Source of the DNA: Polaromonas sp.
Lineage (GTDB): Bacteria; Pseudomonadota; Gammaproteobacteria; Burkholderiales; Burkholderiaceae_C
DNA: 64,000 nt
Assembly (NCBI RefSeq): GCF_029945895.1
Contig: NZ_JAQSDL010000076.1
Coordinates: forward strand, 62,001 to 126,000
Direction: 5' to 3'
Shown: one piece after another, positions 1 to 64,000 of the stretch
Layout: every line of letters starts with the position of its first letter
Numbering within the stretch: position 1 is the stretch's first letter
Notes under the pieces: model-generated
The model's input: only the letters and a program-made list of their open reading frames with translations
Databases searched by the model: none
Told to the model about the DNA's origin: nothing
Made by a program: the position numbers and the translations under genes

Positions 1-1
1 C

Positions 2-151
2 AATGCCGCCGCCGCGCTGGAGCGACAACGCCAGGCCGAGGAAACCATACAGAACGACCCGTTTGTGCAGGACATGATGCGCGACTGGGGCGCCAGAATT
101 GTGCCGGGCAGCATCAAACCGCTCGTCCCGGTGGCAGGCAAGCCGATATGA
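2..151 (+). CDS. dnaX: DNA polymerase III subunit gamma/tau, C-terminal end (partial)
   Basis: The window opens inside a reading frame that gives 49 residues and ends at TGA 149-151. The peptide ends in NDPFVQDMMRDWGARIVPG followed by SIKPL, which I recognise as the conserved tail of betaproteobacterial DnaX, the clamp-loader subunit that ties the replicative polymerase to the helicase. Downstream come ybaB and recR, and dnaX-ybaB-recR is a widely conserved replication and repair order. That supports the call despite the short fragment. The ATPase domain lies outside the window. Confidence 0.85.
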   Translation, partial: NAAAALERQRQAEETIQNDPFVQDMMRDWGARIVPGSIKPLVPVAGKPI

Positions 152-192
152 TCAAGAGCAGATCGAACTCTCTGTTTTAAAGGAAAAAATCC

Positions 193-525
193 ATGTTCAA
201 CAAAGGACAACTCGCCGGCCTGATGAAGCAGGCGCAGGCCATGCAGGACAACCTGAAAAAGGCCCAGGACGAACTGGCGTTCATTGAAGTCACGGCGGAG
301 TCGGGCAACGGCATGGTCAAGGTCACCATGACCTGCAAACACGATGTCAAACGTGTCGAGATCGACCCCAGCCTGCTGACCGACGACAAGGACATGCTCG
401 AAGACCTGGTGGCCGCTGCCTTCAACGCTGCCGTGCGCAAGGCCGAAGACCTGAGCCAGGAAAAAATGGGCAAACTGACCGCAGGCATGCCAGGGTTGCC
501 CGGCGGCATGAAACTACCGTTCTAG
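193..525 (+). CDS. ybaB: YbaB/EbfC family nucleoid-associated protein
   Basis: 110 residues, the normal family length. It starts [20 protein letters not shown] and ends in a Gly/Met-rich tail ([12 protein letters not shown]), both typical of YbaB/EbfC. Family members form dimers that bind DNA and are thought to help organise the nucleoid. The ATG at 193 has a purine-rich site (AAAGGAAAAAA) just upstream. It lies 41 bp after dnaX and before recR, the usual order, which suggests a recombination or repair setting. The call is firm; the precise molecular role of the family is less settled. Confidence 0.95.
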
Positions 526-528
526 TGA

Positions 529-640
529 GCTCCCACGGTCACCCACTGCGAGCCTGCGGTATCTCCCTGCCCCTTGCACCGGAAAAGGGGCCGCTGCGCC
601 TGCGGCCCGGCAAAGCCGGTTCCGCGGCCCCTGCTGGTTT
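529..640 (+). repeat. Family 1 dispersed palindromic repeat, copy between ybaB and recR
   Basis: The clear part (566-640) carries the shared core GGGGCCGCTGCGCCTGCGG, then a CCGGCAAAGCCGG stem and TCCGCGGCCCC. The first 35 bp are a decayed version of the head (CTCCCACGGTCACCCACTGCG) seen intact at 39356. It fills the gap between ybaB and recR. Confidence 0.75.
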
Positions 641-678
641 GGTCTGTAGGTTTGCATGCGCCTCAGGCGCTGCTCCAC

Positions 679-1308
679 ATGGCTTCTGACTCGAATGCCC
701 TCGAAGGTCTGACCCAGGCGCTGCGGCGGCTGCCGGGCGTGGGCGCCAAGTCGGCGGCGCGCATGGCGTTTCACCTGCTGCAGCATGACAAGCCCGGCGC
801 CCTGCAGATCGCAAGGGCACTCGAACATGCGGTGCACAGCGTCAGACACTGCGCGCTGTGCAACACGCTGACCGAGCTCGACATCTGCAGCACCTGCGCC
901 AACCCGGCACGCGACCGCAGCAAGCTGTGCGTGGTCGAAACTCCGGCCGACCAGGCGGCGCTGGAGCGCACGCTGGCCTACCGTGGCCTGTACTTTGTGC
1001 TGATGGGCAAGCTCAGTCCGCTTGACGGCATCGGCCCGCATGACATCGGCCTGCAGAAACTGTTCGACCGTGTGTTGCCCAGGGACACACTGGGTGAAAC
1101 GCCCGTCGCCGGTGAGCGCGAGGTGCAGGAAGTCATCCTGGCCACCAACTTCACCGCTGAAGGCGAGGCCACCGCGCATGTGATTGCGCAGGCGCTCAAA
1201 AGCCGCGGCGTGCAGGTCACGCGGCTGGCGCGGGGCGTGCCGGTCGGTAGCGAGCTCGAGTACGTGGACCTGGGCACCATTGCGCACGCGCTGGTGGACC
1301 GACGCTAA
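679..1308 (+). CDS. recR: Recombination mediator protein RecR
   Basis: 209 residues from ATG 679. That start begins [20 protein letters not shown], matching the family N-terminus; upstream in-frame codons run into the repeat and are not used. A helix-hairpin-helix (residues about 10-30, [13 protein letters not shown]) is followed by a four-cysteine zinc finger (C58, C61, C70, C73) and a Toprim domain containing VVETPAD. RecR loads RecA onto gaps with RecO and RecF. Third gene of dnaX-ybaB-recR, but separated from ybaB by a repeat of about 110 bp. Nothing appears damaged. Confidence 0.97.
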
Positions 1309-1389
1309 TTTTTCCGCCAGTTTGCATTCGCGCTTCAATCTTCAACTTCCTCAACCTCCTCACGACGCCACGCCAGAAAGGCTTTCTCC

Positions 1390-1803
1390 ATGACATACGC
1401 ACGTTTCACGGTGGCCTACTGGTGCCTGCTGGCTTTTGCGCTGCTGCCGATTGCCTGCGCCGGGCTGGCGAAGTGGGGCAAGATGGGTGCCTCGCCGAAC
1501 AAGGGCGGTTTCGACAACAACAACCCGCGCGCCTGGCTGGCGCGGCAAACCGACTGGCGCGCGCGTGCCAATGCTGCGCAGGCCAACACCTTCGAAGCCC
1601 TGCCTTTCTTCTTTGCCGCCGTGATCATTGCGCACCAGCTGCAGGCCTCGCAGGTACGGCTTGATGTGTTTGCGTTCGTGTTTGTGGTGCTGCGTATCGC
1701 CTACGTCATGATGTACGTCGCAGACATGGCCAAGAGTCGCAGCGTGATCTGGTTCCTCGCGCTGCTGGTCAATATCGGCATTCTTTTTCTGGGCTACCGG
1801 TAA
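1390..1803 (+). CDS. MAPEG family membrane protein
   Basis: 137 residues with about four hydrophobic segments (residues 7-27, 60-80, 85-105, 115-135), the topology of the MAPEG family (membrane-associated proteins in eicosanoid and glutathione metabolism). The segments ANAAQANTFEALPFFFAAV and LRIAYVMMYVADMA are characteristic; an Arg-x-x-Tyr and an Asn/Glu of this kind contribute to glutathione binding in characterised relatives. The bacterial substrate is unknown. It is a lone gene ahead of a good terminator and looks monocistronic or at the end of the recR unit. Confidence 0.85.
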   Translation: MTYARFTVAYWCLLAFALLPIACAGLAKWGKMGASPNKGGFDNNNPRAWLARQTDWRARANAAQANTFEALPFFFAAVIIAHQLQASQVRLDVFAFVFVVLRIAYVMMYVADMAKSRSVIWFLALLVNIGILFLGYR

Positions 1804-1832
1804 CGTCTGGTAACCACAAACCGTACCGTACA

Positions 1833-1867
1833 AACCCGCACGGGATGATACCGATGCGGGTTTTTTT
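1833..1867 (+). terminator. Rho-independent terminator after the MAPEG gene
   Basis: AACCCGCA (1833-1840) pairs with TGCGGGTT (1855-1862) and runs into seven T's. It lies 30 bp after the MAPEG stop and before the ABC importer. Confidence 0.85.
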
Positions 1868-1929
1868 GGCGCTGGCTATGCTCTTTCCGAAGTCATAAAA
1901 ATATCAGAGAGTGAGAGAGAACCCGCCCC

Positions 1930-2976
1930 ATGAACCACCCCACAGTCAACCGCAGAACTTTCGCCAGTGCGGCCGCACTCGCTGCCGTCTCCCTGGCCTT
2001 TCCGGCACTGCGTGCGCAAGGCAAGCTGGAGAAAACAAAACTTTCACTGGCTGTTGGCGGCAAGGCCGCGTTTTATTACCTGCCGCTGACCATCACCGAG
2101 CAGCTCGGCTACTTCAAGGCTGAGGGCCTGGATGTGGAGATCAGCGACTTTGCCGGCGGTGCGCGGGCCTTGCAGGCGGTGGTGGGCGGCTCGGCCGATG
2201 TGGTGTCGGGTGCCTACGAACACACCATCAACCTGCAATCGAAGAACCAGATGTTCCAGGCCTTTGTGCTGCAGGGCCGGGCGCCGCAGATTGCCTTTGG
2301 TGTGTCCACCAAAAACATGCCCAACTACAAAACAGTGGCGGACCTGCGTGGCAAGAAGATCGGTGTGTCCGCACCGGGCTCGTCCACCAACATGATGGCC
2401 AACCTGGTGCTCTCGCGCGCCGGGCTCAAGCCGGCGGACGTGAGCTTCATTGGCGTCGGCACCGCAGCCGGTGCGTTGGCGGCGCTGCGTTCAGGTCAGA
2501 TCGACGCCATGAGCAACACCGACCCGGTGATGACCATGCTGGAGCAAAAGGGCGAGGTCAAGATCATCTCGGACACGCGTACGCTCAAGGGCACGGTTGA
2601 TGTGTTCGGCGGTCCCATGCCGGCGGCGTGCCTGTACGCGCCCGTGGAGTTCATCCAGAAGAACCCCAATACCTGTCAGGCGCTGGCCAACGCCATCGTG
2701 CATGGCCTGAAGTGGCTGCAAACGGCCGGACCCGGCGACATCATCAAGACCGTGCCCGACAACTACCTGCTCGGCGACCGCGGTCTGTATCTGGCTTCCT
2801 TCAACAAGGTGCGTGACGCGATCGCGCTGGATGGCATCATTTCCGACGAGGGTGCGAAAACCGCCCTCAAGGCCCTGGCCAGTTTTGACCCCAGCATCAA
2901 GGCCGACAAGATCGACCTGAGCAAGACCTACACCAACGAGTTCGCCCGTCGCGCCAAGGACAAGTTCAAAGCATGA
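1930..2976 (+). CDS. ABC transporter substrate-binding protein, NitT/TauT (SsuA-like) family
   Basis: 348 residues. The N-terminus holds a twin-arginine-like signal (NRRTFASAAALAAVSLAFPA, cleavage likely after LRAQ), so it is probably exported folded or partly folded. The mature part has the SsuA/THI5-like fold: a PLTITEQLGYFKAEGL segment near the start, GGARALQAVVGGSADVVSG, and DLRGKKIGVSAPGSSTN. It should bind a small substrate such as a sulfonate, aromatic acid or pyrimidine precursor and deliver it to the ATPase and permease that follow. The ligand cannot be told from sequence. First gene of a three-gene importer operon; a 291-bp gap filled by a repeat separates it from the ATPase gene. 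Confidence 0.92.
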   Translation: MNHPTVNRRTFASAAALAAVSLAFPALRAQGKLEKTKLSLAVGGKAAFYYLPLTITEQLGYFKAEGLDVEISDFAGGARALQAVVGGSADVVSGAYEHTINLQSKNQMFQAFVLQGRAPQIAFGVSTKNMPNYKTVADLRGKKIGVSAPGSSTNMMANLVLSRAGLKPADVSFIGVGTAAGALAALRSGQIDAMSNTDPVMTMLEQKGEVKIISDTRTLKGTVDVFGGPMPAACLYAPVEFIQKNPNTCQALANAIVHGLKWLQTAGPGDIIKTVPDNYLLGDRGLYLASFNKVRDAIALDGIISDEGAKTALKALASFDPSIKADKIDLSKTYTNEFARRAKDKFKA

Positions 2977-2978
2977 AT

Positions 2979-3246
2979 GTGGCCCCCACGTTCGCTCGCT
3001 TCGCGTAGCTCTCTGCACCTTGCAGGCCGCCGCTTGTCAGAGACTTCGCTTCTGTCGCCTGTCCGAAGCTGCGCAGGCAGCTTTGGAGCCGCAGGCTCCA
3101 GCCCCGAGGGGGCCGCTGCCCTTGCAGGGCGCCACGCCGCCAGAGGCGGCGCATCTGAAGGCTGTCCAAGCCCGCGCAGGCGGGCTCGGAGCCGCAGCCT
3201 TCAGCCTGCGGCCCGGCAATGCCGGTTCCGCGGCCGCGGCTGGTAA
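2979..3246 (+). repeat. Composite family 1 repeat between substrate-binding protein and ATPase genes
   Basis: This gap of about 290 bp holds no gene. It starts with the family 1 head (GGCCCCCACGTTCGCTCGC), contains the CCCGAGGGGGCCGCTGC core near 3101-3120, and ends with GCCTGCGGCCCGGCAATGCC then TTCCGCGGCC. Between core and tail are extra inverted segments (CGCCGCCAGAGGCGGCG; GCCCGCGCAGGCGGGC), so it looks like a copy expanded by internal duplication or nested insertion. Confidence 0.7.
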
Positions 3247-3267
3247 AAATTCACCCGACAATGCCTC

Positions 3268-4104
3268 ATGTCTGTGTCCCTCGACCTTGCCTCTGACTAC
3301 GCGCTTGAACTGCTGGATGTCACCTGCACCTTCCGCTCGCGCGAGGATGCAGGTCAGGCCTACACCGCCGTTGGTGCATCCACGCTGCGCATACGCGCCG
3401 GCGAGTTTGTCTCCGTGGTCGGCCCGACCGGTTGCGGCAAGTCCACGCTGCTCAACATCGGTGCCGGCCTGCTACCGCCGACCTCCGGGACCGTCAAGGT
3501 GTTCGGCCAGCCGCTGAGCGGCATCAACACGCGTGCCGGCTACATGTTCCAGACCGAGGCGCTGATGCCCTGGCGCAGCGCGATCGACAACGTCATGGTC
3601 GGCTTGCAATATCGCGGCGTGCCCGATGCCGAAGCGCGTGCGCAGGCGCAGGCCTGGCTGGAGCGCGTCGGCCTGAGCGGCTTCGGCGACCGCTACCCGC
3701 ACCAGCTCTCGGGCGGCATGCGCAAGCGCACAGCCCTCGCCCAGGTGCTGGCGCTGGACCCCGACATCATCCTGATGGACGAGCCGTTTTCGGCGCTTGA
3801 CATCCAGACTCGCCAACTGATGGAGAACGAGGTGCTCGATCTGTGGGCGGCGAAGAAGAAAGCAGTGCTGTTCATCACGCATGACCTCGACGAAGCCATT
3901 GCCATGAGCGACCGCGTGGTGGTGCTGTCGGCTGGACCGGCCACGGTCCCCATGGGCGAGTTCGTCATCGACCTGCCGCGCCCGCGCAATGTGGCCGAGG
4001 TCCGCACCCAGCCACGTTTCATCGCGCTGCACACGCAGATATGGGATGTGTTGCGCGACGAGGTGCTCAAGGGCTACGCGCAGCAACTCCAAAAAGCGGC
4101 GTAA
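3268..4104 (+). CDS. ABC transporter ATP-binding protein, NitT/TauT type
   Basis: 278 residues with all ABC ATPase motifs in order: Walker A GPTGCGKST (about residue 52), Q-loop in GYMFQTEALMPWR, signature LSGGMRKR, Walker B IILMDEPFSALD and H-loop ITHD. The 'MFQ..ALMPWR' motif is typical of nitrate/sulfonate/taurine importers. It energises uptake by the permease that starts 5 bp downstream. Translation from ATG 3268 begins MSVSLDLASDYALELLDVTC. Intact and ordinary. Confidence 0.95.
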   Translation: MSVSLDLASDYALELLDVTCTFRSREDAGQAYTAVGASTLRIRAGEFVSVVGPTGCGKSTLLNIGAGLLPPTSGTVKVFGQPLSGINTRAGYMFQTEALMPWRSAIDNVMVGLQYRGVPDAEARAQAQAWLERVGLSGFGDRYPHQLSGGMRKRTALAQVLALDPDIILMDEPFSALDIQTRQLMENEVLDLWAAKKKAVLFITHDLDEAIAMSDRVVVLSAGPATVPMGEFVIDLPRPRNVAEVRTQPRFIALHTQIWDVLRDEVLKGYAQQLQKAA

Positions 4105-4109
4105 CGATC

Positions 4110-4949
4110 ATGTGGAAGGCACTCAAACCGTCTGACCGGAACCTGCGCTACTGGCAGGTCGGCATGCTGGTGGTTTTCCTGGGCCTGTGGCAACTCGCCT
4201 CGCGCGACCAGCAACTGGCGTTTTTCCTCGGCGAGCCGGTCAAGGTGGCCGGGCGCGTCTGGTCCTGGTTTCTGCCCTTCGGTTTCGGCCCCAGCATGCT
4301 GTTTCCCGACGGCTTGCCGGGCAACGCCGACATCTACCTGCACCTGGGCACCACACTGCTGGAGACGGTGCTGGCGTTTGGCATCGGTACCGTCCTGGGC
4401 CTGGCCTTTGGCCTGTGGCTGGCGCTGGCGCCCATGGCCGGCGCCATCATGGACCCCTACATCAAGGCGGCCAACTCGATGCCGCGCGTGATCCTCGCGC
4501 CGATTTTTGCGATGTGGTTCGGCCTGGGCATCTGGAGCAAGGTGGCGCTGGCCGTCACGCTGGTGTTCTTCATCGTGTTTTTCAATGTCTACCAGGGCGT
4601 CAAGGAGGTCAGCCCGGTGGTGCTGGCCAATGCAAGGATGCTGGGTGCGAACCAGCGGCAACTGCTACGCACCGTGTACCTTCCCAGCGCCACCAGCTGG
4701 GTGTTTTCCAGCCTTCACACGTCCGTCGGTCTGGCTTTCGTGGGGGCCGTGGTGGGCGAGTACCTGGGGTCGGCGCGCGGCGTGGGTTACCTGATCCTTC
4801 AGGCCGAAGGTACTTTTGACGTCAACACCGTGTTTGCCGGGATCGTGGTGCTGACGGCGTTTGCGCTGGTGCTCGACGGCATCGTTGGCCGCATTGAGCG
4901 CAGGCTCATGAAGTGGCAACCCCGCACGGGAGAGACAGAGAAACTCTGA
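4110..4949 (+). CDS. ABC transporter permease, NitT/TauT type
   Basis: 279 residues from ATG 4110 (MWKALKPSDRN), five bases after the ATPase stop. Six or so membrane segments and the cytoplasmic EAA-type loop are visible (ARMLGANQRQLLRTVYLPSA, where the permease docks on the ATPase). It belongs to the SsuC/TauC group (BPD_transp_1). Last gene of the importer operon. With the substrate-binding protein and ATPase it makes a complete single-permease system. No substrate-degrading gene lies beside it, so the ligand is open. Confidence 0.93.
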   Translation: MWKALKPSDRNLRYWQVGMLVVFLGLWQLASRDQQLAFFLGEPVKVAGRVWSWFLPFGFGPSMLFPDGLPGNADIYLHLGTTLLETVLAFGIGTVLGLAFGLWLALAPMAGAIMDPYIKAANSMPRVILAPIFAMWFGLGIWSKVALAVTLVFFIVFFNVYQGVKEVSPVVLANARMLGANQRQLLRTVYLPSATSWVFSSLHTSVGLAFVGAVVGEYLGSARGVGYLILQAEGTFDVNTVFAGIVVLTAFALVLDGIVGRIERRLMKWQPRTGETEKL

Positions 4950-5152
4950 TGACACACCCTTCTGAAAAGATATGGCTGTACTCGGGGCCCCTGAGCATGT
5001 TGACCGCACCGGCCAGGCGGTACTGAATTTTCCATCTGTTCGTTTCGTCCTACATACACGCGGCGGGCTGGTGGCTACATTGGTGCCAGCCACGCCGCCG
5101 TGCCCCCCCCCCGGGGCTGGCGGCATCCGTTCACTCAGCGCAAGGAAACCCC

Positions 5153-5305
5153 ATGAATCTCCATCTCAGCATCGGCCCCGTTGTCTCCCTGATTGCAGGC
5201 ATCCTGATCCTGATCATGCCGCGCCTGCTCAACTTCATCGTTGCCATTTACCTGATCATCATTGGCCTGCTCGGCCTGTTCGGGGCCGGCGCGCTCAAGC
5301 TCTAG
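5153..5305 (+). CDS. Small membrane protein, DUF3096 family
   Basis: 50 residues from ATG 5153 (preceded by AAGGAAACCCC, a good ribosome site). Almost entirely hydrophobic: two membrane helices around MNLHLSIGPVVSLIAGILIL and LNFIVAIYLIIIGLLGLFG, joined by MPR. Sequence and length fit the DUF3096 family of tiny inner-membrane proteins, whose function is unknown. The 203 bp upstream contain a run of ten C's (5103-5112) followed by GGGG and inverted repeats around GGCTGGTGGC / GCCAGCC, but no other gene. It faces the converging Mrr-like gene and may be transcribed alone. Confidence 0.8.
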   Translation: MNLHLSIGPVVSLIAGILILIMPRLLNFIVAIYLIIIGLLGLFGAGALKL

Positions 5306-5344
5306 AACCCGAAAAAGGCACGGCCGCGCTGTGGGGACGGCCCT

Positions 5345-6196
5345 TCAGCGTTTGCCCAGCGCCAGCGCCAGCAGGGCCTGCTGCTGGGCGGGGGTCCGTC
5401 CGGCAATCAATGCCAGCAGACCGGCACGGTCCAGCAGGTTGATGCCGTTGTCCTTGGCGAATGTGCGCGCATTCTCGCTGCAGATCGAAGATGTAGCGCA
5501 GGTGCCGCGCTTGAGCTGGCGTGAGCGCATCAGGTCAAGCAGGGGGTGCAATTCGCGCACGCCCACCGGCTGGCCCGACCACTGCTTGCACCAAGCCACC
5601 GCCGCCGGGCTGTCCGTGCCCTGTTGCGCGTGACGCGAGTAAAGCCATAGCGTCACGCCGCCGGCTGTGCCGTGCGACTGGCCCCGGATCTCGAATCCGC
5701 CCTGCGCAAACAGCGCTTCACACACCGCGTCAAACTGCTGCGCCGACACCTGGTCAAACAGTGCTGGCGTCCACGAGGTTTGTGCCACGGGGGGCGGCGG
5801 CGGCACGCTGCGGGCCGGCTGGGCTGGCCTGCTCGCAGTCGGGGCAGCGGGGAAATCAATCAGCTTGTCGAGGGTAAAGGGCGTGCTGGGCGCGGCAGCA
5901 AGTTTGCCGGGAGCGGGCAGCCGGGGCGGTCCCGCTCCCCTTGCCAGCTTGCTCCAGGGCGGCTCAAAGGCGAGGGGGTCGACAAAAGCTTCGGCCTGGA
6001 GCCGGTTGATCAGGTAGCTGCCTACCAGAACGACGCCGAGCAACAGGGCCGCAGCACCCGCAGGCAACAAGGACCGATCCTTGCCGGACATCACCAGCAG
6101 GGTCATGCCAATGGCGACGGCCAGCAGTCCGATGGCAAAAAGAGACCGGTGGACCACGCTGGGCTTGACTTGTGTTCCGGGCTTGCTGACGACCAT
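5345..6196 (-). CDS. Membrane-anchored Mrr-like (restriction endonuclease fold) protein, catalytic residues apparently lost
   Basis: 283 residues. Two N-terminal membrane helices (about 17-36 and 43-64), a Pro/Ala-rich linker (about 85-140), then an Mrr_cat-type domain (about 145-280). Landmarks of the fold are present: FDAVCEALFAQGGFEIRG, VGVRELHPLLDLM and FAKDNGINLLDRAGLLALI. In active relatives the motif reads G-x-D...QCK. Here the first acidic position is Thr182 (GGVTLWLYS) and the second is Trp202 before Lys204 (AWCKQW), so only the lysine remains. I infer that it does not cut DNA. It lies 78 bp downstream of mltD on the same strand. Confidence 0.75.
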   Translation of the reverse strand: MVVSKPGTQVKPSVVHRSLFAIGLLAVAIGMTLLVMSGKDRSLLPAGAAALLLGVVLVGSYLINRLQAEAFVDPLAFEPPWSKLARGAGPPRLPAPGKLAAAPSTPFTLDKLIDFPAAPTASRPAQPARSVPPPPPVAQTSWTPALFDQVSAQQFDAVCEALFAQGGFEIRGQSHGTAGGVTLWLYSRHAQQGTDSPAAVAWCKQWSGQPVGVRELHPLLDLMRSRQLKRGTCATSSICSENARTFAKDNGINLLDRAGLLALIAGRTPAQQQALLALALGKR

Positions 6197-6274
6197 GGCG
6201 TGGGTGATCCGATGGACTACTCAGGCTGTGGGTACAGGCAGGAGGTGGACCATGACGCCATTTCCCCGGAGCTC

Positions 6275-7855
6275 CTAGCGCCTCTTGGTCTTGACCACCG
6301 CTTTTCCCGGCGCGCGCCGGACCGCCTGGACCTTGGCTTTGCCTGCATGGGGCCTGGCTGTGCTGCCGGCCTTGACGGGCAGAAACACCACCACCTGGTG
6401 CCCGAGCTTGAAAGCCGCCGAAGTGCCGACCTTGTTCCACTCGGCAACGGCATCAGGACGCAGGCCGTAGCGCCTGGCGATGCTTGCCACGGTTTCGCCC
6501 TTGCGGGCCTTGACGGTGGTTCTGCGCGTGACGATTTCCGGCGCCAGCGTCAGCTGGGCGGTGTCGGCAACCTGGCTGGTCACGTCGGTGTCCATTTTTG
6601 CGCTGCGTGACACCATCAGGGTTGACCCTGCCTTGATCAGCATGCGTGGTGGAATGTTGTTGACGCCGCGCAGGTCGGACTCGCTCATGCCGACACGTCT
6701 GGCGGCGTCGCTGACGCTCAGGGTCGCCGGGGCGGTCCAGGCGGTCCAGCTGGCGTATTGCCCCTGGGAGTAGGCCTCGAAGTTGCGCTGGAAGATCTTG
6801 GCATTGTCCCAGGGCAGCAGGATGTGGGGCATGCCGGCCGCCAGAATCACGGGGCGATGGGCCGACGGGTTGAGGGCCTTGAAGTTGCTGATCTCCACGT
6901 CGGCGAGTTTGGCAGCCAGCGCCACATCGATGTCGCGGGTGATCTGGACCTGCTGGAAGTAAGGGTGATTTTCAATCAGTGGCAGCTCGGCGCGGAAATC
7001 CTGCGGATTGGCCACGATGTTCTTTACCGCCTGTAGCTTGGGGACATACAGGCGCGTTTCATCGGGCATGCGCAGGTCCTGGTAGCTGGTGCCCAGGCCG
7101 TCTTTTTTGTTTCTGGCAATGGCGCGTCCGACGCTGCCTTCGCCCCAGTTGTAGGCGGCCAGAGCCAGATGCCAGTCGCCGAACATGCCGTGGAGTTTTT
7201 GCAGGTAGTCGAGTGCTGCGCGGGTCGATGCCAGCACATCACGCCGGTCGTCACGGAAGGCGTTTTGCTTCAAATCGAAGTACTTGCCGGTGGCCGGCAT
7301 GAACTGCCACATGCCAGCAGCCTTGGCGCTGGAGACGGCTTGCGGGTTGAACGCGCTTTCGATGTAGGGCAGCAGCGCAAGCTCGGTCGGCATGTTGCGC
7401 CGCTCCAGTTCCTCGACGATATGGAACAGGTATTTGCTCGAACGCTCCGTCATGCGCTGGATGTAGTCCGGTCGGCTGGCGTACCACTGCTCGCGGTCGG
7501 CCACCAGCTCGCCTTCGAGATTGGGCATGGCAAAGCCGCGGCGGATGCGTTCCCACAAATCGGCAGGCGGCTGCAGGCTGGCCACGGTACTGGACGGGGT
7601 TTGCGCCGCGCTGATAGGCGACAGGGGGCCGCTGGGGTAGACCGACTGGGACGCCGATGGCGAGGTGCCCAGGACCGGATCGCCGGGCATGCCCAGCTTG
7701 CTGTTGCTGCTGGCACAGCCGGCGAGCACGAGCGCGGCCAGGGAAAGGGCGAGGATCCTGAGCGGGGAAAGCAGCCGTACAAGACTGTCAGAAAAAAACG
7801 GGGAAGCCGGGAAAGCGGCGGAGGGGGTGAAAAACGCTGGCTGCGGCTCGGTCAT
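6275..7855 (-). CDS. mltD: Membrane-bound lytic murein transglycosylase D with LysM domain
   Basis: 526 residues from the ATG at 7855, chosen because it overlaps the gloB stop as ATGA. After a hydrophobic stretch comes a lipobox (LVLAGC), so it is a predicted outer-membrane lipoprotein. An SLT domain follows, with the catalytic glutamate in ALLPYIESAFNPQAVSSAKA and downstream AAGMWQFMPATG and ALAAYNWGEGSVGRAI. C-terminal LysM-type segments (RKGETVASIARRYGLRPDAV) bind peptidoglycan. It cleaves the MurNAc-GlcNAc bond to leave 1,6-anhydro ends. Translationally coupled to gloB, as these genes also neighbour each other in enterobacteria. Confidence 0.93.
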   Translation of the reverse strand: MTEPQPAFFTPSAAFPASPFFSDSLVRLLSPLRILALSLAALVLAGCASSNSKLGMPGDPVLGTSPSASQSVYPSGPLSPISAAQTPSSTVASLQPPADLWERIRRGFAMPNLEGELVADREQWYASRPDYIQRMTERSSKYLFHIVEELERRNMPTELALLPYIESAFNPQAVSSAKAAGMWQFMPATGKYFDLKQNAFRDDRRDVLASTRAALDYLQKLHGMFGDWHLALAAYNWGEGSVGRAIARNKKDGLGTSYQDLRMPDETRLYVPKLQAVKNIVANPQDFRAELPLIENHPYFQQVQITRDIDVALAAKLADVEISNFKALNPSAHRPVILAAGMPHILLPWDNAKIFQRNFEAYSQGQYASWTAWTAPATLSVSDAARRVGMSESDLRGVNNIPPRMLIKAGSTLMVSRSAKMDTDVTSQVADTAQLTLAPEIVTRRTTVKARKGETVASIARRYGLRPDAVAEWNKVGTSAAFKLGHQVVVFLPVKAGSTARPHAGKAKVQAVRRAPGKAVVKTKRR

Positions 7856-8703
7856 TTGAATTGGTTCTTCCACTGCCTGATGGCGGCAAATACGGTGTTG
7901 TCGTCATGTGCCGCCGGATCAAAGTGCCGGGCGGCAGCGATGACCGTGGCCTGTCGGGTACGCAAAAAGGGGTTGATCAGCAACTCCTGGGCAATCGAGG
8001 TCGGCAAGGTCGGCTCCCCCTTGTCTCTCAAGGCAGCACAGCGTGCATGGTAACCAATCAGCTCGCGGTTGTCAGGTTCTACCGCGAGCGCAAAACGCAG
8101 GTTGCTCATCGTGTATTCATGCGTGCAGCAGACGCGGGTGTCGCCGGGGAGGGCGGCGAGACGGTCCAGCGAAGCCAGCATTTGCGCCGGCGTACCTTCG
8201 AAAAGGCGGCCGCAACCGCCGGAAAAAAGCGTGTCACCACAAAACAGCAGGGGCCGACCATCCAGGACGGGGCCATCCGGCGCCGGGCCGCCCCAAGCCG
8301 GATGAGCCCCCTCGGGGGGCAGCGCATCACGCGAAGCGGAAAGTCTGGGGGCCATGTAAAACGCGATATGGCCGGCGGTGTGGCCTGGCACGTCGATGAC
8401 CTGGAAATCAAGGTCCAGTGCCCGCACCGTGTCGCCGTCCTGGAGGGGGGTAAAAGGCCGGGGGATGCGCTCACGGGCCGGGCCGAACACCTTCGCGCCG
8501 GTGGCGTCGCGCAGCGCATCGACGCCGCCAGTGTGATCGGGGTGGTGGTGCGTGACTAAAATCGACTCTAATTGCAGTTGCCTGTCCTGCAGCATGCGCT
8601 GCACGGGCTGTGCGTCGCCCGGATCAACCACCAGGGCGCGTCGGCCGTCGTGCAGAAGCCAGAGGTAGTTGTCGTCAAAAGCAGGGATGGAAATCAGGTA
8701 CAT
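7852..8703 (-). CDS. gloB: Hydroxyacylglutathione hydrolase (glyoxalase II) with an in-frame repeat-derived insert
   Basis: 283 residues from ATG 8703 (MYLISIPAFDDNYLWLLHDG). It is a metallo-beta-lactamase-fold enzyme with the dinuclear metal motif THHHPDHTGG, HTAGHIAFYM, and GDTLFSGGCGRLFEGTPAQM. It hydrolyses S-lactoylglutathione to lactate and glutathione, the second step of methylglyoxal detoxification. Residues about 115-145, between HIAFYM and LLFCGDT, are an extra loop (PRLSASRDALPPEGAHPAWG) that matches family 1 repeat DNA. The usual protein is about 255 residues. The loop lies between core motifs, so activity is probably kept. The start is 12 bp from the divergent methyltransferase start. 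Confidence 0.93.
   Translation of the reverse strand: MYLISIPAFDDNYLWLLHDGRRALVVDPGDAQPVQRMLQDRQLQLESILVTHHHPDHTGGVDALRDATGAKVFGPARERIPRPFTPLQDGDTVRALDLDFQVIDVPGHTAGHIAFYMAPRLSASRDALPPEGAHPAWGGPAPDGPVLDGRPLLFCGDTLFSGGCGRLFEGTPAQMLASLDRLAALPGDTRVCCTHEYTMSNLRFALAVEPDNRELIGYHARCAALRDKGEPTLPTSIAQELLINPFLRTRQATVIAAARHFDPAAHDDNTVFAAIRQWKNQFK
8285..8357 (-). repeat. Family 1 repeat inside gloB, read in frame
   Basis: On the gloB strand this reads GCCCCCAGACTTTCCGCTTC, then GATGCGCTGCCCCCCGAGGG, followed by a variant tail GGCTTGGGGCGGCCCGG. The variant tail differs from the CCGGCNAAGCCGG tail of most copies but is shared by the copy inside the wax ester synthase-like gene. Length and phase keep the gloB frame open. 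Confidence 0.75.
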
Positions 8704-8715
8704 GCGGCACTCTCG

Positions 8716-9543
8716 ATGGGCTCTCAAATTATAGGTTTCACAAACTGGTTCAAAACCCCGCCCGGCGAGTATTTGCTGGCGTGGGAGCGTGAGCGATTCG
8801 ACGAGGCCGTGGCAGACATGTTTGGCTACCACGCGCTGCAGCTGGGTCTGCCCGAACTCGACGCGCTGCGCAGCAACCGCATGCCGCACAAGTGGCTGGC
8901 TCTGCAGGGCGCCGAGTCAGATCTCTTTGCGGGGCCACCGGCAAGCGGCAACGGCAGTGCGACCCCTGTACCCGGGGCAAGTTCCCCGCGGGTGGCCCTG
9001 CTGACCCATTCGGCCGCCTTGCCCTTTCCCGAGAACAGCCTGGACCTGGTGCTGTTGCCGCACACGCTGGAGCTCAGCAGTGATCCCCATGCCACCTTGC
9101 GCGAAGTCGAACGGGTGCTCGTGCCTGAGGGCCGCGTGGTGATCAGCGGCCTGAATCCGGCCAGCCTCTGGGGCCTGCGCCAGCGACGCGCGCACTTCTA
9201 CCGCCGCCTCGGCTACGGCGAACTCTTTTTACCCGAAGCCGGTGAGTTCATCGGCTACTGGCGTCTGCGCGACTGGCTGCGCCTGCTCAGCTTTGAGGTT
9301 GAGTCCAGCCGGTTCGGCTGCTACCGGCCGGCCGTGAGCAGGCTTGCATCGCTGGAGCGTTTTGCCTGGATGGACAAGGCCGGCGAACGCTGGTGGCCGA
9401 TTTTCGGCGCAATGTATTTCCTGGTCGCCGTCAAGCGCGTGCGTGGCATGCGCCTGCTTGAACCCAACTGGAAAACGCAAAAGGCCACCGCTCAGGCCCC
9501 TGCGGTCATTGCCAACCAGGTGCGCCGCCCGGAACCCTTTTGA
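8716..9543 (+). CDS. Class I SAM-dependent methyltransferase
   Basis: 275 residues from ATG 8716 (MGSQIIGFTNWFKTPPGEYL). A methyltransferase_11-type core is visible: LPFPENSLDLVLLPHTLELS, then DPHATLREVERVLVPEGRVV and ISGLNPASLWGLRQ. The N-terminal WFKTPPGEYLLAWER and FGYHALQLGLPELDALRSNR are typical of the group that neighbours gloB and rnhA in proteobacteria (compare E. coli yafS between gloB and rnhA). The methyl acceptor is unknown. It is divergent from gloB with almost no spacer and is followed 45 bp later by rnhA. Confidence 0.88.
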   Translation: MGSQIIGFTNWFKTPPGEYLLAWERERFDEAVADMFGYHALQLGLPELDALRSNRMPHKWLALQGAESDLFAGPPASGNGSATPVPGASSPRVALLTHSAALPFPENSLDLVLLPHTLELSSDPHATLREVERVLVPEGRVVISGLNPASLWGLRQRRAHFYRRLGYGELFLPEAGEFIGYWRLRDWLRLLSFEVESSRFGCYRPAVSRLASLERFAWMDKAGERWWPIFGAMYFLVAVKRVRGMRLLEPNWKTQKATAQAPAVIANQVRRPEPF

Positions 9544-9588
9544 ACACTTCCCTTTTTTCAGAACCCCAACCAAGGACTTGCGCAACGC

Positions 9589-10062
9589 ATGACTGATTTT
9601 TCGCCAGCCTCAGCCCAACATGTGGTGATTTACACCGACGGCGCCTGCAAGGGCAACCCTGGCCCCGGAGGCTGGGGCGCGATGCTGACCAGCGGCGACA
9701 CCGTCAAGGAGCTGTTTGGCGGCGAGCTGGGCACGACCAACAACCGCATGGAGATGACCGCGGTTATCGAAGCGCTGGCCGCGCTCAAGCGGCCCTGCCG
9801 CGTCACGCTGTACCTGGACAGCGAATATGTGCGCAAGGGCATCACCGAGTGGATCAGCGGCTGGAAGGCACGCGGCTGGCGCACCGCTGCCAAACAGCCC
9901 GTGAAAAACATCGACCTCTGGCAGAAGCTCGACGACCTGATCAGCAGCAGTGGCCACACCATCGAATGGCGCTGGGTCAAGGGGCATGCCGGCGACCCCG
10001 GCAATGAGCGCGCAGATGCCCTGGCCAACAAGGGTGTGGTTCTGGCTTTGTCCAGGGGCTGA
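9589..10062 (+). CDS. rnhA: Ribonuclease HI
   Basis: 157 residues. It contains the canonical [19 protein letters not shown] with catalytic Asp17, Glu55 in NNRMEMTA, Asp77 in LYLDSEYV, and the C-terminal [17 protein letters not shown] with the active-site His and last Asp. It degrades the RNA strand of RNA-DNA hybrids, for example at replication primers and R-loops. In many proteobacteria dnaQ follows or faces rnhA; here the next gene is an RND efflux adaptor, so the conserved block stops at rnhA. Confidence 0.97.
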
Positions 10063-10238
10063 CCTTTCCTGTGGCGGCGGTGGGCGGCGAGCGGTGAGCG
10101 TTGGGCGGTGCCAATGTAAAGCCGACGTAAATCTGACCCCGATATTGCTCGGGATTTCCTTCAGGTGACGCTGGCGGGACAAACCTGCTGTTACATTGAT
10201 TGATTGTCAAAGTTCTGATCTTTATCAACCGTCCCCAC

Positions 10239-11585
10239 ATGGCATCAAAAGCAATTTATTCTGTCGTTGCCGTGCTCGGCATTGCCGGCCTGTCCGGCGC
10301 CGCATGGTGGTACCAGAACAAGGCCAACAGCGCGGTCAAGGCCGCGCCTGCGGGGCAGTCGCAGGCCTCAGCCGGTACCCGGCCGACGGTGGAAGCCGCC
10401 AAGGTGACGGTCGTGAAACTGGTGGACGACGCCCAGGCGGTCGGCAGTCTGCGTTCACGCCGCAGCGTGGTGTTGCGCCCGGAGGTCAGTGGTCGCATCA
10501 CCCAGCTCAATTTCACCGACGGCCAGCGCGTACGCAAGGGGCAGGTGCTGGTGCAGTTTGACGACCAGCTGCCCTTGGCGCAGGTGCAGCAAAGCCAGGC
10601 CGAGCTGTCGATCGCCCAGGCCAACCAGAAGCGCAACCAGGAACTGGTCGCGCAGAACTTTGTCAGTCAGCGCTCCCTCGATGAAAGTGCCGCCAACCTG
10701 CAGGTGGCGCAGGCCAGGCTCTCGCTGGCGAAGGCCACTGCCGCGAGGCTGAAAATCGTCGCGCCCTTCGACGGCATTGCAGGTATCCGCCAGGTCAATC
10801 CCGGGGACTACCTCAAGGATGGGGCCGACATCGTCAATATTGAAGACATCGACGCCGTGTTTGTCGACTTCCGCCTGCCCGAGCGTTTCCAGAACAAGCT
10901 CCAGCGCGGTCAGACCGCCCTGGTGGACATGGACGCGCTGCCGGGACGCAAATACACGGCGGTGGTGCAGGCGATCGATCCGCTGATCGACGCCAATGGC
11001 CGCTCGGTGGCGGTGCGGGCCTGCATCGACAACCGGCAGCTGCAACTGCGTCCCGGCATGTTTGCCCGCGTCAACGCGGTCTTTGGCGAGCGCAACGACG
11101 CCAGGGTCATTCCGGAAGAGGCGCTGGTGCCCCAGGGGGAAAAACAATATGTCATCAAGCTGCTGCCCGGGCCGGAGGCGCAGACCTGGATTGCCCGGCG
11201 GGTGGCGGTTCAGGTGGGTATCCGGCGGCCCGGCCAGGCGGAAATCACGGGCGGGCTGGAGCCTGGCGACATGGTGGTCACCACCGGCCAGCAGCGCATT
11301 CAGCGCGACGGCATGACCGTGCGTGTGGTGGATCTGGGTCCGTCCACTGCCGCTCGGCCGGCCGACGGTGCGCCCGCCGCTGCACCCGTGGTGGCGGCAG
11401 CGCCCGAAGTCCCGCGTGCGCCGGCGGGGAAATCCATGGGTGGTGCCAACCCCTGTCTGGTGGGCATGCGTGAGGCGGGGCGCGCACCTGCGATGTCCGG
11501 AGCGGTACGTGGCAGCGCTCCGGCGCCGGTTCCCGCCGAAGCCATGCCCGAAGCCCGGGCCCGGGCGACACGCAAGCCGGCCTGA
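10239..11585 (+). CDS. RND efflux periplasmic adaptor (membrane fusion protein)
   Basis: 448 residues from ATG 10239 (MASKAIYSVVAVLGIAGLSG), with an N-terminal membrane or signal helix. The usual order of parts is visible: first lipoyl half (VVLRPEVSGRITQLNFTDGQ), helical hairpin (QSQAELSIAQANQKRNQEL), second lipoyl half (IVAPFDGIAGIRQVNPGDYL) and beta-barrel. An Ala/Pro-rich tail of about 80 residues of no recognisable domain follows. It links the inner-membrane pump encoded next (31 bp away) to an outer-membrane channel. No channel or regulator gene lies beside it, so a shared TolC-type channel is likely. Confidence 0.92.
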   Translation: MASKAIYSVVAVLGIAGLSGAAWWYQNKANSAVKAAPAGQSQASAGTRPTVEAAKVTVVKLVDDAQAVGSLRSRRSVVLRPEVSGRITQLNFTDGQRVRKGQVLVQFDDQLPLAQVQQSQAELSIAQANQKRNQELVAQNFVSQRSLDESAANLQVAQARLSLAKATAARLKIVAPFDGIAGIRQVNPGDYLKDGADIVNIEDIDAVFVDFRLPERFQNKLQRGQTALVDMDALPGRKYTAVVQAIDPLIDANGRSVAVRACIDNRQLQLRPGMFARVNAVFGERNDARVIPEEALVPQGEKQYVIKLLPGPEAQTWIARRVAVQVGIRRPGQAEITGGLEPGDMVVTTGQQRIQRDGMTVRVVDLGPSTAARPADGAPAAAPVVAAAPEVPRAPAGKSMGGANPCLVGMREAGRAPAMSGAVRGSAPAPVPAEAMPEARARATRKPA

Positions 11586-11616
11586 GTCCGAAGCCATCTC
11601 CTGACTGGACCCCCTG

Positions 11617-14600
11617 ATGCAACTGGCAGAAGTCTCGATACGTCGCCCGGTGTTTGCCACCGTGCTGTCCCTGCTGATCGTGCTGATCGGCGCGGTCAGT
11701 TTCCAGCGCCTGACGGTGCGCGAGTACCCCAAGATCGACGAGCCGGTGGTGACGGTCAGCGTGCGTTACCCCGGTGCCTCGGCCGAGGTGATCGAATCAC
11801 AGGTGACCAAGCCGCTGGAAGACTCGATTGCCGGCATCGACGCGGTGGATGTGCTGACTTCGATCAGCCGTGCCGACCAGAGCCAGATTTCCGTGCGTTT
11901 CAGGCTCGAGAAAGACGCCGACGCCGCGGCCGCCGAGGTGCGCGACCGCACCTCGCGGGTACGCAACAAGCTGCCGCAGGCCATTGAGGAGCCGGTGATT
12001 GCCAAGGTCGAGGCCGATGCGTTTCCCGTGATCTGGCTGGCCTTCACCAGCGACAGCCTGACCCGTCTGCAGATCAACGACCTCGTCAATCGCATCGTCA
12101 AGCCGCGCCTGCAAACTGTCACCGGTGTGGCCGATGTGCGCATCTTCGGTGAACGCAAATACGCGATGCGTGTCTGGCTCGACCCCCGGAAAATGGCGGC
12201 CTACCGCCTGACCACGCAGGACATCGAGGACGCCATCCGGCGCAGCAACCTGGAGGTTCCCGCTGGCCGCATTGAATCGCAGCAACGCGAGTTCAGCGTG
12301 ACGTCCGAGACCGGCCTGGTGCGTCCCGAACAGTTCGGCGAGGTGGTGATCCGCAGCGTCAACGGTTTCCCGGTCAAGGTGCGTGATGTGGCGCGTGTCG
12401 AGGAAGGTGCGGCAGACGAGCGCAGCGGCGTGCGGCTCAATGGCCGCGCGGCCATCGGGGCCGGCGTGATCCGCCAGGCCACCGCCAACCCGCTGGACCT
12501 GTCGCAGGGCGTGCGCAACATGATTCCGCAGCTCAAGGCCGATCTGCCGCCGGAAGTCAACATCGACATCGCCAACGACAACTCGGTGTTCATCGACCGT
12601 TCGGTCAGGAACGTCTACCAGACCATCGCCGAAGCCGTGGCGCTGGTGGCCCTCGTGATCTTTGTGTTCCTGCGCACCTTCCGCGCGTCCATCATTCCCA
12701 TCGTCACCATCCCGGTCAGCCTGGTCGGCACCTTTGCGCTGATGGCGCTGGCGGGCTTCACCATCAACACGCTGACGTTGCTGGCGCTGGTGCTGGCCAT
12801 CGGGCTGGTGGTCGATGATGCCATCGTGATGCTGGAAAACATCTTCCGTCACATCGAAGAAGGACTGGATCCGTTTTCGGCAGCCATCAAGGGCGCGCGG
12901 GAAATCGGTTTTGCCGTGGTCACCATGACGGCGACGCTGGTGGCGGTTTACGCGCCCCTGGCCTTCACCCCCGGGCGCACCGGCCGGCTGTTTGTCGAGT
13001 TTGCGCTGGCGCTGGCCGGCGCGGTGGTCGTGTCGGGTTTTGTGGCGTTGACCCTGACGCCCATGCTTTGCGCCAAACTGCTCAAACACAACCCGAAACC
13101 GAACGTTTTTGACCGCGGCATGGAGCGCTTTCTCAACGCGGTCTCCAACCGTTACGCCAGCGTGCTGCGCTGGGTACTCACCCGGCGTTACCAGCCGGTG
13201 GCTGGCAGGGGCGGCGGCGTCAGGGCGTGGGTGCTGCAGGCGCGCTGGATCGTGGTCGGTGTCATGCTGGCCAGTGCGCTGGCCATCCTGCTTATTTTCC
13301 CGACCATGAAGCAGGAGTTGTCGCCGCTGGAAGACCGGGGCACCATCCTGGCCACCGTCAATGCGCCCGATGGCGCCACGCTGGACTACACCAACCGTTA
13401 TGCCGAGGCGCTGGAGAAAATGGGCCAGCCCTACAAGGAGTTCGACCGGATTTTTGCCAGTATCGGCAACCCCACCGTGTCGCAGGCCAGTGTCATCTAC
13501 CGCACGGTGGACTGGGACGAACGCAAGCGCAGCACGCTGGAGATGGCGCGTGAACTGCAGCCCAAGTTCGCCAGCCTGCCGGGCGTCACGGCGTTTCCGA
13601 TCACGCCGCCCTCGCTGGGCCAGGGTTTTCGCGAGCGGCCGCTCAATTTTGTCATCCAGACCTCGGACAGCTACGAAAACCTCAACATCGTGGTCGAACA
13701 GTTGCTCGCCGAAATTGCGAAAAACCCGGGCATCCAGTCACCGGTGTCGGACCTGCGCCTGAACAAGCCCGAGCTGCGCATTGACGTCAACCGCGACAAG
13801 GCCGCCGATCTGGGTGTCAGTGTGGAAGTGGTGGCCAAGGCGATTGAAACCATGCTGGGCGGGCGCAACGTGACGCGTTACAAGCGCGACGCCGAGCAGT
13901 ACGACGTGATCGTGCAGACCGAAGCGGGCGGGCGCAGCACGCCGGAAGACATCGAGGGCATTTATGTGCGCGGCCGCAATGACGCCATGATTCCGCTGTC
14001 CAGCCTGGTCACGGTGCGCGAAGCGGTCTCGCCGCGCGAGCTCAACCACTTTGGCCAGCGCCGGGCTGCTTCCATCACGGCCAACCTGGCACCCGACTAT
14101 TCGCTGGGCCAGGCGCTGACCTTCATGAACGGAATTTCGGCCAAGGTGCTCAAGCCCGGCTACAGCACCGACCTCAATGGCACCTCGCGCGAATTCAAGA
14201 ATTCCCAGGGGGCGCTGGCCATCGTGTTCGTGCTGGCGCTGGTCTTCATTTTCCTGGTGCTGGCCGCGCAGTTCGAGAGTTTCATCGACCCGCTGGTGAT
14301 CATGCTGTCGGTGCCGCTGTCGATGATCGGTGCGCTGGTTGCGCTCAAGCTGTCAGGCGGCTCGCTCAACGTCTATTCGCAGATCGGGCTGATCACCCTG
14401 GTCGGGCTGATCACCAAGCACGGCATCCTGATTGTCGAGTTCACGAATCAGCTGCGCGGGCAGGGCATGGACATGCTGGAGGCGCTGGTCAAGGCGTCTG
14501 CGCAGCGCCTGCGCCCCATCCTGATGACCACCGGCGCCATGGTGCTGGGCGCCTTGCCGCTGGCGCTCGCCACCGGGGCGGGCGCGGAAAGCCGCATCCA

Positions 14601-14772
14601 GATCGGCTGGGTCATCGTGGGCGGCATGTCGCTGGGCACGCTGCTGACGGTGTTCGTGGTGCCGACCATGTACGCGCTGTTTGCCCGCAGCACGATCCCG
14701 GGCGCCAACAAGGCGGTGGCGAAGGATGAGCCGGAGGTCCATCATGGGTCTCCGGAATACATCGCCAAGTAA
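11617..14772 (+). CDS. RND efflux transporter, inner-membrane subunit (AcrB/HAE1 family)
   Basis: 1051 residues, normal for the family. It starts MQLAEVSIRRPVFATVLSLL (first membrane helix). It shows the family signature in GLVVDDAIVMLENIFRHIEE on TM4, with the two acidic residues that carry protons, and the second-half landmark GLITKHGILIVEFTNQLRGQ. It exports drugs or other amphiphiles by proton antiport together with the upstream adaptor. Odd point: around residues 522-545 there is an extra stretch (LTRRYQPVAGRGGGVRAW) before WVLQARWIVVG that looks like a short insertion near TM7. The frame is intact. Confidence 0.95.
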   Translation: MQLAEVSIRRPVFATVLSLLIVLIGAVSFQRLTVREYPKIDEPVVTVSVRYPGASAEVIESQVTKPLEDSIAGIDAVDVLTSISRADQSQISVRFRLEKDADAAAAEVRDRTSRVRNKLPQAIEEPVIAKVEADAFPVIWLAFTSDSLTRLQINDLVNRIVKPRLQTVTGVADVRIFGERKYAMRVWLDPRKMAAYRLTTQDIEDAIRRSNLEVPAGRIESQQREFSVTSETGLVRPEQFGEVVIRSVNGFPVKVRDVARVEEGAADERSGVRLNGRAAIGAGVIRQATANPLDLSQGVRNMIPQLKADLPPEVNIDIANDNSVFIDRSVRNVYQTIAEAVALVALVIFVFLRTFRASIIPIVTIPVSLVGTFALMALAGFTINTLTLLALVLAIGLVVDDAIVMLENIFRHIEEGLDPFSAAIKGAREIGFAVVTMTATLVAVYAPLAFTPGRTGRLFVEFALALAGAVVVSGFVALTLTPMLCAKLLKHNPKPNVFDRGMERFLNAVSNRYASVLRWVLTRRYQPVAGRGGGVRAWVLQARWIVVGVMLASALAILLIFPTMKQELSPLEDRGTILATVNAPDGATLDYTNRYAEALEKMGQPYKEFDRIFASIGNPTVSQASVIYRTVDWDERKRSTLEMARELQPKFASLPGVTAFPITPPSLGQGFRERPLNFVIQTSDSYENLNIVVEQLLAEIAKNPGIQSPVSDLRLNKPELRIDVNRDKAADLGVSVEVVAKAIETMLGGRNVTRYKRDAEQYDVIVQTEAGGRSTPEDIEGIYVRGRNDAMIPLSSLVTVREAVSPRELNHFGQRRAASITANLAPDYSLGQALTFMNGISAKVLKPGYSTDLNGTSREFKNSQGALAIVFVLALVFIFLVLAAQFESFIDPLVIMLSVPLSMIGALVALKLSGGSLNVYSQIGLITLVGLITKHGILIVEFTNQLRGQGMDMLEALVKASAQRLRPILMTTGAMVLGALPLALATGAGAESRIQIGWVIVGGMSLGTLLTVFVVPTMYALFARSTIPGANKAVAKDEPEVHHGSPEYIAK

Positions 14773-14782
14773 AAAAAGCCTC

Positions 14783-14867
14783 CCCCTTTTCACGGCGTGT
14801 CATGCGCTGCCCACCGAGGGGGCCGCTGCGCCTGCGGTCCGGCGAAGCCGGTTCCGCGTGCGGACCT
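14783..14867 (+). repeat. Family 1 repeat after the RND gene
   Basis: Contains CTTTTCACGGCGTGTCATGC, GCCCACCGAGGGGGCCGCTG, CGCCTGCGGTCCGGC and GAAGCCGGTTCCGCG. Fills the gap between the converging RND and moeA genes. No hairpin-plus-T-run terminator was seen in this gap, so the repeat itself may act as the transcript end. Confidence 0.75.
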
Positions 14868-14951
14868 TTCGTGCTGCTTCTGATCGCTCTGTGGTGTCGA
14901 AGGACGGGTTGTTGGCGGACGCGAGCTACGCGCGGTGATCGACCGTGCGGG

Positions 14952-16301
14952 TCACATCCAGCCGTCGAACATCATCACATCCACCTCGTCGTCTGTGGCG
15001 ATGTTGCCCTGGCTGTGGTGCAGCACGATCAGACCATTGGCCTGTGCCATGGAGCTGAGCACGCCCGAGCCCTGGTTGCCGGTGGTCCTGACCTGCAGCG
15101 AACCGTCGGCGGCGGTGGATACCCAGCCGCGCTGGTACTCGGTGCGGCCCGGCTTCTTGCGCATGGGTTCCAGGCAGCGCGCCTTGAGCAGCGGCGGCGC
15201 CGGGTCGATGCATCCCATCATCTGCAGCAGGGCCGGCCGCACAAAAGCCAGAAACGTCACCATCACCGCGACCGGGTTGCCGGGCAGACCGAAGAGAATC
15301 GCCCCCACGCTCCCCACTTCCTTCGCATTGCTATTACTTTGGTAGCTGCTTGCGCCCGCATCCATTGGGCTGGAGGTCGATTTCGCTTGAGATATCCGGC
15401 CCACCGCCATCGGACGCCCAGGACGCATGGCGATTTTCCAGAAGGCCACGTCGCCGAGCTTTTGCATCATGGCCTTGGTGTAGTCGGCCTCGCCGACGCT
15501 GACACCGCCGGACGTGATGATGGCATCGGCCTGCGCCGCAGCGGCTGTGAAAGCTGCTTCCAGCAGGGCCGGCTCGTCGCGCACCACGCCCATGTCGATC
15601 ACCTCGCATCCCAGCTGCCTGAGCATGCCGAACACCGTGTAGCGGTTGCTGTCGTAGACCGCACCTTCGCGCGGCGCCTCGCCCAGCGACAGGATTTCAT
15701 CGCCAGTCGAAAAGTAGGCCACCCGCAGCGGACGCAGGGTGCGGACGGTTTTCATGCCCAAAGAGGCCACCAGCCCAAGCCGGGCCGGCGTGAGCAGCTC
15801 TCCTTTTGATAGTGCAGCCCGGCCCTGCATGAGGTCCTCGCCGCGCAGCCGGCGGTTGTCACCGGGTTGCAGCAGTCGGGCGGGCAGGGTGATGGCGTCG
15901 CCCTGAACGCTGACGAGCTCCTGCGGCACCACGGTGTCCAGCCCGGCCGGCATGATGGCGCCGGTCATGATCTTCACGCACTCGCCGGCGCCGACCGATC
16001 CCTGCCAGGCCTTGCCAGCCAGCGCCGTACCCACGACTTTCAGGGTCAGGGCTGTGCCCGCTGCGAGGGCGGCGCCGTGAAAGGCATACCCGTCCATGGC
16101 CGAGTTGTCGTGGGGCGGCACGTCAAACGGCGACACCACATCGGTCGCCAGCACGCGGCCCAGCGCCTCGAACAGCGGCAGTTCCGCCACGTCCTGCACC
16201 GGTTCCACCAGCTGCGACAGAAAGCGCAGCACATCGGCGGCGGGCAGGGCTTGCGGATCGTAGCCCTCCAGTTCGGCGGCAATCTGGGCGATGGACTTCA
16301 T
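14952..16301 (-). CDS. moeA: Molybdopterin molybdenumtransferase MoeA, with a repeat-derived insert
   Basis: 449 residues from ATG 16301 ([20 protein letters not shown]). That start overlaps the mobA stop as ATGA. Motifs include [20 protein letters not shown], the catalytic [20 protein letters not shown] and [20 protein letters not shown]. It inserts molybdate into adenylylated molybdopterin. E. coli MoeA is 411 residues. The extra length here is largely a stretch of about 30 residues between MAVGRIS and ILFGLPGNP ([20 protein letters not shown] and on), encoded by DNA matching both repeat families. It forms the last gene of the run moaA, mobA, moeA. Confidence 0.93.
15301..15390 (+). repeat. 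Family 1 head fragment joined to a family 2 element inside moeA
   Basis: 15301-15326 (GCCCCCACGCTCCCCACTTC) is the head of family 1. It is followed directly at 15329-15390 by a complete family 2 element: TGCTAT...GGTAGCTG...GCGC...GGGCTGGAGG...TTGA. Both lie antisense to moeA and leave its frame open. Confidence 0.75.
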
Positions 16302-16930
16302 GGGCGCAGGGCTTCGAGCTGGTGAAGTTCCGCCAGCGTGTTGGCGTTGAAGAAAGCACGCGGGTCGTCGCCCGGCTGGTTGAAGGGCACAAGCACGGTT
16401 TTGTGCTGCGCCGTCCACGCATCGATCTTGCGGCCGCCGCTGGCGGTGAACAGCATCAGGCTTTCCAGCAGGCGGGTGCGCAGCAGGCAGAAAACCGGCT
16501 GCGCACGCAACTGGCCGTCTTCCTCGGGGGCGGCGACCACCGCGATGTCGGCATCGTCCCGCACCATCGCCTCGGCAAGGCGGGCGACCAGCTCCTGGCT
16601 GAACAGTGGGGTGTCGCAGGGCACGGTCACCAGGTAAGGCGTTTCGCAGCGCTCCATCCCGGTCAGGAAACCTGCGAGAGGGCCGGAAAATTCGCCCAGG
16701 CCCGCCGCATCGGGCCAGACCGGCACACCAAACGACTCGTAGGCCGCGAGGTTGCGGTTGGCATTGACCATGACCTCGCCGACCTGTGGGGACAGCCGCA
16801 GCAGGGTGTGCAGGGCCAGCGGCACGCCATTGAAGTTCTGCAGACCTTTGTCGGCGCCGCCCATGCGCGAGCCGCGCCCACCCGCCAGGATGATGCCGGT
16901 GATTTCTGCGCCGTCTATCGTTTCAACCAT
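16298..16930 (-). CDS. mobA: Molybdenum cofactor guanylyltransferase MobA
   Basis: 210 residues from ATG 16930 ([20 protein letters not shown]). A TTG three codons upstream is possible but less likely. It has the nucleotidyltransferase signature [20 protein letters not shown], with the lysine that contacts GTP, and the metal-binding Asp in TVPCDTPLF. It joins GMP to Mo-molybdopterin to make the bis-MGD form used by DMSO reductase-family enzymes. It overlaps moeA by 4 bp. Lying downstream of moaA, it completes a compact cofactor cluster. Confidence 0.93.
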
Positions 16931-16993
16931 GTGATGCAATCTTCGTGATGTTCATAGTGAGCGGTTTCATGGCAGGAGGACATCCCTTTCAAG

Positions 16994-17087
16994 CCCGGGC
17001 CGCGGATCTGGCTTCGCCAGTCCGCAGGCGCAGCGGCCCCCTCGGGGGGCAGAGAGCGACACGCAGTGCGCGAACGTGGGGGCCATA
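16994..17087 (-). repeat. Family 1 repeat between moaA and mobA
   Basis: On the minus strand it reads GGCCCCCACGTTCGCGCACT, then CTGCCCCCCGAGGGGGCCGC, TGCGCCTGCGG, then a CTGGCGAAGCCAG stem and CCGCGGCCCGGG. The head begins three bases after the moaA stop codon (17091-17093), so the element touches the gene end. Confidence 0.8.
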
Positions 17088-17090
17088 TCG

Positions 17091-18218
17091 CTAGCCACCG
17101 ATGTAACTCATCTCGACGCGTTTGCCGCCATCGCCCGGCATGGAACTGTCAGGCGGCAGCGCCGCACGCAGCTCCGAATAACGGTCGTTGCGGCCCTGCC
17201 AGATGTGGGCGACGGCGCCGGAAATCTGTTCGTCCGAAGAGTTGCCGTCGCGCAGCAGGGCGCGCAGGTCGTGACCCTGGTTGGCGAACAGGCACAAAAA
17301 CAGCTTGCCCTCGGTGGACAGGCGTGCCCGGTTGCAGTCCCCGCAAAAAGCCTTGGTGACGCTGCTGATCACGCCAATTTCGCCAGCGCCATCGGCGTAA
17401 CGCCAGCGCTCTGCCGTTTCCCCGAGGTAGTTGGGGTCGATGGCTTCGAGTGGAAATTCCTGCTGCAGGCGCTGGATGACTTCGGCCGAGGGCATGACTT
17501 CGTCCATGCGCCAGCCGTTGGTCGCGCCCACGTCCATGTATTCGATAAAACGCAGCACCACACCGGAGTTCCGGAAGTGCCGGGCCATGGGCAGGATCTC
17601 GGCGTCGTTGGTGCCGCGCTTGACCACCATGTTGACCTTGATGGGCGCCAGGCCCACCTTGTGTGCCACTTCGATGCCCCTGAGCACGTCGGCGACCGGA
17701 AAATCCACATCGTTCATGCGCCGGAACACCGCGTCGTCCAGCCCGTCCAGGCTCACGGTGACCCGCTGCAGGCCCGCGTCTTTCAGGGCCTGGGCCTTTT
17801 TGACCAGCAGCGAGCCGTTGGTCGTCAAGGTGATGTCCAGCGGCTTGCCCTGAGGCGTTTCGAGCCGGGCCAGCATGCCGATCAGCACTTCAAGGTGCTT
17901 GCGCAGCAGCGGTTCGCCGCCGGTCAGCCGGATTTTTTCGACACCATGCGCGACAAAAATTCTGGTGAGCCGCGTGATCTCTTCAAAACTGAGCAACGAG
18001 GTCTGCGGCAAAAACGCATAGTCCTTGTTGAACACCTCGCTGGGCATGCAGTAGCTGCAGCGGAAGTTGCAGCGGTCGGTCACGCTGATGCGCAGGTCGT
18101 GCAATGGCCGGGCCAGCGTGTCGGCCAGCAGGCCGGTGGGCGCCTGCAGCTGCGCAGGGATGTGCGGCACGCGCGCGGCGTAACGGATGTCTGCGATGGG
18201 GATGATTTTGTCGGTCAT
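17091..18218 (-). CDS. moaA: GTP 3',8-cyclase MoaA
   Basis: 375 residues from ATG 18218 ([13 protein letters not shown]). Radical-SAM protein with the first iron-sulfur motif at Cys50, Cys54 and Cys57 ([12 protein letters not shown]). The second cluster is in [19 protein letters not shown]. The conserved C-terminal Gly-Gly ends the protein (YIGG). It converts GTP to 3',8-cyclo-GTP, the first step of molybdopterin synthesis. The N-terminal extension of about 40 residues before the core is common in this group. Its partner moaC is not in the window. Confidence 0.96.
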
Positions 18219-18318
18219 GTTGAAAAGGCCCAAGCGGTGAATTTACGCCATTGGCGCGGCCGGGCGAACACCGACCGGCACCCTTGCGTGATCATGCTGG
18301 GCAGGCCCATCATGGCGC

Positions 18319-18738
18319 TCAGCCGAGCCAGCGCACGTTGTCCACGATCTCGTTGAAAAAAGCACGCAACGACGGCACGCTCATGGCATAGGGATCAAAG
18401 TCACGGCTTCCCGAATACTTCTGGAAAATCTGGCGGTTTTCTTCCAGTGATGACAGCAGCCCCATGGACCAGCTTCCAAAGCGGCGCTGGGTGATCTCGG
18501 AAAAATCCAGGATGGCGGGGTCGCGATGGCGTTCGTCACGCAGCAGCCGGTGGTACAGCGCGTTCACTTCGGCCTTATCGCCCTCCAACTGCTGAAGGAA
18601 GATGCCATTGTTCAGACACAACGCGCCGGTCACGCCAACCAGCGCATTGTTTCGTTTGGAGGCGGCGAGAATGTCCTTGACATCGTTGGCACCGAGAACG
18701 CCCGCAGTACGGCTGGCATAGGTGAGTTGTACGAGCAT
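18319..18738 (-). CDS. Stand-alone BLUF-domain blue-light photoreceptor
   Basis: 139 residues from ATG 18738, preceded by GGAGGACTCA, a strong ribosome site. The whole protein is one BLUF domain plus a C-terminal helix region. Every residue of the flavin photocycle is there with the spacing of AppA: Tyr7, Asn31, Gln49, Trp90 and Met92 (each 14 less than the AppA numbering). It should bind FAD and sense blue light. No output domain is fused, so signalling must go through a partner. It lies between moaA and an SDR gene; neither suggests the partner. Confidence 0.93.
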   Translation of the reverse strand: MLVQLTYASRTAGVLGANDVKDILAASKRNNALVGVTGALCLNNGIFLQQLEGDKAEVNALYHRLLRDERHRDPAILDFSEITQRRFGSWSMGLLSSLEENRQIFQKYSGSRDFDPYAMSVPSLRAFFNEIVDNVRWLG

Positions 18739-18810
18739 TGAGTCCTCCAAATCAATTCAGTTTGTCACAAATGGAAATCCCCCACGGGGCGCTCTCCGTC
18801 CTGACAGGAA

Positions 18811-19584
18811 TCAAACGCAGCGCCCGCCATCGACCTCGATACACACGCCGCTGATGAACGCCGCTTCGTCGCTGGCCAGGTAGAGCGCTGCATTGGCGAC
18901 GTCGAGCGCGGTTGAAAACCGCCCCAACGGAATGCTGGCCAGGAACTTGGCGCGGCGCGCTTCGCCTTCGGGGCCGGTGACCGTGCCGCCCGCAAACTGG
19001 GTGGACAGCGCGGTGTCGGGGTTGAACACCGGATTGATGCAGTTCACGCGGATGTTGTCCGGGCCAAGTTCGGCCGCCAGCGACTTCGACGTGGTGATGA
19101 CCGCGCCCTTGGAACCGTTGTACCAGGTCAGGCCCGGGCGCGGGCGCACGCCGGCGGTGGACGCGATGTTGATGAAACTCCCGCCCCCCTGCGCGCGGAA
19201 CACCGGCGTGGCGTGAATGGTCGAGAGGTAGATGCTTTTGACGTTGATCGCGTAGCAGCGGTCGAACTCTTCCTCGGTGGTTTCCAGCGCGGGCTGGTTC
19301 AAGTGCGTCCAGCCAGCGTTGTTGACCATCACGTCGAGCTTGCCGTGGCGCTGCACGGCAGCGTCCACCAGCGCCTTCATGTCGGCGGTTTTGGTGACGT
19401 CGGCCTTGAAGAAAGAGGCCTTGCCGCCGGCCGCCAAGATGTCGGCCACGACTTTTTCGCCGAGCGCGCTGTTGATGTCGTTGACGATGACCTGGGCGCC
19501 TTCAGCAGCCAGCCGTTTGGCAATGCCTTCGCCGATGCCGCCGCCGGCGCCGGTGACGATGACGGATTTGTTCTGGAGTCGCAT
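18811..19584 (-). CDS. SDR family NAD(P)-dependent oxidoreductase
   Basis: 257 residues. Classical short-chain dehydrogenase: cofactor motif VTGAGGGIGEG (residues about 10-20), NNAGW, and active-site YNGSK with the preceding serine in NIASTAG. The C-terminal FISGVCIEVDGGRCV is typical. The closest groups are FabG-like and glucose 1-dehydrogenase-like enzymes. The real substrate is probably an alcohol or ketone handled together with the aldehyde dehydrogenase upstream. It is the last gene of the cluster divergent from the TetR gene. Confidence 0.9.
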   Translation of the reverse strand: MRLQNKSVIVTGAGGGIGEGIAKRLAAEGAQVIVNDINSALGEKVVADILAAGGKASFFKADVTKTADMKALVDAAVQRHGKLDVMVNNAGWTHLNQPALETTEEEFDRCYAINVKSIYLSTIHATPVFRAQGGGSFINIASTAGVRPRPGLTWYNGSKGAVITTSKSLAAELGPDNIRVNCINPVFNPDTALSTQFAGGTVTGPEGEARRAKFLASIPLGRFSTALDVANAALYLASDEAAFISGVCIEVDGGRCV

Positions 19585-19598
19585 GGTGGTTCCTTGAG

Positions 19599-19660
19599 TG
19601 CTATGAATGTTGTAGCTGTTGGCGCTCGATGGTAAAGGGCTACAGCCTGTTTTATATTGA
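19599..19660 (+). repeat. Family 2 repeat between SDR and aldehyde dehydrogenase genes
   Basis: TGCTATGAATGTTGTAGCTG, then GGCGCTCGATGGTAAAGGGC and TACAGCCTGTTTTATATTGA. This is the best-preserved copy of the layout TGCTAT...GTAGCTG...GCGC...AAGGGCTACAGCC...TTGA. Confidence 0.75.
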
Positions 19661-19676
19661 AAAAGAACGGACGGGT

Positions 19677-21110
19677 TCAGCCATGCCGGATCGCTACGGT
19701 CTTCAGTGTGGTGAAGCCGTACAGGGCCTCAAAACCTTTTTCCCGTCCGTAACCCGAGGACTTGACGCCACCGAAGGGCAGTTCCACGCCGCCGCCGGCG
19801 CCGTAGTTGTTGATGAAGACCTGTCCGCTCTGCACACGTTTGGCCATGCGGAACTGGCGGCCGCCGTCGCGGGTCCAGATGCCGGCCACCAGGCCGAACT
19901 GCGTGGCGTTGGCGAGTTCGACCGCGTGGTCTTCATCGCGGAAACTCATGGCGCACAGCACCGGGCCGAAGACTTCTTCCTGGGCCACGCGGTGGTTCAC
20001 GGGCACGTCTCGCAGCAGCGTCGGCGCCTGGTAGAAGCCGGTGTCGGGCGCTTCGTCGACGATCTGTCCCTGAGCCACCATGGGGATGCCGGCCACCTGC
20101 GCGTCGCTCAGGAAATCCCAGACGCGCTGCTGCTGGGTCTGCCGGATCAGCGGTCCGACGTCCAGATCCATCGTGGCGGGGCCAACGCGCAGCTTCTCGA
20201 AGGCCTGGCCCAGGCGCTCCAGCAGAGGCTCGTAGATGGTTGCATCGACCAGCAGGCGCGAGCCGGCCGAGCAGGTCTGGCCGGCGTTTTGCACGATGGC
20301 GTTGACCAGCGCCGGAATGGCGGCGTCGAGATCGGCATCGGCAAAGACGATTTGCGGGCTTTTGCCGCCCAGCTCCAGCGTGACCGGGCAATGGCGCTCG
20401 GCTGCCACCTGCTGGATCAAGGTGCCCACCGTCGGGCTACCGGTGAAGCTGATGTGGTGGATGCCCTTGTGGCGGGCCAGGGCGTCACCGACCTCGTGGC
20501 CGTAGCCGGTCACGATGTTGATGGCACCGGCCGGAAAGCCGGCCTCGGCCGCGAGTTGGGCCACGCGGATCAAGGACAGGCAAGCGTCTTCGGCCGGCTT
20601 GACCACGCAGACGTTGCCTGCGGCCAGCGCACCACCGACGCTGCGGCCGAAAATCTGCATCGGGTAGTTCCACGGGATGATGTGGCCGGTCACGCCGTGC
20701 GGCTCGCGCCAGGTCATCACGCTGTAGCCGTCGAGGTAGGGCAGGGTCTCGCCGTGCAGTTTGTCGCAGGCGCCGGCGTAAAACTCGAAATAACGCACCA
20801 GCGCGGCGGCGTCGGCTTTGGCCTGTTTGGTCGGTTTGCCGCAATCGCGCTGCTCGATGGCTGCGAGTTCATCGGCATGTTCGGCCACCTTGCGGGACAG
20901 GGCCATCAGCAGCCGCCCGCGTTCGGCGGCGCTGACCTTGTGCCAGACGGTGTTCAGGCAGTCATGGGCGGCTTGCACCGCCTGATCGATGTCCTGCGCA
21001 TTGCTGCGCTGGATCTCGTCGAAGGGCTGACCGTCGGACGGATCGATCACAGGAAGGGTTTTGCCCGAGGCGGAGCGGACCGATGCGTTGGCGATGTAAT
21101 TGAGTTGCAT
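19677..21110 (-). CDS. Aldehyde dehydrogenase family protein
   Basis: 477 residues. NAD(P)-dependent aldehyde dehydrogenase with ITPWNYP-type motif HIIPWNYPMQIFGRSVGGAL, the catalytic Glu in VTLELGGKSPQIVF and the nucleophile Cys in NAGQTCSAGSR. The C-terminal half carries EEVFGPVL and LPFGGVKSSGYGREKGFEAL. It resembles betaine, gamma-aminobutyraldehyde and vanillin-type dehydrogenases, but the substrate cannot be fixed. With the SDR gene it could oxidise an alcohol to an acid. Probably controlled by the divergent TetR protein through the shared promoter region. Confidence 0.92.
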   Translation of the reverse strand: MQLNYIANASVRSASGKTLPVIDPSDGQPFDEIQRSNAQDIDQAVQAAHDCLNTVWHKVSAAERGRLLMALSRKVAEHADELAAIEQRDCGKPTKQAKADAAALVRYFEFYAGACDKLHGETLPYLDGYSVMTWREPHGVTGHIIPWNYPMQIFGRSVGGALAAGNVCVVKPAEDACLSLIRVAQLAAEAGFPAGAINIVTGYGHEVGDALARHKGIHHISFTGSPTVGTLIQQVAAERHCPVTLELGGKSPQIVFADADLDAAIPALVNAIVQNAGQTCSAGSRLLVDATIYEPLLERLGQAFEKLRVGPATMDLDVGPLIRQTQQQRVWDFLSDAQVAGIPMVAQGQIVDEAPDTGFYQAPTLLRDVPVNHRVAQEEVFGPVLCAMSFRDEDHAVELANATQFGLVAGIWTRDGGRQFRMAKRVQSGQVFINNYGAGGGVELPFGGVKSSGYGREKGFEALYGFTTLKTVAIRHG

Positions 21111-21233
21111 GCATATGATTTTCCGCGAAAACGCAGCGCCCGCAAAAAATCAGGCCGGAACGGGCTGCAGCCCCTGGTTCGGAACCGCAATGGGCTACGA
21201 AATGAATAGCGGCCCAGCCAGGGCCGGCTGGAC

Positions 21234-22052
21234 TTATGCCCCGACCGGCGTGTAGGCGCTGCTGTTGCTGGCCAGCCAGCGCGCCGACAGATCGCTCGCC
21301 TGCTGCTTGGGATGAAAGTCCGTGCGCAGATACTCGCGCCAGGGCTTGAAGGTCTGGCGGATCAGACCGCGCTGGCCGAACAGGTAGCTGGCGGCGCTTT
21401 TCCAGGTGCTCCACTTCCACAAGGTGCCGTCGTGGGACAGGTTGTTGACGGTCTGGCGCAGGGTATCGGTCAAAAACACAAAGGTGATGCGGCGAAACCA
21501 TTTGATGCGCCATTCGTGGCTGCCGCCCAGTGCGGTGTACACGTCAAAGGCCGTATTTTTATGTTCAGACTCTTCGGCGCAGTGCCATAGCCACATGGTT
21601 TTCAGGCGCGGCTCGCTACCGTCGAGCAGGTCGTGGTTGCTCAGCATCCATTCGGCAAGGATCGCGGTGAAATGTTCATTGGCTGCGGTAATGGCCAGCG
21701 CATGGAGCGGGTTGGTGCCCGCCAGCAACCGCATGTTTTTTTCCGCGCGCGGCGCCCAGTCGTTGACTAGGCCCTGCGTTTCGAGGTGCTTGTTGAAGAG
21801 ACCGTGAATGCGGCGGTGCGTGGCCTCCTGCCCGACAAAACCCTGGACTTCGGCCTTGTACTGGTCCTGCAAGTCGACAGGCAATGCCTTCAGGCCATTG
21901 CGCACCGAGTCGATGAAAAACTGCTCACCGACCGGAAAACTCATGGACAGCGCGTTGAAAAAAGCCGTGCGAAACGCATCCCCGGCGCACCAATGCCGCG
22001 GCAGGGGTGTCTCAAGGTCTATCAGCAGGCGGCGCACAACCAGTTCGCTCAT
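21234..22052 (-). CDS. PF10118-type predicted metal-dependent hydrolase
   Basis: 272 residues from ATG 22052 (MSELVVRRLLIDLETPLPRH). All-helical protein matching the PF10118 group annotated as metal-dependent hydrolases. Conserved Glu/His patterns are visible: FVGQEATHRRIHGLFN, AANEHFTAILAEWML and HCAEESEHKNTAFDVY. The spaced E..H / E...H layout resembles ferritin-like di-metal proteins, so a di-iron oxygenase-like function is also possible (inference). First gene after the TetR operators, ahead of the aldehyde dehydrogenase and SDR genes. Confidence 0.8.
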   Translation of the reverse strand: MSELVVRRLLIDLETPLPRHWCAGDAFRTAFFNALSMSFPVGEQFFIDSVRNGLKALPVDLQDQYKAEVQGFVGQEATHRRIHGLFNKHLETQGLVNDWAPRAEKNMRLLAGTNPLHALAITAANEHFTAILAEWMLSNHDLLDGSEPRLKTMWLWHCAEESEHKNTAFDVYTALGGSHEWRIKWFRRITFVFLTDTLRQTVNNLSHDGTLWKWSTWKSAASYLFGQRGLIRQTFKPWREYLRTDFHPKQQASDLSARWLASNSSAYTPVGA

Positions 22053-22076
22053 GTTTTCTCCCTGGGGAAATAATCT

Positions 22077-22136
22077 GGTACTTGTCGGTACCACTGAGAA
22101 TGACTATAGGGTGGTGCTGTGGTACTGTCAAGTACC
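22077..22136. promoter_or_regulatory. Two palindromic operators between the hydrolase cluster and the TetR gene
   Basis: Site 1 (22077-22092) is GGTACTTGTCGGTACC. Site 2 (22121-22136) is GGTACTGTCAAGTACC. Read in opposite orientation they agree at 14 of 16 positions: GGTACTTG(T/A)C(G/A)GTACC. Both lie in the 121-bp divergent region, 24 bp before the hydrolase start and 37 bp before the TetR start. They are the obvious binding sites for the TetR protein. Confidence 0.75.
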
Positions 22137-22173
22137 GACATCGTTCTAACTTTGCGTGGAGGGTGCCCCATTC

Positions 22174-22788
22174 ATGTATTCCGAGGACATCTCCGCTGCC
22201 GGCATGGAAGCGGCCAGGGCCTACCGTTCCCGTCTGCTCGAAGGCATGGCGCACAGCGTGGCGCTCAAGGGTTATGCCGACACCACCGTGGCCGACATCG
22301 TGCGCGAAGCCGGGGTCTCCAAGCGGACGTTTTACGAGTGTTTTTCCACCAAGAAGGACTGCCTGATCGCGCTTTACGTGGCGGCCAGCCACGGCGGGCT
22401 CAAGGTGCTCAAGGGCGCCATCGACCCCGGCCGCGACTGGAAGACCCAGGTCGAGCATGCGATGGGCGCCTACCTCGATTGTCTGGCCAGCAACCCGGCG
22501 TTGCTGCGCACGCTGTTCATCGAGATCCTCAGCCTGGGTCCCGAGGGGCTGCAGGTGCGGCGCCAGATGAACCAGGAAATGGCCGACTTTGTGGTCCAGG
22601 TGGTCAACGCCGGCCATCCGCACACGCCGCAGGACGAAGCGCTGACCGCGACCCTGGCCATGGCCGTCATCGGCGGTATCAACGAGTTGGTGCTGCAGGC
22701 CATTGAGAGCAACCGCACGGCCGATTTGCGAACGCTGACCGGACCTTGCAGCGCCCTGGTGCGTGCCGTGCTGGCCGCTCCGCGCTGA
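22174..22788 (+). CDS. TetR/AcrR family transcriptional regulator
   Basis: 204 residues from ATG 22174 (MYSEDISAAGMEAARAYRSR), with GGAGGGTG upstream. The N-terminal TetR helix-turn-helix is clear: ADTTVADIVREAGVSKRTFY then ECFSTKKDCLIALY. The C-terminal ligand domain is not similar to a known sensor. Divergent from the PF10118/aldehyde dehydrogenase/SDR cluster with two matched palindromes between them, it very likely represses that cluster and itself until a small ligand binds. Confidence 0.9.
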   Translation: MYSEDISAAGMEAARAYRSRLLEGMAHSVALKGYADTTVADIVREAGVSKRTFYECFSTKKDCLIALYVAASHGGLKVLKGAIDPGRDWKTQVEHAMGAYLDCLASNPALLRTLFIEILSLGPEGLQVRRQMNQEMADFVVQVVNAGHPHTPQDEALTATLAMAVIGGINELVLQAIESNRTADLRTLTGPCSALVRAVLAAPR

Positions 22789-22797
22789 ACGACAGAC

Positions 22798-22821
22798 AGA
22801 AAAAAGCCCGCCGAAGCGGGC
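22798..22821 (-). terminator. Rho-independent terminator of hppA
   Basis: GCCCGC (22806-22811), CGAA loop, GCGGGC (22816-22821). On the minus strand it is followed by six T's. It lies 35 bp beyond the hppA stop. The plus-strand side lacks a T-run, so it serves hppA rather than the converging TetR gene. Confidence 0.8.
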
Positions 22822-22855
22822 CGAAGCAAAGCGTGGCTTTTTCTTCTTTGTTCGT

Positions 22856-25066
22856 CTATTTCGCCGGTGTTGGCGTGGCTGCGGCGCCCGGTGCCTGCAC
22901 AGGCGCCGGTGCGGGCATGCCGGGCGCAGTCGGGGTGACGGCCGGTGCACTCACCGCTGCGGGTGCTGCAGCCGGGGTGGCTGGCGCTGCATTGGCATTG
23001 CCGCCGTGGAACTTCATCATCAGCGGCACGATCAGCAGCGCCACGATGTTGATGATCTTGATCAGCGGGTTGACCGCCGGGCCGGCCGTGTCCTTGTAGG
23101 GGTCGCCCACGGTGTCGCCGGTCACGGCTGCCTTGTGGGTCTCGGAACCCTTGCCGCCGTGGTTGCCGTCTTCGATGTATTTCTTGGCGTTGTCCCAGGC
23201 ACCGCCGCCGGTACACATGGAGATCGCCACAAACAGGCCGGTCACGATGGTACCCATCAGCAGTCCGCCCAGCGCAGCGGGACCCAGCAACAGGCCGACC
23301 AGAATCGGCACCACCACCGGCAGCAGTGAGGGGATCATCATTTCCTTGATGGCGGCCGTTGTCAGCATGTCCACCGCCTTGCCGTATTCGGGCTTGGCCG
23401 TGCCTTCCATGATGCCCTTGATCTCGCGGAACTGGCGGCGTACCTCCACCACGACCGCGCCGGCGGCGCGGCCCACGGCTTCCATGGCCATTGCACCGAA
23501 CAGGTAGGGAATCAGCCCGCCGATAAACAGGCCAATGATCACCATCGGATCGCTGAGGTCAAAACTGATGGCCTTGCCATAGGCTTCGAGCTTGTGCGTG
23601 TAGTCGGCAAACAGCACCAGTGCTGCCAGTCCGGCAGAGCCGATGGCGTAACCCTTGGTCACGGCCTTGGTGGTGTTGCCCACCGCGTCCAGCGGATCGG
23701 TCACGGCCCGAACTTCGGGGGGCATGTCCGCCATCTCGGCAATACCGCCGGCGTTGTCGGTGATCGGGCCGTAGGCGTCCAATGCCACCACAATGCCGGC
23801 CATGCTGAGCATGGAGGTCGCGGCAATAGCAATGCCGTACAGGCCGGCCAGTGTGTAGGAAACCCAGATCGCGATGCAGACACAGATCACCGGCCAGGCG
23901 GTCGAGCGCATGGACACGCCGAGACCGGCAATGATGTTGGTGCCGTGGCCGGTGGTCGAGGCCTGCGCAATATGGCGCACCGGGGCGTACTGCGTGCCGG
24001 TGTAGTACTCGGTGATCCAGACCAGGGCACCGGTCAGCACCAGGCCCACGGCACAGGCGCCGAACAAGGCCATCTGCGTGCCTGCCGCCTTGATGGCGTT
24101 GTCGGGCATCAGCCAGACCGTCACAAAGTAGAAGGCGATCAGCGACAGGCCGCCCGCGACAGCCAGGCCCTTGTACAGCGCCGGCATCACGTTGGTCATG
24201 CCGGGTGAGGCCTTGACAAAGAAGCAGCCGATGATGGACGCAATGATGGAGACCGCGCCCAGCGCCAGCGGATAAACCACCGCGCTGGTGCCGGCGCCGG
24301 TGACCAGCAGCGCGCCCAGCACCATGGTGGCGATCAGCGTGACGGCATAGGTTTCAAACAGGTCGGCGGCCATGCCGGCGCAGTCGCCCACGTTGTCGCC
24401 GACGTTGTCGGCGATCACGGCCGGGTTGCGTGGGTCGTCTTCCGGAATGCCGGCCTCGACCTTGCCCACCAGGTCGGCGCCGACGTCAGCGCCCTTGGTG
24501 AAAATGCCGCCGCCCAGTCGCGCAAAGATGGAAATCAGCGAGGAGCCGAAGGCAAAACCGATCAGCGGATTGAGCAGGCTGGCCAGATTGGCATTGGGCG
24601 TGTAGTTGCCGTTGCCCACCAGAAACCAGTAAAAGGCTGTCACGCCGAGCAGGCCCAGGCCGACCACCAGCATGCCGGTGATCGCGCCGCCGCGAAAGGC
24701 GACATCCAGGGCGGGGCCAATGCCGCGGGTGGCTGCCTGCGCGGTGCGCACATTGGCGCGCACCGAGACGTTCATGCCGATGAAGCCGCAGGCACCCGAG
24801 AGCACCGCGCCGACGACAAAACCGATGGCGCTGGGCACGTCAAGAAAGAGGCCGATCAGGATCGCCAGCACGACGCCGACGATGGCAATGGTCTTGTATT
24901 GGCGCGCCAGGTAGGCGGCGGCACCGGTTTGAATCGCCGCTGCAATTTCCTGCATGCGCGCGTTGCCTGCGTCCTGGGAAAGAATCCAGCTGCGAGCCCA
25001 GAAGCCGTAAGCCACGGCGGCCAGTCCGCAGACGAGCGCAAGAATAAGCGCTGAGTTGCCTGTCAT
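22856..25066 (-). CDS. hppA: Membrane-bound H+-translocating pyrophosphatase
   Basis: 736 residues, about 15-16 membrane helices. The substrate motif DVGADLVGK is present in [20 protein letters not shown], along with [12 protein letters not shown]. The K+-dependence site reads [11 protein letters not shown] lysine there marks the K+-independent, proton-pumping class (established for the family). It hydrolyses pyrophosphate and stores the energy as a proton gradient. Unusual: the C-terminus runs on for about 40 residues of Ala/Pro/Val/Thr (from [20 protein letters not shown]), beyond the last helix, with no recognisable domain. Divergent from the soluble pyrophosphatase gene. Confidence 0.95.
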
Positions 25067-25098
25067 AGAGAGATCTCCTACGTTGTTTTTCGCTTGGA

Positions 25099-25124
25099 GG
25101 GGGCGCCACGCTAGCGGTGCCCCC
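25099..25124. promoter_or_regulatory. Strong hairpin in the hppA-ppa divergent region
   Basis: GGGGGCGCC (25099-25107) pairs with GGTGCCCCC (25116-25124), allowing one G-T pair, around ACGCTAGC. It sits 33 bp before the hppA start, in what should be the hppA 5' leader. No T-run follows on either strand. Role unknown. Confidence 0.4.
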
Positions 25125-25297
25125 GCTGCGTTGCTTCCTCGTTGCTCGTGTCCTACGTAGAGACAAGACGATTGGCCAACCTTCGAAATTTAACGCCAAA
25201 TCGTGACAAGTTCGCGAAGCGTCAGGTCCGAATCAGTAAAATGAGGGTAAATACTGATCAAGCATCCACCTTTTTATTACTTCAACACAAAGAGACC

Positions 25298-25843
25298 ATG
25301 TCCCTCGATAAAGTCACCCCCGGAAAAAATGCTCCTGACGCTTTCAATGTGATCATCGAAATCCCGATGAACGCCGACCCGGTCAAGTACGAGGTGGACA
25401 AGGAGTCCGGCGCCATTTTTGTGGACCGCTTCATGAGCACGTCCATGCATTACCCGACCAACTACGGTTATGTGCCCAAGACCCTCAGCGGCGACGGCGA
25501 CCCGGTCGATGTGCTGGTGATCACGCCGGTGCCCCTGATTCCCGGCGTGGTGGTGACCTGCCGCGCGATCGGCATCCTGAAGATGACCGACGAGGCCGGC
25601 GAAGACGGCAAGGTGCTGGCCGTGCCGGTGGACAAGAAGTGCTCGCTGTACACCCAGTGGCAAAAGCCTGAAGACATGAACCCGCTGCGCCTGAAAACCA
25701 TCGCCCACTTTTTTGAGCATTACAAAGACCTCGAAGACGGCAAGTGGGTCAAGATCCAGGGCTGGGAAGGCCCGGACGCGGCGCGCAAGGAAATCACCGA
25801 CGGCATTGCCAACTACCAGAAAGAGCACCCCGAAGCCGCCTGA
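25298..25843 (+). CDS. ppa: Inorganic pyrophosphatase, family I
   Basis: 181 residues from ATG 25298 ([20 protein letters not shown]). It contains the family I signature DGDPVDVLV and the metal and phosphate residues around [18 protein letters not shown] and [11 protein letters not shown]. It cleaves pyrophosphate in the cytoplasm without energy capture. The earlier in-frame codons upstream are not needed: the family N-terminus begins at MSLDKV. Divergent from hppA, so the cell has the choice of wasting or storing the energy of pyrophosphate from one locus. Confidence 0.96.
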
Positions 25844-25846
25844 TTT

Positions 25847-25907
25847 TCAAGCGTTTTAGCCATCCAGCCCTTGCCAGTCAAGCGCGGAAAGCTATCAAAA
25901 AAAGAGC
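25847..25907 (-). repeat. Family 2 repeat just after ppa
   Basis: On the minus strand: GCTCTTTTTTTGATAGCTTT, then CCGCGCTTGACTGGCAAGGG, then CTGGATGGC...GCTTGA. It starts three bases after the ppa stop codon, and its other end merges into the terminator hairpin. Confidence 0.65.
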
Positions 25908-25938
25908 GCCTGCAGTTCAAGCTGCAGGCGCTCTTTTT
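25897..25938. terminator. Bidirectional terminator between ppa and the hydrolase gene
   Basis: GAGCGCCTGCAG (25904-25915) pairs with CTGCAGGCGCTC (25922-25933) with loop TTCAAG. Seven A's precede it and five T's follow, so it works for ppa on the plus strand and for the converging alpha/beta hydrolase gene on the minus strand. Confidence 0.9.
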
Positions 25939-25956
25939 CTTTTTGAGGGGCGGGGG

Positions 25957-26796
25957 TCAGGCTGCGCGGGTCGGGTCCGGGTAAATCAGCCCGTGCCAGA
26001 ACGTGCCCTTGCGCTCAAACGGCTGCCAGCGGCCTTCGGCTTGCGCCAGCCGGTCGGCCACGGCCCACCAGGCGCTCGGGTTCAGGCCCAGGCCGACGTG
26101 GCTCGCCACCACTTCGACGTTTTCTGTCTGCGGGTTGTGGGCCGACGGTTTCTGCACGCTGCCTTGCCAGGCCACGATGCCGTCGCTGCGTGAATAAATG
26201 CTGGTGGTGGGCACCGGTGGCGCAGCGGGCAGGTCGTAGTTCTCGCTTTCACGCGCCACCTTGCGCCCGCTGGCCAGCTCGTAGATGCGCCAGGCGTTGG
26301 TGGAGCGGTGCGAACCGGCAAACGGCGTGCCCAGCGTGATCACGCTGCGCACCATGTGGGGCAGCTCCTTGGCCAGTTCGCGCGCATAGACGCCGCCCAG
26401 GCTCCAGCCGATCAGGCTGACCTTGCGGTCGCTTTCCTCGAATGCGCGCCGCACCTGGGCGCGTGCCGCCTCCAGCACGCCCGCGCGCGGGCCGAAATTG
26501 AAGCCTTGTTCCCAGCCGCTGGTCTGGTAGCCCAGCGAATCGAGGTAGCGGCGCAGCGGCATGGTCGAGCCGTCGCTGGCCGACAGGCCGGGGAACACCA
26601 CCACGCTGTGCTGGTCGCCCCTGGGCGCCCGGGCCAGTACCGGCCACGCGGGAAGCAGCGCGCCGAACTCCCAGAAGGCCCGAAACTCCAGCGCCAGCAG
26701 CCAGGCGTTAGGTGCCGGACCGTCGTGCAGGTCTGCCCGGGGACCGGGGTTTGATTTTTTGGCTTGTGCGGGCGGTTGGGCGGGAGGCTGTGCCAT
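25957..26796 (-). CDS. Alpha/beta hydrolase (esterase/lipase-like)
   Basis: 279 residues if translation starts at ATG 26796 (MAQPPAQPPAQAKKSNPGPR). The nucleophile elbow is GWSLGG in VSLIGWSLGGVYARELAKEL. The oxyanion region is VVVFPGLSASDGSTMPLRRY, followed by ITLGTPFAG. It has no clear signal peptide. The substrate is unknown; a lipid ester is plausible because the upstream gene is a wax ester synthase-like acyltransferase. Its first about 29 codons overlap the end of that gene in a different frame. A shorter start is possible but no good one is visible before residue 90. Confidence 0.82.
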   Translation of the reverse strand: MAQPPAQPPAQAKKSNPGPRADLHDGPAPNAWLLALEFRAFWEFGALLPAWPVLARAPRGDQHSVVVFPGLSASDGSTMPLRRYLDSLGYQTSGWEQGFNFGPRAGVLEAARAQVRRAFEESDRKVSLIGWSLGGVYARELAKELPHMVRSVITLGTPFAGSHRSTNAWRIYELASGRKVARESENYDLPAAPPVPTTSIYSRSDGIVAWQGSVQKPSAHNPQTENVEVVASHVGLGLNPSAWWAVADRLAQAEGRWQPFERKGTFWHGLIYPDPTRAA

Positions 26797-28498
26797 GACT
26801 GGATGCATTGGATGTTTTGGCTTTGTTCTGGATGCTGCTTATCTTGGGTTGAACAGCGCGTCTCACAGAGGGAGACTTCCCTAAAGACGTCCCTGAGGCG
26901 ACAGCGCGTTCAGGGGTTTTTACGGGGGAAGCCACTGCCGGCGGGCTGGAGGCCACCTTACCCAGCAGCCCCTGCGCCTCGCGGAAAGCGGCCGTTATCG
27001 CCGCCGCCAGGTCTTTGGCATGCGGCAAGGCCTTCTTGTCGGCCACGATGCCGAAGTCCACCTGACCGGCGTAGGTCTGGAGGGTGATGTTCAGCGCCAG
27101 CCCGTGCATGATGATTGACAGCGGGTGGAAGGTCAGAAACCGGGCGCCCGCCAGGTACAGCGGCACCGGCGGTCCCGGCACATTGGAGATGGCGAGGTTG
27201 GCCACCATGGGCAGGCGGCTGGCCATGCCGCTCTTGCCATAGGCGTTCAGCGCCATTTTGGCGGCGCCCCCCACCAGCCAGGGTGCCAGCAGGGAAGGGT
27301 AGTCCGTCGGCAGCAGACCCTTGAGCGCGCCCATCGAGGTCTTGACCCGCGCGGTGGAGGCCATGATGGCGTTCATGCGTCTGAGCGGGTTCGCCAGGTG
27401 CGTGCCCAGCTCAACCAGGCCCATGCTGACCTGGTTGCCCAGGTTGGATGCATCGCTGGCACCGGCTTCACGCAGCGACACCGGCATGGCGGCCACCAGC
27501 GACTTTTTCGGCAGGGTGTGGTGTTGACTCAGGTAGCTGCGCAGCGCGGTCGAGCAGATCCAGAGCAACATGTCGTTCAAGGAGCCGCCGACGGCCTTGC
27601 CCATGGCCTTGCATTCAGCCAGCGGCAGAGTGGCAGTGACAAACACCCGGCCCTTGCCAATACCCGTGTTGAAGGGCGTTGGCGGGGCAAGTTTCAGCGG
27701 CATTTTGGGCCGTGTGCCCGACGCCGACGCTGCGACGGTTTGCCGCGCCAGGCTGCTGCCCAGGGTGCTGGCCGCCGACGGCAACGTTCTCGCCAGCTTG
27801 GCAAGTTGTCCGAGGGAGCTTGAAAACACCGAGCCGATCATTCTGCCGAGCTTGAGGTCAGATTCCAGCCTGCGGCGGCGCGCCGGGTCGGGCGGCGCCA
27901 CCTCGCGCGGCTCGGGGCCGATATCCAGCATCGCGTTGGCCAGCATCACACCGCCCTTGCCGTCCAGCGCGGCGTGGTGGATTTTCGAGAAGAAGCCCGC
28001 CACCACTTTGCCGTCCGGCAGCTTGATGCGGTCAAAGATGTGGAATTCCCAGAGGGGAAAGTTCCGGTCGATCAGTTCGCCATGCAACTGCGCGCACAGC
28101 TTGTGCACGGCGGCGAGTGTCATCGGGGCCGCGTCTTTTTGGGTGGGGTCGGCACGCCGAGTTTTGGCCCCCACGCTTGCCACTTCGTGTGCTGTGCTGC
28201 CCCCCGGGGGGGGCGTGCTTGCTTGGGGCGGCCCGGCGCGGCGCACATGAAAGTTGATATCCACCGCGTCAGCCTCCACCCACAGTGGATGGCCCAGATC
28301 CAGCGGCATGAACACCAGCTTGCGGCTGAACACCGGCGCCAGGTGCATGCGTTTGCCGATGTGGCTTTTGACGGCCTTGTGAAAGCTGCCCCGGAAACCC
28401 GCCGGCAGCTCGCACAGGTTCAGGGAACCCACATGCATGGGCATCTCGGGCGTTTCAAGGTAAAGAAAGGTCGCGTCCAGGCCGGTCAGGGTTGTCAT
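26708..28498 (-). CDS. Wax ester synthase/diacylglycerol acyltransferase (WS/DGAT) family protein with insert and long basic tail
   Basis: 596 residues from ATG 28498 (MTTLTGLDATFLYLETPEMP). The active-site HHxxxDG motif is in FSKIHHAALDGKGGVMLANA, and the family C-terminal motif is NLAISNVPGPPVPLYLAGA. It should transfer an acyl group to an alcohol or diacylglycerol, making storage lipid. Two oddities. Residues about 88-126, between FHVRRAG and MTLAAVHKLCAQLHG, are a repeat-encoded insert (QASTPPPGGSTAHEVASVGA and on). The last about 81 residues are a Ser/Pro/Arg/Lys-rich low-complexity tail that overlaps the next gene by 89 bp. Confidence 0.88.
   Translation of the reverse strand: MTTLTGLDATFLYLETPEMPMHVGSLNLCELPAGFRGSFHKAVKSHIGKRMHLAPVFSRKLVFMPLDLGHPLWVEADAVDINFHVRRAGPPQASTPPPGGSTAHEVASVGAKTRRADPTQKDAAPMTLAAVHKLCAQLHGELIDRNFPLWEFHIFDRIKLPDGKVVAGFFSKIHHAALDGKGGVMLANAMLDIGPEPREVAPPDPARRRRLESDLKLGRMIGSVFSSSLGQLAKLARTLPSAASTLGSSLARQTVAASASGTRPKMPLKLAPPTPFNTGIGKGRVFVTATLPLAECKAMGKAVGGSLNDMLLWICSTALRSYLSQHHTLPKKSLVAAMPVSLREAGASDASNLGNQVSMGLVELGTHLANPLRRMNAIMASTARVKTSMGALKGLLPTDYPSLLAPWLVGGAAKMALNAYGKSGMASRLPMVANLAISNVPGPPVPLYLAGARFLTFHPLSIIMHGLALNITLQTYAGQVDFGIVADKKALPHAKDLAAAITAAFREAQGLLGKVASSPPAVASPVKTPERAVASGTSLGKSPSVRRAVQPKISSIQNKAKTSNASSHGTASRPTARTSQKIKPRSPGRPARRSGT
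28145..28245 (+). repeat. Family 1 repeat inside the WS/DGAT gene
   Basis: Plus-strand head GGCCCCCACGCTTGCCACTT, then GTGCTGCCCCCCGGGGGGGG, then the variant tail GCTTGGGGCGGCCCGGCGCG also seen in gloB. It lies antisense to the gene and leaves its frame open. Confidence 0.8.
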
Positions 28499-28648
28499 GG
28501 GTCGTGTCTGTGTCTGTTCTTGCTGGGCAGACCTTAACCGGACGGGGCGCAACGCGACACTAGGGTTTGCCGGGGCACTTCGCCTGACCGGCCGATGCGG
28601 CAGATAATGGAATCCCATTGGCCCCAGCCCGCAGGAACGCCTCACACC

Positions 28649-29332
28649 ATGCCCACCCAGACCCGACTTTCCGGCGCCGCCTTGTTCGCTGTGGTTCTGG
28701 TGGCGCTGACGGCTTGGGCCGCCTGGCATTTTTATCCTGCAACAACAACCCGCATCGAAACCAGCGTGATGGTGCCCGAGGTTCCGGTCGTCATCCGCAC
28801 GGAGGGCGGTTTGCTGGAGGTCGCCACGGTGATTGCCCAGGAGCGCTTCACACGGTCGGACACCCGGGAGTTCTGGGGCATTCACCTTGGCACGACGGTG
28901 TCGCACATCCAGGCCCCCGTGCACTACCGGTATCACATCGCCCTGGCCAAAGAGTGGCATGTGGTGATCCGTGGCAAGACCTGCATTGTCCAGGCGCCCG
29001 CCATCAAGCCCAGCCTGCCTGTGGCCTTTGATACCTCGGTCATGCAGATGTACACCCACAACGGCTGGGCGCGACTGAACAAGCAGGACAATCTGGCGGC
29101 GCTTGCCCAGTCCATCACGCCCGAGCTGGAGAAACGCGCACTGTCAGCCGGCTACCAGCAACTGGTGATTGAGCCGGCGCGGCAGACGGTTCGGGAGTTT
29201 GTCATGCAGTGGCTGATCAAGGAACAGAAGTGGTCACGCGAGCCCGGCTACATCGTGGAAGTGCTGTTCCCCGGGGAGGTCTTGCAGGTACGGCCGCCGG
29301 CCGGTTCGCCCACCCGGGACAGCCCGCTTTGA
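28649..29332 (+). CDS. DUF4230 domain-containing membrane-anchored protein
   Basis: 227 residues from ATG 28649 (MPTQTRLSGAALFAVVLVAL). One N-terminal membrane helix (about 9-30) followed by a domain that fits DUF4230: TTTRIETSVMVPEVPVVIRT, then LEVATVIAQERFTRSD, ending in a Lys/Trp-rich helix and FPGEVLQVRPP. The domain probably faces the periplasm. Function unknown. It is divergent from the WS/DGAT gene (150 bp apart), and the sensor kinase follows 136 bp downstream. Confidence 0.7.
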   Translation: MPTQTRLSGAALFAVVLVALTAWAAWHFYPATTTRIETSVMVPEVPVVIRTEGGLLEVATVIAQERFTRSDTREFWGIHLGTTVSHIQAPVHYRYHIALAKEWHVVIRGKTCIVQAPAIKPSLPVAFDTSVMQMYTHNGWARLNKQDNLAALAQSITPELEKRALSAGYQQLVIEPARQTVREFVMQWLIKEQKWSREPGYIVEVLFPGEVLQVRPPAGSPTRDSPL

Positions 29333-29468
29333 TGGGGTTGCTTCAAATCAAGCAGTGCGGCCGTTTTTTTTCCTGCGGGCATTCCAGGGCTTGGCCGTGC
29401 CTTAAACTGAACTGAACTGAACCGAACTGACAATTTGTAAAAAGGCGCAGTAGCATGGAGACGGGCTC

Positions 29469-31415
29469 GTGATCATTCCCCACGCCAGCTACCGGCGGCC
29501 CATGATGCAGGTTTCCGCCCTCTGGCTGCTCAACGTGGCCTTGCTGGTCGCTTTTGCGCTGGTGCCGGCGCTGCATTTTGAGTTGCCTGCTGCGATCAAT
29601 GTGAATTTGCACTCCTTGCTGGAGACGATCTCGGTCATTGTGTCGGTGCTGGTGTTTTCTGCCGGCTGGTTCACCCTCACGAAGGAAGGTCGCAGCAATG
29701 TGGCGCTGCTGTGCACCGTCTTTCTGGGCGTGGCCATTCTTGATTTTTCCCACCTGATTTCCTACGACGGCATGCCGTCGTTCTTCAATCCAAGCCAGGA
29801 CGGCAAGTCGATCTCGTTTTTTCTGGCGGCACGCCTGCTGGTGGCGGGCGTGTTGCTCGCGATTGCCTTCCAGCCCTGGGACCGCCGCATCGGAAGCACG
29901 GAGCGCCACTGGGTGCTGGGCCTGAGCCTGGCGTTTGCGCTGACGATTTCAGCCTATGGGCTGGTCGAGCCGGCCCTCAAGACCTGGTTTTTTGTACCCG
30001 GTTCAGGGCTGACCCCGCTCAAGATTGCGGTGGAGTACCTGGTCATCGTTCTCAATCTCGCGGCGGCCACAAGCTTTTACCTGCGCACGCGCGAGCCGCA
30101 GCCCTATCCGCTGGTTCCGCTTTTTGCCGCCGCCTGCCTGATGGCCCTGTCGGAACTCTGTTTCACCCTGTATGCCACCTTCCGCGACCAGTATTCAATC
30201 CTTGGCCATGTGATCAAGGTGGAGGCGTATCTCTTTGTTTTTCGGGCCATCTTCATCGAGTTCCTGGAAGGGCCTTATCGGCAACTGGAACTTGCGCGGG
30301 AGGAACTGGTTGAAAGTGAGGAAAAATACAGGCTGCTGTTTGAAAACGCCCCCGATGCCTACCTGATGGCCGATGCCGATGGTTCCTTTCACACAGCCAA
30401 CCCGGCGGCTTCCACCATGTTCGGCATTGCGCCCCAGGACCTGTGGCGGATCGGGCGCCAGGATGTGACCAGCGACCCGCGGCTGGCAGGATTTCTCGAG
30501 GAGCGCAGCAAGGCCGGTTTTGCGCGGGGGGAGTTGATCCTGCGGCGCAGTGACGGGACCACTTTTCTGGGGGAGCTTTCCTCATCTTCTTACACTGACA
30601 GCCGGGGCCGGCAGATGAGCAGTACTTTTATTCGCGACATCACAGCAAAAAGGCAAGCAGAAGAAGACGTCATCAGGCTCAATGCGACGCTGGAACAGCG
30701 TGTGCGCGACCGCACCGCGGAGTTGCAGTCGGCTTACCAGGATCTGGAGCGGCTCTCCCACGTGATGGCACACGACCTGCGGTCCCCGCTGCTGGCCATC
30801 GAGGGTTTTGCCGGCCTGCTCATGCGCGATGCAAGCCCGTTGCTCGACGAGCGGCAGAAAGGCCACCTGGACAGGATCCATGCGGCTGCGATACGCATGG
30901 CTGAAATGATAGACGCGTTGCTTCAATTTGCCGATGTGTCCCGCTCGACGCTGAAGATGCAGACGCTGGATATCGCCGCGATGGCCGACAAGGCGCTTTG
31001 GTCCTGCCAGAAACGTGATCCGCAACGCGTGGTCAAGGTCGTGATACAGCGGCCGGTGATGCTCGAAGGCGACGCGCGCATGATCACCCTGGTCATGGAG
31101 ACCCTGATCGGGACCGCGTGGAAGAACACGGCACGCAACAAGAACGCCGAAATTGTGGTGGGCGCTGAATCAGGCCCTGCAGGCGAGAGGGTCTGTTTTG
31201 TCCGATACAACGGCACGGAAACCGACCCGGCGGCCCTCGCTCAGGTGCTCGAAGCTTACCCGTCGCTCCAGACCTCCGGGGAGTCGACGCGCAGCGACAT
31301 CGTTCTTGACAACATGCGATTGGTGATTGCCCGGCACGGTGGACGGGTGTGGCGCGAGTCCACGCCAGGGCGGGGCGCCATCTTTCGCTTCACGCTGGGT
31401 CAGGTGCCGCATTGA
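29469..31415 (+). CDS. MASE3-PAS-HisKA sensor protein with a degenerate ATPase domain
   Basis: 648 residues from GTG 29469 (ATGGAGACGG just upstream; an ATG lies 11 codons in). Seven or so membrane helices form a MASE3-type sensor (residues about 15-275). A PAS domain follows (about 285-395, YRLLFENAPDAYLMADADGS), then a coiled coil and a HisKA domain with intact phospho-acceptor His435 (AHDLRSP). The ATP domain is ruined. The N-box asparagines are Thr545 and Thr549 (TLIGTAWKNT instead of NLLGNAWKFT), the G1 box reads RYNGTETD instead of RDNGAGFD, and the G2 glycines are absent. No response regulator is adjacent. Probably a pseudokinase or a phospho-acceptor for another kinase. Confidence 0.85.
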   Translation: MIIPHASYRRPMMQVSALWLLNVALLVAFALVPALHFELPAAINVNLHSLLETISVIVSVLVFSAGWFTLTKEGRSNVALLCTVFLGVAILDFSHLISYDGMPSFFNPSQDGKSISFFLAARLLVAGVLLAIAFQPWDRRIGSTERHWVLGLSLAFALTISAYGLVEPALKTWFFVPGSGLTPLKIAVEYLVIVLNLAAATSFYLRTREPQPYPLVPLFAAACLMALSELCFTLYATFRDQYSILGHVIKVEAYLFVFRAIFIEFLEGPYRQLELAREELVESEEKYRLLFENAPDAYLMADADGSFHTANPAASTMFGIAPQDLWRIGRQDVTSDPRLAGFLEERSKAGFARGELILRRSDGTTFLGELSSSSYTDSRGRQMSSTFIRDITAKRQAEEDVIRLNATLEQRVRDRTAELQSAYQDLERLSHVMAHDLRSPLLAIEGFAGLLMRDASPLLDERQKGHLDRIHAAAIRMAEMIDALLQFADVSRSTLKMQTLDIAAMADKALWSCQKRDPQRVVKVVIQRPVMLEGDARMITLVMETLIGTAWKNTARNKNAEIVVGAESGPAGERVCFVRYNGTETDPAALAQVLEAYPSLQTSGESTRSDIVLDNMRLVIARHGGRVWRESTPGRGAIFRFTLGQVPH

Positions 31416-31451
31416 GGAGGCGCACCTGGACAGTCGTGCCGTCTGCCGCCG

Positions 31452-31832
31452 TCAGTCTTCGAACAGGTATTCCACCTCGCCCAGCCAGCGTTTTTCAATG
31501 AGGGTCAGGCTGGCCCGCCTGCCGGCTTGCACCTTGCGGCCTACGGAACTGCGAAACGCCGCGCCGGTCGTTTCTTCCAGCCACCGGTCGGCCGTGTCGT
31601 CCGGAAATTCCAGTCCGAGCTTTTCGCCGACCTCGATGCCGCTGTCGCAGCTGTGCCTGAAGGCCAGCAGCAGTGACATCGCCAGACGATGGCGGCCTGC
31701 TGCACAGTGAAACACGCCTATCGACCTGTCGTACACAAAAGGCAGGCTCAGGTCGGCAAGGTGAAGAGGCTGGGGTTCCTGGGCGCCAGCCTCCACCAGC
31801 ATCTGCCATTGTTGCGGTGTGAAATTGATCAT
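31452..31832 (-). CDS. Hypothetical protein
   Basis: 126 residues, soluble, no signal peptide or membrane segment. Begins MINFTPQQWQMLVEAGAQEP and ends in an acidic EVEYLFED. A middle stretch (RLAMSLLLAFRHSCDSGIEV) is helical, and TLIEKRWLGEVEY near the end looks conserved-domain-like, but I do not recognise the family. It converges on the sensor-protein gene (36 bp apart). Codon use and GC match the surroundings. Confidence 0.6.
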   Translation of the reverse strand: MINFTPQQWQMLVEAGAQEPQPLHLADLSLPFVYDRSIGVFHCAAGRHRLAMSLLLAFRHSCDSGIEVGEKLGLEFPDDTADRWLEETTGAAFRSSVGRKVQAGRRASLTLIEKRWLGEVEYLFED

Positions 31833-32093
31833 GGCTCCTTGACTGGGTAGTGGCGCTGTCGCTTTCGCGGGAACATGGCTTGAATCATCGGTGACACCTC
31901 AGTGTAGGAGGCTTGTCCGGTTTTGTCCCGGTCTGGGAGCCTTTTGACCGGCCTGCAAGTGTGCTTTATTCACAGGGGCTTCAGCTGGGGTGTGCTTGCG
32001 CCAGACTCACCGGCGCTTGTGTTGAGCACGATACCCGCACCGCGCATGAAGGTCGCCGTCCACCGATTCAGTTCAATCAGGGGTGCGCCTTTG

Positions 32094-32780
32094 TCAGACA
32101 GCGTTGCCGTAGGCGGTCAGTTCCGCAAGCCTGACGACCTGGATGTTTTTGAACTCCACGCGAATATGTCCGAGTTGCACCAATACCTGCAGGCAGGCGT
32201 TGGTGCGCTGTCTGGACAGGCCGCAGATAAGTGCCAGGTCGTGCTGGGTGATGTCCAGTGCACCGCCTGCATGGCCCTGCATGTGACTGCACAGCGTGGC
32301 CACGCATTTCGCAACGCGCTGTTCTGGTCCGAGCAGGCGGTCTGCTTCCAGCGTGGCGATGAAGGAGCTCATTCTTGCGTTCATGAGATCCTGCAAATAG
32401 TGGTTGAAGGGCAGGCTGACGTCGCGCAAATGGAGGAAGGTATCAATCGGAACCAGCGCAATGCGGGAAGGGCGCAAGGCGATGGCATCGTAGCGGCGGC
32501 GCTCCCGCTTGAGCAGCGAGCCCTCTCCGCACCACTGCATTTCATCGACGCAGCCGAGTGTGGTTTCCCGGCCGTCGGAGCCCATCACGGACATCTGGAC
32601 CAGGCCCCTGATCACGCCCATCCAGTGAATCGAATGATCGCCGGCACGCACGATAAAGCCGCCTGCCGGCACCAGCTTTTCCGAGGAGGAGCGTTGTACG
32701 AGTTGCTGCTGCTTTTCTTCCAGGGTGATGTACCACGGGGTTTGCTCCAGCACCCGGCTCAGTGGGGGATCATCAGGCAT
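32094..32780 (-). CDS. Crp/Fnr family transcriptional regulator
   Basis: 228 residues from ATG 32780 (MPDDPPLSRVLEQTPWYITL). An N-terminal cyclic-nucleotide-binding-type beta-barrel (about 20-130, with LVPAGGFIVRAGDHSIHWMG) and a C-terminal winged helix (about 150-220, ITQHDLALICGLSRQRTNAC). The cysteines of an Fnr iron-sulfur cluster are missing and the barrel lacks the canonical RxSxxE cAMP motif, so the signal is unknown. It lies 44 bp after the crotonase gene on the same strand. The 261 bp upstream of the next gene (31833-32093) hold no gene I can see. Confidence 0.88.
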   Translation of the reverse strand: MPDDPPLSRVLEQTPWYITLEEKQQQLVQRSSSEKLVPAGGFIVRAGDHSIHWMGVIRGLVQMSVMGSDGRETTLGCVDEMQWCGEGSLLKRERRRYDAIALRPSRIALVPIDTFLHLRDVSLPFNHYLQDLMNARMSSFIATLEADRLLGPEQRVAKCVATLCSHMQGHAGGALDITQHDLALICGLSRQRTNACLQVLVQLGHIRVEFKNIQVVRLAELTAYGNAV

Positions 32781-32824
32781 GTGGCTCGGTCTCAAAGGGG
32801 GCGTGAGGGCTGGAGGGCGCTGGC

Positions 32825-33760
32825 CTAAAGCTTTGCCCGCGCCTGCGCCAGTCTGGCTTCCAGTTCGCGCACCAGGGCACGGGCTTCGTCGCCTTCGGGT
32901 ATGGGCCGGCCACTGTCGCGCCATTCGACCGCGTTTTTGAAGCCTTCCACCTGGGCCTGGCGCCGGAACCACATGCCTTCCGGGTTGTGCCGGGTGATGC
33001 CGTCAAACACCGTGGCAAACATCTGGGTTTGCTCCAGGCCCATCGACAGCCACACCTGGTTGACCACCAGCTTGTGCATGGCCAGGTGCGATTTGGGCAC
33101 GCCGGCGATACGGCGCGCCAGCGCCTGGGTGGCGGCGTCAAGCTCGGCTGCGGGCACGGACAGGTTGGCCAGTCCCCATTCGGCCGCCTTGGCTCCGTCG
33201 ATGGTGTCGCCGGTGAACATCAGCTGTTTGGCCCGGATGGCGCCGATGCGGTAGGTCCACATCGCTGTGGTGGGGCAACCCCAGACGCGGGTGGGCATGT
33301 AGCCGATGCGGGCGTCGTCGGCCATCACCAGCAGGTCGCAGCACAGCGCGATATCGCTGCCGCCGGCCACCGCGTAACCGTGGACCTTGGCAATCGTCGG
33401 CTTGGAGCAGCGCCAGAGGGCCATGAACTCGTCGGTGTTGCGCTTCATCAGCGCATAGTCCACCATCGGGTCCCAGGGGGTTTTCTCCTGTCGGCACGGG
33501 TGGTCGTCCACGATGTTGGCCGGGTCCTGCCCTTCTGCGTATTCGTTCAGGTCGTAGCCGGCGCAGAAGGCGCGGCCTTCGCCCTCCACGATGATGACGT
33601 GCACTTCGTCGTCGGCTTCGGCCCAGCGCACCGCCTGTTGAATGTCGGACGGCATGGTGCTGCTGATGGCGTTGAGTTTGTCCGGGCGGTTCAGCCGCAG
33701 GCGGGCAATGCGGGGTTCCTGGTCGTCCTTGTGGATGGTCACACTGTCAAAAGCGGGCAT
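32825..33760 (-). CDS. Enoyl-CoA hydratase/isomerase (crotonase) family protein
   Basis: 311 residues from ATG 33760 (MPAFDSVTIHKDDQEPRIAR), preceded by CAGGAGACCTCC. The crotonase oxyanion-hole segments are GRAFCAGYDLNEYAEGQ and GYAVAGGSDIALCCDLLVMA. The first catalytic Glu of classical enoyl-CoA hydratase is not obvious; the second region reads MPTRVWGCPTTAMWTYRIGA, closer to the larger 'crotonase-like' group with a roughly 300-residue length. It may act as a hydratase, isomerase or hydrolase on an acyl-CoA. Possibly co-transcribed with the Crp/Fnr gene downstream. Confidence 0.88.
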   Translation of the reverse strand: MPAFDSVTIHKDDQEPRIARLRLNRPDKLNAISSTMPSDIQQAVRWAEADDEVHVIIVEGEGRAFCAGYDLNEYAEGQDPANIVDDHPCRQEKTPWDPMVDYALMKRNTDEFMALWRCSKPTIAKVHGYAVAGGSDIALCCDLLVMADDARIGYMPTRVWGCPTTAMWTYRIGAIRAKQLMFTGDTIDGAKAAEWGLANLSVPAAELDAATQALARRIAGVPKSHLAMHKLVVNQVWLSMGLEQTQMFATVFDGITRHNPEGMWFRRQAQVEGFKNAVEWRDSGRPIPEGDEARALVRELEARLAQARAKL

Positions 33761-34044
33761 GGAGGTCTCCTGAGGGTAGGGGCAGTGGCTGGCCCGCCTG
33801 CGCTGCGGCGGCCTGCTTTCACTATAGTCACCATGCGCAGCGCCGGTTGTCATTGCAACGACAGGTCAGTCAAGGGGTTTTCCCTTGCCAGCTGTGCGGT
33901 CACTGCGAAGTGACGCCAGCTTGCCCGCAGCACCGGATTCACCGGCCGGCATGGCGGCTCGCCGTTGGGCCCTGTTCACAGAGTTGCCTCTGGGGGCGTT
34001 GCCGTCATGGTAGGGTGAGCATCTGTGTCCGCACGCTGCCGCTT

Positions 34045-34072
34045 CCTGCGGCTTGCGGCTTGCGGCTTGCGG
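34045..34072. repeat. Short tandem repeat in the 353-bp gap before the coiled-coil protein gene
   Basis: Four 7-bp units: CCTGCGG followed by three CTTGCGG. The gap 33761-34113 otherwise shows no gene; it should hold the divergent promoters of the crotonase gene and the 133-residue protein gene. Confidence 0.7.
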
Positions 34073-34113
34073 GTGCAGGCGCTCAGTGTGATTGATTCCC
34101 GAAAGGTGGCTGT

Positions 34114-34515
34114 ATGGCGATAGGCTGGTTGACGGTTTTGCAGAGCGTGCCCTGGGCCGAGGTGGTGAGCAATGCACCCAAGGTCGCTGCCGGCGCGAAA
34201 AAACTGTGGAACGCGGTGGGCAGGAAACCTTCCGCCAGCGCGCAGGTTTCCGACGCCACCGAGGCGGCGGTGTCGCCCGAGGTCCGTGCCATCACCGCCC
34301 TGACCGCGCATATCAGTGAGCTGGAAACGGCAACAAAAGAACTGCAGGAACAGATGCTCGCTTCGTCGGAGCTGATCAAGGCGCTGGCCGAGCAGAACAC
34401 GCAGCTGATTTTGCGCATCGAGACGCAGCGCCGCCGCATGGCGTGGCTGGCTGCCGCGGTGGGGCTGGCCGGTATGGCTGCGCTGGCCAGTCTGGGGCTG
34501 TTGCTGGTGCGCTGA
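34114..34515 (+). CDS. Hypothetical coiled-coil protein with a C-terminal membrane anchor
   Basis: 133 residues from ATG 34114 (MAIGWLTVLQSVPWAEVVSN). Residues about 60-108 are a heptad-patterned coiled coil (ISELETATKELQEQMLASSE). A single membrane helix ends the protein (about 112-132, LAAAVGLAGMAALASLGLLL), leaving only an Arg outside, so it is a tail-anchored protein. I do not recognise the family. Monocistronic; its neighbours converge on it from the other strand. Confidence 0.65.
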   Translation: MAIGWLTVLQSVPWAEVVSNAPKVAAGAKKLWNAVGRKPSASAQVSDATEAAVSPEVRAITALTAHISELETATKELQEQMLASSELIKALAEQNTQLILRIETQRRRMAWLAAAVGLAGMAALASLGLLLVR

Positions 34516-34530
34516 CGGGCCGCTGCGGGC

Positions 34531-34860
34531 TCAGAGCGGAATGATTTCGAAGCGGGCCTCACCCATGTCGCGGCCCAAGGGGCGAAATGCGGCGAGGATG
34601 GCGTCGGCTTCGGCGTTCTCCCACAGCGCGATGACCTGCTCCTCGGCTTCGGACGCCTTTCCGTCCAGCGGCAAATCCTCGTTGATCGATTGCACCAGCA
34701 TGTAGGTCTGCAGGGAAGGCAGCACCTGGTCGGGGCCGCCCAGGGAAAACTCAAGCGACATGCGAAAACGCAGTTCCGCCGCTGCGCGTTCGTCGGGGCT
34801 GAGGCTGGGGCACTCGACGAGATTGACCTGGTAATGGCCGGTGCCGGCTTGCTTGTTCAT
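34531..34860 (-). CDS. Hypothetical protein coupled to the MmcB-like gene
   Basis: 109 residues, soluble, acidic. Starts MNKQAGTGHYQVNLVECPSL and ends RPLGRDMGEARFEIIPL. Family not recognised. The start ATG overlaps the stop of the upstream MmcB-like gene as ATGA, so the two are translationally coupled and probably act together. Nothing else in the window suggests its job. Confidence 0.65.
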   Translation of the reverse strand: MNKQAGTGHYQVNLVECPSLSPDERAAAELRFRMSLEFSLGGPDQVLPSLQTYMLVQSINEDLPLDGKASEAEEQVIALWENAEADAILAAFRPLGRDMGEARFEIIPL

Positions 34861-35660
34861 GATGCTTCTTTCTCCTGTTGGCTGCTGTCGACATCGCCCA
34901 GCAGACCCTGTTCGTCATCGCGCAGACCGGCCACGGGGGTCGCCTTGGCCAGCGCGACCCATACACCGAAAGGCAGCTGCTGGCGGGCACGCCGCGGCGC
35001 GGCGCGGGCCACCACCAGCCGCTGGCCTTCGAGCTGCATCACGCCGCATTCCGGCGGGATTTCTTCGGCGGCGGCAATGGGCCGGCCTTTGGCGTCGCAG
35101 CCCAGCACATACCAGCACTCGCCGCCCAGGTCGAGGTAGGCGCCGCGTTTTTCGGGTCGGCGCAGGTCACCCAGCAAATCGGAGCGCCGTACCTTGATCT
35201 CGTGGACGACGGGCTCGACGTAGGCTTCCACCGAGGTGTTGCGGATGGAAAACACGTCCGGCCGCACCAGACACCAGCGTGCGGCGGCGCCGTCGGCCAG
35301 TGGCGGCAGCTGCGCGCGCAGGCTCAAGGCCCGCCAGGTGATGCGGCCCGCGCGCACCATCTCGCAGGCCACGCGTTCGACCAGTGCCTCGTGCGCCGAC
35401 AGGGCCGCGCGGTTGCGCACCAGCGCGGCGGCGAGGCAGGCCACGCCGGCGTCGGTGAGACGCAGGGTTTCGTGGCCTGACGGGCCGCCGACACGCTGCA
35501 GCAGGCCAGCGGCCAGCAACTCGATTTCCATCGGGTCCTGGCAGGGCCAGCCGGCAGAGCGGTAGATCTCGCGCAGGCGCCGCGCATGGGCGCGGCCCAG
35601 CACGGTGGGCGGGTCGGCAAGCGTCGCGGGGCCGAGTGCGGCGGCGGGGGCGTCGAGCAT
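34857..35660 (-). CDS. MmcB-like PD-(D/E)xK fold protein
   Basis: 267 residues from ATG 35660 (MLDAPAAALGPATLADPPTV). The N-terminal half is helical (a possible winged-helix region). Residues about 150-220 show a nuclease-like pattern: RPDVFSIRNTSVEAYVEPVV, then HEIKVRRSDLLGDLRRPEKR, then GAYLDLGGECWYVLGC. The Asp...Glu-x-Lys spacing and the RSDLLGDLR...Y..C segment resemble MmcB-type DNA-repair nucleases. That is motif-level recognition, not proof. Translationally coupled to the 109-residue protein gene downstream. Confidence 0.6.
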   Translation of the reverse strand: MLDAPAAALGPATLADPPTVLGRAHARRLREIYRSAGWPCQDPMEIELLAAGLLQRVGGPSGHETLRLTDAGVACLAAALVRNRAALSAHEALVERVACEMVRAGRITWRALSLRAQLPPLADGAAARWCLVRPDVFSIRNTSVEAYVEPVVHEIKVRRSDLLGDLRRPEKRGAYLDLGGECWYVLGCDAKGRPIAAAEEIPPECGVMQLEGQRLVVARAAPRRARQQLPFGVWVALAKATPVAGLRDDEQGLLGDVDSSQQEKEAS

Positions 35661-35753
35661 GAAAAAGGGTTGTCGAAAAGGGCGTGAAACAGGCTGGGCC
35701 AGAGGGGGGGGCAACAAGGCGGAAGAAGGAGCTTAAATCAACTGGGTCTATAC

Positions 35754-35810
35754 GCCAAATTGGCCTCTGGCCGAAGGGGGGAAAGCGCAGACAGCTATCA
35801 ATACTGTAGC
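35754..35810 (-). repeat. Family 2 repeat touching the GNAT gene stop
   Basis: Minus strand: GCTACAGTATTGATAGCTGT, then CTGCGCTTTCCCCCCTTCGG and CCAGAGGCCAATTTGGC. It begins one base after the stop codon (35812-35814) of the DUF482/GNAT gene, which carries another copy inside it. Confidence 0.75.
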
Positions 35811-35811
35811 G

Positions 35812-37173
35812 TCACGGGGAGCCAGGGCCGCCGGGCCCGGCCTGCCGGAACGGGTTGCGCCGCTCCAGTTCTTCCATGTAACCGGCCATGCCCTCACCCT
35901 CGCGCTCCAGGAAACGCTCCACCGCGTCGGCAAACGCCGGGTGCGCCAGCCAGTGGGCGCTGGTGGTCTTGACCGGCAGCAGGGCGCGCGCCATCTTGTG
36001 CTCGCCCTGGGCGCCACCCTCGAAGCGCTGGTAGCCGTGGATGATGCACCATTGCAGTGGCTGGTAATAACAAGCCTCGAAGTGCAGGCAGTCGACGCGC
36101 TCCAGCGCACCCCAGTAGCGGCCGTAGGCAACCCGGGTCGATGGAATAGAGTCAAATTGGCCTTCAGCCCTTGCTCCACCTGCGCTGACAGCTATCAAAC
36201 TTGTAGCAATTGGCGCGCCATCGCGCTCCGCCACAAACAGCAGCCAGTTCTCCGGCATGGTGTCCTGCATACGCTGGAAGAAGTCGCGGCTCAGGTAGGG
36301 CGCATTGCCGTGTTCGTAGTAAGTGCGCTCATAGCAGCGGTAAAAAAAGTCCCAGTCAGCAGCGCTGATGTCTTTGCCCAGCGACCAGCGAAAGCGCACG
36401 CCGGCTTCCAGCACCTTGCGTCGTTCCTGACGGATTTTTTTGCGCTTTTCCTGGCTCAGCGACATCAGGAAGTCGTCGAAGTCGCGAAAAGGACGGCCTT
36501 TCTCTTCTTCACCAGCCGGGGCCGCGGATCCGGCTTCGCCGGTCCGCAGGCGCAGCGCCCCCTCGGGCGGTAGCGCAGGACACGTGGTGACACGCGTGGG
36601 GGCTCTATTGGTCCAGTGGAATTGCACGTTGTGCCGCAGCATCAGCCCGGCTTCCTCGCAGGCGGCTACGTCCTCGTCCGTGGCAAATAGCAGGTGCAGT
36701 GAGGACAGTTTCTCTTCGCCGCACCAGGCCACCAGTGCTTTCACCAGCAAGGCGCGCGATTTGTCATCGCGCGCCAGCAGTCGCGGGCCGGGCACCGGCG
36801 TGAAGGGCGGCGCCACCAGGGCCTTGGGGTAGTAGGGCAGGCCGTGCTGATGGTAGGCATTGGCCCAGGCGTGGTCGAACACGTACTCGCCGTAGGAATG
36901 GTCTTTCAGGTACAGCGCGCAGGCGCCGACCAGTTGCGCACCCAGCGACAGCATCACAAAACGCGCGGTCCAGCCGGTTTGCGGGGTGGCACTGCCGCTT
37001 TCCAGCATGGCCGCGAGGTATTCATGGCGCATGAAGGGGTTCAGGCTGGCGTCACCCGGCTGCGCCGCGAGCAGGGCGTTCCAGTCGGCGGCCGGGATCT
37101 GCAGCGGCGAATCCAGCACGCGGATGACATAATCGTTTTCAGCCACAGCACCAACCGTTTTTTCTTTTTTCAT
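35812..37173 (-). CDS. DUF482/GNAT family N-acyltransferase-like protein with two repeat-derived inserts
   Basis: 453 residues from ATG 37173. It matches the DUF482 (peptidogalycan-like, FemAB/GNAT fold) group: WNALLAAQPGDASLNPFMRH, YGEYVFDHAWANAYHQHGLP, and the C-terminal CYYQPLQWCIIHGYQRFEGG with AQGEHKMARALLPV. It may transfer an acyl or aminoacyl group, perhaps to an envelope component; the real substrate is unknown. Two segments look foreign: residues about 189-222 (VTTCPALPPEGALRLRTGEA...) from a family 1 repeat, and about 322-341 (VSAGGARAEGQFDSIPSTRV) from a family 2 repeat. Its ATG and the divergent nadE ATG share one CATG. Confidence 0.8.
   Translation of the reverse strand: MKKEKTVGAVAENDYVIRVLDSPLQIPAADWNALLAAQPGDASLNPFMRHEYLAAMLESGSATPQTGWTARFVMLSLGAQLVGACALYLKDHSYGEYVFDHAWANAYHQHGLPYYPKALVAPPFTPVPGPRLLARDDKSRALLVKALVAWCGEEKLSSLHLLFATDEDVAACEEAGLMLRHNVQFHWTNRAPTRVTTCPALPPEGALRLRTGEAGSAAPAGEEEKGRPFRDFDDFLMSLSQEKRKKIRQERRKVLEAGVRFRWSLGKDISAADWDFFYRCYERTYYEHGNAPYLSRDFFQRMQDTMPENWLLFVAERDGAPIATSLIAVSAGGARAEGQFDSIPSTRVAYGRYWGALERVDCLHFEACYYQPLQWCIIHGYQRFEGGAQGEHKMARALLPVKTTSAHWLAHPAFADAVERFLEREGEGMAGYMEELERRNPFRQAGPGGPGSP
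36152..36208 (-). repeat. Family 2 repeat inside the DUF482/GNAT gene
   Basis: On the gene strand: TGCTACAAGTTTGATAGCTG, then TCAGCGCAGGTGGAGCAAGG, then GCTGAAGGCCAATTTGAC. Same orientation as the gene, in frame. Confidence 0.8.
36517..36607 (-). repeat. Family 1 repeat inside the DUF482/GNAT gene
   Basis: On the gene strand: GCCCCCACGCGTGTCACCAC, then CTACCGCCCGAGGGGGCGCT, GCGCCTGCGGACCGGCGAAG, then CCGGATCCGCGGCCCCGGCT. A complete copy in gene orientation, in frame. Confidence 0.85.
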
Positions 37174-38860
37174 GACTCTCAACATCTGCGTTGCCCAATT
37201 GAACTACTGCGTTGGCGACATGCCGGGCAACGCGAAAAAAATCATTGATGCGGCACGCGCTGCCTATGCCGACGGTGTGCGCCTCATGCTGACACCCGAG
37301 ATGGCGATCTGCGGCTACGCCGCCGAAGACCTGTTTCTGCGCCGCTCTTTCATCGCAGCCTGTGATGATGCCGTGAATCTGGTGGCCCGGGAGCTGGCCG
37401 GGTTAAAGGGCTTGACGGTGGTGGTGGGCACGCCGACCCACGGGGACAGTGGCCGCGGCCTGCGCACCCGCAGCGTCGAGGTACAGCAGCGCCACAACGC
37501 GGCCCGGGTGCTGCGTGAGGGCGCCGTGATTGCCACCTACGCCAAGCGCGAGCTGCCCAACTACCAGGTGTTCGACGAGCGCCGCTATTTCACGCCGGGC
37601 CAGGGTGTCTGCGTGTTCGAGGCCGGCGAGGGCGGCGACGCGGTCCGCATCGGCCTGCTAATCTGCGAGGACGCCTGGTTCGAGGAGCCCGCGCGGCTGG
37701 CCAAAGAGGCGGGCGCCGAGCTGCTGGCGGTCATCAACGCCTCGCCTTTCCATGTCGGCAAGGGCGGCGAGCGCGAACGCATGATGCGCGAGCGCGTGCT
37801 GGCCACCGGCCTGCCCATGGTTTATGCGCATCTGGTCGGCGGGCAGGACGAGATTGTGTTTGAGGGGCATTCGTTTGCGCTGCAGGCCGACGGCACACTT
37901 GCCGGCCGGGCCGACAGTTTCAGGGAAAATCTGTTTGTAACCCAGGCACAGCGTGCTCAGTCAGCTATTGAATTGATAGCAAATGTGGTACCCGAACGCA
38001 GCGCCGAAGCGGATTTGTGGGACGCGCTGGTACTGGGGGTGCGCGATTACCTCGGCAAAAATGGCTTTCCCGGTGCCATCCTCGGCCTGTCGGGAGGCAT
38101 CGATTCGGCGCTGGTGCTGGCGGTTGCGGTCGATGCACTGGGCGCCGACAAGGTGCGCACGGTGATGATGCCGTCGCCTTATACCGCCGACATCTCCTGG
38201 ATAGACGCACGCGAGATGGCGGCTCGTTTGAAGGTGCGGTACGACGAGATTTCCATCATTCCCGAGTTCGAGGCCTTCAAGGCCTCATTGGCGGGTGAGT
38301 TCAAGGGCCTGCCGGAAGACACCACCGAGGAGAACATCCAGGCGCGCATCCGTGGCGTGTTCCTGATGGCGCTTTCCAACAAGTTCGGCGCCATTGTGCT
38401 GACGACCGGCAACAAGAGCGAAATGGCGACCGGCTACTGCACGTTGTACGGCGACATGGCGGGCGGCTTTGCCGTCATCAAGGACTTGCTGAAAACCACG
38501 GTGTTCCGGCTGGCGCAGTGGCGCAACGAGAACGACCCCTACGGCACCGGCAGCAACCCGATCCCGGAGCGCATCATCACGCGCCCCCCCAGCGCCGAAC
38601 TGCGCGCCGACCAGACCGACCAGGACAGCCTGCCGCCCTACGAAGTGCTCGACGCGATCCTGCAGCGCTACATGGAAAACGACGAGAGCATAGAGTCCAT
38701 CGTCGCGGAAGGTTTTGACCGTGCCGTCGTCGAACGCGTGACCCGGCTCATCAAGATCAATGAGTACAAGCGCCGTCAGGCGCCCATAGGCATCCGGGTT
38801 ACCCACCGGAGCTTCGGCAAGGATTGGCGCTATCCTGTCACCAACAAATTTCATGCCTAG
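37172..38860 (+). CDS. nadE: Glutamine-dependent NAD+ synthetase
   Basis: 562 residues from ATG 37172 (MTLNICVAQLNYCVGDMPGN). The N-terminal glutaminase (nitrilase-type, residues 1-270) has its Glu-Lys-Cys triad in TPEMAICGY, KRELPNYQVF and LICEDAWFEE. The C-terminal synthetase has the ATP pyrophosphatase loop LSGGIDSALVLAVAVDALGA. It makes NAD+ from deamido-NAD+, ATP and glutamine ammonia. Residues about 250-270 (FRENLFVTQAQRAQSAIELI) fall on a family 2 repeat, at the linker between domains, where change is tolerated. Divergent from the GNAT gene; glnB follows. Confidence 0.96.
   Translation: MTLNICVAQLNYCVGDMPGNAKKIIDAARAAYADGVRLMLTPEMAICGYAAEDLFLRRSFIAACDDAVNLVARELAGLKGLTVVVGTPTHGDSGRGLRTRSVEVQQRHNAARVLREGAVIATYAKRELPNYQVFDERRYFTPGQGVCVFEAGEGGDAVRIGLLICEDAWFEEPARLAKEAGAELLAVINASPFHVGKGGERERMMRERVLATGLPMVYAHLVGGQDEIVFEGHSFALQADGTLAGRADSFRENLFVTQAQRAQSAIELIANVVPERSAEADLWDALVLGVRDYLGKNGFPGAILGLSGGIDSALVLAVAVDALGADKVRTVMMPSPYTADISWIDAREMAARLKVRYDEISIIPEFEAFKASLAGEFKGLPEDTTEENIQARIRGVFLMALSNKFGAIVLTTGNKSEMATGYCTLYGDMAGGFAVIKDLLKTTVFRLAQWRNENDPYGTGSNPIPERIITRPPSAELRADQTDQDSLPPYEVLDAILQRYMENDESIESIVAEGFDRAVVERVTRLIKINEYKRRQAPIGIRVTHRSFGKDWRYPVTNKFHA
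37920..37981 (-). repeat. Family 2 repeat inside nadE
   Basis: Minus strand: TGCTATCAATTCAATAGCTG, then ACTGAGCACGCTGTGCCTGG and GTTACAAACAGATTTTCCCT ending GA. The head hairpin is perfect; the middle has drifted. Antisense to nadE, frame kept. Confidence 0.6.
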
Positions 38861-38862
38861 AT

Positions 38863-38967
38863 ATGGCCCCACGCTTGTCGCTTCGCGTACTGCGCTGCCC
38901 CCCCCGAGGGGGCCGCTGCGCCTGCGGGCCGGCGGAGCCGGACCCGCGGCCCCGGCTGATGAAGAGA
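38863..38967 (+). repeat. Family 1 repeat between nadE and glnB
   Basis: Head ATGGCCCCACGCTTGTCGCT, then GCTGCCCCCCCCGAGGGGGC, CGCTGCGCCTGCGG, GCCGGCGGAGCCGG and CCGCGGCCCCGGCTGATGAA. It begins two bases after the nadE stop codon. Confidence 0.85.
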
Positions 38968-38996
38968 TGCCCGTCTATCAGGCTTCGACAATTTAA

Positions 38997-39353
<357 letters not shown>

Positions 39354-39355
39354 TG

Positions 39356-39461
39356 CGCCCCCACGCTTTTCACTTCGTGTAATGCGCTGCCCCCCGAAAG
39401 GGCCGCTGCGCCTGCGGACTGGCAAAGCCAGATCCGCGGCCCCGGCTGGTAAAGAGATAGC
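39356..39461 (+). repeat. Family 1 repeat after glnB
   Basis: Head GCCCCCACGCTTTTCACTTC, then GCGCTGCCCCCCGAAAGGGC, CGCTGCGCCTGCGG, an ACTGGCAAAGCCAGA stem and CCGCGGCCCCGGCTGGTAAA. This is the cleanest full-length copy. It starts two bases after the glnB stop. Confidence 0.88.
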
Positions 39462-39486
39462 CTCCGTGAGGCCTTAGGCAAATGCT

Positions 39487-40074
39487 TTAGATCTGGTCGA
39501 GCCGCAGGCCTTCGGGCGCCATGCCTGCGACCTGCACCAGTTGCTCGAGCAGGGCCGCCGGTTCGCCGGCGACATGAATCAGGTCCATCTGCCAGTCGTT
39601 CATGAAGCCGCTGCTGACCGAGGTGGCCAGAAAAGCCAGCAGGTGGTCGTAATAACCGTTCAGGTTGAGGAGGCCGACCGGTTTGGCGTGGTAACCGAGC
39701 TGGCGCCAGGTCCAGACTTCAAAAAATTCTTCCAGCGTGCCGATGCCGCCGGGCAGCGACAGGAAGGCATCGGCGTGTTCGGCCATGATGCGTTTGCGCT
39801 CGTGCATGGTGTCCACGACGTGCAGTTCGGTGCAGCCGGTATGGGCCCATTCCTTCTCCACCAGCGCCTTCGGGATCACACCGATCACGCGGCCGCCTGC
39901 GGCCAGGGTGGCGTCGGCAACAACACCCATCAGCCCATTGCGCCCGCCGCCATAGACGAGTTGGCCGCCATGCTCACCTATCCACTGGCCGACCTGGCGC
40001 GCGGTGTCGGAAAATGCCGGGTCCGTGCCCGGTCGCGAGCCGCAATAGACGCAGACGGAAAAAGCGGGTGTCAT
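39487..40074 (-). CDS. LOG family protein (TIGR00730, cytokinin riboside 5'-monophosphate phosphoribohydrolase-like)
   Basis: 195 residues from ATG 40074 (MTPAFSVCVYCGSRPGTDPA), which overlaps the dgkA stop as ATGA. It has the nucleotide-binding GGGRNGLMGVVADATLAAGG and the LOG signature LPGGIGTLEEFFEVWTW. Family members cut the glycosidic bond of nucleoside 5'-monophosphates; older annotation as lysine decarboxylase is wrong for the family. In bacteria it probably cleans or recycles nucleotides. Second gene of a dgkA-LOG pair. Confidence 0.92.
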   Translation of the reverse strand: MTPAFSVCVYCGSRPGTDPAFSDTARQVGQWIGEHGGQLVYGGGRNGLMGVVADATLAAGGRVIGVIPKALVEKEWAHTGCTELHVVDTMHERKRIMAEHADAFLSLPGGIGTLEEFFEVWTWRQLGYHAKPVGLLNLNGYYDHLLAFLATSVSSGFMNDWQMDLIHVAGEPAALLEQLVQVAGMAPEGLRLDQI

Positions 40075-40511
40075 GCGAGAAACCTCTGGAACAGCGCCAT
40101 TCCCCAGATACCCGCGCACAGCAGCAGGCTCAGCAGCACGGCGGCACTGCCCATGTCCTTGGCGCGTTTGGACAGGTCGTGCCACTCCGGGCCGATGCGG
40201 TCGATCGCGGTTTCTATGCCGGTGTTGAGCAGCTCGATGATCATCACCAGGATGACCGAGCCGGCCAGCAAGGCAGTTTCAACCCAGCTGCGGCCCAGCC
40301 AGACGGCGGCGGGAAGCAGCACCAGCGAGGCGATGGCTTCCTGGCGAAAGGCTGTTTCCTGCCATCCGGCCCGCAGGCCCGCCACCGAATAGCCGAAGGC
40401 GTGCCAGACGCGGTTCAGGCCTTTGCGGTCTTTCTGGGGATTGGCGGGCTGGGGGACGGCCGGGGAGTCCTGAAGTGGGAGGGGAGATGCGGTGGCAGCG
40501 GATTCAGGCAT
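40071..40511 (-). CDS. dgkA: Diacylglycerol kinase (prokaryotic DgkA type)
   Basis: 146 residues from ATG 40511 (MPESAATASPLPLQDSPAVP); an ATG at 40559 would add 16 residues, and neither has a clear ribosome site. Three membrane helices follow an amphipathic helix. The active-site signature is complete: ELLNTGIETAIDRIGPEWHD then LSKRAKDMGSAAV, plus FRQE near the start. It phosphorylates diacylglycerol to phosphatidate in the inner membrane. The about 40-residue Pro/Ala-rich N-terminal extension is longer than in E. coli (122 residues). Confidence 0.9.
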   Translation of the reverse strand: MPESAATASPLPLQDSPAVPQPANPQKDRKGLNRVWHAFGYSVAGLRAGWQETAFRQEAIASLVLLPAAVWLGRSWVETALLAGSVILVMIIELLNTGIETAIDRIGPEWHDLSKRAKDMGSAAVLLSLLLCAGIWGMALFQRFLA

Positions 40512-40579
40512 GGGCCGATTGTCGCGCAGCTCTGTGACGGTGGGATGCGGCTCTTGCATGGCAAAGGCAGCGCGAGGCG

Positions 40580-41101
40580 TCAGGCGGCCCGGGCTGGCGC
40601 GCCGGCGGGGAGGCTGGAGACCAGACGGGTGCCGGCCAGTGCATCGTGCCAGAACTGCCGGTCCGGGTGAAAGCGCGACAGGATCGCCCAGATGGCGATC
40701 CATCCGCCGGCCAGCACGAGCGCCTGGCGGACGTCCAGCCCGAGCAGCCAGCTCACGGCCAATGGCGGCAAAAACCAGAGCCAGCTCAGGGTGTAACGCA
40801 CAAAGGCACGTTTCTGGCTCACGGCCTGCCCCTGCAGGTCGGTCAGGCGGATGTTCCAGGTCTTCATGGCCAGGGTCTGGCCTTTGGCCCAGAACCAGAC
40901 GAAGTAAATGCCGAACACGACAAACAGGAAGGCCTGCTGGGCGTTGCGGTTGTCCATGGCGTTGCGCGTCTGGCTCAGGGTGCTGAACAGGTAGTCGGCA
41001 ATGAACACCACGCCGAACATCAGCATGCCCTCATACAGCCAGCAGGCCATGCGCCGGCGCAGGGAGGGGGTGGGAAGGCGGTTGGCGGGTGAGTCTGTCA
41101 A
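40580..41101 (-). CDS. RDD family membrane protein
   Basis: 173 residues if it starts at the TTG at 41101 (reads M/L-TDSPANRLPTPSLRRRMACW, which looks like a natural N-terminus). An ATG at 41050 is the alternative. The RDD signature is modified (SLRRRMACWLYEGMLMFGVV, with Arg followed by WLYEG in place of DxxD). Three to four membrane helices follow, and TLAMKTWNIRLTDLQGQ is typical of the family. Function in this group is unknown; RDD proteins are often transporters of Na+ or small molecules. Downstream of the DUF3106 gene and upstream of dgkA. Confidence 0.82.
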   Translation of the reverse strand: MTDSPANRLPTPSLRRRMACWLYEGMLMFGVVFIADYLFSTLSQTRNAMDNRNAQQAFLFVVFGIYFVWFWAKGQTLAMKTWNIRLTDLQGQAVSQKRAFVRYTLSWLWFLPPLAVSWLLGLDVRQALVLAGGWIAIWAILSRFHPDRQFWHDALAGTRLVSSLPAGAPARAA

Positions 41102-41204
41102 TTTGATCGCGTTCAGGTCAGGTCGGTGAAAGACGGCCGGGCCGGCGCGGCCAAATCCGCAGGTGGATCGTGCCGGGCCAGCACAGCGGCTGTGCCCTGG
41201 CGGT

Positions 41205-41951
41205 CTACGGCTTGGCCGGTGACACGCCGCCGGGCGCGGCGGCCGGCAGGGTGGCCGACCGGAGGTCCGGTTGCACGGCAACGGGCGGCGTCGCCGTGAT
41301 TTTAGTCGCTGGTTTGCCCTTTGGCTTGTCGGCGCGCGAAGGCACCGTTGCCAGTTTCTGGGCCGCCACCGGTCTGGCCGCAGGGGCCGCGCCGGCCGGC
41401 TTGGGAGGCGCCTTGGCGGCCAGCTTGCGCTTTTCTTCTTCGCTGAGCGCCTGGTAAGCCTGCCACTTGGCCTGTTTTTCTTCAGCCGTGAGTTCTTTGG
41501 ACAGCTCTTTGGTTTTTGCGAAATTCAGCCGCGCCTGGGCGCGCTGCTGCGGGCTGAGCGCCACCCATTCCTTCATGCGCCCCTGCATCTTGACCTGTTC
41601 TTCGGTGGAAAGCGCCGGATAACTCTTGGTCATTTGCAGCCATTTGCGCTTGTGGGTCTGGCTCAGCTTGTTCCAGGTGGGCGCCAGCGGCTGGAGGATC
41701 TCGCGTTCCACCGCACTCAGCTCGGTCCAGAGCGGGCTCGAAAAAGTGGCCTGGGCAACCACGGTTCTGGCGGGTAGCGCTGGCGCTGCGACGGGCGCGG
41801 GCGTCTGGGCGCGGGCGCCCGTCGCCAAGGCACCGAAGACCAGGCAGAGCAGCCCAAGCCATGCCGGCAACATCCGGGACTGCCGGGCATGAATCAGGGT
41901 GAGACCTGCGGGTTGCAGAAGCGCAGGATGGCGGGACAGGCTTAGAGGCAT
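41205..41951 (-). CDS. DUF3106 domain-containing protein
   Basis: 248 residues from ATG 41951. A downstream ATG at 41873 (MLPAWLGLLCLVFGALATGA) would place an ideal signal peptide at the very N-terminus and may be the true start. The mature part has the DUF3106 helical repeats: LWTELSAVEREILQPLAPTW, KWLQMTKSYPALSTEEQVKM and EWVALSPQQRAQARLNFAKT, rather like CpxP/Spy-type periplasmic sensors in style. A long Ala/Pro/Lys-rich tail follows. Third gene after the sigma-factor gene, which suggests an envelope-related signalling role (inference). Confidence 0.85.
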   Translation of the reverse strand: MPLSLSRHPALLQPAGLTLIHARQSRMLPAWLGLLCLVFGALATGARAQTPAPVAAPALPARTVVAQATFSSPLWTELSAVEREILQPLAPTWNKLSQTHKRKWLQMTKSYPALSTEEQVKMQGRMKEWVALSPQQRAQARLNFAKTKELSKELTAEEKQAKWQAYQALSEEEKRKLAAKAPPKPAGAAPAARPVAAQKLATVPSRADKPKGKPATKITATPPVAVQPDLRSATLPAAAPGGVSPAKP

Positions 41952-41990
41952 CGATGTAAACGTCTTTCTGCGCAAGGGCGCACCCGGCCC

Positions 41991-42419
41991 CTAGCGGCTG
42001 ACCTTGAGAAACTGCACAAATCCGGGGTCGGAAAAGGCGTCGGGTGGCAGATCGTCAGTCAGCAAGGCGGAGTCCACCTCGGCCAGTTCCTGGACGAAGC
42101 TGTCGGTTTGCAGGGAGTTGATCGCGAGCAGTCCGACAACCAGGGCGATCAGGGGCAGGACTGATCCGATCCGGTACCACAGGCCGAATCTCTCGCCAGA
42201 ACCCCAGCTCAGCACCGACCCGGTGCCGCTGGCGGCGGTCACGGCGGCGGTCTGTACCCTGGACACCTTCCGGGCGGCCACGGCCTGCGCACGGGCGGCG
42301 CGCAGCCGCTCGGAAATGTCGTACGGCAGGTCCGCCGCACCTGCGGAGAGGTAGGACGCGGTTTTCAAGCCATAACGGTCCTGCAGGATTTCGGTGCGTT
42401 TTTGCAGTGAATGGTTCAT
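41991..42419 (-). CDS. DUF3619 family membrane protein, possible anti-sigma factor
   Basis: 142 residues from ATG 42419 (MNHSLQKRTEILQDRYGLKT), overlapping the sigma-factor stop as ATGA. A cytoplasmic N-terminal part (about 1-80), one membrane helix (about 84-102, GSVLPLIALVVGLLAINSLQ), and a short periplasmic tail (VQELAEVDSALLTDDLPPDA). The layout and coupling to an ECF-like sigma gene are those of an anti-sigma factor, but no zinc-binding anti-sigma motif is present, so the role is inferred. Confidence 0.82.
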   Translation of the reverse strand: MNHSLQKRTEILQDRYGLKTASYLSAGAADLPYDISERLRAARAQAVAARKVSRVQTAAVTAASGTGSVLSWGSGERFGLWYRIGSVLPLIALVVGLLAINSLQTDSFVQELAEVDSALLTDDLPPDAFSDPGFVQFLKVSR

Positions 42420-42982
42420 AGTTTTATTCCCTTGGCGGCCAAAGCCTTGCTGAGTGCGTGAACGGCCCTCGAGCAATGCGTTTTCACACTGCCCTCGGAG
42501 CAACCCATGGCAGCAGCTGTTTCAGCAACATCCATTTCCTCCCAGTAACGCATCAGAAAGGCTTCTCGTTGACGACCCGGCAGTTCCTTGATCTCTACCT
42601 CGATCTGCCGCAAGATTTGCGCCCGCTCGGTCGCGTCCTGGGCGCTTTCCGTGCCCTCAGAGTTGGTTGAAGCCTCTAAAGTTTCAAGCAGATCGAAATC
42701 GCCGTCATCCCCGGCGGACTCAAAGTCGCTCATGTTCGAAAACAGGGCGTTGCGCGTCTTGCGGCGCCGGAACCAATCCAGCGTGGTGTTCGACAGGATG
42801 CGCTGGAACAGCATGGGCAATTCGGCCGCGGGTTTGTCGCCGTAGTGCTGGGCCAGCTTCATCATGCTGTCCTGAACGATGTCGAGCGCCGCCTCGTCGT
42901 CGCGGACATGGTAGACGCTGCGCTTGAAGGCGCGCTTTTCAACGTTTTTCAGGAAATCGGAGAGTTCTTGTTCAGTTGCCAA
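42416..42982 (-). CDS. RNA polymerase sigma factor, ECF-like
   Basis: 188 residues from TTG 42982 (reads MATEQELSDFLKNVEKRAFK). Sigma region 2 spans about 15-80 (VRDDEAALDIVQDSMMKLAQ), with FRRRKTRNALFSNMSDFES after it. Region 4 spans about 115-170 (LPGRQREAFLMRYWEEMDVA, then a helix-turn-helix in GCSEGSVKTHCSRAVHAL). First of a coupled unit with the DUF3619 and DUF3106 genes. Divergent from ilvI across 299 bp. The TTG start is weakly supported, but no other start preserves the N-terminus. Confidence 0.9.
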   Translation of the reverse strand: MATEQELSDFLKNVEKRAFKRSVYHVRDDEAALDIVQDSMMKLAQHYGDKPAAELPMLFQRILSNTTLDWFRRRKTRNALFSNMSDFESAGDDGDFDLLETLEASTNSEGTESAQDATERAQILRQIEVEIKELPGRQREAFLMRYWEEMDVAETAAAMGCSEGSVKTHCSRAVHALSKALAAKGIKL

Positions 42983-43156
42983 GGGAATGCGTCCCGATTT
43001 GTCCCAGCGTCGTCGTTGTTGTGTTTCCGGGCGAGTTGAAGCGTCCGAAGCTGCAAAATTATCGCATCAAGCATGGTTCCGGCCGGAATTTTTTCCATTC
43101 TCCGCCGGGCACGCGCCGCCGGATGCGATAATGCGAGTTGCAATTCAAACAGCAAA

Positions 43157-43170
43157 CGGGTCATGACCCG
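43157..43170. promoter_or_regulatory. Perfect 14-bp palindrome upstream of ilvI
   Basis: CGGGTCATGACCCG, centred 118 bp before the ilvI ATG in the 299-bp divergent region shared with the sigma-factor gene. Could be an operator for either gene. The rest of the region shows no gene I trust; a GATAAT at 43127 could be a -10 box but lacks a good -35. Confidence 0.45.
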
Positions 43171-43281
43171 GCGGGATATGTTTCCGCCCATGGTTTTGGC
43201 CTCAAGTCTCGACGCTACTCCACAAGAGTGGGCGAAGAGGCACCCAAGGTATTTCGTTAGAGAAATTCACAAAGGTTCATC

Positions 43282-45063
43282 ATGGAAATCACAAAAGCCG
43301 AACTCGCTTCGGCATCAGCGGCAGCTGCTGCCTCTTCAACTCCGCAAGAACTCCGCGGCGCGGAAATCCTCATCAAGGCCCTGCAGGCTGAAGGTGTGAA
43401 GCATGTCTGGGGTTATCCCGGCGGCGCCGTCCTGCACATCTACGACGCTTTCTACAAGCAGGACACGATCCAGCACGTGCTGGTTCGCCATGAGCAGGCG
43501 GCTGTCCACGCGGCTGACGGTTATGCCCGCGCCACCGGCGAAGTGGGCGTGGCGCTGGTCACTTCCGGCCCCGGCGTGACCAATGCCGTCACCGGCATTG
43601 CGACGGCCTACATGGACAGCATCCCGATGGTGATCATCACCGGTCAGGTGCCCACACACGCGATTGGCCTGGATGCCTTCCAGGAGTGCGACACCGTCGG
43701 CATCACGCGTCCCATTGTCAAGCACAACTTCCTGGTCAAGGACGTGCGGCAGATGGCCGACACGCTGAAAAAGGCCTTCCACATTGCGCGCAGCGGCCGG
43801 CCCGGTCCGGTGGTGGTGGATATTCCCAAGGACGTCTCGTTCAACAAGACGCCTTACGCCGGTTACCCGCAAACCGTCGAAATGCGTTCCTACAACCCGG
43901 TGCGCAAGGGCCACGGCGGGCAGATCCGCAAGGCGCTGCAGTTGCTGATGACGGCCAAACGCCCCTACATCTACACCGGCGGCGGCGTGTTGCTGAGCAA
44001 TGCCTCGCAGGAGCTGCGCACACTGGTGGACATGCTCGGTTACCCCTGCACCAACACCCTGATGGGCCTGGGCGCCTATCCGGCCAGCGACAAAAAATTC
44101 CTCGGCATGCTGGGCATGCACGGCACCATCGAAGCCAACAACGCGATGCAGCACTGCGACGTGCTGCTGGCCGTCGGTGCGCGTTTTGACGACCGCGTGA
44201 TCGGCAACCCGAAACACTTTGCGCAGAACGAACGCAAGATCATCCACATCGACATCGACCCGTCGAGCATCTCCAAACGCGTCAGGGTGGACATCCCCAT
44301 CGTTGGCGACGTCAAGGACGTACTGACCGAGTTGATCGCGATGATCAAGGAGTCCGGCCTCAAACCCGATGGCAATGCGCTGGGCGGCTGGTGGGAAACC
44401 ATTGAAGGCTGGCGCAAGCGCGACTGCATGAAATACAGCCTGGGCAAGGGCGACGTGATCAAGCCGCAGTACGTGGTTGAAACCCTGTGGAACATGACCA
44501 AGGACGCCGACACCTACATCACGTCCGACGTGGGTCAGCACCAGATGTGGGCTGCGCAGTATTACAAGTTCGACGAGCCGCGCCGCTGGATCAATTCCGG
44601 TGGCCTGGGCACCATGGGTGTGGGCATTCCCTACGCCATGGGCATCAAGCTGGCCAGGCCGGACAGCGAGGTGTATTGCATCACCGGGGAAGGCTCGGTG
44701 CAGATGTGCATCCAGGAGCTGTCCACCTGCCTGCAGTACAACACGCCGATCAAGATAGTCTCGCTGAACAATCGCTACCTGGGCATGGTGCGCCAGTGGC
44801 AGGAAGTGGAATACGCGGGCCGCTACAGCAGCAGCTACATGGACGCGCTGCCCAATTTCGTCAAGTTGGCCGAGGCCTATGGTCACGTCGGCATGCTCAT
44901 TGAAAAGCCGCAGGACGTTGAGCCCGCGCTGCGCGAGGCGCGCAAGCTCAAGGACCGCACGGTGTTCATGGACTTCCGCACCGACCCCACCGAGAACGTG
45001 TTCCCGATGGTGCAGGCCGGCAAAGGCATCACCGAGATGCTGCTCGGGTCTGAAGACCTGTAA
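43282..45063 (+). CDS. ilvI: Acetolactate synthase large subunit
   Basis: 593 residues from ATG 43282. An Ala/Ser-rich lead of about 22 residues (MEITKAELASASAAAAASST) comes before the domain start at LRGAEILIKALQAEGVKHVW. The ThDP-enzyme landmarks are present: catalytic Glu in VRHEQAAVHAADGYARATGE, and the C-terminal cofactor motif in GEGSVQMCIQELSTCLQYNT then PIKIVSLNNRYLGMVRQWQE. It condenses two pyruvates, or pyruvate with 2-oxobutyrate, for valine/leucine or isoleucine synthesis. First gene of ilvI-ilvH-ilvC. Confidence 0.96.
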   Translation: MEITKAELASASAAAAASSTPQELRGAEILIKALQAEGVKHVWGYPGGAVLHIYDAFYKQDTIQHVLVRHEQAAVHAADGYARATGEVGVALVTSGPGVTNAVTGIATAYMDSIPMVIITGQVPTHAIGLDAFQECDTVGITRPIVKHNFLVKDVRQMADTLKKAFHIARSGRPGPVVVDIPKDVSFNKTPYAGYPQTVEMRSYNPVRKGHGGQIRKALQLLMTAKRPYIYTGGGVLLSNASQELRTLVDMLGYPCTNTLMGLGAYPASDKKFLGMLGMHGTIEANNAMQHCDVLLAVGARFDDRVIGNPKHFAQNERKIIHIDIDPSSISKRVRVDIPIVGDVKDVLTELIAMIKESGLKPDGNALGGWWETIEGWRKRDCMKYSLGKGDVIKPQYVVETLWNMTKDADTYITSDVGQHQMWAAQYYKFDEPRRWINSGGLGTMGVGIPYAMGIKLARPDSEVYCITGEGSVQMCIQELSTCLQYNTPIKIVSLNNRYLGMVRQWQEVEYAGRYSSSYMDALPNFVKLAEAYGHVGMLIEKPQDVEPALREARKLKDRTVFMDFRTDPTENVFPMVQAGKGITEMLLGSEDL

Positions 45064-45116
45064 GCGGCGCACACCATTTTTTCAACCGTCACCTGACGAA
45101 TCTATTGCCTGCCGAG

Positions 45117-45138
45117 CCCGCGCATTACCGTGCGCGGG
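45117..45138 (+). other. Intercistronic hairpin before ilvH
   Basis: CCCGCGCA (45117-45124) pairs with TGCGCGGG (45131-45138) around a 6-base loop. It lies 28 bp before the ilvH ATG and has no T-run, so it is not a terminator. It may protect mRNA or tune ilvH translation. Confidence 0.4.
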
Positions 45139-45166
45139 GGAGGGCAGCGAAAAGAGGAATCTTTCT

Positions 45167-45658
45167 ATGAAACACATCATTGCAGTTTTGCTGGAAAACG
45201 AGCCGGGCGCTCTTTCCCGCGTGGTCGGCCTGTTTTCGGCGCGCGGCTACAACATCGAAAGCCTGACGGTGGCGCCGACCGAAGACGCCAGCCTGTCGCG
45301 CATGACCATCCAGACCACCGGTTCCGATGACGTGATCGAACAGATCACCAAGCACCTGAACCGGCTCATCGAGGTCGTCAAGGTGGTGGACCTGACCGAA
45401 GGCTCCTACACCGAACGCGAACTGATGATGGTCAAGGTCCGCGCCGTCGGCAAGGAGCGCGAGGAAATGAAGCGCATGGCTGATATATTCCGCGGACGGA
45501 TCATCGACGTCACCGAAAAGAGCTACACCATCGAGCTGACCGGCGACCAGTCCAAAAACGACGCCTTTCTGGAGGCGATTGACCGCAGCGCCATCCTGGA
45601 AACCGTGCGTACCGGCTCCAGCGGCATTGGCCGCGGCGAGAGGATTCTGAGAGTCTGA
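45167..45658 (+). CDS. ilvH: Acetolactate synthase small (regulatory) subunit
   Basis: 163 residues from ATG 45167, after GAAAAGAGGAATC. An N-terminal ACT domain (MKHIIAVLLENEPGALSRVV, with GLFSARGYNIESLTVAPTED) binds valine for feedback inhibition. A C-terminal domain (about 80-163) follows, with ERELMMVKVRA and FRGRIIDVTEKSYTIELTGD. It stimulates and regulates the large subunit encoded 103 bp upstream. Ordinary length and sequence. Confidence 0.97.
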   Translation: MKHIIAVLLENEPGALSRVVGLFSARGYNIESLTVAPTEDASLSRMTIQTTGSDDVIEQITKHLNRLIEVVKVVDLTEGSYTERELMMVKVRAVGKEREEMKRMADIFRGRIIDVTEKSYTIELTGDQSKNDAFLEAIDRSAILETVRTGSSGIGRGERILRV

Positions 45659-45683
45659 TTTTCAGTGGTCCGTGCGCGCGTTT

Positions 45684-46815
<1,132 letters not shown>

Positions 46816-46858
46816 CGGAGCTACCGGGCCTCTTCAGGCCCGGTCAGGTTCAGCGTCA

Positions 46859-46889
46859 AGCCGCGCAGGCCACCTGCGCGGCTTTTTTT
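46859..46889 (+). terminator. Rho-independent terminator after ilvC
   Basis: AGCCGCGCAGG (46859-46869), loop CCA, CCTGCGCGGCT (46873-46883) followed by seven T's. A second hairpin without a T-run (ACCGGGCCT / AGGCCCGGT, 46823-46844) sits just upstream. Confidence 0.9.
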
Positions 46890-46923
46890 ATTGTTGCGCC
46901 CGACCGTTTGGTATCCTCTGGGC

Positions 46924-46998
46924 ATGACTGAATCACTCTCTGCACCGTACCCCGGGCGCACCTCTTTTTCCGAAACGCGGAGCACCTTCCATGCATGA
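46924..46998 (+). CDS. Possible 24-residue upstream ORF overlapping the pssA start
   Basis: ATG 46924 to TGA 46996-46998 encodes MTESLSAPYPGRTSFSETRS plus four residues. It overlaps the pssA start by 8 bp, so its translation could couple to pssA. It has no strong ribosome site and no known relatives to me. It may be chance, or a remnant of a gene once upstream of pssA. Confidence 0.25.
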   Translation: MTESLSAPYPGRTSFSETRSTFHA

Positions 46999-47803
46999 CG
47001 GCCACGACCCTGATATCGAGGCCGCGGAAGCTGTTCCGCGCAAGCGGCGCAAGGGCATTTACATCCTGCCCAATCTGTTCACGCTGGCCGGGCTGTTCGG
47101 CGGTTTTTACGCCATCGTGATGGCCATGAACGGCCGCTTTGACCAGGCGGCGATCGGGGTATTTGCCGCCATGGTGCTTGACAGCCTGGATGGTCGCGTG
47201 GCGCGCATGACCAACACCCAGAGCGCTTTTGGCGAGCAGATGGATTCACTGGCCGACATGGTGTCGTTCGGTGCGGCGCCGGCGCTGATTGCCTATGTAT
47301 GGGCGCTGACGAGCCTGGGCCGCTGGGGCTGGATTGCGGCGTTTGTCTACTGCGCCTGCGCAGCACTGCGGCTGGCCCGGTTCAATGTCAACACGGCGGT
47401 CGTCGACAAACGTTTCTTTCAGGGCCTGCCCTCACCGGCGGCGGCGGCGCTGGTCGCCGGCTTCATCTGGCTGATGACCGAGGCCGGCGTGCGCGGCGAG
47501 GAAGTTCGCTGGCTCATGTTTGCGCTGACCCTGTACTCGGGCCTGACCATGGTTACCAATGTGCCGTTTTACAGTTTCAAGGACGTCAGCCTCAAGCGCA
47601 GCGTTCCGTTTGCCGTGATCGTTCTGATTGCCCTGGGCATTGCCGTGATCAACATCGACCCGCCCACCGTCATGTTTGGCCTGTTCGTCATTTACGGCCT
47701 GTCCGGCTATGTGCTGTATGGCTGGCGCAAGGCCAAGGGTCAGCAGACCAGCGTGATCTCGACCTCGACCGACGAGCCCGATGAGCGCGGCCTGCACAAG
47801 TAG
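46991..47803 (+). CDS. pssA: CDP-diacylglycerol-serine O-phosphatidyltransferase
   Basis: 270 residues from ATG 46991 (MHDGHDPDIEAAEAVPRKRR). A cytoplasmic lead is followed by about eight membrane helices. The CDP-alcohol phosphatidyltransferase motif DG-x2-AR-x8-G-x3-D-x3-D is complete in LDSLDGRVARMTNTQSAFGE and QMDSLADMVSFG. It makes phosphatidylserine, the precursor of phosphatidylethanolamine. psd, often next to pssA in this group, is not here. Placement between ilvC and leuA is the usual Burkholderiales order. Confidence 0.94.
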   Translation: MHDGHDPDIEAAEAVPRKRRKGIYILPNLFTLAGLFGGFYAIVMAMNGRFDQAAIGVFAAMVLDSLDGRVARMTNTQSAFGEQMDSLADMVSFGAAPALIAYVWALTSLGRWGWIAAFVYCACAALRLARFNVNTAVVDKRFFQGLPSPAAAALVAGFIWLMTEAGVRGEEVRWLMFALTLYSGLTMVTNVPFYSFKDVSLKRSVPFAVIVLIALGIAVINIDPPTVMFGLFVIYGLSGYVLYGWRKAKGQQTSVISTSTDEPDERGLHK

Positions 47804-47861
47804 GCGGCGTCCGATTTCCTCCGGCCGGGCCCGGCTCACAATTTGTGGTACATTGAATTCC

Positions 47862-47918
47862 ATGAAACGAATTTCGCTCGCACTATCGCTACTGGACCGA
47901 CACGGGCTCAGGCGATAG
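47862..47918 (+). CDS. leuL: Putative leucine leader peptide of leuA
   Basis: 18 residues, MKRISLALSLLDRHGLRR, from ATG 47862 to TAG 47916-47918. Five of 18 residues are leucine, clustered (L6, L8, L10, L11, L16), two of them from the rare codon CTA in this GC-rich genome. Its last codons lie in a hairpin (CTATCGC 47883-47889 with GCGATAG 47912-47918), and two mutually exclusive hairpins follow before leuA. This is the layout of ribosome-mediated attenuation. There is no evident Shine-Dalgarno site. Confidence 0.6.
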   Translation: MKRISLALSLLDRHGLRR

Positions 47919-47935
47919 CGCACGCGCGCGATTCC

Positions 47936-47988
47936 AAACGGCCCGTATGCAAACGCAGCGGGCCGTTTTGTTTTGGGCTGCGTTTTTT
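47936..47988 (+). promoter_or_regulatory. Putative leuA attenuator: two mutually exclusive hairpins
   Basis: Hairpin A: AAACGGCCCG (47936-47945) with CGGGCCGTTT (47959-47968), followed by TGTTTT. Hairpin B: AAACGCAGC (47951-47959) with GCTGCGTTT (47977-47985), followed by TTT to make a run of six T's. B uses the loop and first right-arm base of A, so both cannot form fully. B is the better terminator. The leuA ATG is 32 bp beyond. Confidence 0.65.
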
Positions 47989-48020
47989 GATTACCAGATC
48001 GACCTCTCAGGAGAACAAGC

Positions 48021-49559
48021 ATGGCAGATAAATTGATCATTTTCGACACCACCTTGCGTGATGGTGAGCAGTCGCCCGGTGCCTCGATGACGCGCGATGA
48101 AAAGCTGCGCATTGCCCGCCAGCTCGAGCGCCTGCGTGTCGATGTGATCGAGGCCGGCTTTGCCGCCAGCTCCAACGGCGACTTCGAGGCGGTGCAGGCG
48201 ATTGCCAATGCCATCAAGGATTCCACCATCTGCTCGCTTTCGCGCGCCAACGACCGGGACATTTCCCGCGCGGCCGAGGCCCTCAAGGGGGCCAACAACG
48301 CACGCATCCACACCTTCATTGCGACCAGTGCCCTGCATATGGAGAAGAAGCTGCGCATGAGCCCGGAGCAGGTGCTGGAGCAGGCCAGGCTCTCGGTACG
48401 TTTTGCGCGCAACCTGGTGGCCGATGTCGAGTTCAGCCCGGAAGACGGCTACCGCAGCGATGTCGACTTCCTGTGCCGCGTCATCGAGGCCGTGATTGCC
48501 GAGGGTGCGACCACGATCAACGTGCCCGACACGGTCGGCTACGCCGTCCCCGAGCTCTATGGCAACTTCATCAAGACACTGCGCGAGCGCGTCCCCAACA
48601 GTGACAAGGCCATCTGGTCGGTGCATTGCCACAACGACCTCGGCATGGCCGTGGCCAATTCTCTGGCGGGTGTGAAGATCGGCGGCGCGCGTCAGGTCGA
48701 GTGCACGATCAACGGCCTGGGCGAGCGCGCCGGCAACTGCTCGCTCGAAGAAATTGTCATGGCCGTGCGCACGCGCAAGGACTATTTCAACCTGGAGATG
48801 AACATCGATCCGGTGCATATCGTGGCGGCCAGCCGCATGGTCAGCCAGACCACCGGGTTTGTGGTGCAGCCCAACAAGGCCGTGGTCGGCGCCAACGCCT
48901 TTGCCCACGCCTCGGGCATCCATCAGGACGGCATGCTGAAGGCGCGCGAGACCTACGAGATCATGCGTGCCGAAGACGTGGGCTGGAGTTCCAACAAGAT
49001 GGTGCTGGGCAAACTCAGCGGGCGCAATGCCTTCAAGCAGCGCCTGCAGGACCTGGGCATCCAGATGGAAAGTGAAGCCGACACCAACGCCGCGTTTGCC
49101 CGGTTCAAGGAACTGGCCGACGGCAAGAGCGAGATTTTCGACGAGGACATCCTGGCGCTGGTCAGCGACGAAAGCGTGACCCACGAGAAGGAGCAATACG
49201 GCTTTGTTTCGTTGTCCCAACACAGCGAAACCGGCGAGCGGCCACAGGCGACGGTGGTTTTCACCGTTGACGGCAGGGAAGTCCGCGGCGAGTCGGATGG
49301 CAATGGCCCGGTGGATGCCTCCCTCAAAGCCATTGAAACCCATGTCAAAAGCGGGGCGGAGATGGTGCTTTATTCCGTAAACGCAATCAGCGGATCCACG
49401 GAGAGCCAGGGGGAAGTCACGGTGCGTCTGCAAAACAGTGGGCGTGTGGTCAACGGTGTCGGCGCGGATCCCGACATCGTGGTCGCTTCTGCCAAGGCCT
49501 ATCTGAGTGCCCTGAGCAAGTTACAAAGTAAAGCTGACCGGGTTGCAGCCCAGGGTTGA
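48021..49559 (+). CDS. leuA: 2-isopropylmalate synthase
   Basis: 512 residues from ATG 48021, preceded by CAGGAGAACAAGC. TIM-barrel catalytic domain with [20 protein letters not shown] and the metal motif [18 protein letters not shown]. The linker has [14 protein letters not shown], and the C-terminal leucine-binding regulatory domain (about 390-512) includes [20 protein letters not shown]. It condenses acetyl-CoA with 2-oxoisovalerate, the committed step to leucine. Sensitive to leucine through the regulatory domain and probably through the leader upstream. Confidence 0.97.
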
Positions 49560-49667
49560 TTCGAAAATATTCTAAAAAACCTTTTATATTCAACAGTTTA
49601 GTAAAATTTTGTGGTTTTTTTCACGCCCGAAAACCACTTGGAACATGTCTTCACTGTTGCGTTTAGG

Positions 49668-49703
49668 AAAGTCACGCAAGCTTTTGATATTGCGTGACTT
49701 TTT
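49668..49703 (+). terminator. Rho-independent terminator after leuA
   Basis: AAAGTCACGCAA (49668-49679) and TTGCGTGACTTT (49690-49701) form a perfect 12-bp stem with a 10-base loop, followed by TT. The 194-bp leuA-pbpG gap is AT-rich. It also holds GTGGTTTT / AAAACCAC (49611-49637) and a TATACA at 49711 that may be the -10 box of the next gene. Confidence 0.88.
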
Positions 49704-49753
49704 CTATTTGTATACACTGCGGTTTCGTATTAATCGCATCTGGAGACGAATCA

Positions 49754-50815
49754 ATGTCCATCACGCTGAATTCGATTTTCAAACAGACCTTACAGGTCGT
49801 TGGAATTCTTACCTTTTCGGCCGCCTTGATTTCGCCTGCTGCGGACGCCGCCACCGCGAAGCGCCAGATCGTTAAAAAGTCACACGCCGCCAAGACGGTG
49901 TCGAAAACGGTGATTTCCAGCCGGAAAAGCACCCGTTTCGTTTCCAAATCCCCGCGCAGGTCCGTGGTGATCGTGGCCTCGCCGCCCCGGTTGTCATATG
50001 GCCAGCTGGCGGGCCTGCACAGTGCACAGGACCCTCTTGACCTGAAATCCAGCGTGGCCCTGGTGATCGATCAGGACACCCGGGAAGTGCTGTTCAGCAA
50101 AAACGACCATGCAGTGCTTCCCATCGCTTCGCTCACCAAGTTGATGACGGGCGTGATCATCAGCGGTGCGCATCTGCCGATGGACGAAACCATCACCATC
50201 ACCCAGGACGACGTCGACACCGAAAAGGGCAGCAGCTCCCGCCTGCGCGTGGGCGCCAGCCTGACCCGCGGCGAACTGCTGCATCTGGCGCTGATGTCCA
50301 GCGAGAACCGTGCCGCGCATGCGCTGGGCCGCACTTACCCGGGCGGCTTGTCCACCTTCGTGGGCCTGATGAACGCGAAAGCCAGAATGCTGGGCATGAA
50401 GGACACCCGTTATGTGGAGCCGACTGGTTTGTCCAGCCAGAACCAGTCCAGCGCCCAGGACCTGGCGACGCTGGTCAACGCCGCCCATGCCGACCCGGTT
50501 CTGCGCGAGTTGTCCACCTCGACCGGTTACCAGGTTGCCGTCGGGCGCCAGACCCTGCAGTACAACAACACCAACCGTCTGGTGAAAAATCCCGAGTGGG
50601 AAATTGGCCTGCAAAAAACCGGCTACATCTCAGAAGCCGGCCAATGCCTCGTCATGCAGACCAAAATTGCAGGGCGCAAGCTGATCATGGTTTTTCTTGA
50701 TTCGGCCGGCAAATTGAGCCGCCTCGGTGACGCAGAGCGCGTTCGCCGTTGGGTGGAGTCCCAACCGGTCAACGCACCTAAAATAAGCGCCACCGCCCAG
50801 CCCAATAACGGCTGA
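49754..50815 (+). CDS. pbpG: D-alanyl-D-alanine endopeptidase (PBP7/8 type)
   Basis: 353 residues from ATG 49754. Signal peptide (QTLQVVGILTFSAALISPAA, cut near ADAA), a basic Lys/Arg-rich linker (about 33-75), then a peptidase S11 domain. Its active-site motifs are SLTK (in LPIASLTKLMTG), SEN (in MSSENRAAHALG) and KTG (in LQKTGYISEAG). It cuts D-Ala-meso-DAP cross-links in peptidoglycan in the periplasm. Transcribed alone after the leuA terminator. Confidence 0.92.
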   Translation: MSITLNSIFKQTLQVVGILTFSAALISPAADAATAKRQIVKKSHAAKTVSKTVISSRKSTRFVSKSPRRSVVIVASPPRLSYGQLAGLHSAQDPLDLKSSVALVIDQDTREVLFSKNDHAVLPIASLTKLMTGVIISGAHLPMDETITITQDDVDTEKGSSSRLRVGASLTRGELLHLALMSSENRAAHALGRTYPGGLSTFVGLMNAKARMLGMKDTRYVEPTGLSSQNQSSAQDLATLVNAAHADPVLRELSTSTGYQVAVGRQTLQYNNTNRLVKNPEWEIGLQKTGYISEAGQCLVMQTKIAGRKLIMVFLDSAGKLSRLGDAERVRRWVESQPVNAPKISATAQPNNG

Positions 50816-50861
50816 GCCGCGGTTTTCCCGCTGGCCGGACAACCGGTCGGTCCGCTGGGAA

Positions 50862-50923
50862 TGCTACTAAAAGTGTAGCTGCCAGCGCACGAGGGGCAAG
50901 GGCCCGGGCCCGTTTTTATTTGA
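50862..50923 (+). repeat. Family 2 repeat between pbpG and the IclR gene
   Basis: TGCTACTAAAAGTGTAGCTG, then CCAGCGCACGAGGGGCAAGG and GCCCGGGCCCGTTTTTATTT ending GA. Its last eight bases overlap the IclR gene, and the TTA of the tail supplies that gene's TAA stop (50916-50918). Confidence 0.75.
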
Positions 50924-51707
50924 AATTGTTGGGCTTGTAGCCCAGCGCCGCCGAGATCTCGCTCGCGGTGGACTGCAGTTTGGGCAGCCAGTTTTCATCC
51001 AGCCGGTCGGCCGGTGCAGAAATCGACAGTCCCGCCACCAGCTTGCTCTGGTCGTCGTAAATGCCGGCGGCCATGCAGCGCACCCCCAGCTCCAGTTCCT
51101 CGTTGTCGCGGGCAATGCCGTACTGGCGTGCCTTGGAGAGCTCGCGCTCCAGAACCGCCAGCTGGGTGATGCTGTTTTTGGTCTGGCCGGGCAAGCCGGT
51201 GCGGGTGGCATACGTGCGCAGCCGCTGGGGATCATCAAACGCCAGAAACAGTTTGCCGACCGACGTCAGGTGCAGCGGCGCGCGTCCGCCGATGGCGCGC
51301 ACTACCTGCATGCCCGAGCGTTCGCTGTAGGCGCGTTCGACGTAAATGATTTCATCGCCCTGACGCATGCTCAGGTTGACCGGTTGCTGGATCAGCCGAT
51401 GCAGTTCACGCATGGGCGTGAGCGCCGCGTCGCGCACGCTCAGGCGTGCCTTCACCAGGTTGCCCAGTTCCAGCAGGCGCATGCCGAGCCGATAGCTACC
51501 GGCCACCGGCCGGTCTACAAACCGGCCTGTGGCCAGGTCGTTCAGGATGCGGTGCGCTGTCGACGGGTGCAGGCCGGATTTCTCGCTGATTTCCTTGAGC
51601 GAGACGGCTTCCTCGCGGCCCGCCAGAATCTCCAGCAGGGTGAACATTCGTTCAATGACCTGAACAGTGGGTTTGGCGGGTGAGGCGAGGGAATCTTGCT
51701 TTTTCAT
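50916..51707 (-). CDS. IclR family transcriptional regulator
   Basis: 263 residues. N-terminal winged helix (about 14-75: QVIERMFTLLEILAGREEAV, SLKEISEKSGLHPSTAHRIL) and a C-terminal effector domain (about 90-260, with GRAPLHLTSVGKLFLAF and the family motif GVRCMAAGIYDDQSKLVAGL). The ligand is unknown, and no catabolic genes adjoin it. The gene ends inside a family 2 repeat, so its last residues (NNFK) may have been set by the insertion. Confidence 0.9.
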   Translation of the reverse strand: MKKQDSLASPAKPTVQVIERMFTLLEILAGREEAVSLKEISEKSGLHPSTAHRILNDLATGRFVDRPVAGSYRLGMRLLELGNLVKARLSVRDAALTPMRELHRLIQQPVNLSMRQGDEIIYVERAYSERSGMQVVRAIGGRAPLHLTSVGKLFLAFDDPQRLRTYATRTGLPGQTKNSITQLAVLERELSKARQYGIARDNEELELGVRCMAAGIYDDQSKLVAGLSISAPADRLDENWLPKLQSTASEISAALGYKPNNFK

Positions 51708-51797
51708 GGGGGGGCGACCTTCACCAGATTTTAGCTGGTGAAATCAGCGCACCGTTGCCGGTCGCCGCGTTGCCTTGACCTGTCTCACGGGCGGTAC

Positions 51798-52559
51798 TCA
51801 GGTCGCGCTGGCTGGCGCCGGGGTCGCGGAGTCCACCCATTGCCCGTCGGCCAGGATCTGGTTCGGCAGAAACCGGGCCTTGTAGCTCATCTTCGGGCTT
51901 TCGGCGATCCAGTAGCCCAGGTACACATGCGGCAAGTCCAGTTGCCGGGCCTGCTCAATTTGCCAGAGCACGCTGTAGGTGCCGTAACTGGCGTGTACGT
52001 CGGGCTCGTAAAACGTGTACACCGCCGACACGCCGTCTTCCAGCACGTCGAGGATGGACACCATTTTCAGCGCCCCGGCCTCGCCATTGGGCAGCGTGTC
52101 GCGAAACTCCACCAGGCGCGAGTTGACGCGGCTTTGCAGCAGAAACTGCGTGTACTGGTCGATGCTGTCATGGTCCATGCCGCCGCCGGCGTGGCGGCCG
52201 TTCTGGTAGCGCAGGTAGAGCTGGTAGTGTTCGGGCATGAAGCACAGCTTGAGCACACGGACCTGCAGCGCCTGGTGCTGCTTGAGGGCGCGGCGCTGGC
52301 TGCGGTCTGGCTTGAAAGTAGCCACCGGCACGCGCAGGGGCACACAGGCCTGGCAGCCGTCGCAATAAGGACGGTAAGTGAACATGCCGCTACGGCGAAA
52401 GCCTTTGGTCACCAGCTCTGAGTAGGCGGCGTTGTGAATCAGGTGGCTGGGGGTGGCGACCTGCGAGCGGGCCTGCCTTCCCGGCAGGTAGCTGCAGGGG
52501 TAGGGCGCTGTTGCGTAAAACTGCAGCGTCTGAAGGGGCAGGTCTTTGAGGTGCGTCAC
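51798..52559 (-). CDS. bpt: Aspartate/glutamate leucyltransferase (bacterial protein transferase)
   Basis: 253 residues from GTG 52559, whose GTGA overlaps the aat stop. It has the ATE_N cysteine motif [18 protein letters not shown] and the ATE_C segment [20 protein letters not shown] then [20 protein letters not shown]. It moves leucine from Leu-tRNA to N-terminal Asp or Glu, making those proteins ClpS/ClpAP substrates. It is coupled to aat, which does the same for Lys and Arg, so one mRNA covers both branches of the bacterial N-degron pathway. Confidence 0.94.
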
Positions 52560-53329
52560 GTCGTCTGGTCGTTCGGTGGGCTGGCCGTCAGTAGCTGCTT
52601 CCAGTATAGGACGTCGAACTCCCAGCGGGGTGAAGCCTGGGCCGCGAGGGTGGCCACCTGCCGGGCAAATTCCCCGCGGGGAATTTCTGCAGCCCCTAGC
52701 GAGGCCAGGTGCCGCGTGTTCTGCTGACAGTCAATCATGGGCAGGCCTCGAGCCCGACAGAAAGCCACCAGCGCCGCCAGGGCTGTCTTGGACGCATCGG
52801 TCTGGTGGGCAAACATCGACTCGCCAAACACCATGGCACCCAGGTTGACGCAATACAGCCCGCCGACGAGCTGGCCGTTCACCCAGGTTTCCACGCTGTG
52901 GGCATAGCCGGCGTGGTGCAGGGCGGTGTAGGCCTTGACCATGTCCGGCACGATCCAGGTGCCCGGCTGGCCGTCGCGTGGCGTGCTGGCGCAGGCGTGG
53001 ATCACCTCCGGAAAAGCCGTGTCAAAACGGATCTCATGACCGGATGAACTGATAAAACGCATCAGGGTTTTGCGCAGCGAGCGGTGCAGCTTGAAGTCCT
53101 GGGTACGCAGCACCATGCGCGGGTTGGGGCTCCACCACAGGATGGGCTGGCCGACCCCGAACCACGGGAAGATGCCCAGCGCATAGGCTTGCCGCAAGCT
53201 TGCCACGTCCAACGACCGCCCGGCGGCCAGCAGGCCGGGAGCCGGATCACCCTCAGCCCATGCCGTTTCCACCGGCGGAAAGGGTTCGTCCGCATCCAGC
53301 CAGGGCAGGGGGTGGGGTGACTTGCGCAT
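52556..53329 (-). CDS. aat: Leucyl/phenylalanyl-tRNA-protein transferase
   Basis: 257 residues from ATG 53329 ([20 protein letters not shown]). Signatures include [20 protein letters not shown] with PNPRMVL, then [20 protein letters not shown] and [20 protein letters not shown]. It conjugates Leu or Phe to N-terminal Arg or Lys for ClpAP degradation. First of a coupled pair with bpt. The family's usual start before [11 protein letters not shown] agrees with the ATG chosen. Confidence 0.95.
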
Positions 53330-53414
53330 GGCGGGTGGGTGAGGCGGGTGGGCGTGCTGAGCGCACGGGCCGGCGGCGCATGGACAACACCTGCAAATGG
53401 TAACCCCGCCAACG

Positions 53415-53448
53415 AAAAAAGCCTGGACGTTGTGCACGTCCAGGCTTT
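53415..53448 (-). terminator. Terminator of the tRNA-Asn gene
   Basis: AAAGCCTGGACGT (53418-53430), loop TGTGC, ACGTCCAGGCTTT (53436-53448). On the minus strand it ends in a T-run (A's at 53415-53420 on the plus strand), 6 bp after the tRNA CCA end. Confidence 0.88.
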
Positions 53449-53453
53449 AAATT

Positions 53454-53529
53454 TGGCTCCTCAACCTGGGCTCGAACCAGGGACCTACGGATTAACAGTC
53501 CGGCGCTCTACCAACTGAGCTATTGAGGA
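53454..53529 (-). tRNA. tRNA-Asn (anticodon GTT)
   Basis: 76 bases on the minus strand, from TCCTCAATAGCTCAGTTGGT to GGAGCCA, with the 3' CCA encoded. The acceptor stem TCCTCAA pairs with TTGAGGA. The anticodon arm is CGGACTGTTAATCCG with GTT in the loop. The T-arm is CCTGG-TTCGAGC-CCAGG. All arms pair well, so the gene looks functional. Confidence 0.97.
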
Positions 53530-53695
53530 ATACAGCCTAAGATTATAGCCTGACTTTTTCGGACTTCTGGCTCAGGATTGAACTCGGGGCCGAGAATTCA
53601 GGCGCGAATCCCCGGCGTTCAAGGCGCCGGGCGGCTTCCCCGATAATCCGGCATCGCCTTCGCCAGGCCTGAACCACCGGGAAACACTTTTCTCC

Positions 53696-54559
53696 ATGAG
53701 CAACGACACTTTTGAATTCGAGTACCCGCGCGTGTTGTCCATCGCGGGTTCTGACAGCGGCGGCGGGGCGGGCCTCCAGGCGGACCTGAAGACCTTTGCC
53801 GCGCTCGGCTGCTACGGCATGACGGCCATCACCGCGCTGACGGCGCAGAACACCCAGGGCGTGCGGGCCATTCATGGCGTGCCGCCGGCCATGCTGCGTG
53901 ACCAGATCGACGCGGTGGTCGAAGACATCGGCGTGGACGCGGTGAAGATCGGCATGCTGCATGCGCCCGAGATTGTGCTGGCCGTGGCCGAGGCGATAGA
54001 GCGCCATGCACTCGACAAAATCGTGCTGGATCCGGTGATGGTGGCCACCAGCGGCGCGGTGCTGATCGATAACCCGGCCATTGACGTGCTGGTGCGTGAG
54101 CTGTTTCCGCGCGCGGTGCTGGTCACGCCCAACCTGGACGAAGCCGCCTTGCTGGTGGGCCGGCCACTGAACAATGCCGATGACATGGAAGCGGCCGCCC
54201 GTGAGTTGCTGGGCAGGGGTGCGCGCGCGGTGCTGCTCAAGGGTGGGCATTTGCCGGGCGACACGGTGATGGACCTGCTGCTGACAGCAGCGGGCGACCA
54301 ACACTGGATGCATGCGCCGCGCATTCACAGTGCCAACACGCACGGGACAGGCTGCACGCTGTCGTCTGCCATTGCGGCCGGACTCGCCTTGGGGCAGCCC
54401 TTGCGGGAAGCCGTGGAAATGGCCCGCGCCTATGTGCGTGCGGCACTGCTGGCCGGTGCCAAGGTGAAAACCGGCGCCGGCAGCGGGCCGCTGAACCACG
54501 GGCATGCGCCCATGGCCATGCGGCTCAGGCCCTTGAACCCGCTCAAGCCACGGGGCTGA
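53696..54559 (+). CDS. thiD: Hydroxymethylpyrimidine/phosphomethylpyrimidine kinase
   Basis: 287 residues. Ribokinase-fold enzyme: VLSIAGSDSGGGAGLQADLK near the N-terminus, the conserved DPVMVATSG, and the C-terminal anion hole with catalytic Asp region in HGTGCTLSSAIAAGLALGQP. It phosphorylates HMP and then HMP-P for thiamine pyrimidine synthesis. It converges with the CytX-type transporter gene and the two 3' ends overlap by 17 bp, so they are probably expressed in balance. No TPP riboswitch is seen upstream of thiD itself. Confidence 0.95.
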   Translation: MSNDTFEFEYPRVLSIAGSDSGGGAGLQADLKTFAALGCYGMTAITALTAQNTQGVRAIHGVPPAMLRDQIDAVVEDIGVDAVKIGMLHAPEIVLAVAEAIERHALDKIVLDPVMVATSGAVLIDNPAIDVLVRELFPRAVLVTPNLDEAALLVGRPLNNADDMEAAARELLGRGARAVLLKGGHLPGDTVMDLLLTAAGDQHWMHAPRIHSANTHGTGCTLSSAIAAGLALGQPLREAVEMARAYVRAALLAGAKVKTGAGSGPLNHGHAPMAMRLRPLNPLKPRG

Positions 54560-55853
54560 GCGCGCGCTCTCCGGTAGCCGGTCCGGAACGGGCACGGGTC
54601 GCGCGCGCGAGCACAAACGTCAGGGCCAGCGTGGGCAGCGCTGCGCCCCACTCGGGCGCGAGTTGGGCGCACAGGTGATATGTGCCCACGCCCAGCACCC
54701 AGATCACGACCGCGCTGAGATTGACTTTTTTCGTACCCACCAGCGCAGCGACATTCGGCGCACCGCCCAGGCGCGCCAGGATCACGCCGTAGAGCGGCAC
54801 AAACACCGAGCTGAGCATCAGCAGGAAGGGCTCCAGGCTGTGCATGGGCAGCACCAGCGCCAACGCGGTACACAGGACGGCGAGGGCCATGCCCCAGCGG
54901 CGCAGGCTCCAGCCGGGTTTGAGACTGTGGCCCGCGACCGAGCCGGAGTACAGGTCACCATAGGCGTTGTCGACCTCGTCGATCAGGATCAGGCCCAGGG
55001 CAATCAGCCCGCCTTGCGCCAGCAGCAGGGCGGCCACCAGGTCGGTGCTCGGGGTGGTCAGCGCAATCAGCACGCCCAGGCCGTAACACCAGGTGTTGGC
55101 AATCGCATAACCCAGCCAGGTGCCGCGCAGCGCGCTTTTGCCGTCGCGGCCATGGCGTGCGAAATCGGCCACCAGCGGCAGCCAGGACACCGGCATCGCA
55201 ATCACCAGGTCCAGGGCTGACAGCGTGCTCATGCCGCCTGTGCCGGGACGGTTCCAGATTTCCTGCCAGCCTTGCGCGTGGGCGCGGCCCAGGAACTGCC
55301 AGGTCAGCCACAGCAGCGAGGCAATCACCAGCGGCAGGCCGTAGCGGCCGATGAATTTGCGCACCAGCTTGACCATGGAGCCCGAGAGCAGCGCAATCAG
55401 CACGCCGCCCCACAGTAGCGTGGCCAGCACCGGCCAGAAGGACGCGACAAAGGCCCCCGACTGCCGGGCAATGGCGACCGTGCCGTCTCGCATGACGACC
55501 AGTTCGAAGGTGGTCCAACCGATCAGCTGCACGATGTTGAGCAGCACCGGCAGGCGCGCGAAGCTGCTGCCGTAGGTGGCGTGCATCAGGCCGGCGCTGG
55601 ACAGACCGCTGTCGCAGCCGATCTTCGCGGTCCAGGCCAGCAGGCCGGCGCCGAGAATGGAGCCGACAACAATGACGGCCAGGGCCGCCTGCGTGCCGAG
55701 AGCCGGCACCAGGTAGGCGCCGATCTGCATGACCAGCAGCCCGACACCGAGGCTGAGCCAGAGCGCGGCGTGTTCGCGCCATCCGAACAAACGGTCTCCC
55801 TGGGCCAGGGGCGTGAGTGCGGTGTTGGGGGTAGCGGGTAGGGTGGTGGCCAT
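54543..55853 (-). CDS. cytX: NCS1-family permease, probable hydroxymethylpyrimidine transporter CytX
   Basis: 436 residues from ATG 55853, with AAGGAAACGTTG upstream. About 12 membrane helices. NCS1 (CodB-like) features include FGWREHAALWLSLGVGLLVM, LGAGLLAWTAKIGCDSGLSS and IAMPVSWLPLVADFARHGRD. A TPP riboswitch lies in its 5' leader and it faces thiD, so it most likely brings in HMP or a related thiamine pyrimidine. Sequence alone would also allow cytosine. Its stop lies inside thiD. Confidence 0.85.
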   Translation of the reverse strand: MATTLPATPNTALTPLAQGDRLFGWREHAALWLSLGVGLLVMQIGAYLVPALGTQAALAVIVVGSILGAGLLAWTAKIGCDSGLSSAGLMHATYGSSFARLPVLLNIVQLIGWTTFELVVMRDGTVAIARQSGAFVASFWPVLATLLWGGVLIALLSGSMVKLVRKFIGRYGLPLVIASLLWLTWQFLGRAHAQGWQEIWNRPGTGGMSTLSALDLVIAMPVSWLPLVADFARHGRDGKSALRGTWLGYAIANTWCYGLGVLIALTTPSTDLVAALLLAQGGLIALGLILIDEVDNAYGDLYSGSVAGHSLKPGWSLRRWGMALAVLCTALALVLPMHSLEPFLLMLSSVFVPLYGVILARLGGAPNVAALVGTKKVNLSAVVIWVLGVGTYHLCAQLAPEWGAALPTLALTFVLARATRARSGPATGERALSPVA

Positions 55854-55934
55854 CAACGTTTCCTTGTGTCAATGGCAGGTCGGCTTGCGAGGGCGCGTGC
55901 AGGGTCGAAAAACCCCGTGCCGCGCCTTGGACAT

Positions 55935-56015
55935 GCTTCCCTGCGCGAGGATTACCTCAGTCAGGTTCAAAGGGACTTTCTCAGTCGCCACTTGCGTGGC
56001 AACACCCCCAGCGAA
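55935..56015 (-). promoter_or_regulatory. TPP riboswitch (THI element) controlling cytX
   Basis: On the minus strand: CGCTGGGGGTGTTGCC, then GGCGACTGAGAAAGTCCC, TTTGAACCTGACTGAGG and TAATCCTCGCGCAGGGAAGC. These are the conserved THI-box blocks (GGGGTG, CTGAGA, CCCTTTGAACCTGA, CAGGGAAG) in order and spacing. A GC-rich hairpin (about 55895-55930) between it and the cytX start could be the expression platform. Confidence 0.92.
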
Positions 56016-56076
56016 TGCGCTCCTCCTGGAGCGCCTGCTGGATTCTACGGCAGGCGCTGCATGACGTGCGGCAGGG

Positions 56077-57426
56077 TCACAGCCGCCGCACCGGTTTGTG
56101 TTGCCATACCAGCCGGTAGTAGGCGGTTTGCATCGCCAGCATGGCGGTGAACGCCACGGGGTAGGCCACCCAGATGCCGTTCAGGCCGATGTAGCGGCTC
56201 AGCAGCCACGCGACGGGCACTTCAATGGCCAGGATGGCGGTGATGGAAATCGCGGTGGGCACCAGCACCGAACCGCTGGCGCGCATCACACCCGAGATGG
56301 CCGCCGACATGCCGAAGATGACCGTGCTCCACAGCATGATGTGCAGCAGGGTCTGGGCCGTTTCGATGACTGGCGCGCTGGTGATGAACAGCCCGATGAT
56401 GCTGCGCGAGAACAGGTAGGCCAGCAACACCAGGCCGCCGGTCACCAGCAGGTTAAGCATGATGGCCGTGCGCGCGATGGTGCCCAGGCGTGTGGCATGG
56501 CCTGCGCCTATCGCATGCGCGCCGAGGATGGAGGCCGTGATGGCAATGGAGATCGCCGGAAACTGCACATAGGCCACGATCTGGTTCACGGCACCGTAGG
56601 CAGCGGTGGCCTCTGAGCCGAAACGGTTGACCAGGAACAGCACCGCCACCTCGGCGAGCGAGACGATGACCATCTGCATGCCGGTGGGCAGGCCGATGCG
56701 CAGGACTTTTCCGAGGATGGCGCGGTCAATCTTCATGTGGTGCAGAAACCGGGCGTCGGGTGCCAGCGCGTGGCCCTTGCGCCGCAGGTACCAGGCCAGC
56801 CAGACCAGCGCCACCGTGAAAGACAGCACCGCCCCCCACGCACCGCTGGCAACACCCATTTGCGGCAGGCCGCCCCAGCCGCGGATCAATGCCGGCGTCA
56901 CCACCAGGCCCACCGCGGTGGACAGCAGCAGCGCCAGCAGCGGCGTCAGTGTGTCGCCCACGCCGCGCATCATGGACGTGACCAGCAGGAACACGAACAG
57001 GCCGGGCATGGCGATCAGCATCACGCGCGCATAGGCAGTGGCGCCGGGCAGGATGTCGGCCGGCGTTCCCAGCAAGGTAAGTAGCCGGCCGGTGAAGGTT
57101 CCGCCAAACACCGCGACGGCCAGCCCCGCCAACAGGCCGACGCTCAGCGCGGTGCCGGCAATGGCCTTGACCCTGTCCGGCTCCTGGGCGCCCCAAGCCT
57201 GGCCGATCAGCACCGAGGCTCCGGCACCGAGCCCGATAACAAAGGAAATGAAGAAAAACATCACGGGAAAGAAGGCCGACACCGACGCCATGGCGCCGAC
57301 GCCGAGCATCTGACCGAGGTAAACGTTGTTGATCGTGCCCGACAGCCCCTGCAGGATGTTGCTGGCCATCATGGGGCCGAGGAAGACGAGAAAAGCCTTC
57401 CACATCAGCGGAGGTCGTGTGCTCAT
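56077..57426 (-). CDS. MATE family efflux transporter
   Basis: 449 residues, twelve membrane helices in two MatE halves. N-terminal WKAFLVFLGPMMASNILQGL, then LSGTINNVYLGQMLGVGAMA, a family hallmark; the second half begins near GLPTGMQMVIVSLAEVAVLF. Driven by Na+ or H+, such pumps export cationic drugs or metabolites. Its start overlaps the DUF2239 stop as ATGA, and that gene is 9 bp from the kinase gene, so all three share one mRNA. The substrate is open. Confidence 0.92.
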   Translation of the reverse strand: MSTRPPLMWKAFLVFLGPMMASNILQGLSGTINNVYLGQMLGVGAMASVSAFFPVMFFFISFVIGLGAGASVLIGQAWGAQEPDRVKAIAGTALSVGLLAGLAVAVFGGTFTGRLLTLLGTPADILPGATAYARVMLIAMPGLFVFLLVTSMMRGVGDTLTPLLALLLSTAVGLVVTPALIRGWGGLPQMGVASGAWGAVLSFTVALVWLAWYLRRKGHALAPDARFLHHMKIDRAILGKVLRIGLPTGMQMVIVSLAEVAVLFLVNRFGSEATAAYGAVNQIVAYVQFPAISIAITASILGAHAIGAGHATRLGTIARTAIMLNLLVTGGLVLLAYLFSRSIIGLFITSAPVIETAQTLLHIMLWSTVIFGMSAAISGVMRASGSVLVPTAISITAILAIEVPVAWLLSRYIGLNGIWVAYPVAFTAMLAMQTAYYRLVWQHKPVRRL

Positions 57427-58079
57427 GCCGCGTCCTTTCCTTCAGCCGCCGTGAACGCCTGCCGGGCCAGGCCTTGTGCGTGGTTGCGCAGGTCGGCCGG
57501 CCAGGCCTGGGTCTGCTCGTCGAAGCGAGCGCTGTCGCCTGCGAACAGCGCGCGGCTGGCCTCTTCAAACCCGGGGAGACCGCTGGCGATGGCCGACATG
57601 AAACGGTAGGCCACCTCCTGCGCACGGCGCACACGGTCCTTGCCCTCGTGGGTGCGGCGGGCTTCCTCGACCAGCTTGCGCAGCGCCACCGACGCGCCAC
57701 CGGGCTGGCTGCCCAGCCATTCCCAGTGCCGCGGCAGCAGGGTCACCTCGCGCGCAATCACGCCCAGCCGGGGCCGGCCCGGGCCGCGCGGCGTGTCCTC
57801 CGGCTCAGGGGTGGCCGGGACATCGCCACCCTCCGCCAGCCCGGGCGACTGAAGGCGGGCCAGCACATCGGCGTCGCTGCCGCGCAGGTCCAGCTCGACC
57901 AGCTCGCTGCTCAGGTCGTCAAACACCAGGATGGTTTTCTGCCGGCCCTGGTCGACGACGGCCTTTACCTTCAGGGCGACCTCGCGCAAGGGGCCGGTGG
58001 CGATGCGGCGGCTTTCCTCGAAGGCCGTGCAGCACCGCTGCGGGGAGGTGTTTGCCGTGGGGCCGGACGATGGGGTCAT
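57423..58079 (-). CDS. DUF2239 family protein
   Basis: 218 residues. Matches DUF2239 throughout: CTAFEESRRIATGPLREVAL, ILVFDDLSSELVELDLRGSD, GRPRLGVIAREVTLLPRHWE, and WLGSQPGGASVALRKLVEEA. The last two blocks resemble the small DNA-binding (ribbon/helix) part of the family, which may act on DNA (inference). Function unknown. Middle gene of a kinase-DUF2239-MATE operon with overlapping or near-touching ends. Confidence 0.85.
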   Translation of the reverse strand: MTPSSGPTANTSPQRCCTAFEESRRIATGPLREVALKVKAVVDQGRQKTILVFDDLSSELVELDLRGSDADVLARLQSPGLAEGGDVPATPEPEDTPRGPGRPRLGVIAREVTLLPRHWEWLGSQPGGASVALRKLVEEARRTHEGKDRVRRAQEVAYRFMSAIASGLPGFEEASRALFAGDSARFDEQTQAWPADLRNHAQGLARQAFTAAEGKDAA

Positions 58080-58088
58080 GTTTTTCTT

Positions 58089-58586
58089 TCAGTGTGAATG
58101 AAACACGGTGGCGCTCGCGAGCTCCTGCTCCGTGGGCGGCTCGAACTCGCGTTCCATGAAATCGAACATGGGCGCGGTGACCTCGAAGGAAAAGGTGTTG
58201 CCCTTGTCGGCATTCCTCTGGAGCACACGCTGGCGCCTGACATCAAGCGGTGCGTTGACAAAGTGAAGCTGCGCCGGATGCTGGCCGGCGCTGGCCAGCG
58301 ACAGGAATTCAGTCCGGTTGTTGGCCTTCATGAATCCGAGATCCAGCACCACGTGGCCGCCCGTGCCGGCAATTTCTGCTGCGGTGGTCCAGATGCGCTT
58401 CTCGCACCTTTGAACGCGTTCCATGATCCAGGCAAAGTTCAAGGGAGTGGGCAGGTCGGGGCCGTACAGCTGGCTCATCCAGTCGTCTATCGACAGCCGA
58501 ACGCCCTGGATACGGTCTGTGAGCAGACGCGCATAACTTGACTTGCCGGCGCCTTGCGGTCCGAAGACCAGGTGAAGGGTTCCCAT
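58089..58586 (-). CDS. P-loop AAA_33-type ATP-binding protein (small-molecule kinase-like)
   Basis: 165 residues from ATG 58586 (MGTLHLVFGPQGAGKSSYAR), which puts the Walker A GPQGAGKSS near the N-terminus. It continues with LLTDRIQGVRLSIDDWMSQL, VVLDLGFMKANNRTEFL and a C-terminal lid region (NAPLDVRRQRVLQRN). This pattern is that of AAA_33/zeta-toxin-like kinases that phosphorylate small molecules, sometimes antibiotics. No antitoxin is adjacent. First gene of the operon with DUF2239 and MATE genes, behind two palindromic sites. Confidence 0.82.
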   Translation of the reverse strand: MGTLHLVFGPQGAGKSSYARLLTDRIQGVRLSIDDWMSQLYGPDLPTPLNFAWIMERVQRCEKRIWTTAAEIAGTGGHVVLDLGFMKANNRTEFLSLASAGQHPAQLHFVNAPLDVRRQRVLQRNADKGNTFSFEVTAPMFDFMEREFEPPTEQELASATVFHSH

Positions 58587-58667
58587 GATGTTCTTTCTTG
58601 CGGGACCAGTTGGATGCGCTGTCTGACCTGCCGTGATCGTCGGCCTGTCCTCTTTTTCGATGAGCTG

Positions 58668-58715
58668 AATATTATCCGGGTAAAACATGAATGTCAATAT
58701 TACCCGGGTGATATT
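58668..58715. promoter_or_regulatory. Paired operator-like sites upstream of the kinase-DUF2239-MATE operon
   Basis: 58696-58715 is a near-perfect 20-bp palindrome, AATATTACCCGGGTGATATT (one mismatched pair). 58668-58682 (AATATTATCCGGGTA) is a second copy of its left part, 28 bp away. They lie 82-128 bp before the operon start. No regulator gene adjoins them. Confidence 0.65.
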
Positions 58716-58737
58716 AATCAAAAAAGAGACAGGCAAC

Positions 58738-58761
58738 AAAAAGGCCCGCACGTGGCGGGCC
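58738..58761 (-). terminator. Rho-independent terminator of fpr
   Basis: GGCCCGC (58743-58749), ACGTG loop, GCGGGCC (58755-58761), with five A's at 58738-58742, which give a T-run on the minus strand. 21 bp after the fpr stop. Confidence 0.88.
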
Positions 58762-58782
58762 TGTCGGGAGGGTGCCTGTTTG

Positions 58783-59883
58783 TCAGTCGAAGACAGGTGT
58801 TTCCACGCCGAGCACCTTGTGCAGCTTCGGGCTGGTGGTGGTGTACTGCAGGTGGATTTTCTTGTCCGGAAAGATGAAGGGTGCGGCGCCGAAAGCGGCC
58901 AGCGCGCATTCATGAAAGCCGCTGAGAATCAGCTTCTTCTTGCCGGGGTAGGTGTTGATGTCGCCGACCGCAAAGATGCCAGGCACATTGGTCGAAAATT
59001 TCTCCGTGTCCACCTTGAGCTGCTTGCGCTCGATGTCCAGGCCCCAGTCCGCGATCGGTCCAAGCTTGGGCGACAGGCCGAAGAAAACCAGCATCACGTC
59101 GAGCGGCACCACGCGGGTCACGCCGTCGGCGCCGGTGACCTTGGCGCCGGTGAGTTTGCCGTCCTTTTCCTCGTAGCCAGTGACCTGACCAACGATGAAC
59201 TGCATCTCGTAGTTGTCGCACAGCTCCTTCATCTTCGCCACGCTGGCCGGCGCGGCCTTGAAGCCGTCGCGGCGATGGATCAGGATCACGCTTTCGGCCT
59301 TGTTCGGACCGTCCTTGGCGAAATTGAGCGCCCAGTCGAGCGCGGAGTCGCCGCCGCCCACGATCACCAGGTTTTTGCCGGCAAAGTCGGCCGGTGACTT
59401 GACGCGGTAAAACAGCTGCGTGTTGTCAAACTTGTCGAGGCCGTCAACCTTCAGCAGACGTGGCTGGAAGGCCCCCACGCCGGCCGCAATAAAGATGGTT
59501 TTGGTCAGGAACTGGGTGCCTTTGGAGGTCTGCACAAAAAAGCGGCCATCCTCCTGCTTTTCAACAGTACTGACTTCCTGACCGAAGTGGAACGTCGCGC
59601 CAAAGGGTTCGATCTGCTTGAGCAGCGAATCGGTCAGTTCCTTGCCGGTGCACATGGGCACGGCAGGAATGTCGTAAATCGGCTTGTCCGGGTACAGCTC
59701 GATGCACTGGCCGCCGGGGTAGGCCAGCGAGTCGATGACATGGGCCTTGATCTCCAGCAGGCCGAGTTCAAACACCTGGAACAGCCCGACCGGGCCCGCG
59801 CCGACGATGACCGCATCGGTTTCTATCGGACCATCGTGCGCGACAGCCGTGTTGATCACTTCCTGGTTCAGTTGAGGTTCCAT
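58783..59883 (-). CDS. Ferredoxin-NADP+ reductase (thioredoxin reductase-like)
   Basis: 366 residues from ATG 59883 ([20 protein letters not shown]). FAD-binding motif [20 protein letters not shown], the NADPH motif [18 protein letters not shown] and the C-terminal [20 protein letters not shown]. The thioredoxin-reductase CxxC is absent, as expected for ferredoxin-NADP reductases of this type. It moves electrons between NADPH and ferredoxin. It is next to fdxA, its likely partner, and near the sulfate-reduction genes, which need reduced electron carriers. Confidence 0.9.
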
Positions 59884-59945
59884 GAGGCTTTTTCGGAGTT
59901 TCAGTTTGAAGAGGCTGGGCGCGCAAAGCGCGGCTGGATGCGTTT

Positions 59946-60275
59946 TCAGCGTACGAGCTGGTCCAGCTTGCTGGTGACGTCTTTCCACTCTTCGGCATCG
60001 GGCAAGGCTTCCTTGCGCTTGGTGATGCTTTTCCAGCCGGGAGCGTTGCTCAGTTCGACATTGATCTTGATGAAGTTGACCTGGTCGGCCGGCACGTCTT
60101 CTTCTGCATAAATGGCATTGACCGGACACTCCGGGATGCAGACCGCGCAATCGATACATTCGTCCGGATCGATCACCAGCATGTTCGGGCCTTCGCGGAA
60201 GCAGTCCACGGGACAGACATCCACACAGTCGGTGTATTTGCAGCGGATGCAGGATTCGGTAACGATGTGAGTCAT
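59946..60275 (-). CDS. fdxA: Seven-iron ferredoxin FdxA
   Basis: 109 residues. Two cluster motifs at the N-terminus: [20 protein letters not shown] ([3Fe-4S] type spacing) and [20 protein letters not shown] ([4Fe-4S]). The C-terminal extension ([20 protein letters not shown]) is typical of proteobacterial FdxA. Soluble electron carrier, probably paired with the reductase encoded 62 bp downstream on the same strand. Confidence 0.95.
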
Positions 60276-60365
60276 GTTGTTCTTGCGGGATCGGTGGAAA
60301 CCCTCGATTTTAAGAGGATTCCGTGAGCAGGGTTAAGTCGGGTGCTTGATCGGGACTGATCCTGA

Positions 60366-61691
60366 TCAAAGAATCAGCACGGCGCCCGAGGTCTTGTTTG
60401 ATGCCGTGTCCACCAGCACCAGCGAGCCCAGGACCCGCGAGCGGGCATAAGGCAGGGTGGCCAGCGGCGCCTGCAGGCTCAGCTCGATGTGGCCAATGGC
60501 GTTGGGCGGCAACTCGCTGGCGTCTTCCTCGGCCAGGGTATTGACGTCGAGCTTGTGCACGATGCGTTTGACCTTGGCCTTGACCCAGCGGTGGCCGTGC
60601 AGCGCCCAGTAAACACGTCCGGCGACCAGCGGCTCGTCGTCCATCCAGGCGATGGTGACCGACAGTTCGCGCGTGGGTTCAAAGGTATCGGCCGCCAGCA
60701 ACCAATCGCCGCGTGACACATCGACTTCCCGGTCCAGCACGATGCCGGCGCTGTGGCCCGCCAGCACGGCCGTGGGCTGACGGGTATGGTCCAGCACCTG
60801 GGCCACCACGGCCGTCTGCCCGCTGGGCAGCACGGTGACGGTCTGGCCCGGCTGCACTCCGCCGGTGGCCACGCGGCCCCAGAAGACGCGGCGGCCTTGG
60901 GAAGTGTCCGAGGAGGACGAGAATTTTTCCACCCACTGCACCGGGAAGGCGAAAGCCTCGGTGCTTTCCGCGGGCGTGGCCGGCAGGTGCTCCAGCAAAT
61001 GGAGCAGCGACAGCCCTTCATAGCCGCACCAGCCGGGTCGGGCGTCCACCACGTTGTGGCCCTTGAGCGCGGAAATCGGCACGATGGCCCGGACCGGGAT
61101 CTGCGCGGCGCGCGCAAAAGCCGTCAGTGCCTCGCTGATGTTCTTGAAGGCCAGCGCAGGGTCTTCCACCGCGTCGAGCTTGTTGACCGTGAACACAATC
61201 GACGGCACACGCAGCAGGTTGACCAGAAGCGAATGGCGGCGGGTTTGCGGCAACAGTTCCATGGACGGGTTTTTCCAGTCCAGCTTGGTCGCATCGACCA
61301 GCACCACGGCGGCGTCGGCGCTTGACGCCGCCGTGACCATGTTGCGTGTGTACTGCTCGTGGCCGGGCGCGTCGCCGATGATGAACTTGCGGTTTTCGGT
61401 GGCGAAGTAGCGGTAGGCCACGTCGATGGTGATGCCCTGTTCGCGTTCGGCCGACAGGCCGTCGGTCAGCAGGGCCAGGTCGGTCTCGCCGCCGCGCTGC
61501 ACACCGGCCAGGTGGTCCTGCAGCACGGCCTTGCTGTCCACCAGCAGGCGGCCGATCAGCGTGCTTTTGCCGTCATCAACCGAGCCGCAGGTGATGAACT
61601 TCAGCGCAGATTTCAGGTCATTTTGGCCTGTAGCGCCCGCCAGTTGTGCGCCGCCAGCTATCAAATCAGTAGTGTGGGTGCTTGTGTTCAT
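60366..61691 (-). CDS. cysN: Sulfate adenylyltransferase subunit 1 (GTPase)
   Basis: 441 residues from ATG 61691. GTPase motifs: GSVDDGKSTLIGRLLVDSKA (G1), DAPGHEQYTRN (G3) and VNKLD (G4). It couples GTP hydrolysis to APS formation by CysD. The first about 25 residues differ from the family norm: TDLIAGGAQLAGATGQNDLK is encoded by a family 2 repeat (61618-61672), after which the common ALKFITCGSVDDGKST begins. Last gene of the sulfate-reduction operon. Confidence 0.95.
   Translation of the reverse strand: MNTSTHTTDLIAGGAQLAGATGQNDLKSALKFITCGSVDDGKSTLIGRLLVDSKAVLQDHLAGVQRGGETDLALLTDGLSAEREQGITIDVAYRYFATENRKFIIGDAPGHEQYTRNMVTAASSADAAVVLVDATKLDWKNPSMELLPQTRRHSLLVNLLRVPSIVFTVNKLDAVEDPALAFKNISEALTAFARAAQIPVRAIVPISALKGHNVVDARPGWCGYEGLSLLHLLEHLPATPAESTEAFAFPVQWVEKFSSSSDTSQGRRVFWGRVATGGVQPGQTVTVLPSGQTAVVAQVLDHTRQPTAVLAGHSAGIVLDREVDVSRGDWLLAADTFEPTRELSVTIAWMDDEPLVAGRVYWALHGHRWVKAKVKRIVHKLDVNTLAEEDASELPPNAIGHIELSLQAPLATLPYARSRVLGSLVLVDTASNKTSGAVLIL
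61618..61672 (-). repeat. Family 2 repeat at the 5' end of cysN
   Basis: On the gene strand: CTACTGATTTGATAGCTGGC, then GGCGCACAACTGGCGGGCGC and TACAGGCCAAAATGA. In frame; it supplies residues about 7-24 of CysN. Confidence 0.75.
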
Positions 61692-61732
61692 CTCAATCTC
61701 AAAATAATGTTGCCAGGGACTTTGTCTTTTTC

Positions 61733-61815
61733 AGCAGGGGCCGCGGGTCCGGCTTTGCCGGCCCGCAGGCGCCGCCCCTGGGGGGAAGCAGCAGGCGAAG
61801 CCTGCATCGGGGGAG
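61733..61815 (-). repeat. Family 1 repeat between cysD and cysN
   Basis: Minus strand: a short decayed head, then CCCCCAGGGGCGGCGCCTGC, GGGCCGGCAAAGCCGGACCC and GCGGCCCCTGCTG. It lies inside the operon, within the 126-bp gap, starting two bases after the cysD stop. Confidence 0.75.
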
Positions 61816-61817
61816 AC

Positions 61818-62750
61818 CTAGAAATACCCGTCTTTCTTGCGCTTTTCCATGGATGCGTCAGACGTCTTGTCGTCCATGCGGGTGGCGCCGCGCTCGCTCA
61901 CATCGGCGGCCAGGGTTTCGATCACGATTTCCGCGGCGGTGGCGGCCGGGCTGTCCACCGGACAGGTGCAGGTGATGTCACCCACGGTGCGGAAACGCAC
62001 GGTTTTCTCCACCACTTCCTCGCCATCGCGCGCGGGTGTGAGTTCGGTCACCGGGACCAGCAGGCCGTTGCGTTCGACCACCTTGCGCTGGTGCGCGTAG
62101 TAGAGCGACGGCAGGGCGATGGCTTCGCGCTCGATGTATTGCCAGACGTCGAGTTCGGTCCAGTTGGAGATCGGGAACACGCGGAAATGTTCGCCGGGCT
62201 GCAGCCGGGTGTTGAACAGGGTCCAGAGCTCGGGCCGCTGGGCCTTGGGCTGCCACTGGCCGAAGCTGTCGCGGTGCGAGAAGATGCGCTCCTTGGCTCT
62301 AGCCTTTTCCTCGTCGCGGCGCGCGCCGCCGATCAGCGCGTCGAAGCGGAACTCGTCGATGGCCTCCAGCAGGGTGACCGACTGATGCACATTGCGCGAC
62401 TCGCCGGGGTGCGCGAGGCGCACGGTGCCGCGTTTCATCGAGTCTTCCACGTTGCGCACGATCAGTTCAGCGCCGAGCTCCTTCGCACGCAGGTCACGGA
62501 AATCGGTGACTTCGTGGAAGTTGTGCCCGGTGTCGATCATCAGCAAAGGGTAGGGAATGCGGCCCACGCCAAAGGCCTTCTCGGCGCACTTGAGCATGAC
62601 CAGTGAGTCCTTGCCGCCCGAAAACAGCAGGGCCGGGCGCTCGAAGGCTGCGGCCACCTCGCGCAGGATGAAAATGGTTTCTTCCTCGAGCGCGTCGAGG
62701 TGGGAATTGCTCAGCTTGCTGAGCAGCTGGGGTTCGGCGCGTGCGTTCAT
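61818..62750 (-). CDS. cysD: Sulfate adenylyltransferase subunit 2
   Basis: 310 residues, start ATG 62750 overlapping the cysH stop as ATGA. ATP-PPase loop LLFSGGKDSLVMLKCAEKAF, then LLMIDTGHNFHEVTDFRDLR. The rest matches CysD (FDALIGGARRDEEKARAKER, FRVFPISNWTELDVWQYIER). It makes adenosine 5'-phosphosulfate from sulfate and ATP with CysN. The end (DDKTSDASMEKRKKDGYF) carries the usual KRKKDGYF tail. Confidence 0.96.
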   Translation of the reverse strand: MNARAEPQLLSKLSNSHLDALEEETIFILREVAAAFERPALLFSGGKDSLVMLKCAEKAFGVGRIPYPLLMIDTGHNFHEVTDFRDLRAKELGAELIVRNVEDSMKRGTVRLAHPGESRNVHQSVTLLEAIDEFRFDALIGGARRDEEKARAKERIFSHRDSFGQWQPKAQRPELWTLFNTRLQPGEHFRVFPISNWTELDVWQYIEREAIALPSLYYAHQRKVVERNGLLVPVTELTPARDGEEVVEKTVRFRTVGDITCTCPVDSPAATAAEIVIETLAADVSERGATRMDDKTSDASMEKRKKDGYF

Positions 62751-63556
62751 GCGGGGATCTCTCGGATGGGGATGATGCTGGAAGTTCGACCGGAAAGCGG
62801 GCTGGACAGCGGTTCAAACGCAGCGGGCTCCTGCGCCTCATGGGTACCGTCGGCGCTGACGTGCAGTCCGCATTCCCTGTCGCTTTCCTGTTCCCACCAC
62901 CAGCGGCCGGAGCGGAAGTCTTCGCCCAGCGTCACAGCGCGGGTGCAGGGTGCGCAGCCTATGCTGGGAAAAAACTGGTCGTGCAGCGGGTTGAACGGAA
63001 TGTTGTGCAGCGCGATGTAATGCCAGACGTCGCCCCAGGTCCAGTCGGCCAGCGGGTTGATCTTGGCGCGACCATCCTGTTCCTCAACGTCGTGCACCTC
63101 GGCGCGGGCGCTGGACTGTTCGCGGCGCAGGCCGGTGACCCAGCCCTTTTTGCCTTCCAGCGCACGGGCCAGCGGCTCCATCTTGCGGATGTGGCAGCAG
63201 GCCTTGCGCAGGTCCAGGCTCTTGTACATCGCGTCGCTGCCGTTGGCCTGCACAAAGGCACTGGCCGCCTCCAGATCAGGGCGGTACACATCGACATGGC
63301 GCAGGTAGCGCTCTTCGATGCGCGGGATCAGCGCGACGGTTTCGGCATGCAGCATGCCGGTCTCCAGTACAAAGATGCCGCTGTTGATGCCGGCTTCCTC
63401 GAGCAGGTGCGTGACCACCATGTCCTCCGCGCCCAGACTGGAGGCCTGGGTCAGCGGCGAGTGTTGTTGCGCCGACGATTGCAGGAGCGCAATGCTGCGC
63501 GCGAGTTTCTGCGCGAAGTCGGGCGAGGCCTTGGCGTAAAGCGATATGGCACCCAT
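62747..63556 (-). CDS. cysH: Phosphoadenylyl/adenylyl-sulfate reductase, APS-type
   Basis: 269 residues. The paired cysteines of a [4Fe-4S] cluster are present (CC in KACCHIRKMEPLARAL and CAPC in SIGCAPCTRAV), marking an enzyme that can reduce APS directly. The catalytic Cys is in ECGLH near the end. It yields sulfite from activated sulfate. No cysC (APS kinase) is in the window, which agrees with the APS route. About 30 residues follow ECGLH, a longer tail than usual. Coupled to cysD by a 4-bp overlap and only 2 bp from the DUF934 gene. Confidence 0.93.
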   Translation of the reverse strand: MGAISLYAKASPDFAQKLARSIALLQSSAQQHSPLTQASSLGAEDMVVTHLLEEAGINSGIFVLETGMLHAETVALIPRIEERYLRHVDVYRPDLEAASAFVQANGSDAMYKSLDLRKACCHIRKMEPLARALEGKKGWVTGLRREQSSARAEVHDVEEQDGRAKINPLADWTWGDVWHYIALHNIPFNPLHDQFFPSIGCAPCTRAVTLGEDFRSGRWWWEQESDRECGLHVSADGTHEAQEPAAFEPLSSPLSGRTSSIIPIREIPA

Positions 63557-63558
63557 GG

Positions 63559-63948
63559 TCAGGCTGCCTCTGCAAAGTGGGGGGCAACATGCACCGCGTC
63601 GCCCTGGTAGCGGCCCACCCCGTAGCCGGGGTAGCTGGCCAGCACGCGTTGAGCGGTGGCCATGTCCTGGTCGGCGCGCAGCACGGCGGTGTCAAAGCCG
63701 CTGCGCTCCATCTGCGCGAGCTGGTCGGCCAGCACGTCGCCCGTGGCACGGATTTCACCCTCAAAGCCACGCCGGCGACGCAGCAGAAAAGCCTGGCTGA
63801 AAGCGCGGCCGTCGGTGAACTTCGGAAAGTGCAGGTCAATGCGCGTCACGCCTTCCAGCGGCGCCTGCAGCGGGTCGGCGTCGTTGGCCAGCACCAGGAC
63901 GGCGCTGTTTTCAATGACGGCGTGGTCGGCAAAGGGCAATAGTTTCAT
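63559..63948 (-). CDS. DUF934 family protein of the sulfate-reduction operon
   Basis: 129 residues from ATG 63948, preceded by GAGGAGAATTG. It matches DUF934, small proteins almost always encoded between cysI and cysH in proteobacteria: the core is IDLHFPKFTDGRAFSQAFLL then RRRRGFEGEIRATGDVLADQ and LAQMERSGFDTAVL. Often named an oxidoreductase, but its chemistry is unproven; an accessory role in sulfite or APS reduction is the usual guess. Confidence 0.9.
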   Translation of the reverse strand: MKLLPFADHAVIENSAVLVLANDADPLQAPLEGVTRIDLHFPKFTDGRAFSQAFLLRRRRGFEGEIRATGDVLADQLAQMERSGFDTAVLRADQDMATAQRVLASYPGYGVGRYQGDAVHVAPHFAEAA

Positions 63949-63958
63949 GCAATTCTCC

Positions 63959-64000
63959 TCAGGCGGCCACAGCGGCAGCGGCAAAACGCGCGCCATGGGC
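63959..64000 (-). CDS. C-terminal end of the upstream gene, probably sulfite reductase cysI (partial)
   Basis: 13 residues (AHGARFAAAAVAA) to TGA at 63959-63961. The reading frame enters from beyond the window. In this order (then DUF934, cysH, cysD, cysN) the expected gene is the nitrite/sulfite reductase hemoprotein, but the visible tail is too short to prove it. Confidence 0.45.
   Translation of the reverse strand, partial: AHGARFAAAAVAA

Follow-up and report, generated by a model that had tools for sequence, protein, structure and literature searches.

The gammaproteobacterial leuL leader uses the codon CUA. The described systems closest to the locus studied here, as presented in excerpts of the cited papers, include the leu operon of E. 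coli and Salmonella, which has an attenuator with a leuL leader (PMC6123439), and the actinobacterial LEU element, in which the leuA Shine-Dalgarno box is the pairing partner of the Leu codons and a conserved pseudoknot is predicted downstream of the leader (PMC1262725); leuL is leaderless in Streptomyces lividans (PMC8079986). In Campylobacter jejuni a Leu-rich leader, LeuL, precedes leuABCD and contains rare Leu codons including CUA (PMC3847290, PMC11955535), and the trpL attenuator RNA of S. meliloti, rnTrpL, starts with the leader AUG and has been shown to act in trans (PMC7298713). No betaproteobacterial leuA attenuator was recognised in the open-access literature searched, covered mostly as titles and the beginnings of abstracts, and the excerpted text of PMC2965389 makes no mention of leuA. 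Because this coverage was limited and leaves aside the principal comparative study (Vitreschak et al. 2004, FEMS Microbiol Lett), the novelty of the element against published work is likely, not settled.

To describe the locus, we use "the window" for the whole 64,000-nucleotide stretch of Polaromonas sp. DNA that was analysed. The predicted regulated gene is leuA (48021..49559), which encodes 2-isopropylmalate synthase (NCBIfam NF002087 and TIGR00973 above cut-off) and has the Shine-Dalgarno sequence AGGAG at 48009..48013; the next gene upstream in the window is pssA (46991-47803). Like leuA and its Shine-Dalgarno sequence, all features of the element given below lie on the + strand. The gap between the two genes holds, in order, promoter-like TTGTGGTACATT, an 18-codon ORF, a stem between Leu codons and stop codon, and a strong hairpin followed by TTTTGTTTT; a second hairpin, running into six T's, overlaps the strong terminator hairpin. 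The fold of 47862-47992 reaches -56.8 kcal/mol (z -4.22), and none of 200 shuffles was as low. A whole-genome search found the attenuator stretch as a single copy in the window's own genome. Within 46500-49500, no Rfam leader family reached its threshold; the lone hit was Thr_leader, which scored 18 bits (E 4.4) where 55 are required. Visual inspection before ilvB (42850-43281) did not reveal a leader either. An earlier note on this sequence proposed ribosome-mediated attenuation of leuA, a proposal supported here by the CTA-enriched conserved leader, compensatory changes in the stems and folding simulations that depend on ribosome position. We consider it highly probable that the region is a ribosome-mediated transcription attenuator of leuA, and we infer that the signal it senses is charged leucyl-tRNA. 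Judged by comparison of related loci, the conserved leucine attenuator with its predicted leaderless leader appears to be real, as does an additional covarying helix that is unexplained.

The comparison began from a leuA scan in which the best 80 of 587 relatives were kept as named loci, which are therefore close relatives; the closest of these 80 by LeuA is a Polaromonas MAG (L032), at 99% identity. An ORF-plus-terminator pattern lies directly before leuA in the window and in 48/80 loci. A covariance model built from 47 of the loci with this pattern gave full-length matches in the window and 70/80 loci (E 2.6e-11 or better), and 24 of these 71 matching rows were outside its training set. The earlier note had suggested comparing leuA upstream regions for conserved Leu codons and covarying stems, and both are present, with compensatory changes in the Leu-codon stem (stem 1:2) as well as in the terminator.

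The leader ORF, MKRISLALSLLDRHGLRR (47862..47918; 18 codons plus TAG), is conserved, and it contains the five Leu codons, two of them CTA, that had been read from the sequence before; in order these are CTC, CTA, CTA, CTG and CTC. With five Leu in 18 codons ahead of leuA, the locus shows the hallmark of the classical leader-peptide attenuator, a short ORF rich in codons for the end product before its biosynthetic gene. Codon bias distinguishes leaders from genes across the 47 loci, with CTA accounting for 114/221 leader Leu codons versus 5/1737 in the leuA genes, and GGG for 48/52 leader Gly codons versus 166/1772. At least one CTA occurs in 94/94 leaders of a wider set, which consists of 97 matches minus L089, L198 and L077, the last being a short covariance-model match that lies far upstream of leuA and has no recognisable ORF. 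The typical leader across loci is an ORF of 17-18 residues.

An extended -10 promoter, TTGTGG-TACATT (47843..47854), ends 7 nt before the leader ATG. The pattern TGnTAnnnT is present in 49/49 loci and ends 6 nt (30 loci), 7 nt (18) or 8 nt (1) 5' of the ATG, which was set by hand in L048, L070 and L108. It should be noted that the search required TGnTA, so that invariance there is by construction, whereas the spacing, the T-G before and the A and T after are not. Some leaders of the wider, less independent set have a distance of 9-10 nt, a measure biased by the use of -10 spacing in choosing the ATG; the 49-locus count is the independent one. No -35 conservation was seen upstream of the -10 box. 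A Shine-Dalgarno-like string falls within 25 nt 5' of the leader ATG in only 2/49 loci, and none was found in the window. Pairing with the 16S tail (anti-SD) at -5 kcal/mol or lower occurs in 0/47 leaders, compared with 5/47 shuffles and 43/47 leuA starts. Transcription usually starts about 7 nt past a -10 box. Since the ATG is fixed at 6-8 nt, the leader mRNA is predicted to be leaderless, and we infer a transcript starting at or within a few bases of the AUG. The earlier remark that the ORF has no clear ribosome site and might be translated without a leader gains support from this fixed distance and from the missing Shine-Dalgarno sequence.

Within the leader, the Leu codons of region 1 (CTATCGC, 47883..47889) form the 5' arm of stem 1:2, and GCGATAG (47912..47918), which includes the stop codon, forms its 3' arm. 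The two are paired in the best fold of the window and the pairing is conserved in relatives, as expected from the earlier suggestion that the 3' end of the leader pairs with its own Leu codons. Over the 47 loci, 97.9% of cells are paired in the four-pair core and just 61.7% in the inner two-pair helix. RNAalifold on alignment A1 recovered the terminator and not stem 1:2, the basis for which is individual folds together with a structure specified by hand for counting; in this count, further pair types were not above shuffles (248/500).

The terminator as a whole spans 47936-47974. Its 5' arm is region 3, AAACGGCCCGT (47936..47946), which is also the 3' arm of the antiterminator; its 3' arm is region 4, GCGGGCCGTTT (47958..47968), with 98.8% of terminator cells paired; and the U-tract, TTTTGTTTT (47966..47974), has at least 5 T in its 9 nt in 95/96 loci. 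Four terminator pairs are changed on both sides in some of the 47 loci, and the named structures together have 27 double-change cells versus 9.3 in shuffles, with a covariation score of 0.161 versus 0.106. An intrinsic terminator, predicted from sequence, therefore stands between leader ORF and gene as in classical attenuators. In 47700-48100 a simple scanner detected neither a promoter nor a terminator; the likely reasons are the missing -35 box and, for the terminator, a bulged stem with a large outer loop.

This assignment revises part of the earlier architecture, in which two hairpins could not both form and the second, ending in six T's, closed the series. By conservation, the terminator is the first of these hairpins rather than the one that ends in six T's. 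The six T's are indeed there (47983-47988), and the hairpin before them is the helix B:B' described below; it was rejected as a general terminator on two grounds: of the 54 loci with full B:B' pairing, only 18 have 5 or more T among the 8 bases after arm B', and the hairpin would have a large loop. The two hairpins do overlap, as had been noted. Their mutual exclusivity did not hold up, since the shared bases are just 47958-47959 and slightly shortened hairpins could coexist as a pseudoknot.

Attenuation itself thus survives with different hairpin roles, the antiterminator being predicted to form not as the alternative hairpin but between the leader's own ACGGGC and the terminator 5' arm. ACGGGC (region 2, 47902..47907; codons His-Gly-Leu) is a copy of the core of the terminator 3' arm. 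The ACGGGC:GCCCGT pairing is present in 97.2% of cells and lacks covariation because its columns are nearly invariant. CGGG[CT] is found in 86/94 leaders, counted over the last nine leader codons, the stop and three bases, where dinucleotide shuffles predict 20.1 and synonymous recoding 10.9. It occurs in all three reading frames (79, 5 and 2 leaders), the peptide shifting from HGR to PRVR or TGR, which argues that the RNA rather than the peptide is conserved. The energy of the 2:3 duplex was better than shuffles at p<=0.05 in only 9/94 individual loci, because the leader end is G+C-rich.

Switching was shown by folding only, in simulations that place the edge of the ribosome footprint, by assumption, 11 nt beyond the A-site codon. 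When the ribosome edge lies at leader nt 33-39 and region 4 is absent, the best fold in the window is the antiterminator (-21.6 kcal/mol), in which ACGGGCT pairs with GGCCCGT around an inner hairpin from conserved GCGCACGCGC; in the window the bases of this type follow the leader stop (47919-47928) and are strongly conserved. With the ribosome at the stop, the terminator alone remains (-22.3 kcal/mol by itself). In the wider set, the antiterminator forms in 92/94 leaders when the simulated ribosome stalls at the first CTA (58.2 in shuffles) and in 1/94 when it is at the stop codon. When region 4 is present, the terminator of the window wins thermodynamically even if region 2 is free, which calls for a kinetic switch like that of the classical model.

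In the mechanism we propose, transcription would begin at the leader AUG or no more than a few bases away from it, and ribosomes would load on leaderless mRNA. When leucine is short, a ribosome would stall at the CUA-rich Leu codons and cover region 1, so that region 2 (ACGGGC), left free, could pair with region 3 (GCCCGU) ahead of the synthesis of region 4; no terminator would form and leuA would be transcribed. When leucine is plentiful, the ribosome would reach the stop and cover region 2, and stem 3:4 with its U-tract would end transcription in vivo about 110 nt from the start. If there were no translation, region 2 would be enclosed by stem 1:2 and the terminator would form. Attenuation combined with a predicted leaderless start would mean that ribosome loading must match the pace of RNA polymerase without a ribosome site.

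The unexplained helix joins arm B in the terminator loop, AAACGCAGC (47951..47959), to arm B' just 3' of the U-tract, GCTGCGTTT (47977..47985). Seven terminator-loop bases abutting the 3' arm pair at 6/7 or better with a site past the U-tract in 75/96 loci, and fully (7/7) in 54/96; no such pairing was found in 21/96. Full pairing arose in 10.3% of trials with the downstream stretches of other loci and in 4/96 with the reversed stretch. Five of the seven positions have at least two Watson-Crick types among the 54 loci, the types having been counted after full matches were chosen. Duplex energy stands out at p<=0.01 in 38/96 loci and at p<=0.05 in 60/96 (15 and 21 of the first 47 loci, respectively). 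Arm B lies 6 nt from the GCCCG core in 47/54 loci, with none between the helices and 10-26 nt to B', spacing compatible with an H-type pseudoknot in which the terminator would be stem 1 and B:B' possibly stem 2. Because B' is made only after RNA polymerase passes the terminator, it should not decide termination at that point. The helix might provide a second point of termination, act as a lock that prevents refolding, affect mRNA stability or pair with released RNA; the classical model has no place for a covarying helix that spans an intrinsic terminator.

In another reading, trans-action would come from the short RNA released at the terminator, or from the leader peptide, in the manner of Sinorhizobium rnTrpL/peTrpL, and arm B in the terminator loop would be the pairing site. 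The complementarity of B to B' in most loci would suit it, as would the S. meliloti attenuator RNA that starts at its AUG and acts in trans according to the excerpted text of PMC7298713. The C-terminus of the peptide nevertheless changes when the RNA motif changes frame, and the cis site B' is the only target considered. We regard this alternative as unlikely, and it would add to attenuation rather than replace it.

Beyond the close relatives, in the window's own family (GTDB-type) 198/299 genomes match the model at E<=1e-4, a count that includes weak matches not individually checked, and about one third of its genomes have no match at this threshold under strict filters. In the order, 60/399 genomes match at E<=0.01, including 11/12 genomes shown of the window's family; outside it there are four genomes of family f10 (E 5e-11 to 5e-6), and the rest are weak. 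In the class, 19/185 genomes match, two from the window's family and the rest no better than 1.9e-4. A leuA-type gene follows 15/15 checked high-scoring matches of the order search (L112-L124, L126, L127) and 0/32 checked weak matches (L125, L128-L158).

Other families of the order (L208-L255) have a different Leu-rich leader ORF before leuA in 23/48 loci. Their C-termini consist of LLR and one to five further residues, frequently as GLLLRxAR, and a -10-like hexamer lies 5-10 nt before the ATG in 20/23 of them, so that they may also be leaderless. No obvious U-tract terminator was seen after the L208-L255 leaders, and the stretch past the stop is often C-rich, which could reflect Rho-dependent control.

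Whether the leader of the window's family might likewise act on leuA by translation or Rho, not by intrinsic termination, has to be considered. Leu-rich leuA leaders without an obvious U-tract terminator, as in these other families, point in that direction, as does the Streptomyces leuA leader, which lacks a typical terminator in the excerpted description of PMC8079986. Against this stands the terminator itself, which is conserved, covaries and retains its T-rich tract in nearly every locus, and we consider such control very improbable here.

The position of the element varies among the 80 loci. In 21/70 matching loci, including that of L077, the match lies far upstream of the query leuA and, by its position, before a pair of leuA genes; loci with a distant leader were missed by the first leader detector, which looked near leuA. 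An ORF of 579 residues lies between leader and leuA at L101:234-1973, the locus of Polaromonas sp. JS666, and a similar longer leuA-like gene is found in many relatives, which suggests a paralogue inserted into or lost from the inside of the leader-controlled unit. The gene after the leader is a leuA relative, 25-28% identical, in L113, L116, L118, L119 and L121. Two leuA-type genes of G044 are each preceded by an element of their own: the window-type leuA, and a separate long-form leuA with a second full copy at L206:264-380. Ten of the 80 loci have no full match. Three lie at contig ends, L044 with a partial match and L051 and L111 with sequence that starts close to the gene, and L057 has masked bases; the other six (L042, L061, L065, L084, L085, L110) lack the element, and in these pssA ends 16-110 nt upstream of leuA, as though the gene had become part of the upstream transcript. 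An ordinary intrinsic terminator of pssA preceded by a chance ORF, with the leuA promoter downstream, would account for a strong terminator between the two genes and for the empty promoter scan, but it is very improbable, given that the ORF, its CTA codons and the -10 box are all conserved, that the element precedes the first gene of the leuA pair in those 21 loci, and that pssA lies close to leuA in the six loci lacking the element.

A broader proposal, that leaderless leader peptides control betaproteobacterial leuA in several families, with a second RNA layer, a read-through pseudoknot, in the window's family, is put forward tentatively, and we would sooner doubt it than rely on it. If it is true, the terminator hairpin of read-through transcripts would serve as the first stem of an H-type pseudoknot whose closing helix lies immediately beyond the U-tract, and this would distinguish leuA mRNA from terminated RNA, tuning stability, translation or a second exit point. 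The attenuator we favour is of interest in its own right as a testable leucine switch for a large environmental family, for which no account of leuA regulation was found in the open-access literature searched.

Comparison with the known systems, as far as their excerpted descriptions go, shows both shared and distinct features. The C. jejuni LeuL is likewise a Leu-rich leader with rare Leu codons including CUA, and differs in its other lineage, its longer peptide and its prediction from a ribosome binding site in that group. S. meliloti trpL is, like the element described here, a proteobacterial ribosome-dependent attenuator whose RNA starts at the leader AUG, as is predicted here; it differs in serving tryptophan in an alphaproteobacterium and in its demonstrated trans-action. 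With the actinobacterial LEU element and leuL, our locus shares a leader with a run of Leu before leuA, leaderless in S. lividans, and a pseudoknot predicted downstream (PMC1262725, PMC8079986). Its Leu codons, however, have the stop region of their own leader as pairing partner, and the stem to the leuA Shine-Dalgarno box with accompanying pseudoknot was not found; the actinobacterial element has no typical intrinsic terminator, whereas here the terminator is the core and any pseudoknot would be built on it. The gammaproteobacterial leuL attenuator has in common with our locus a leader peptide with Leu codons, alternative RNA structures, an intrinsic terminator and a position before leuA. Unlike leuL, the leader described here is predicted to be leaderless and to carry an antiterminator arm within its own codons; in addition, leuA stands as a separate gene downstream of pssA, and there is the extra arm B'.
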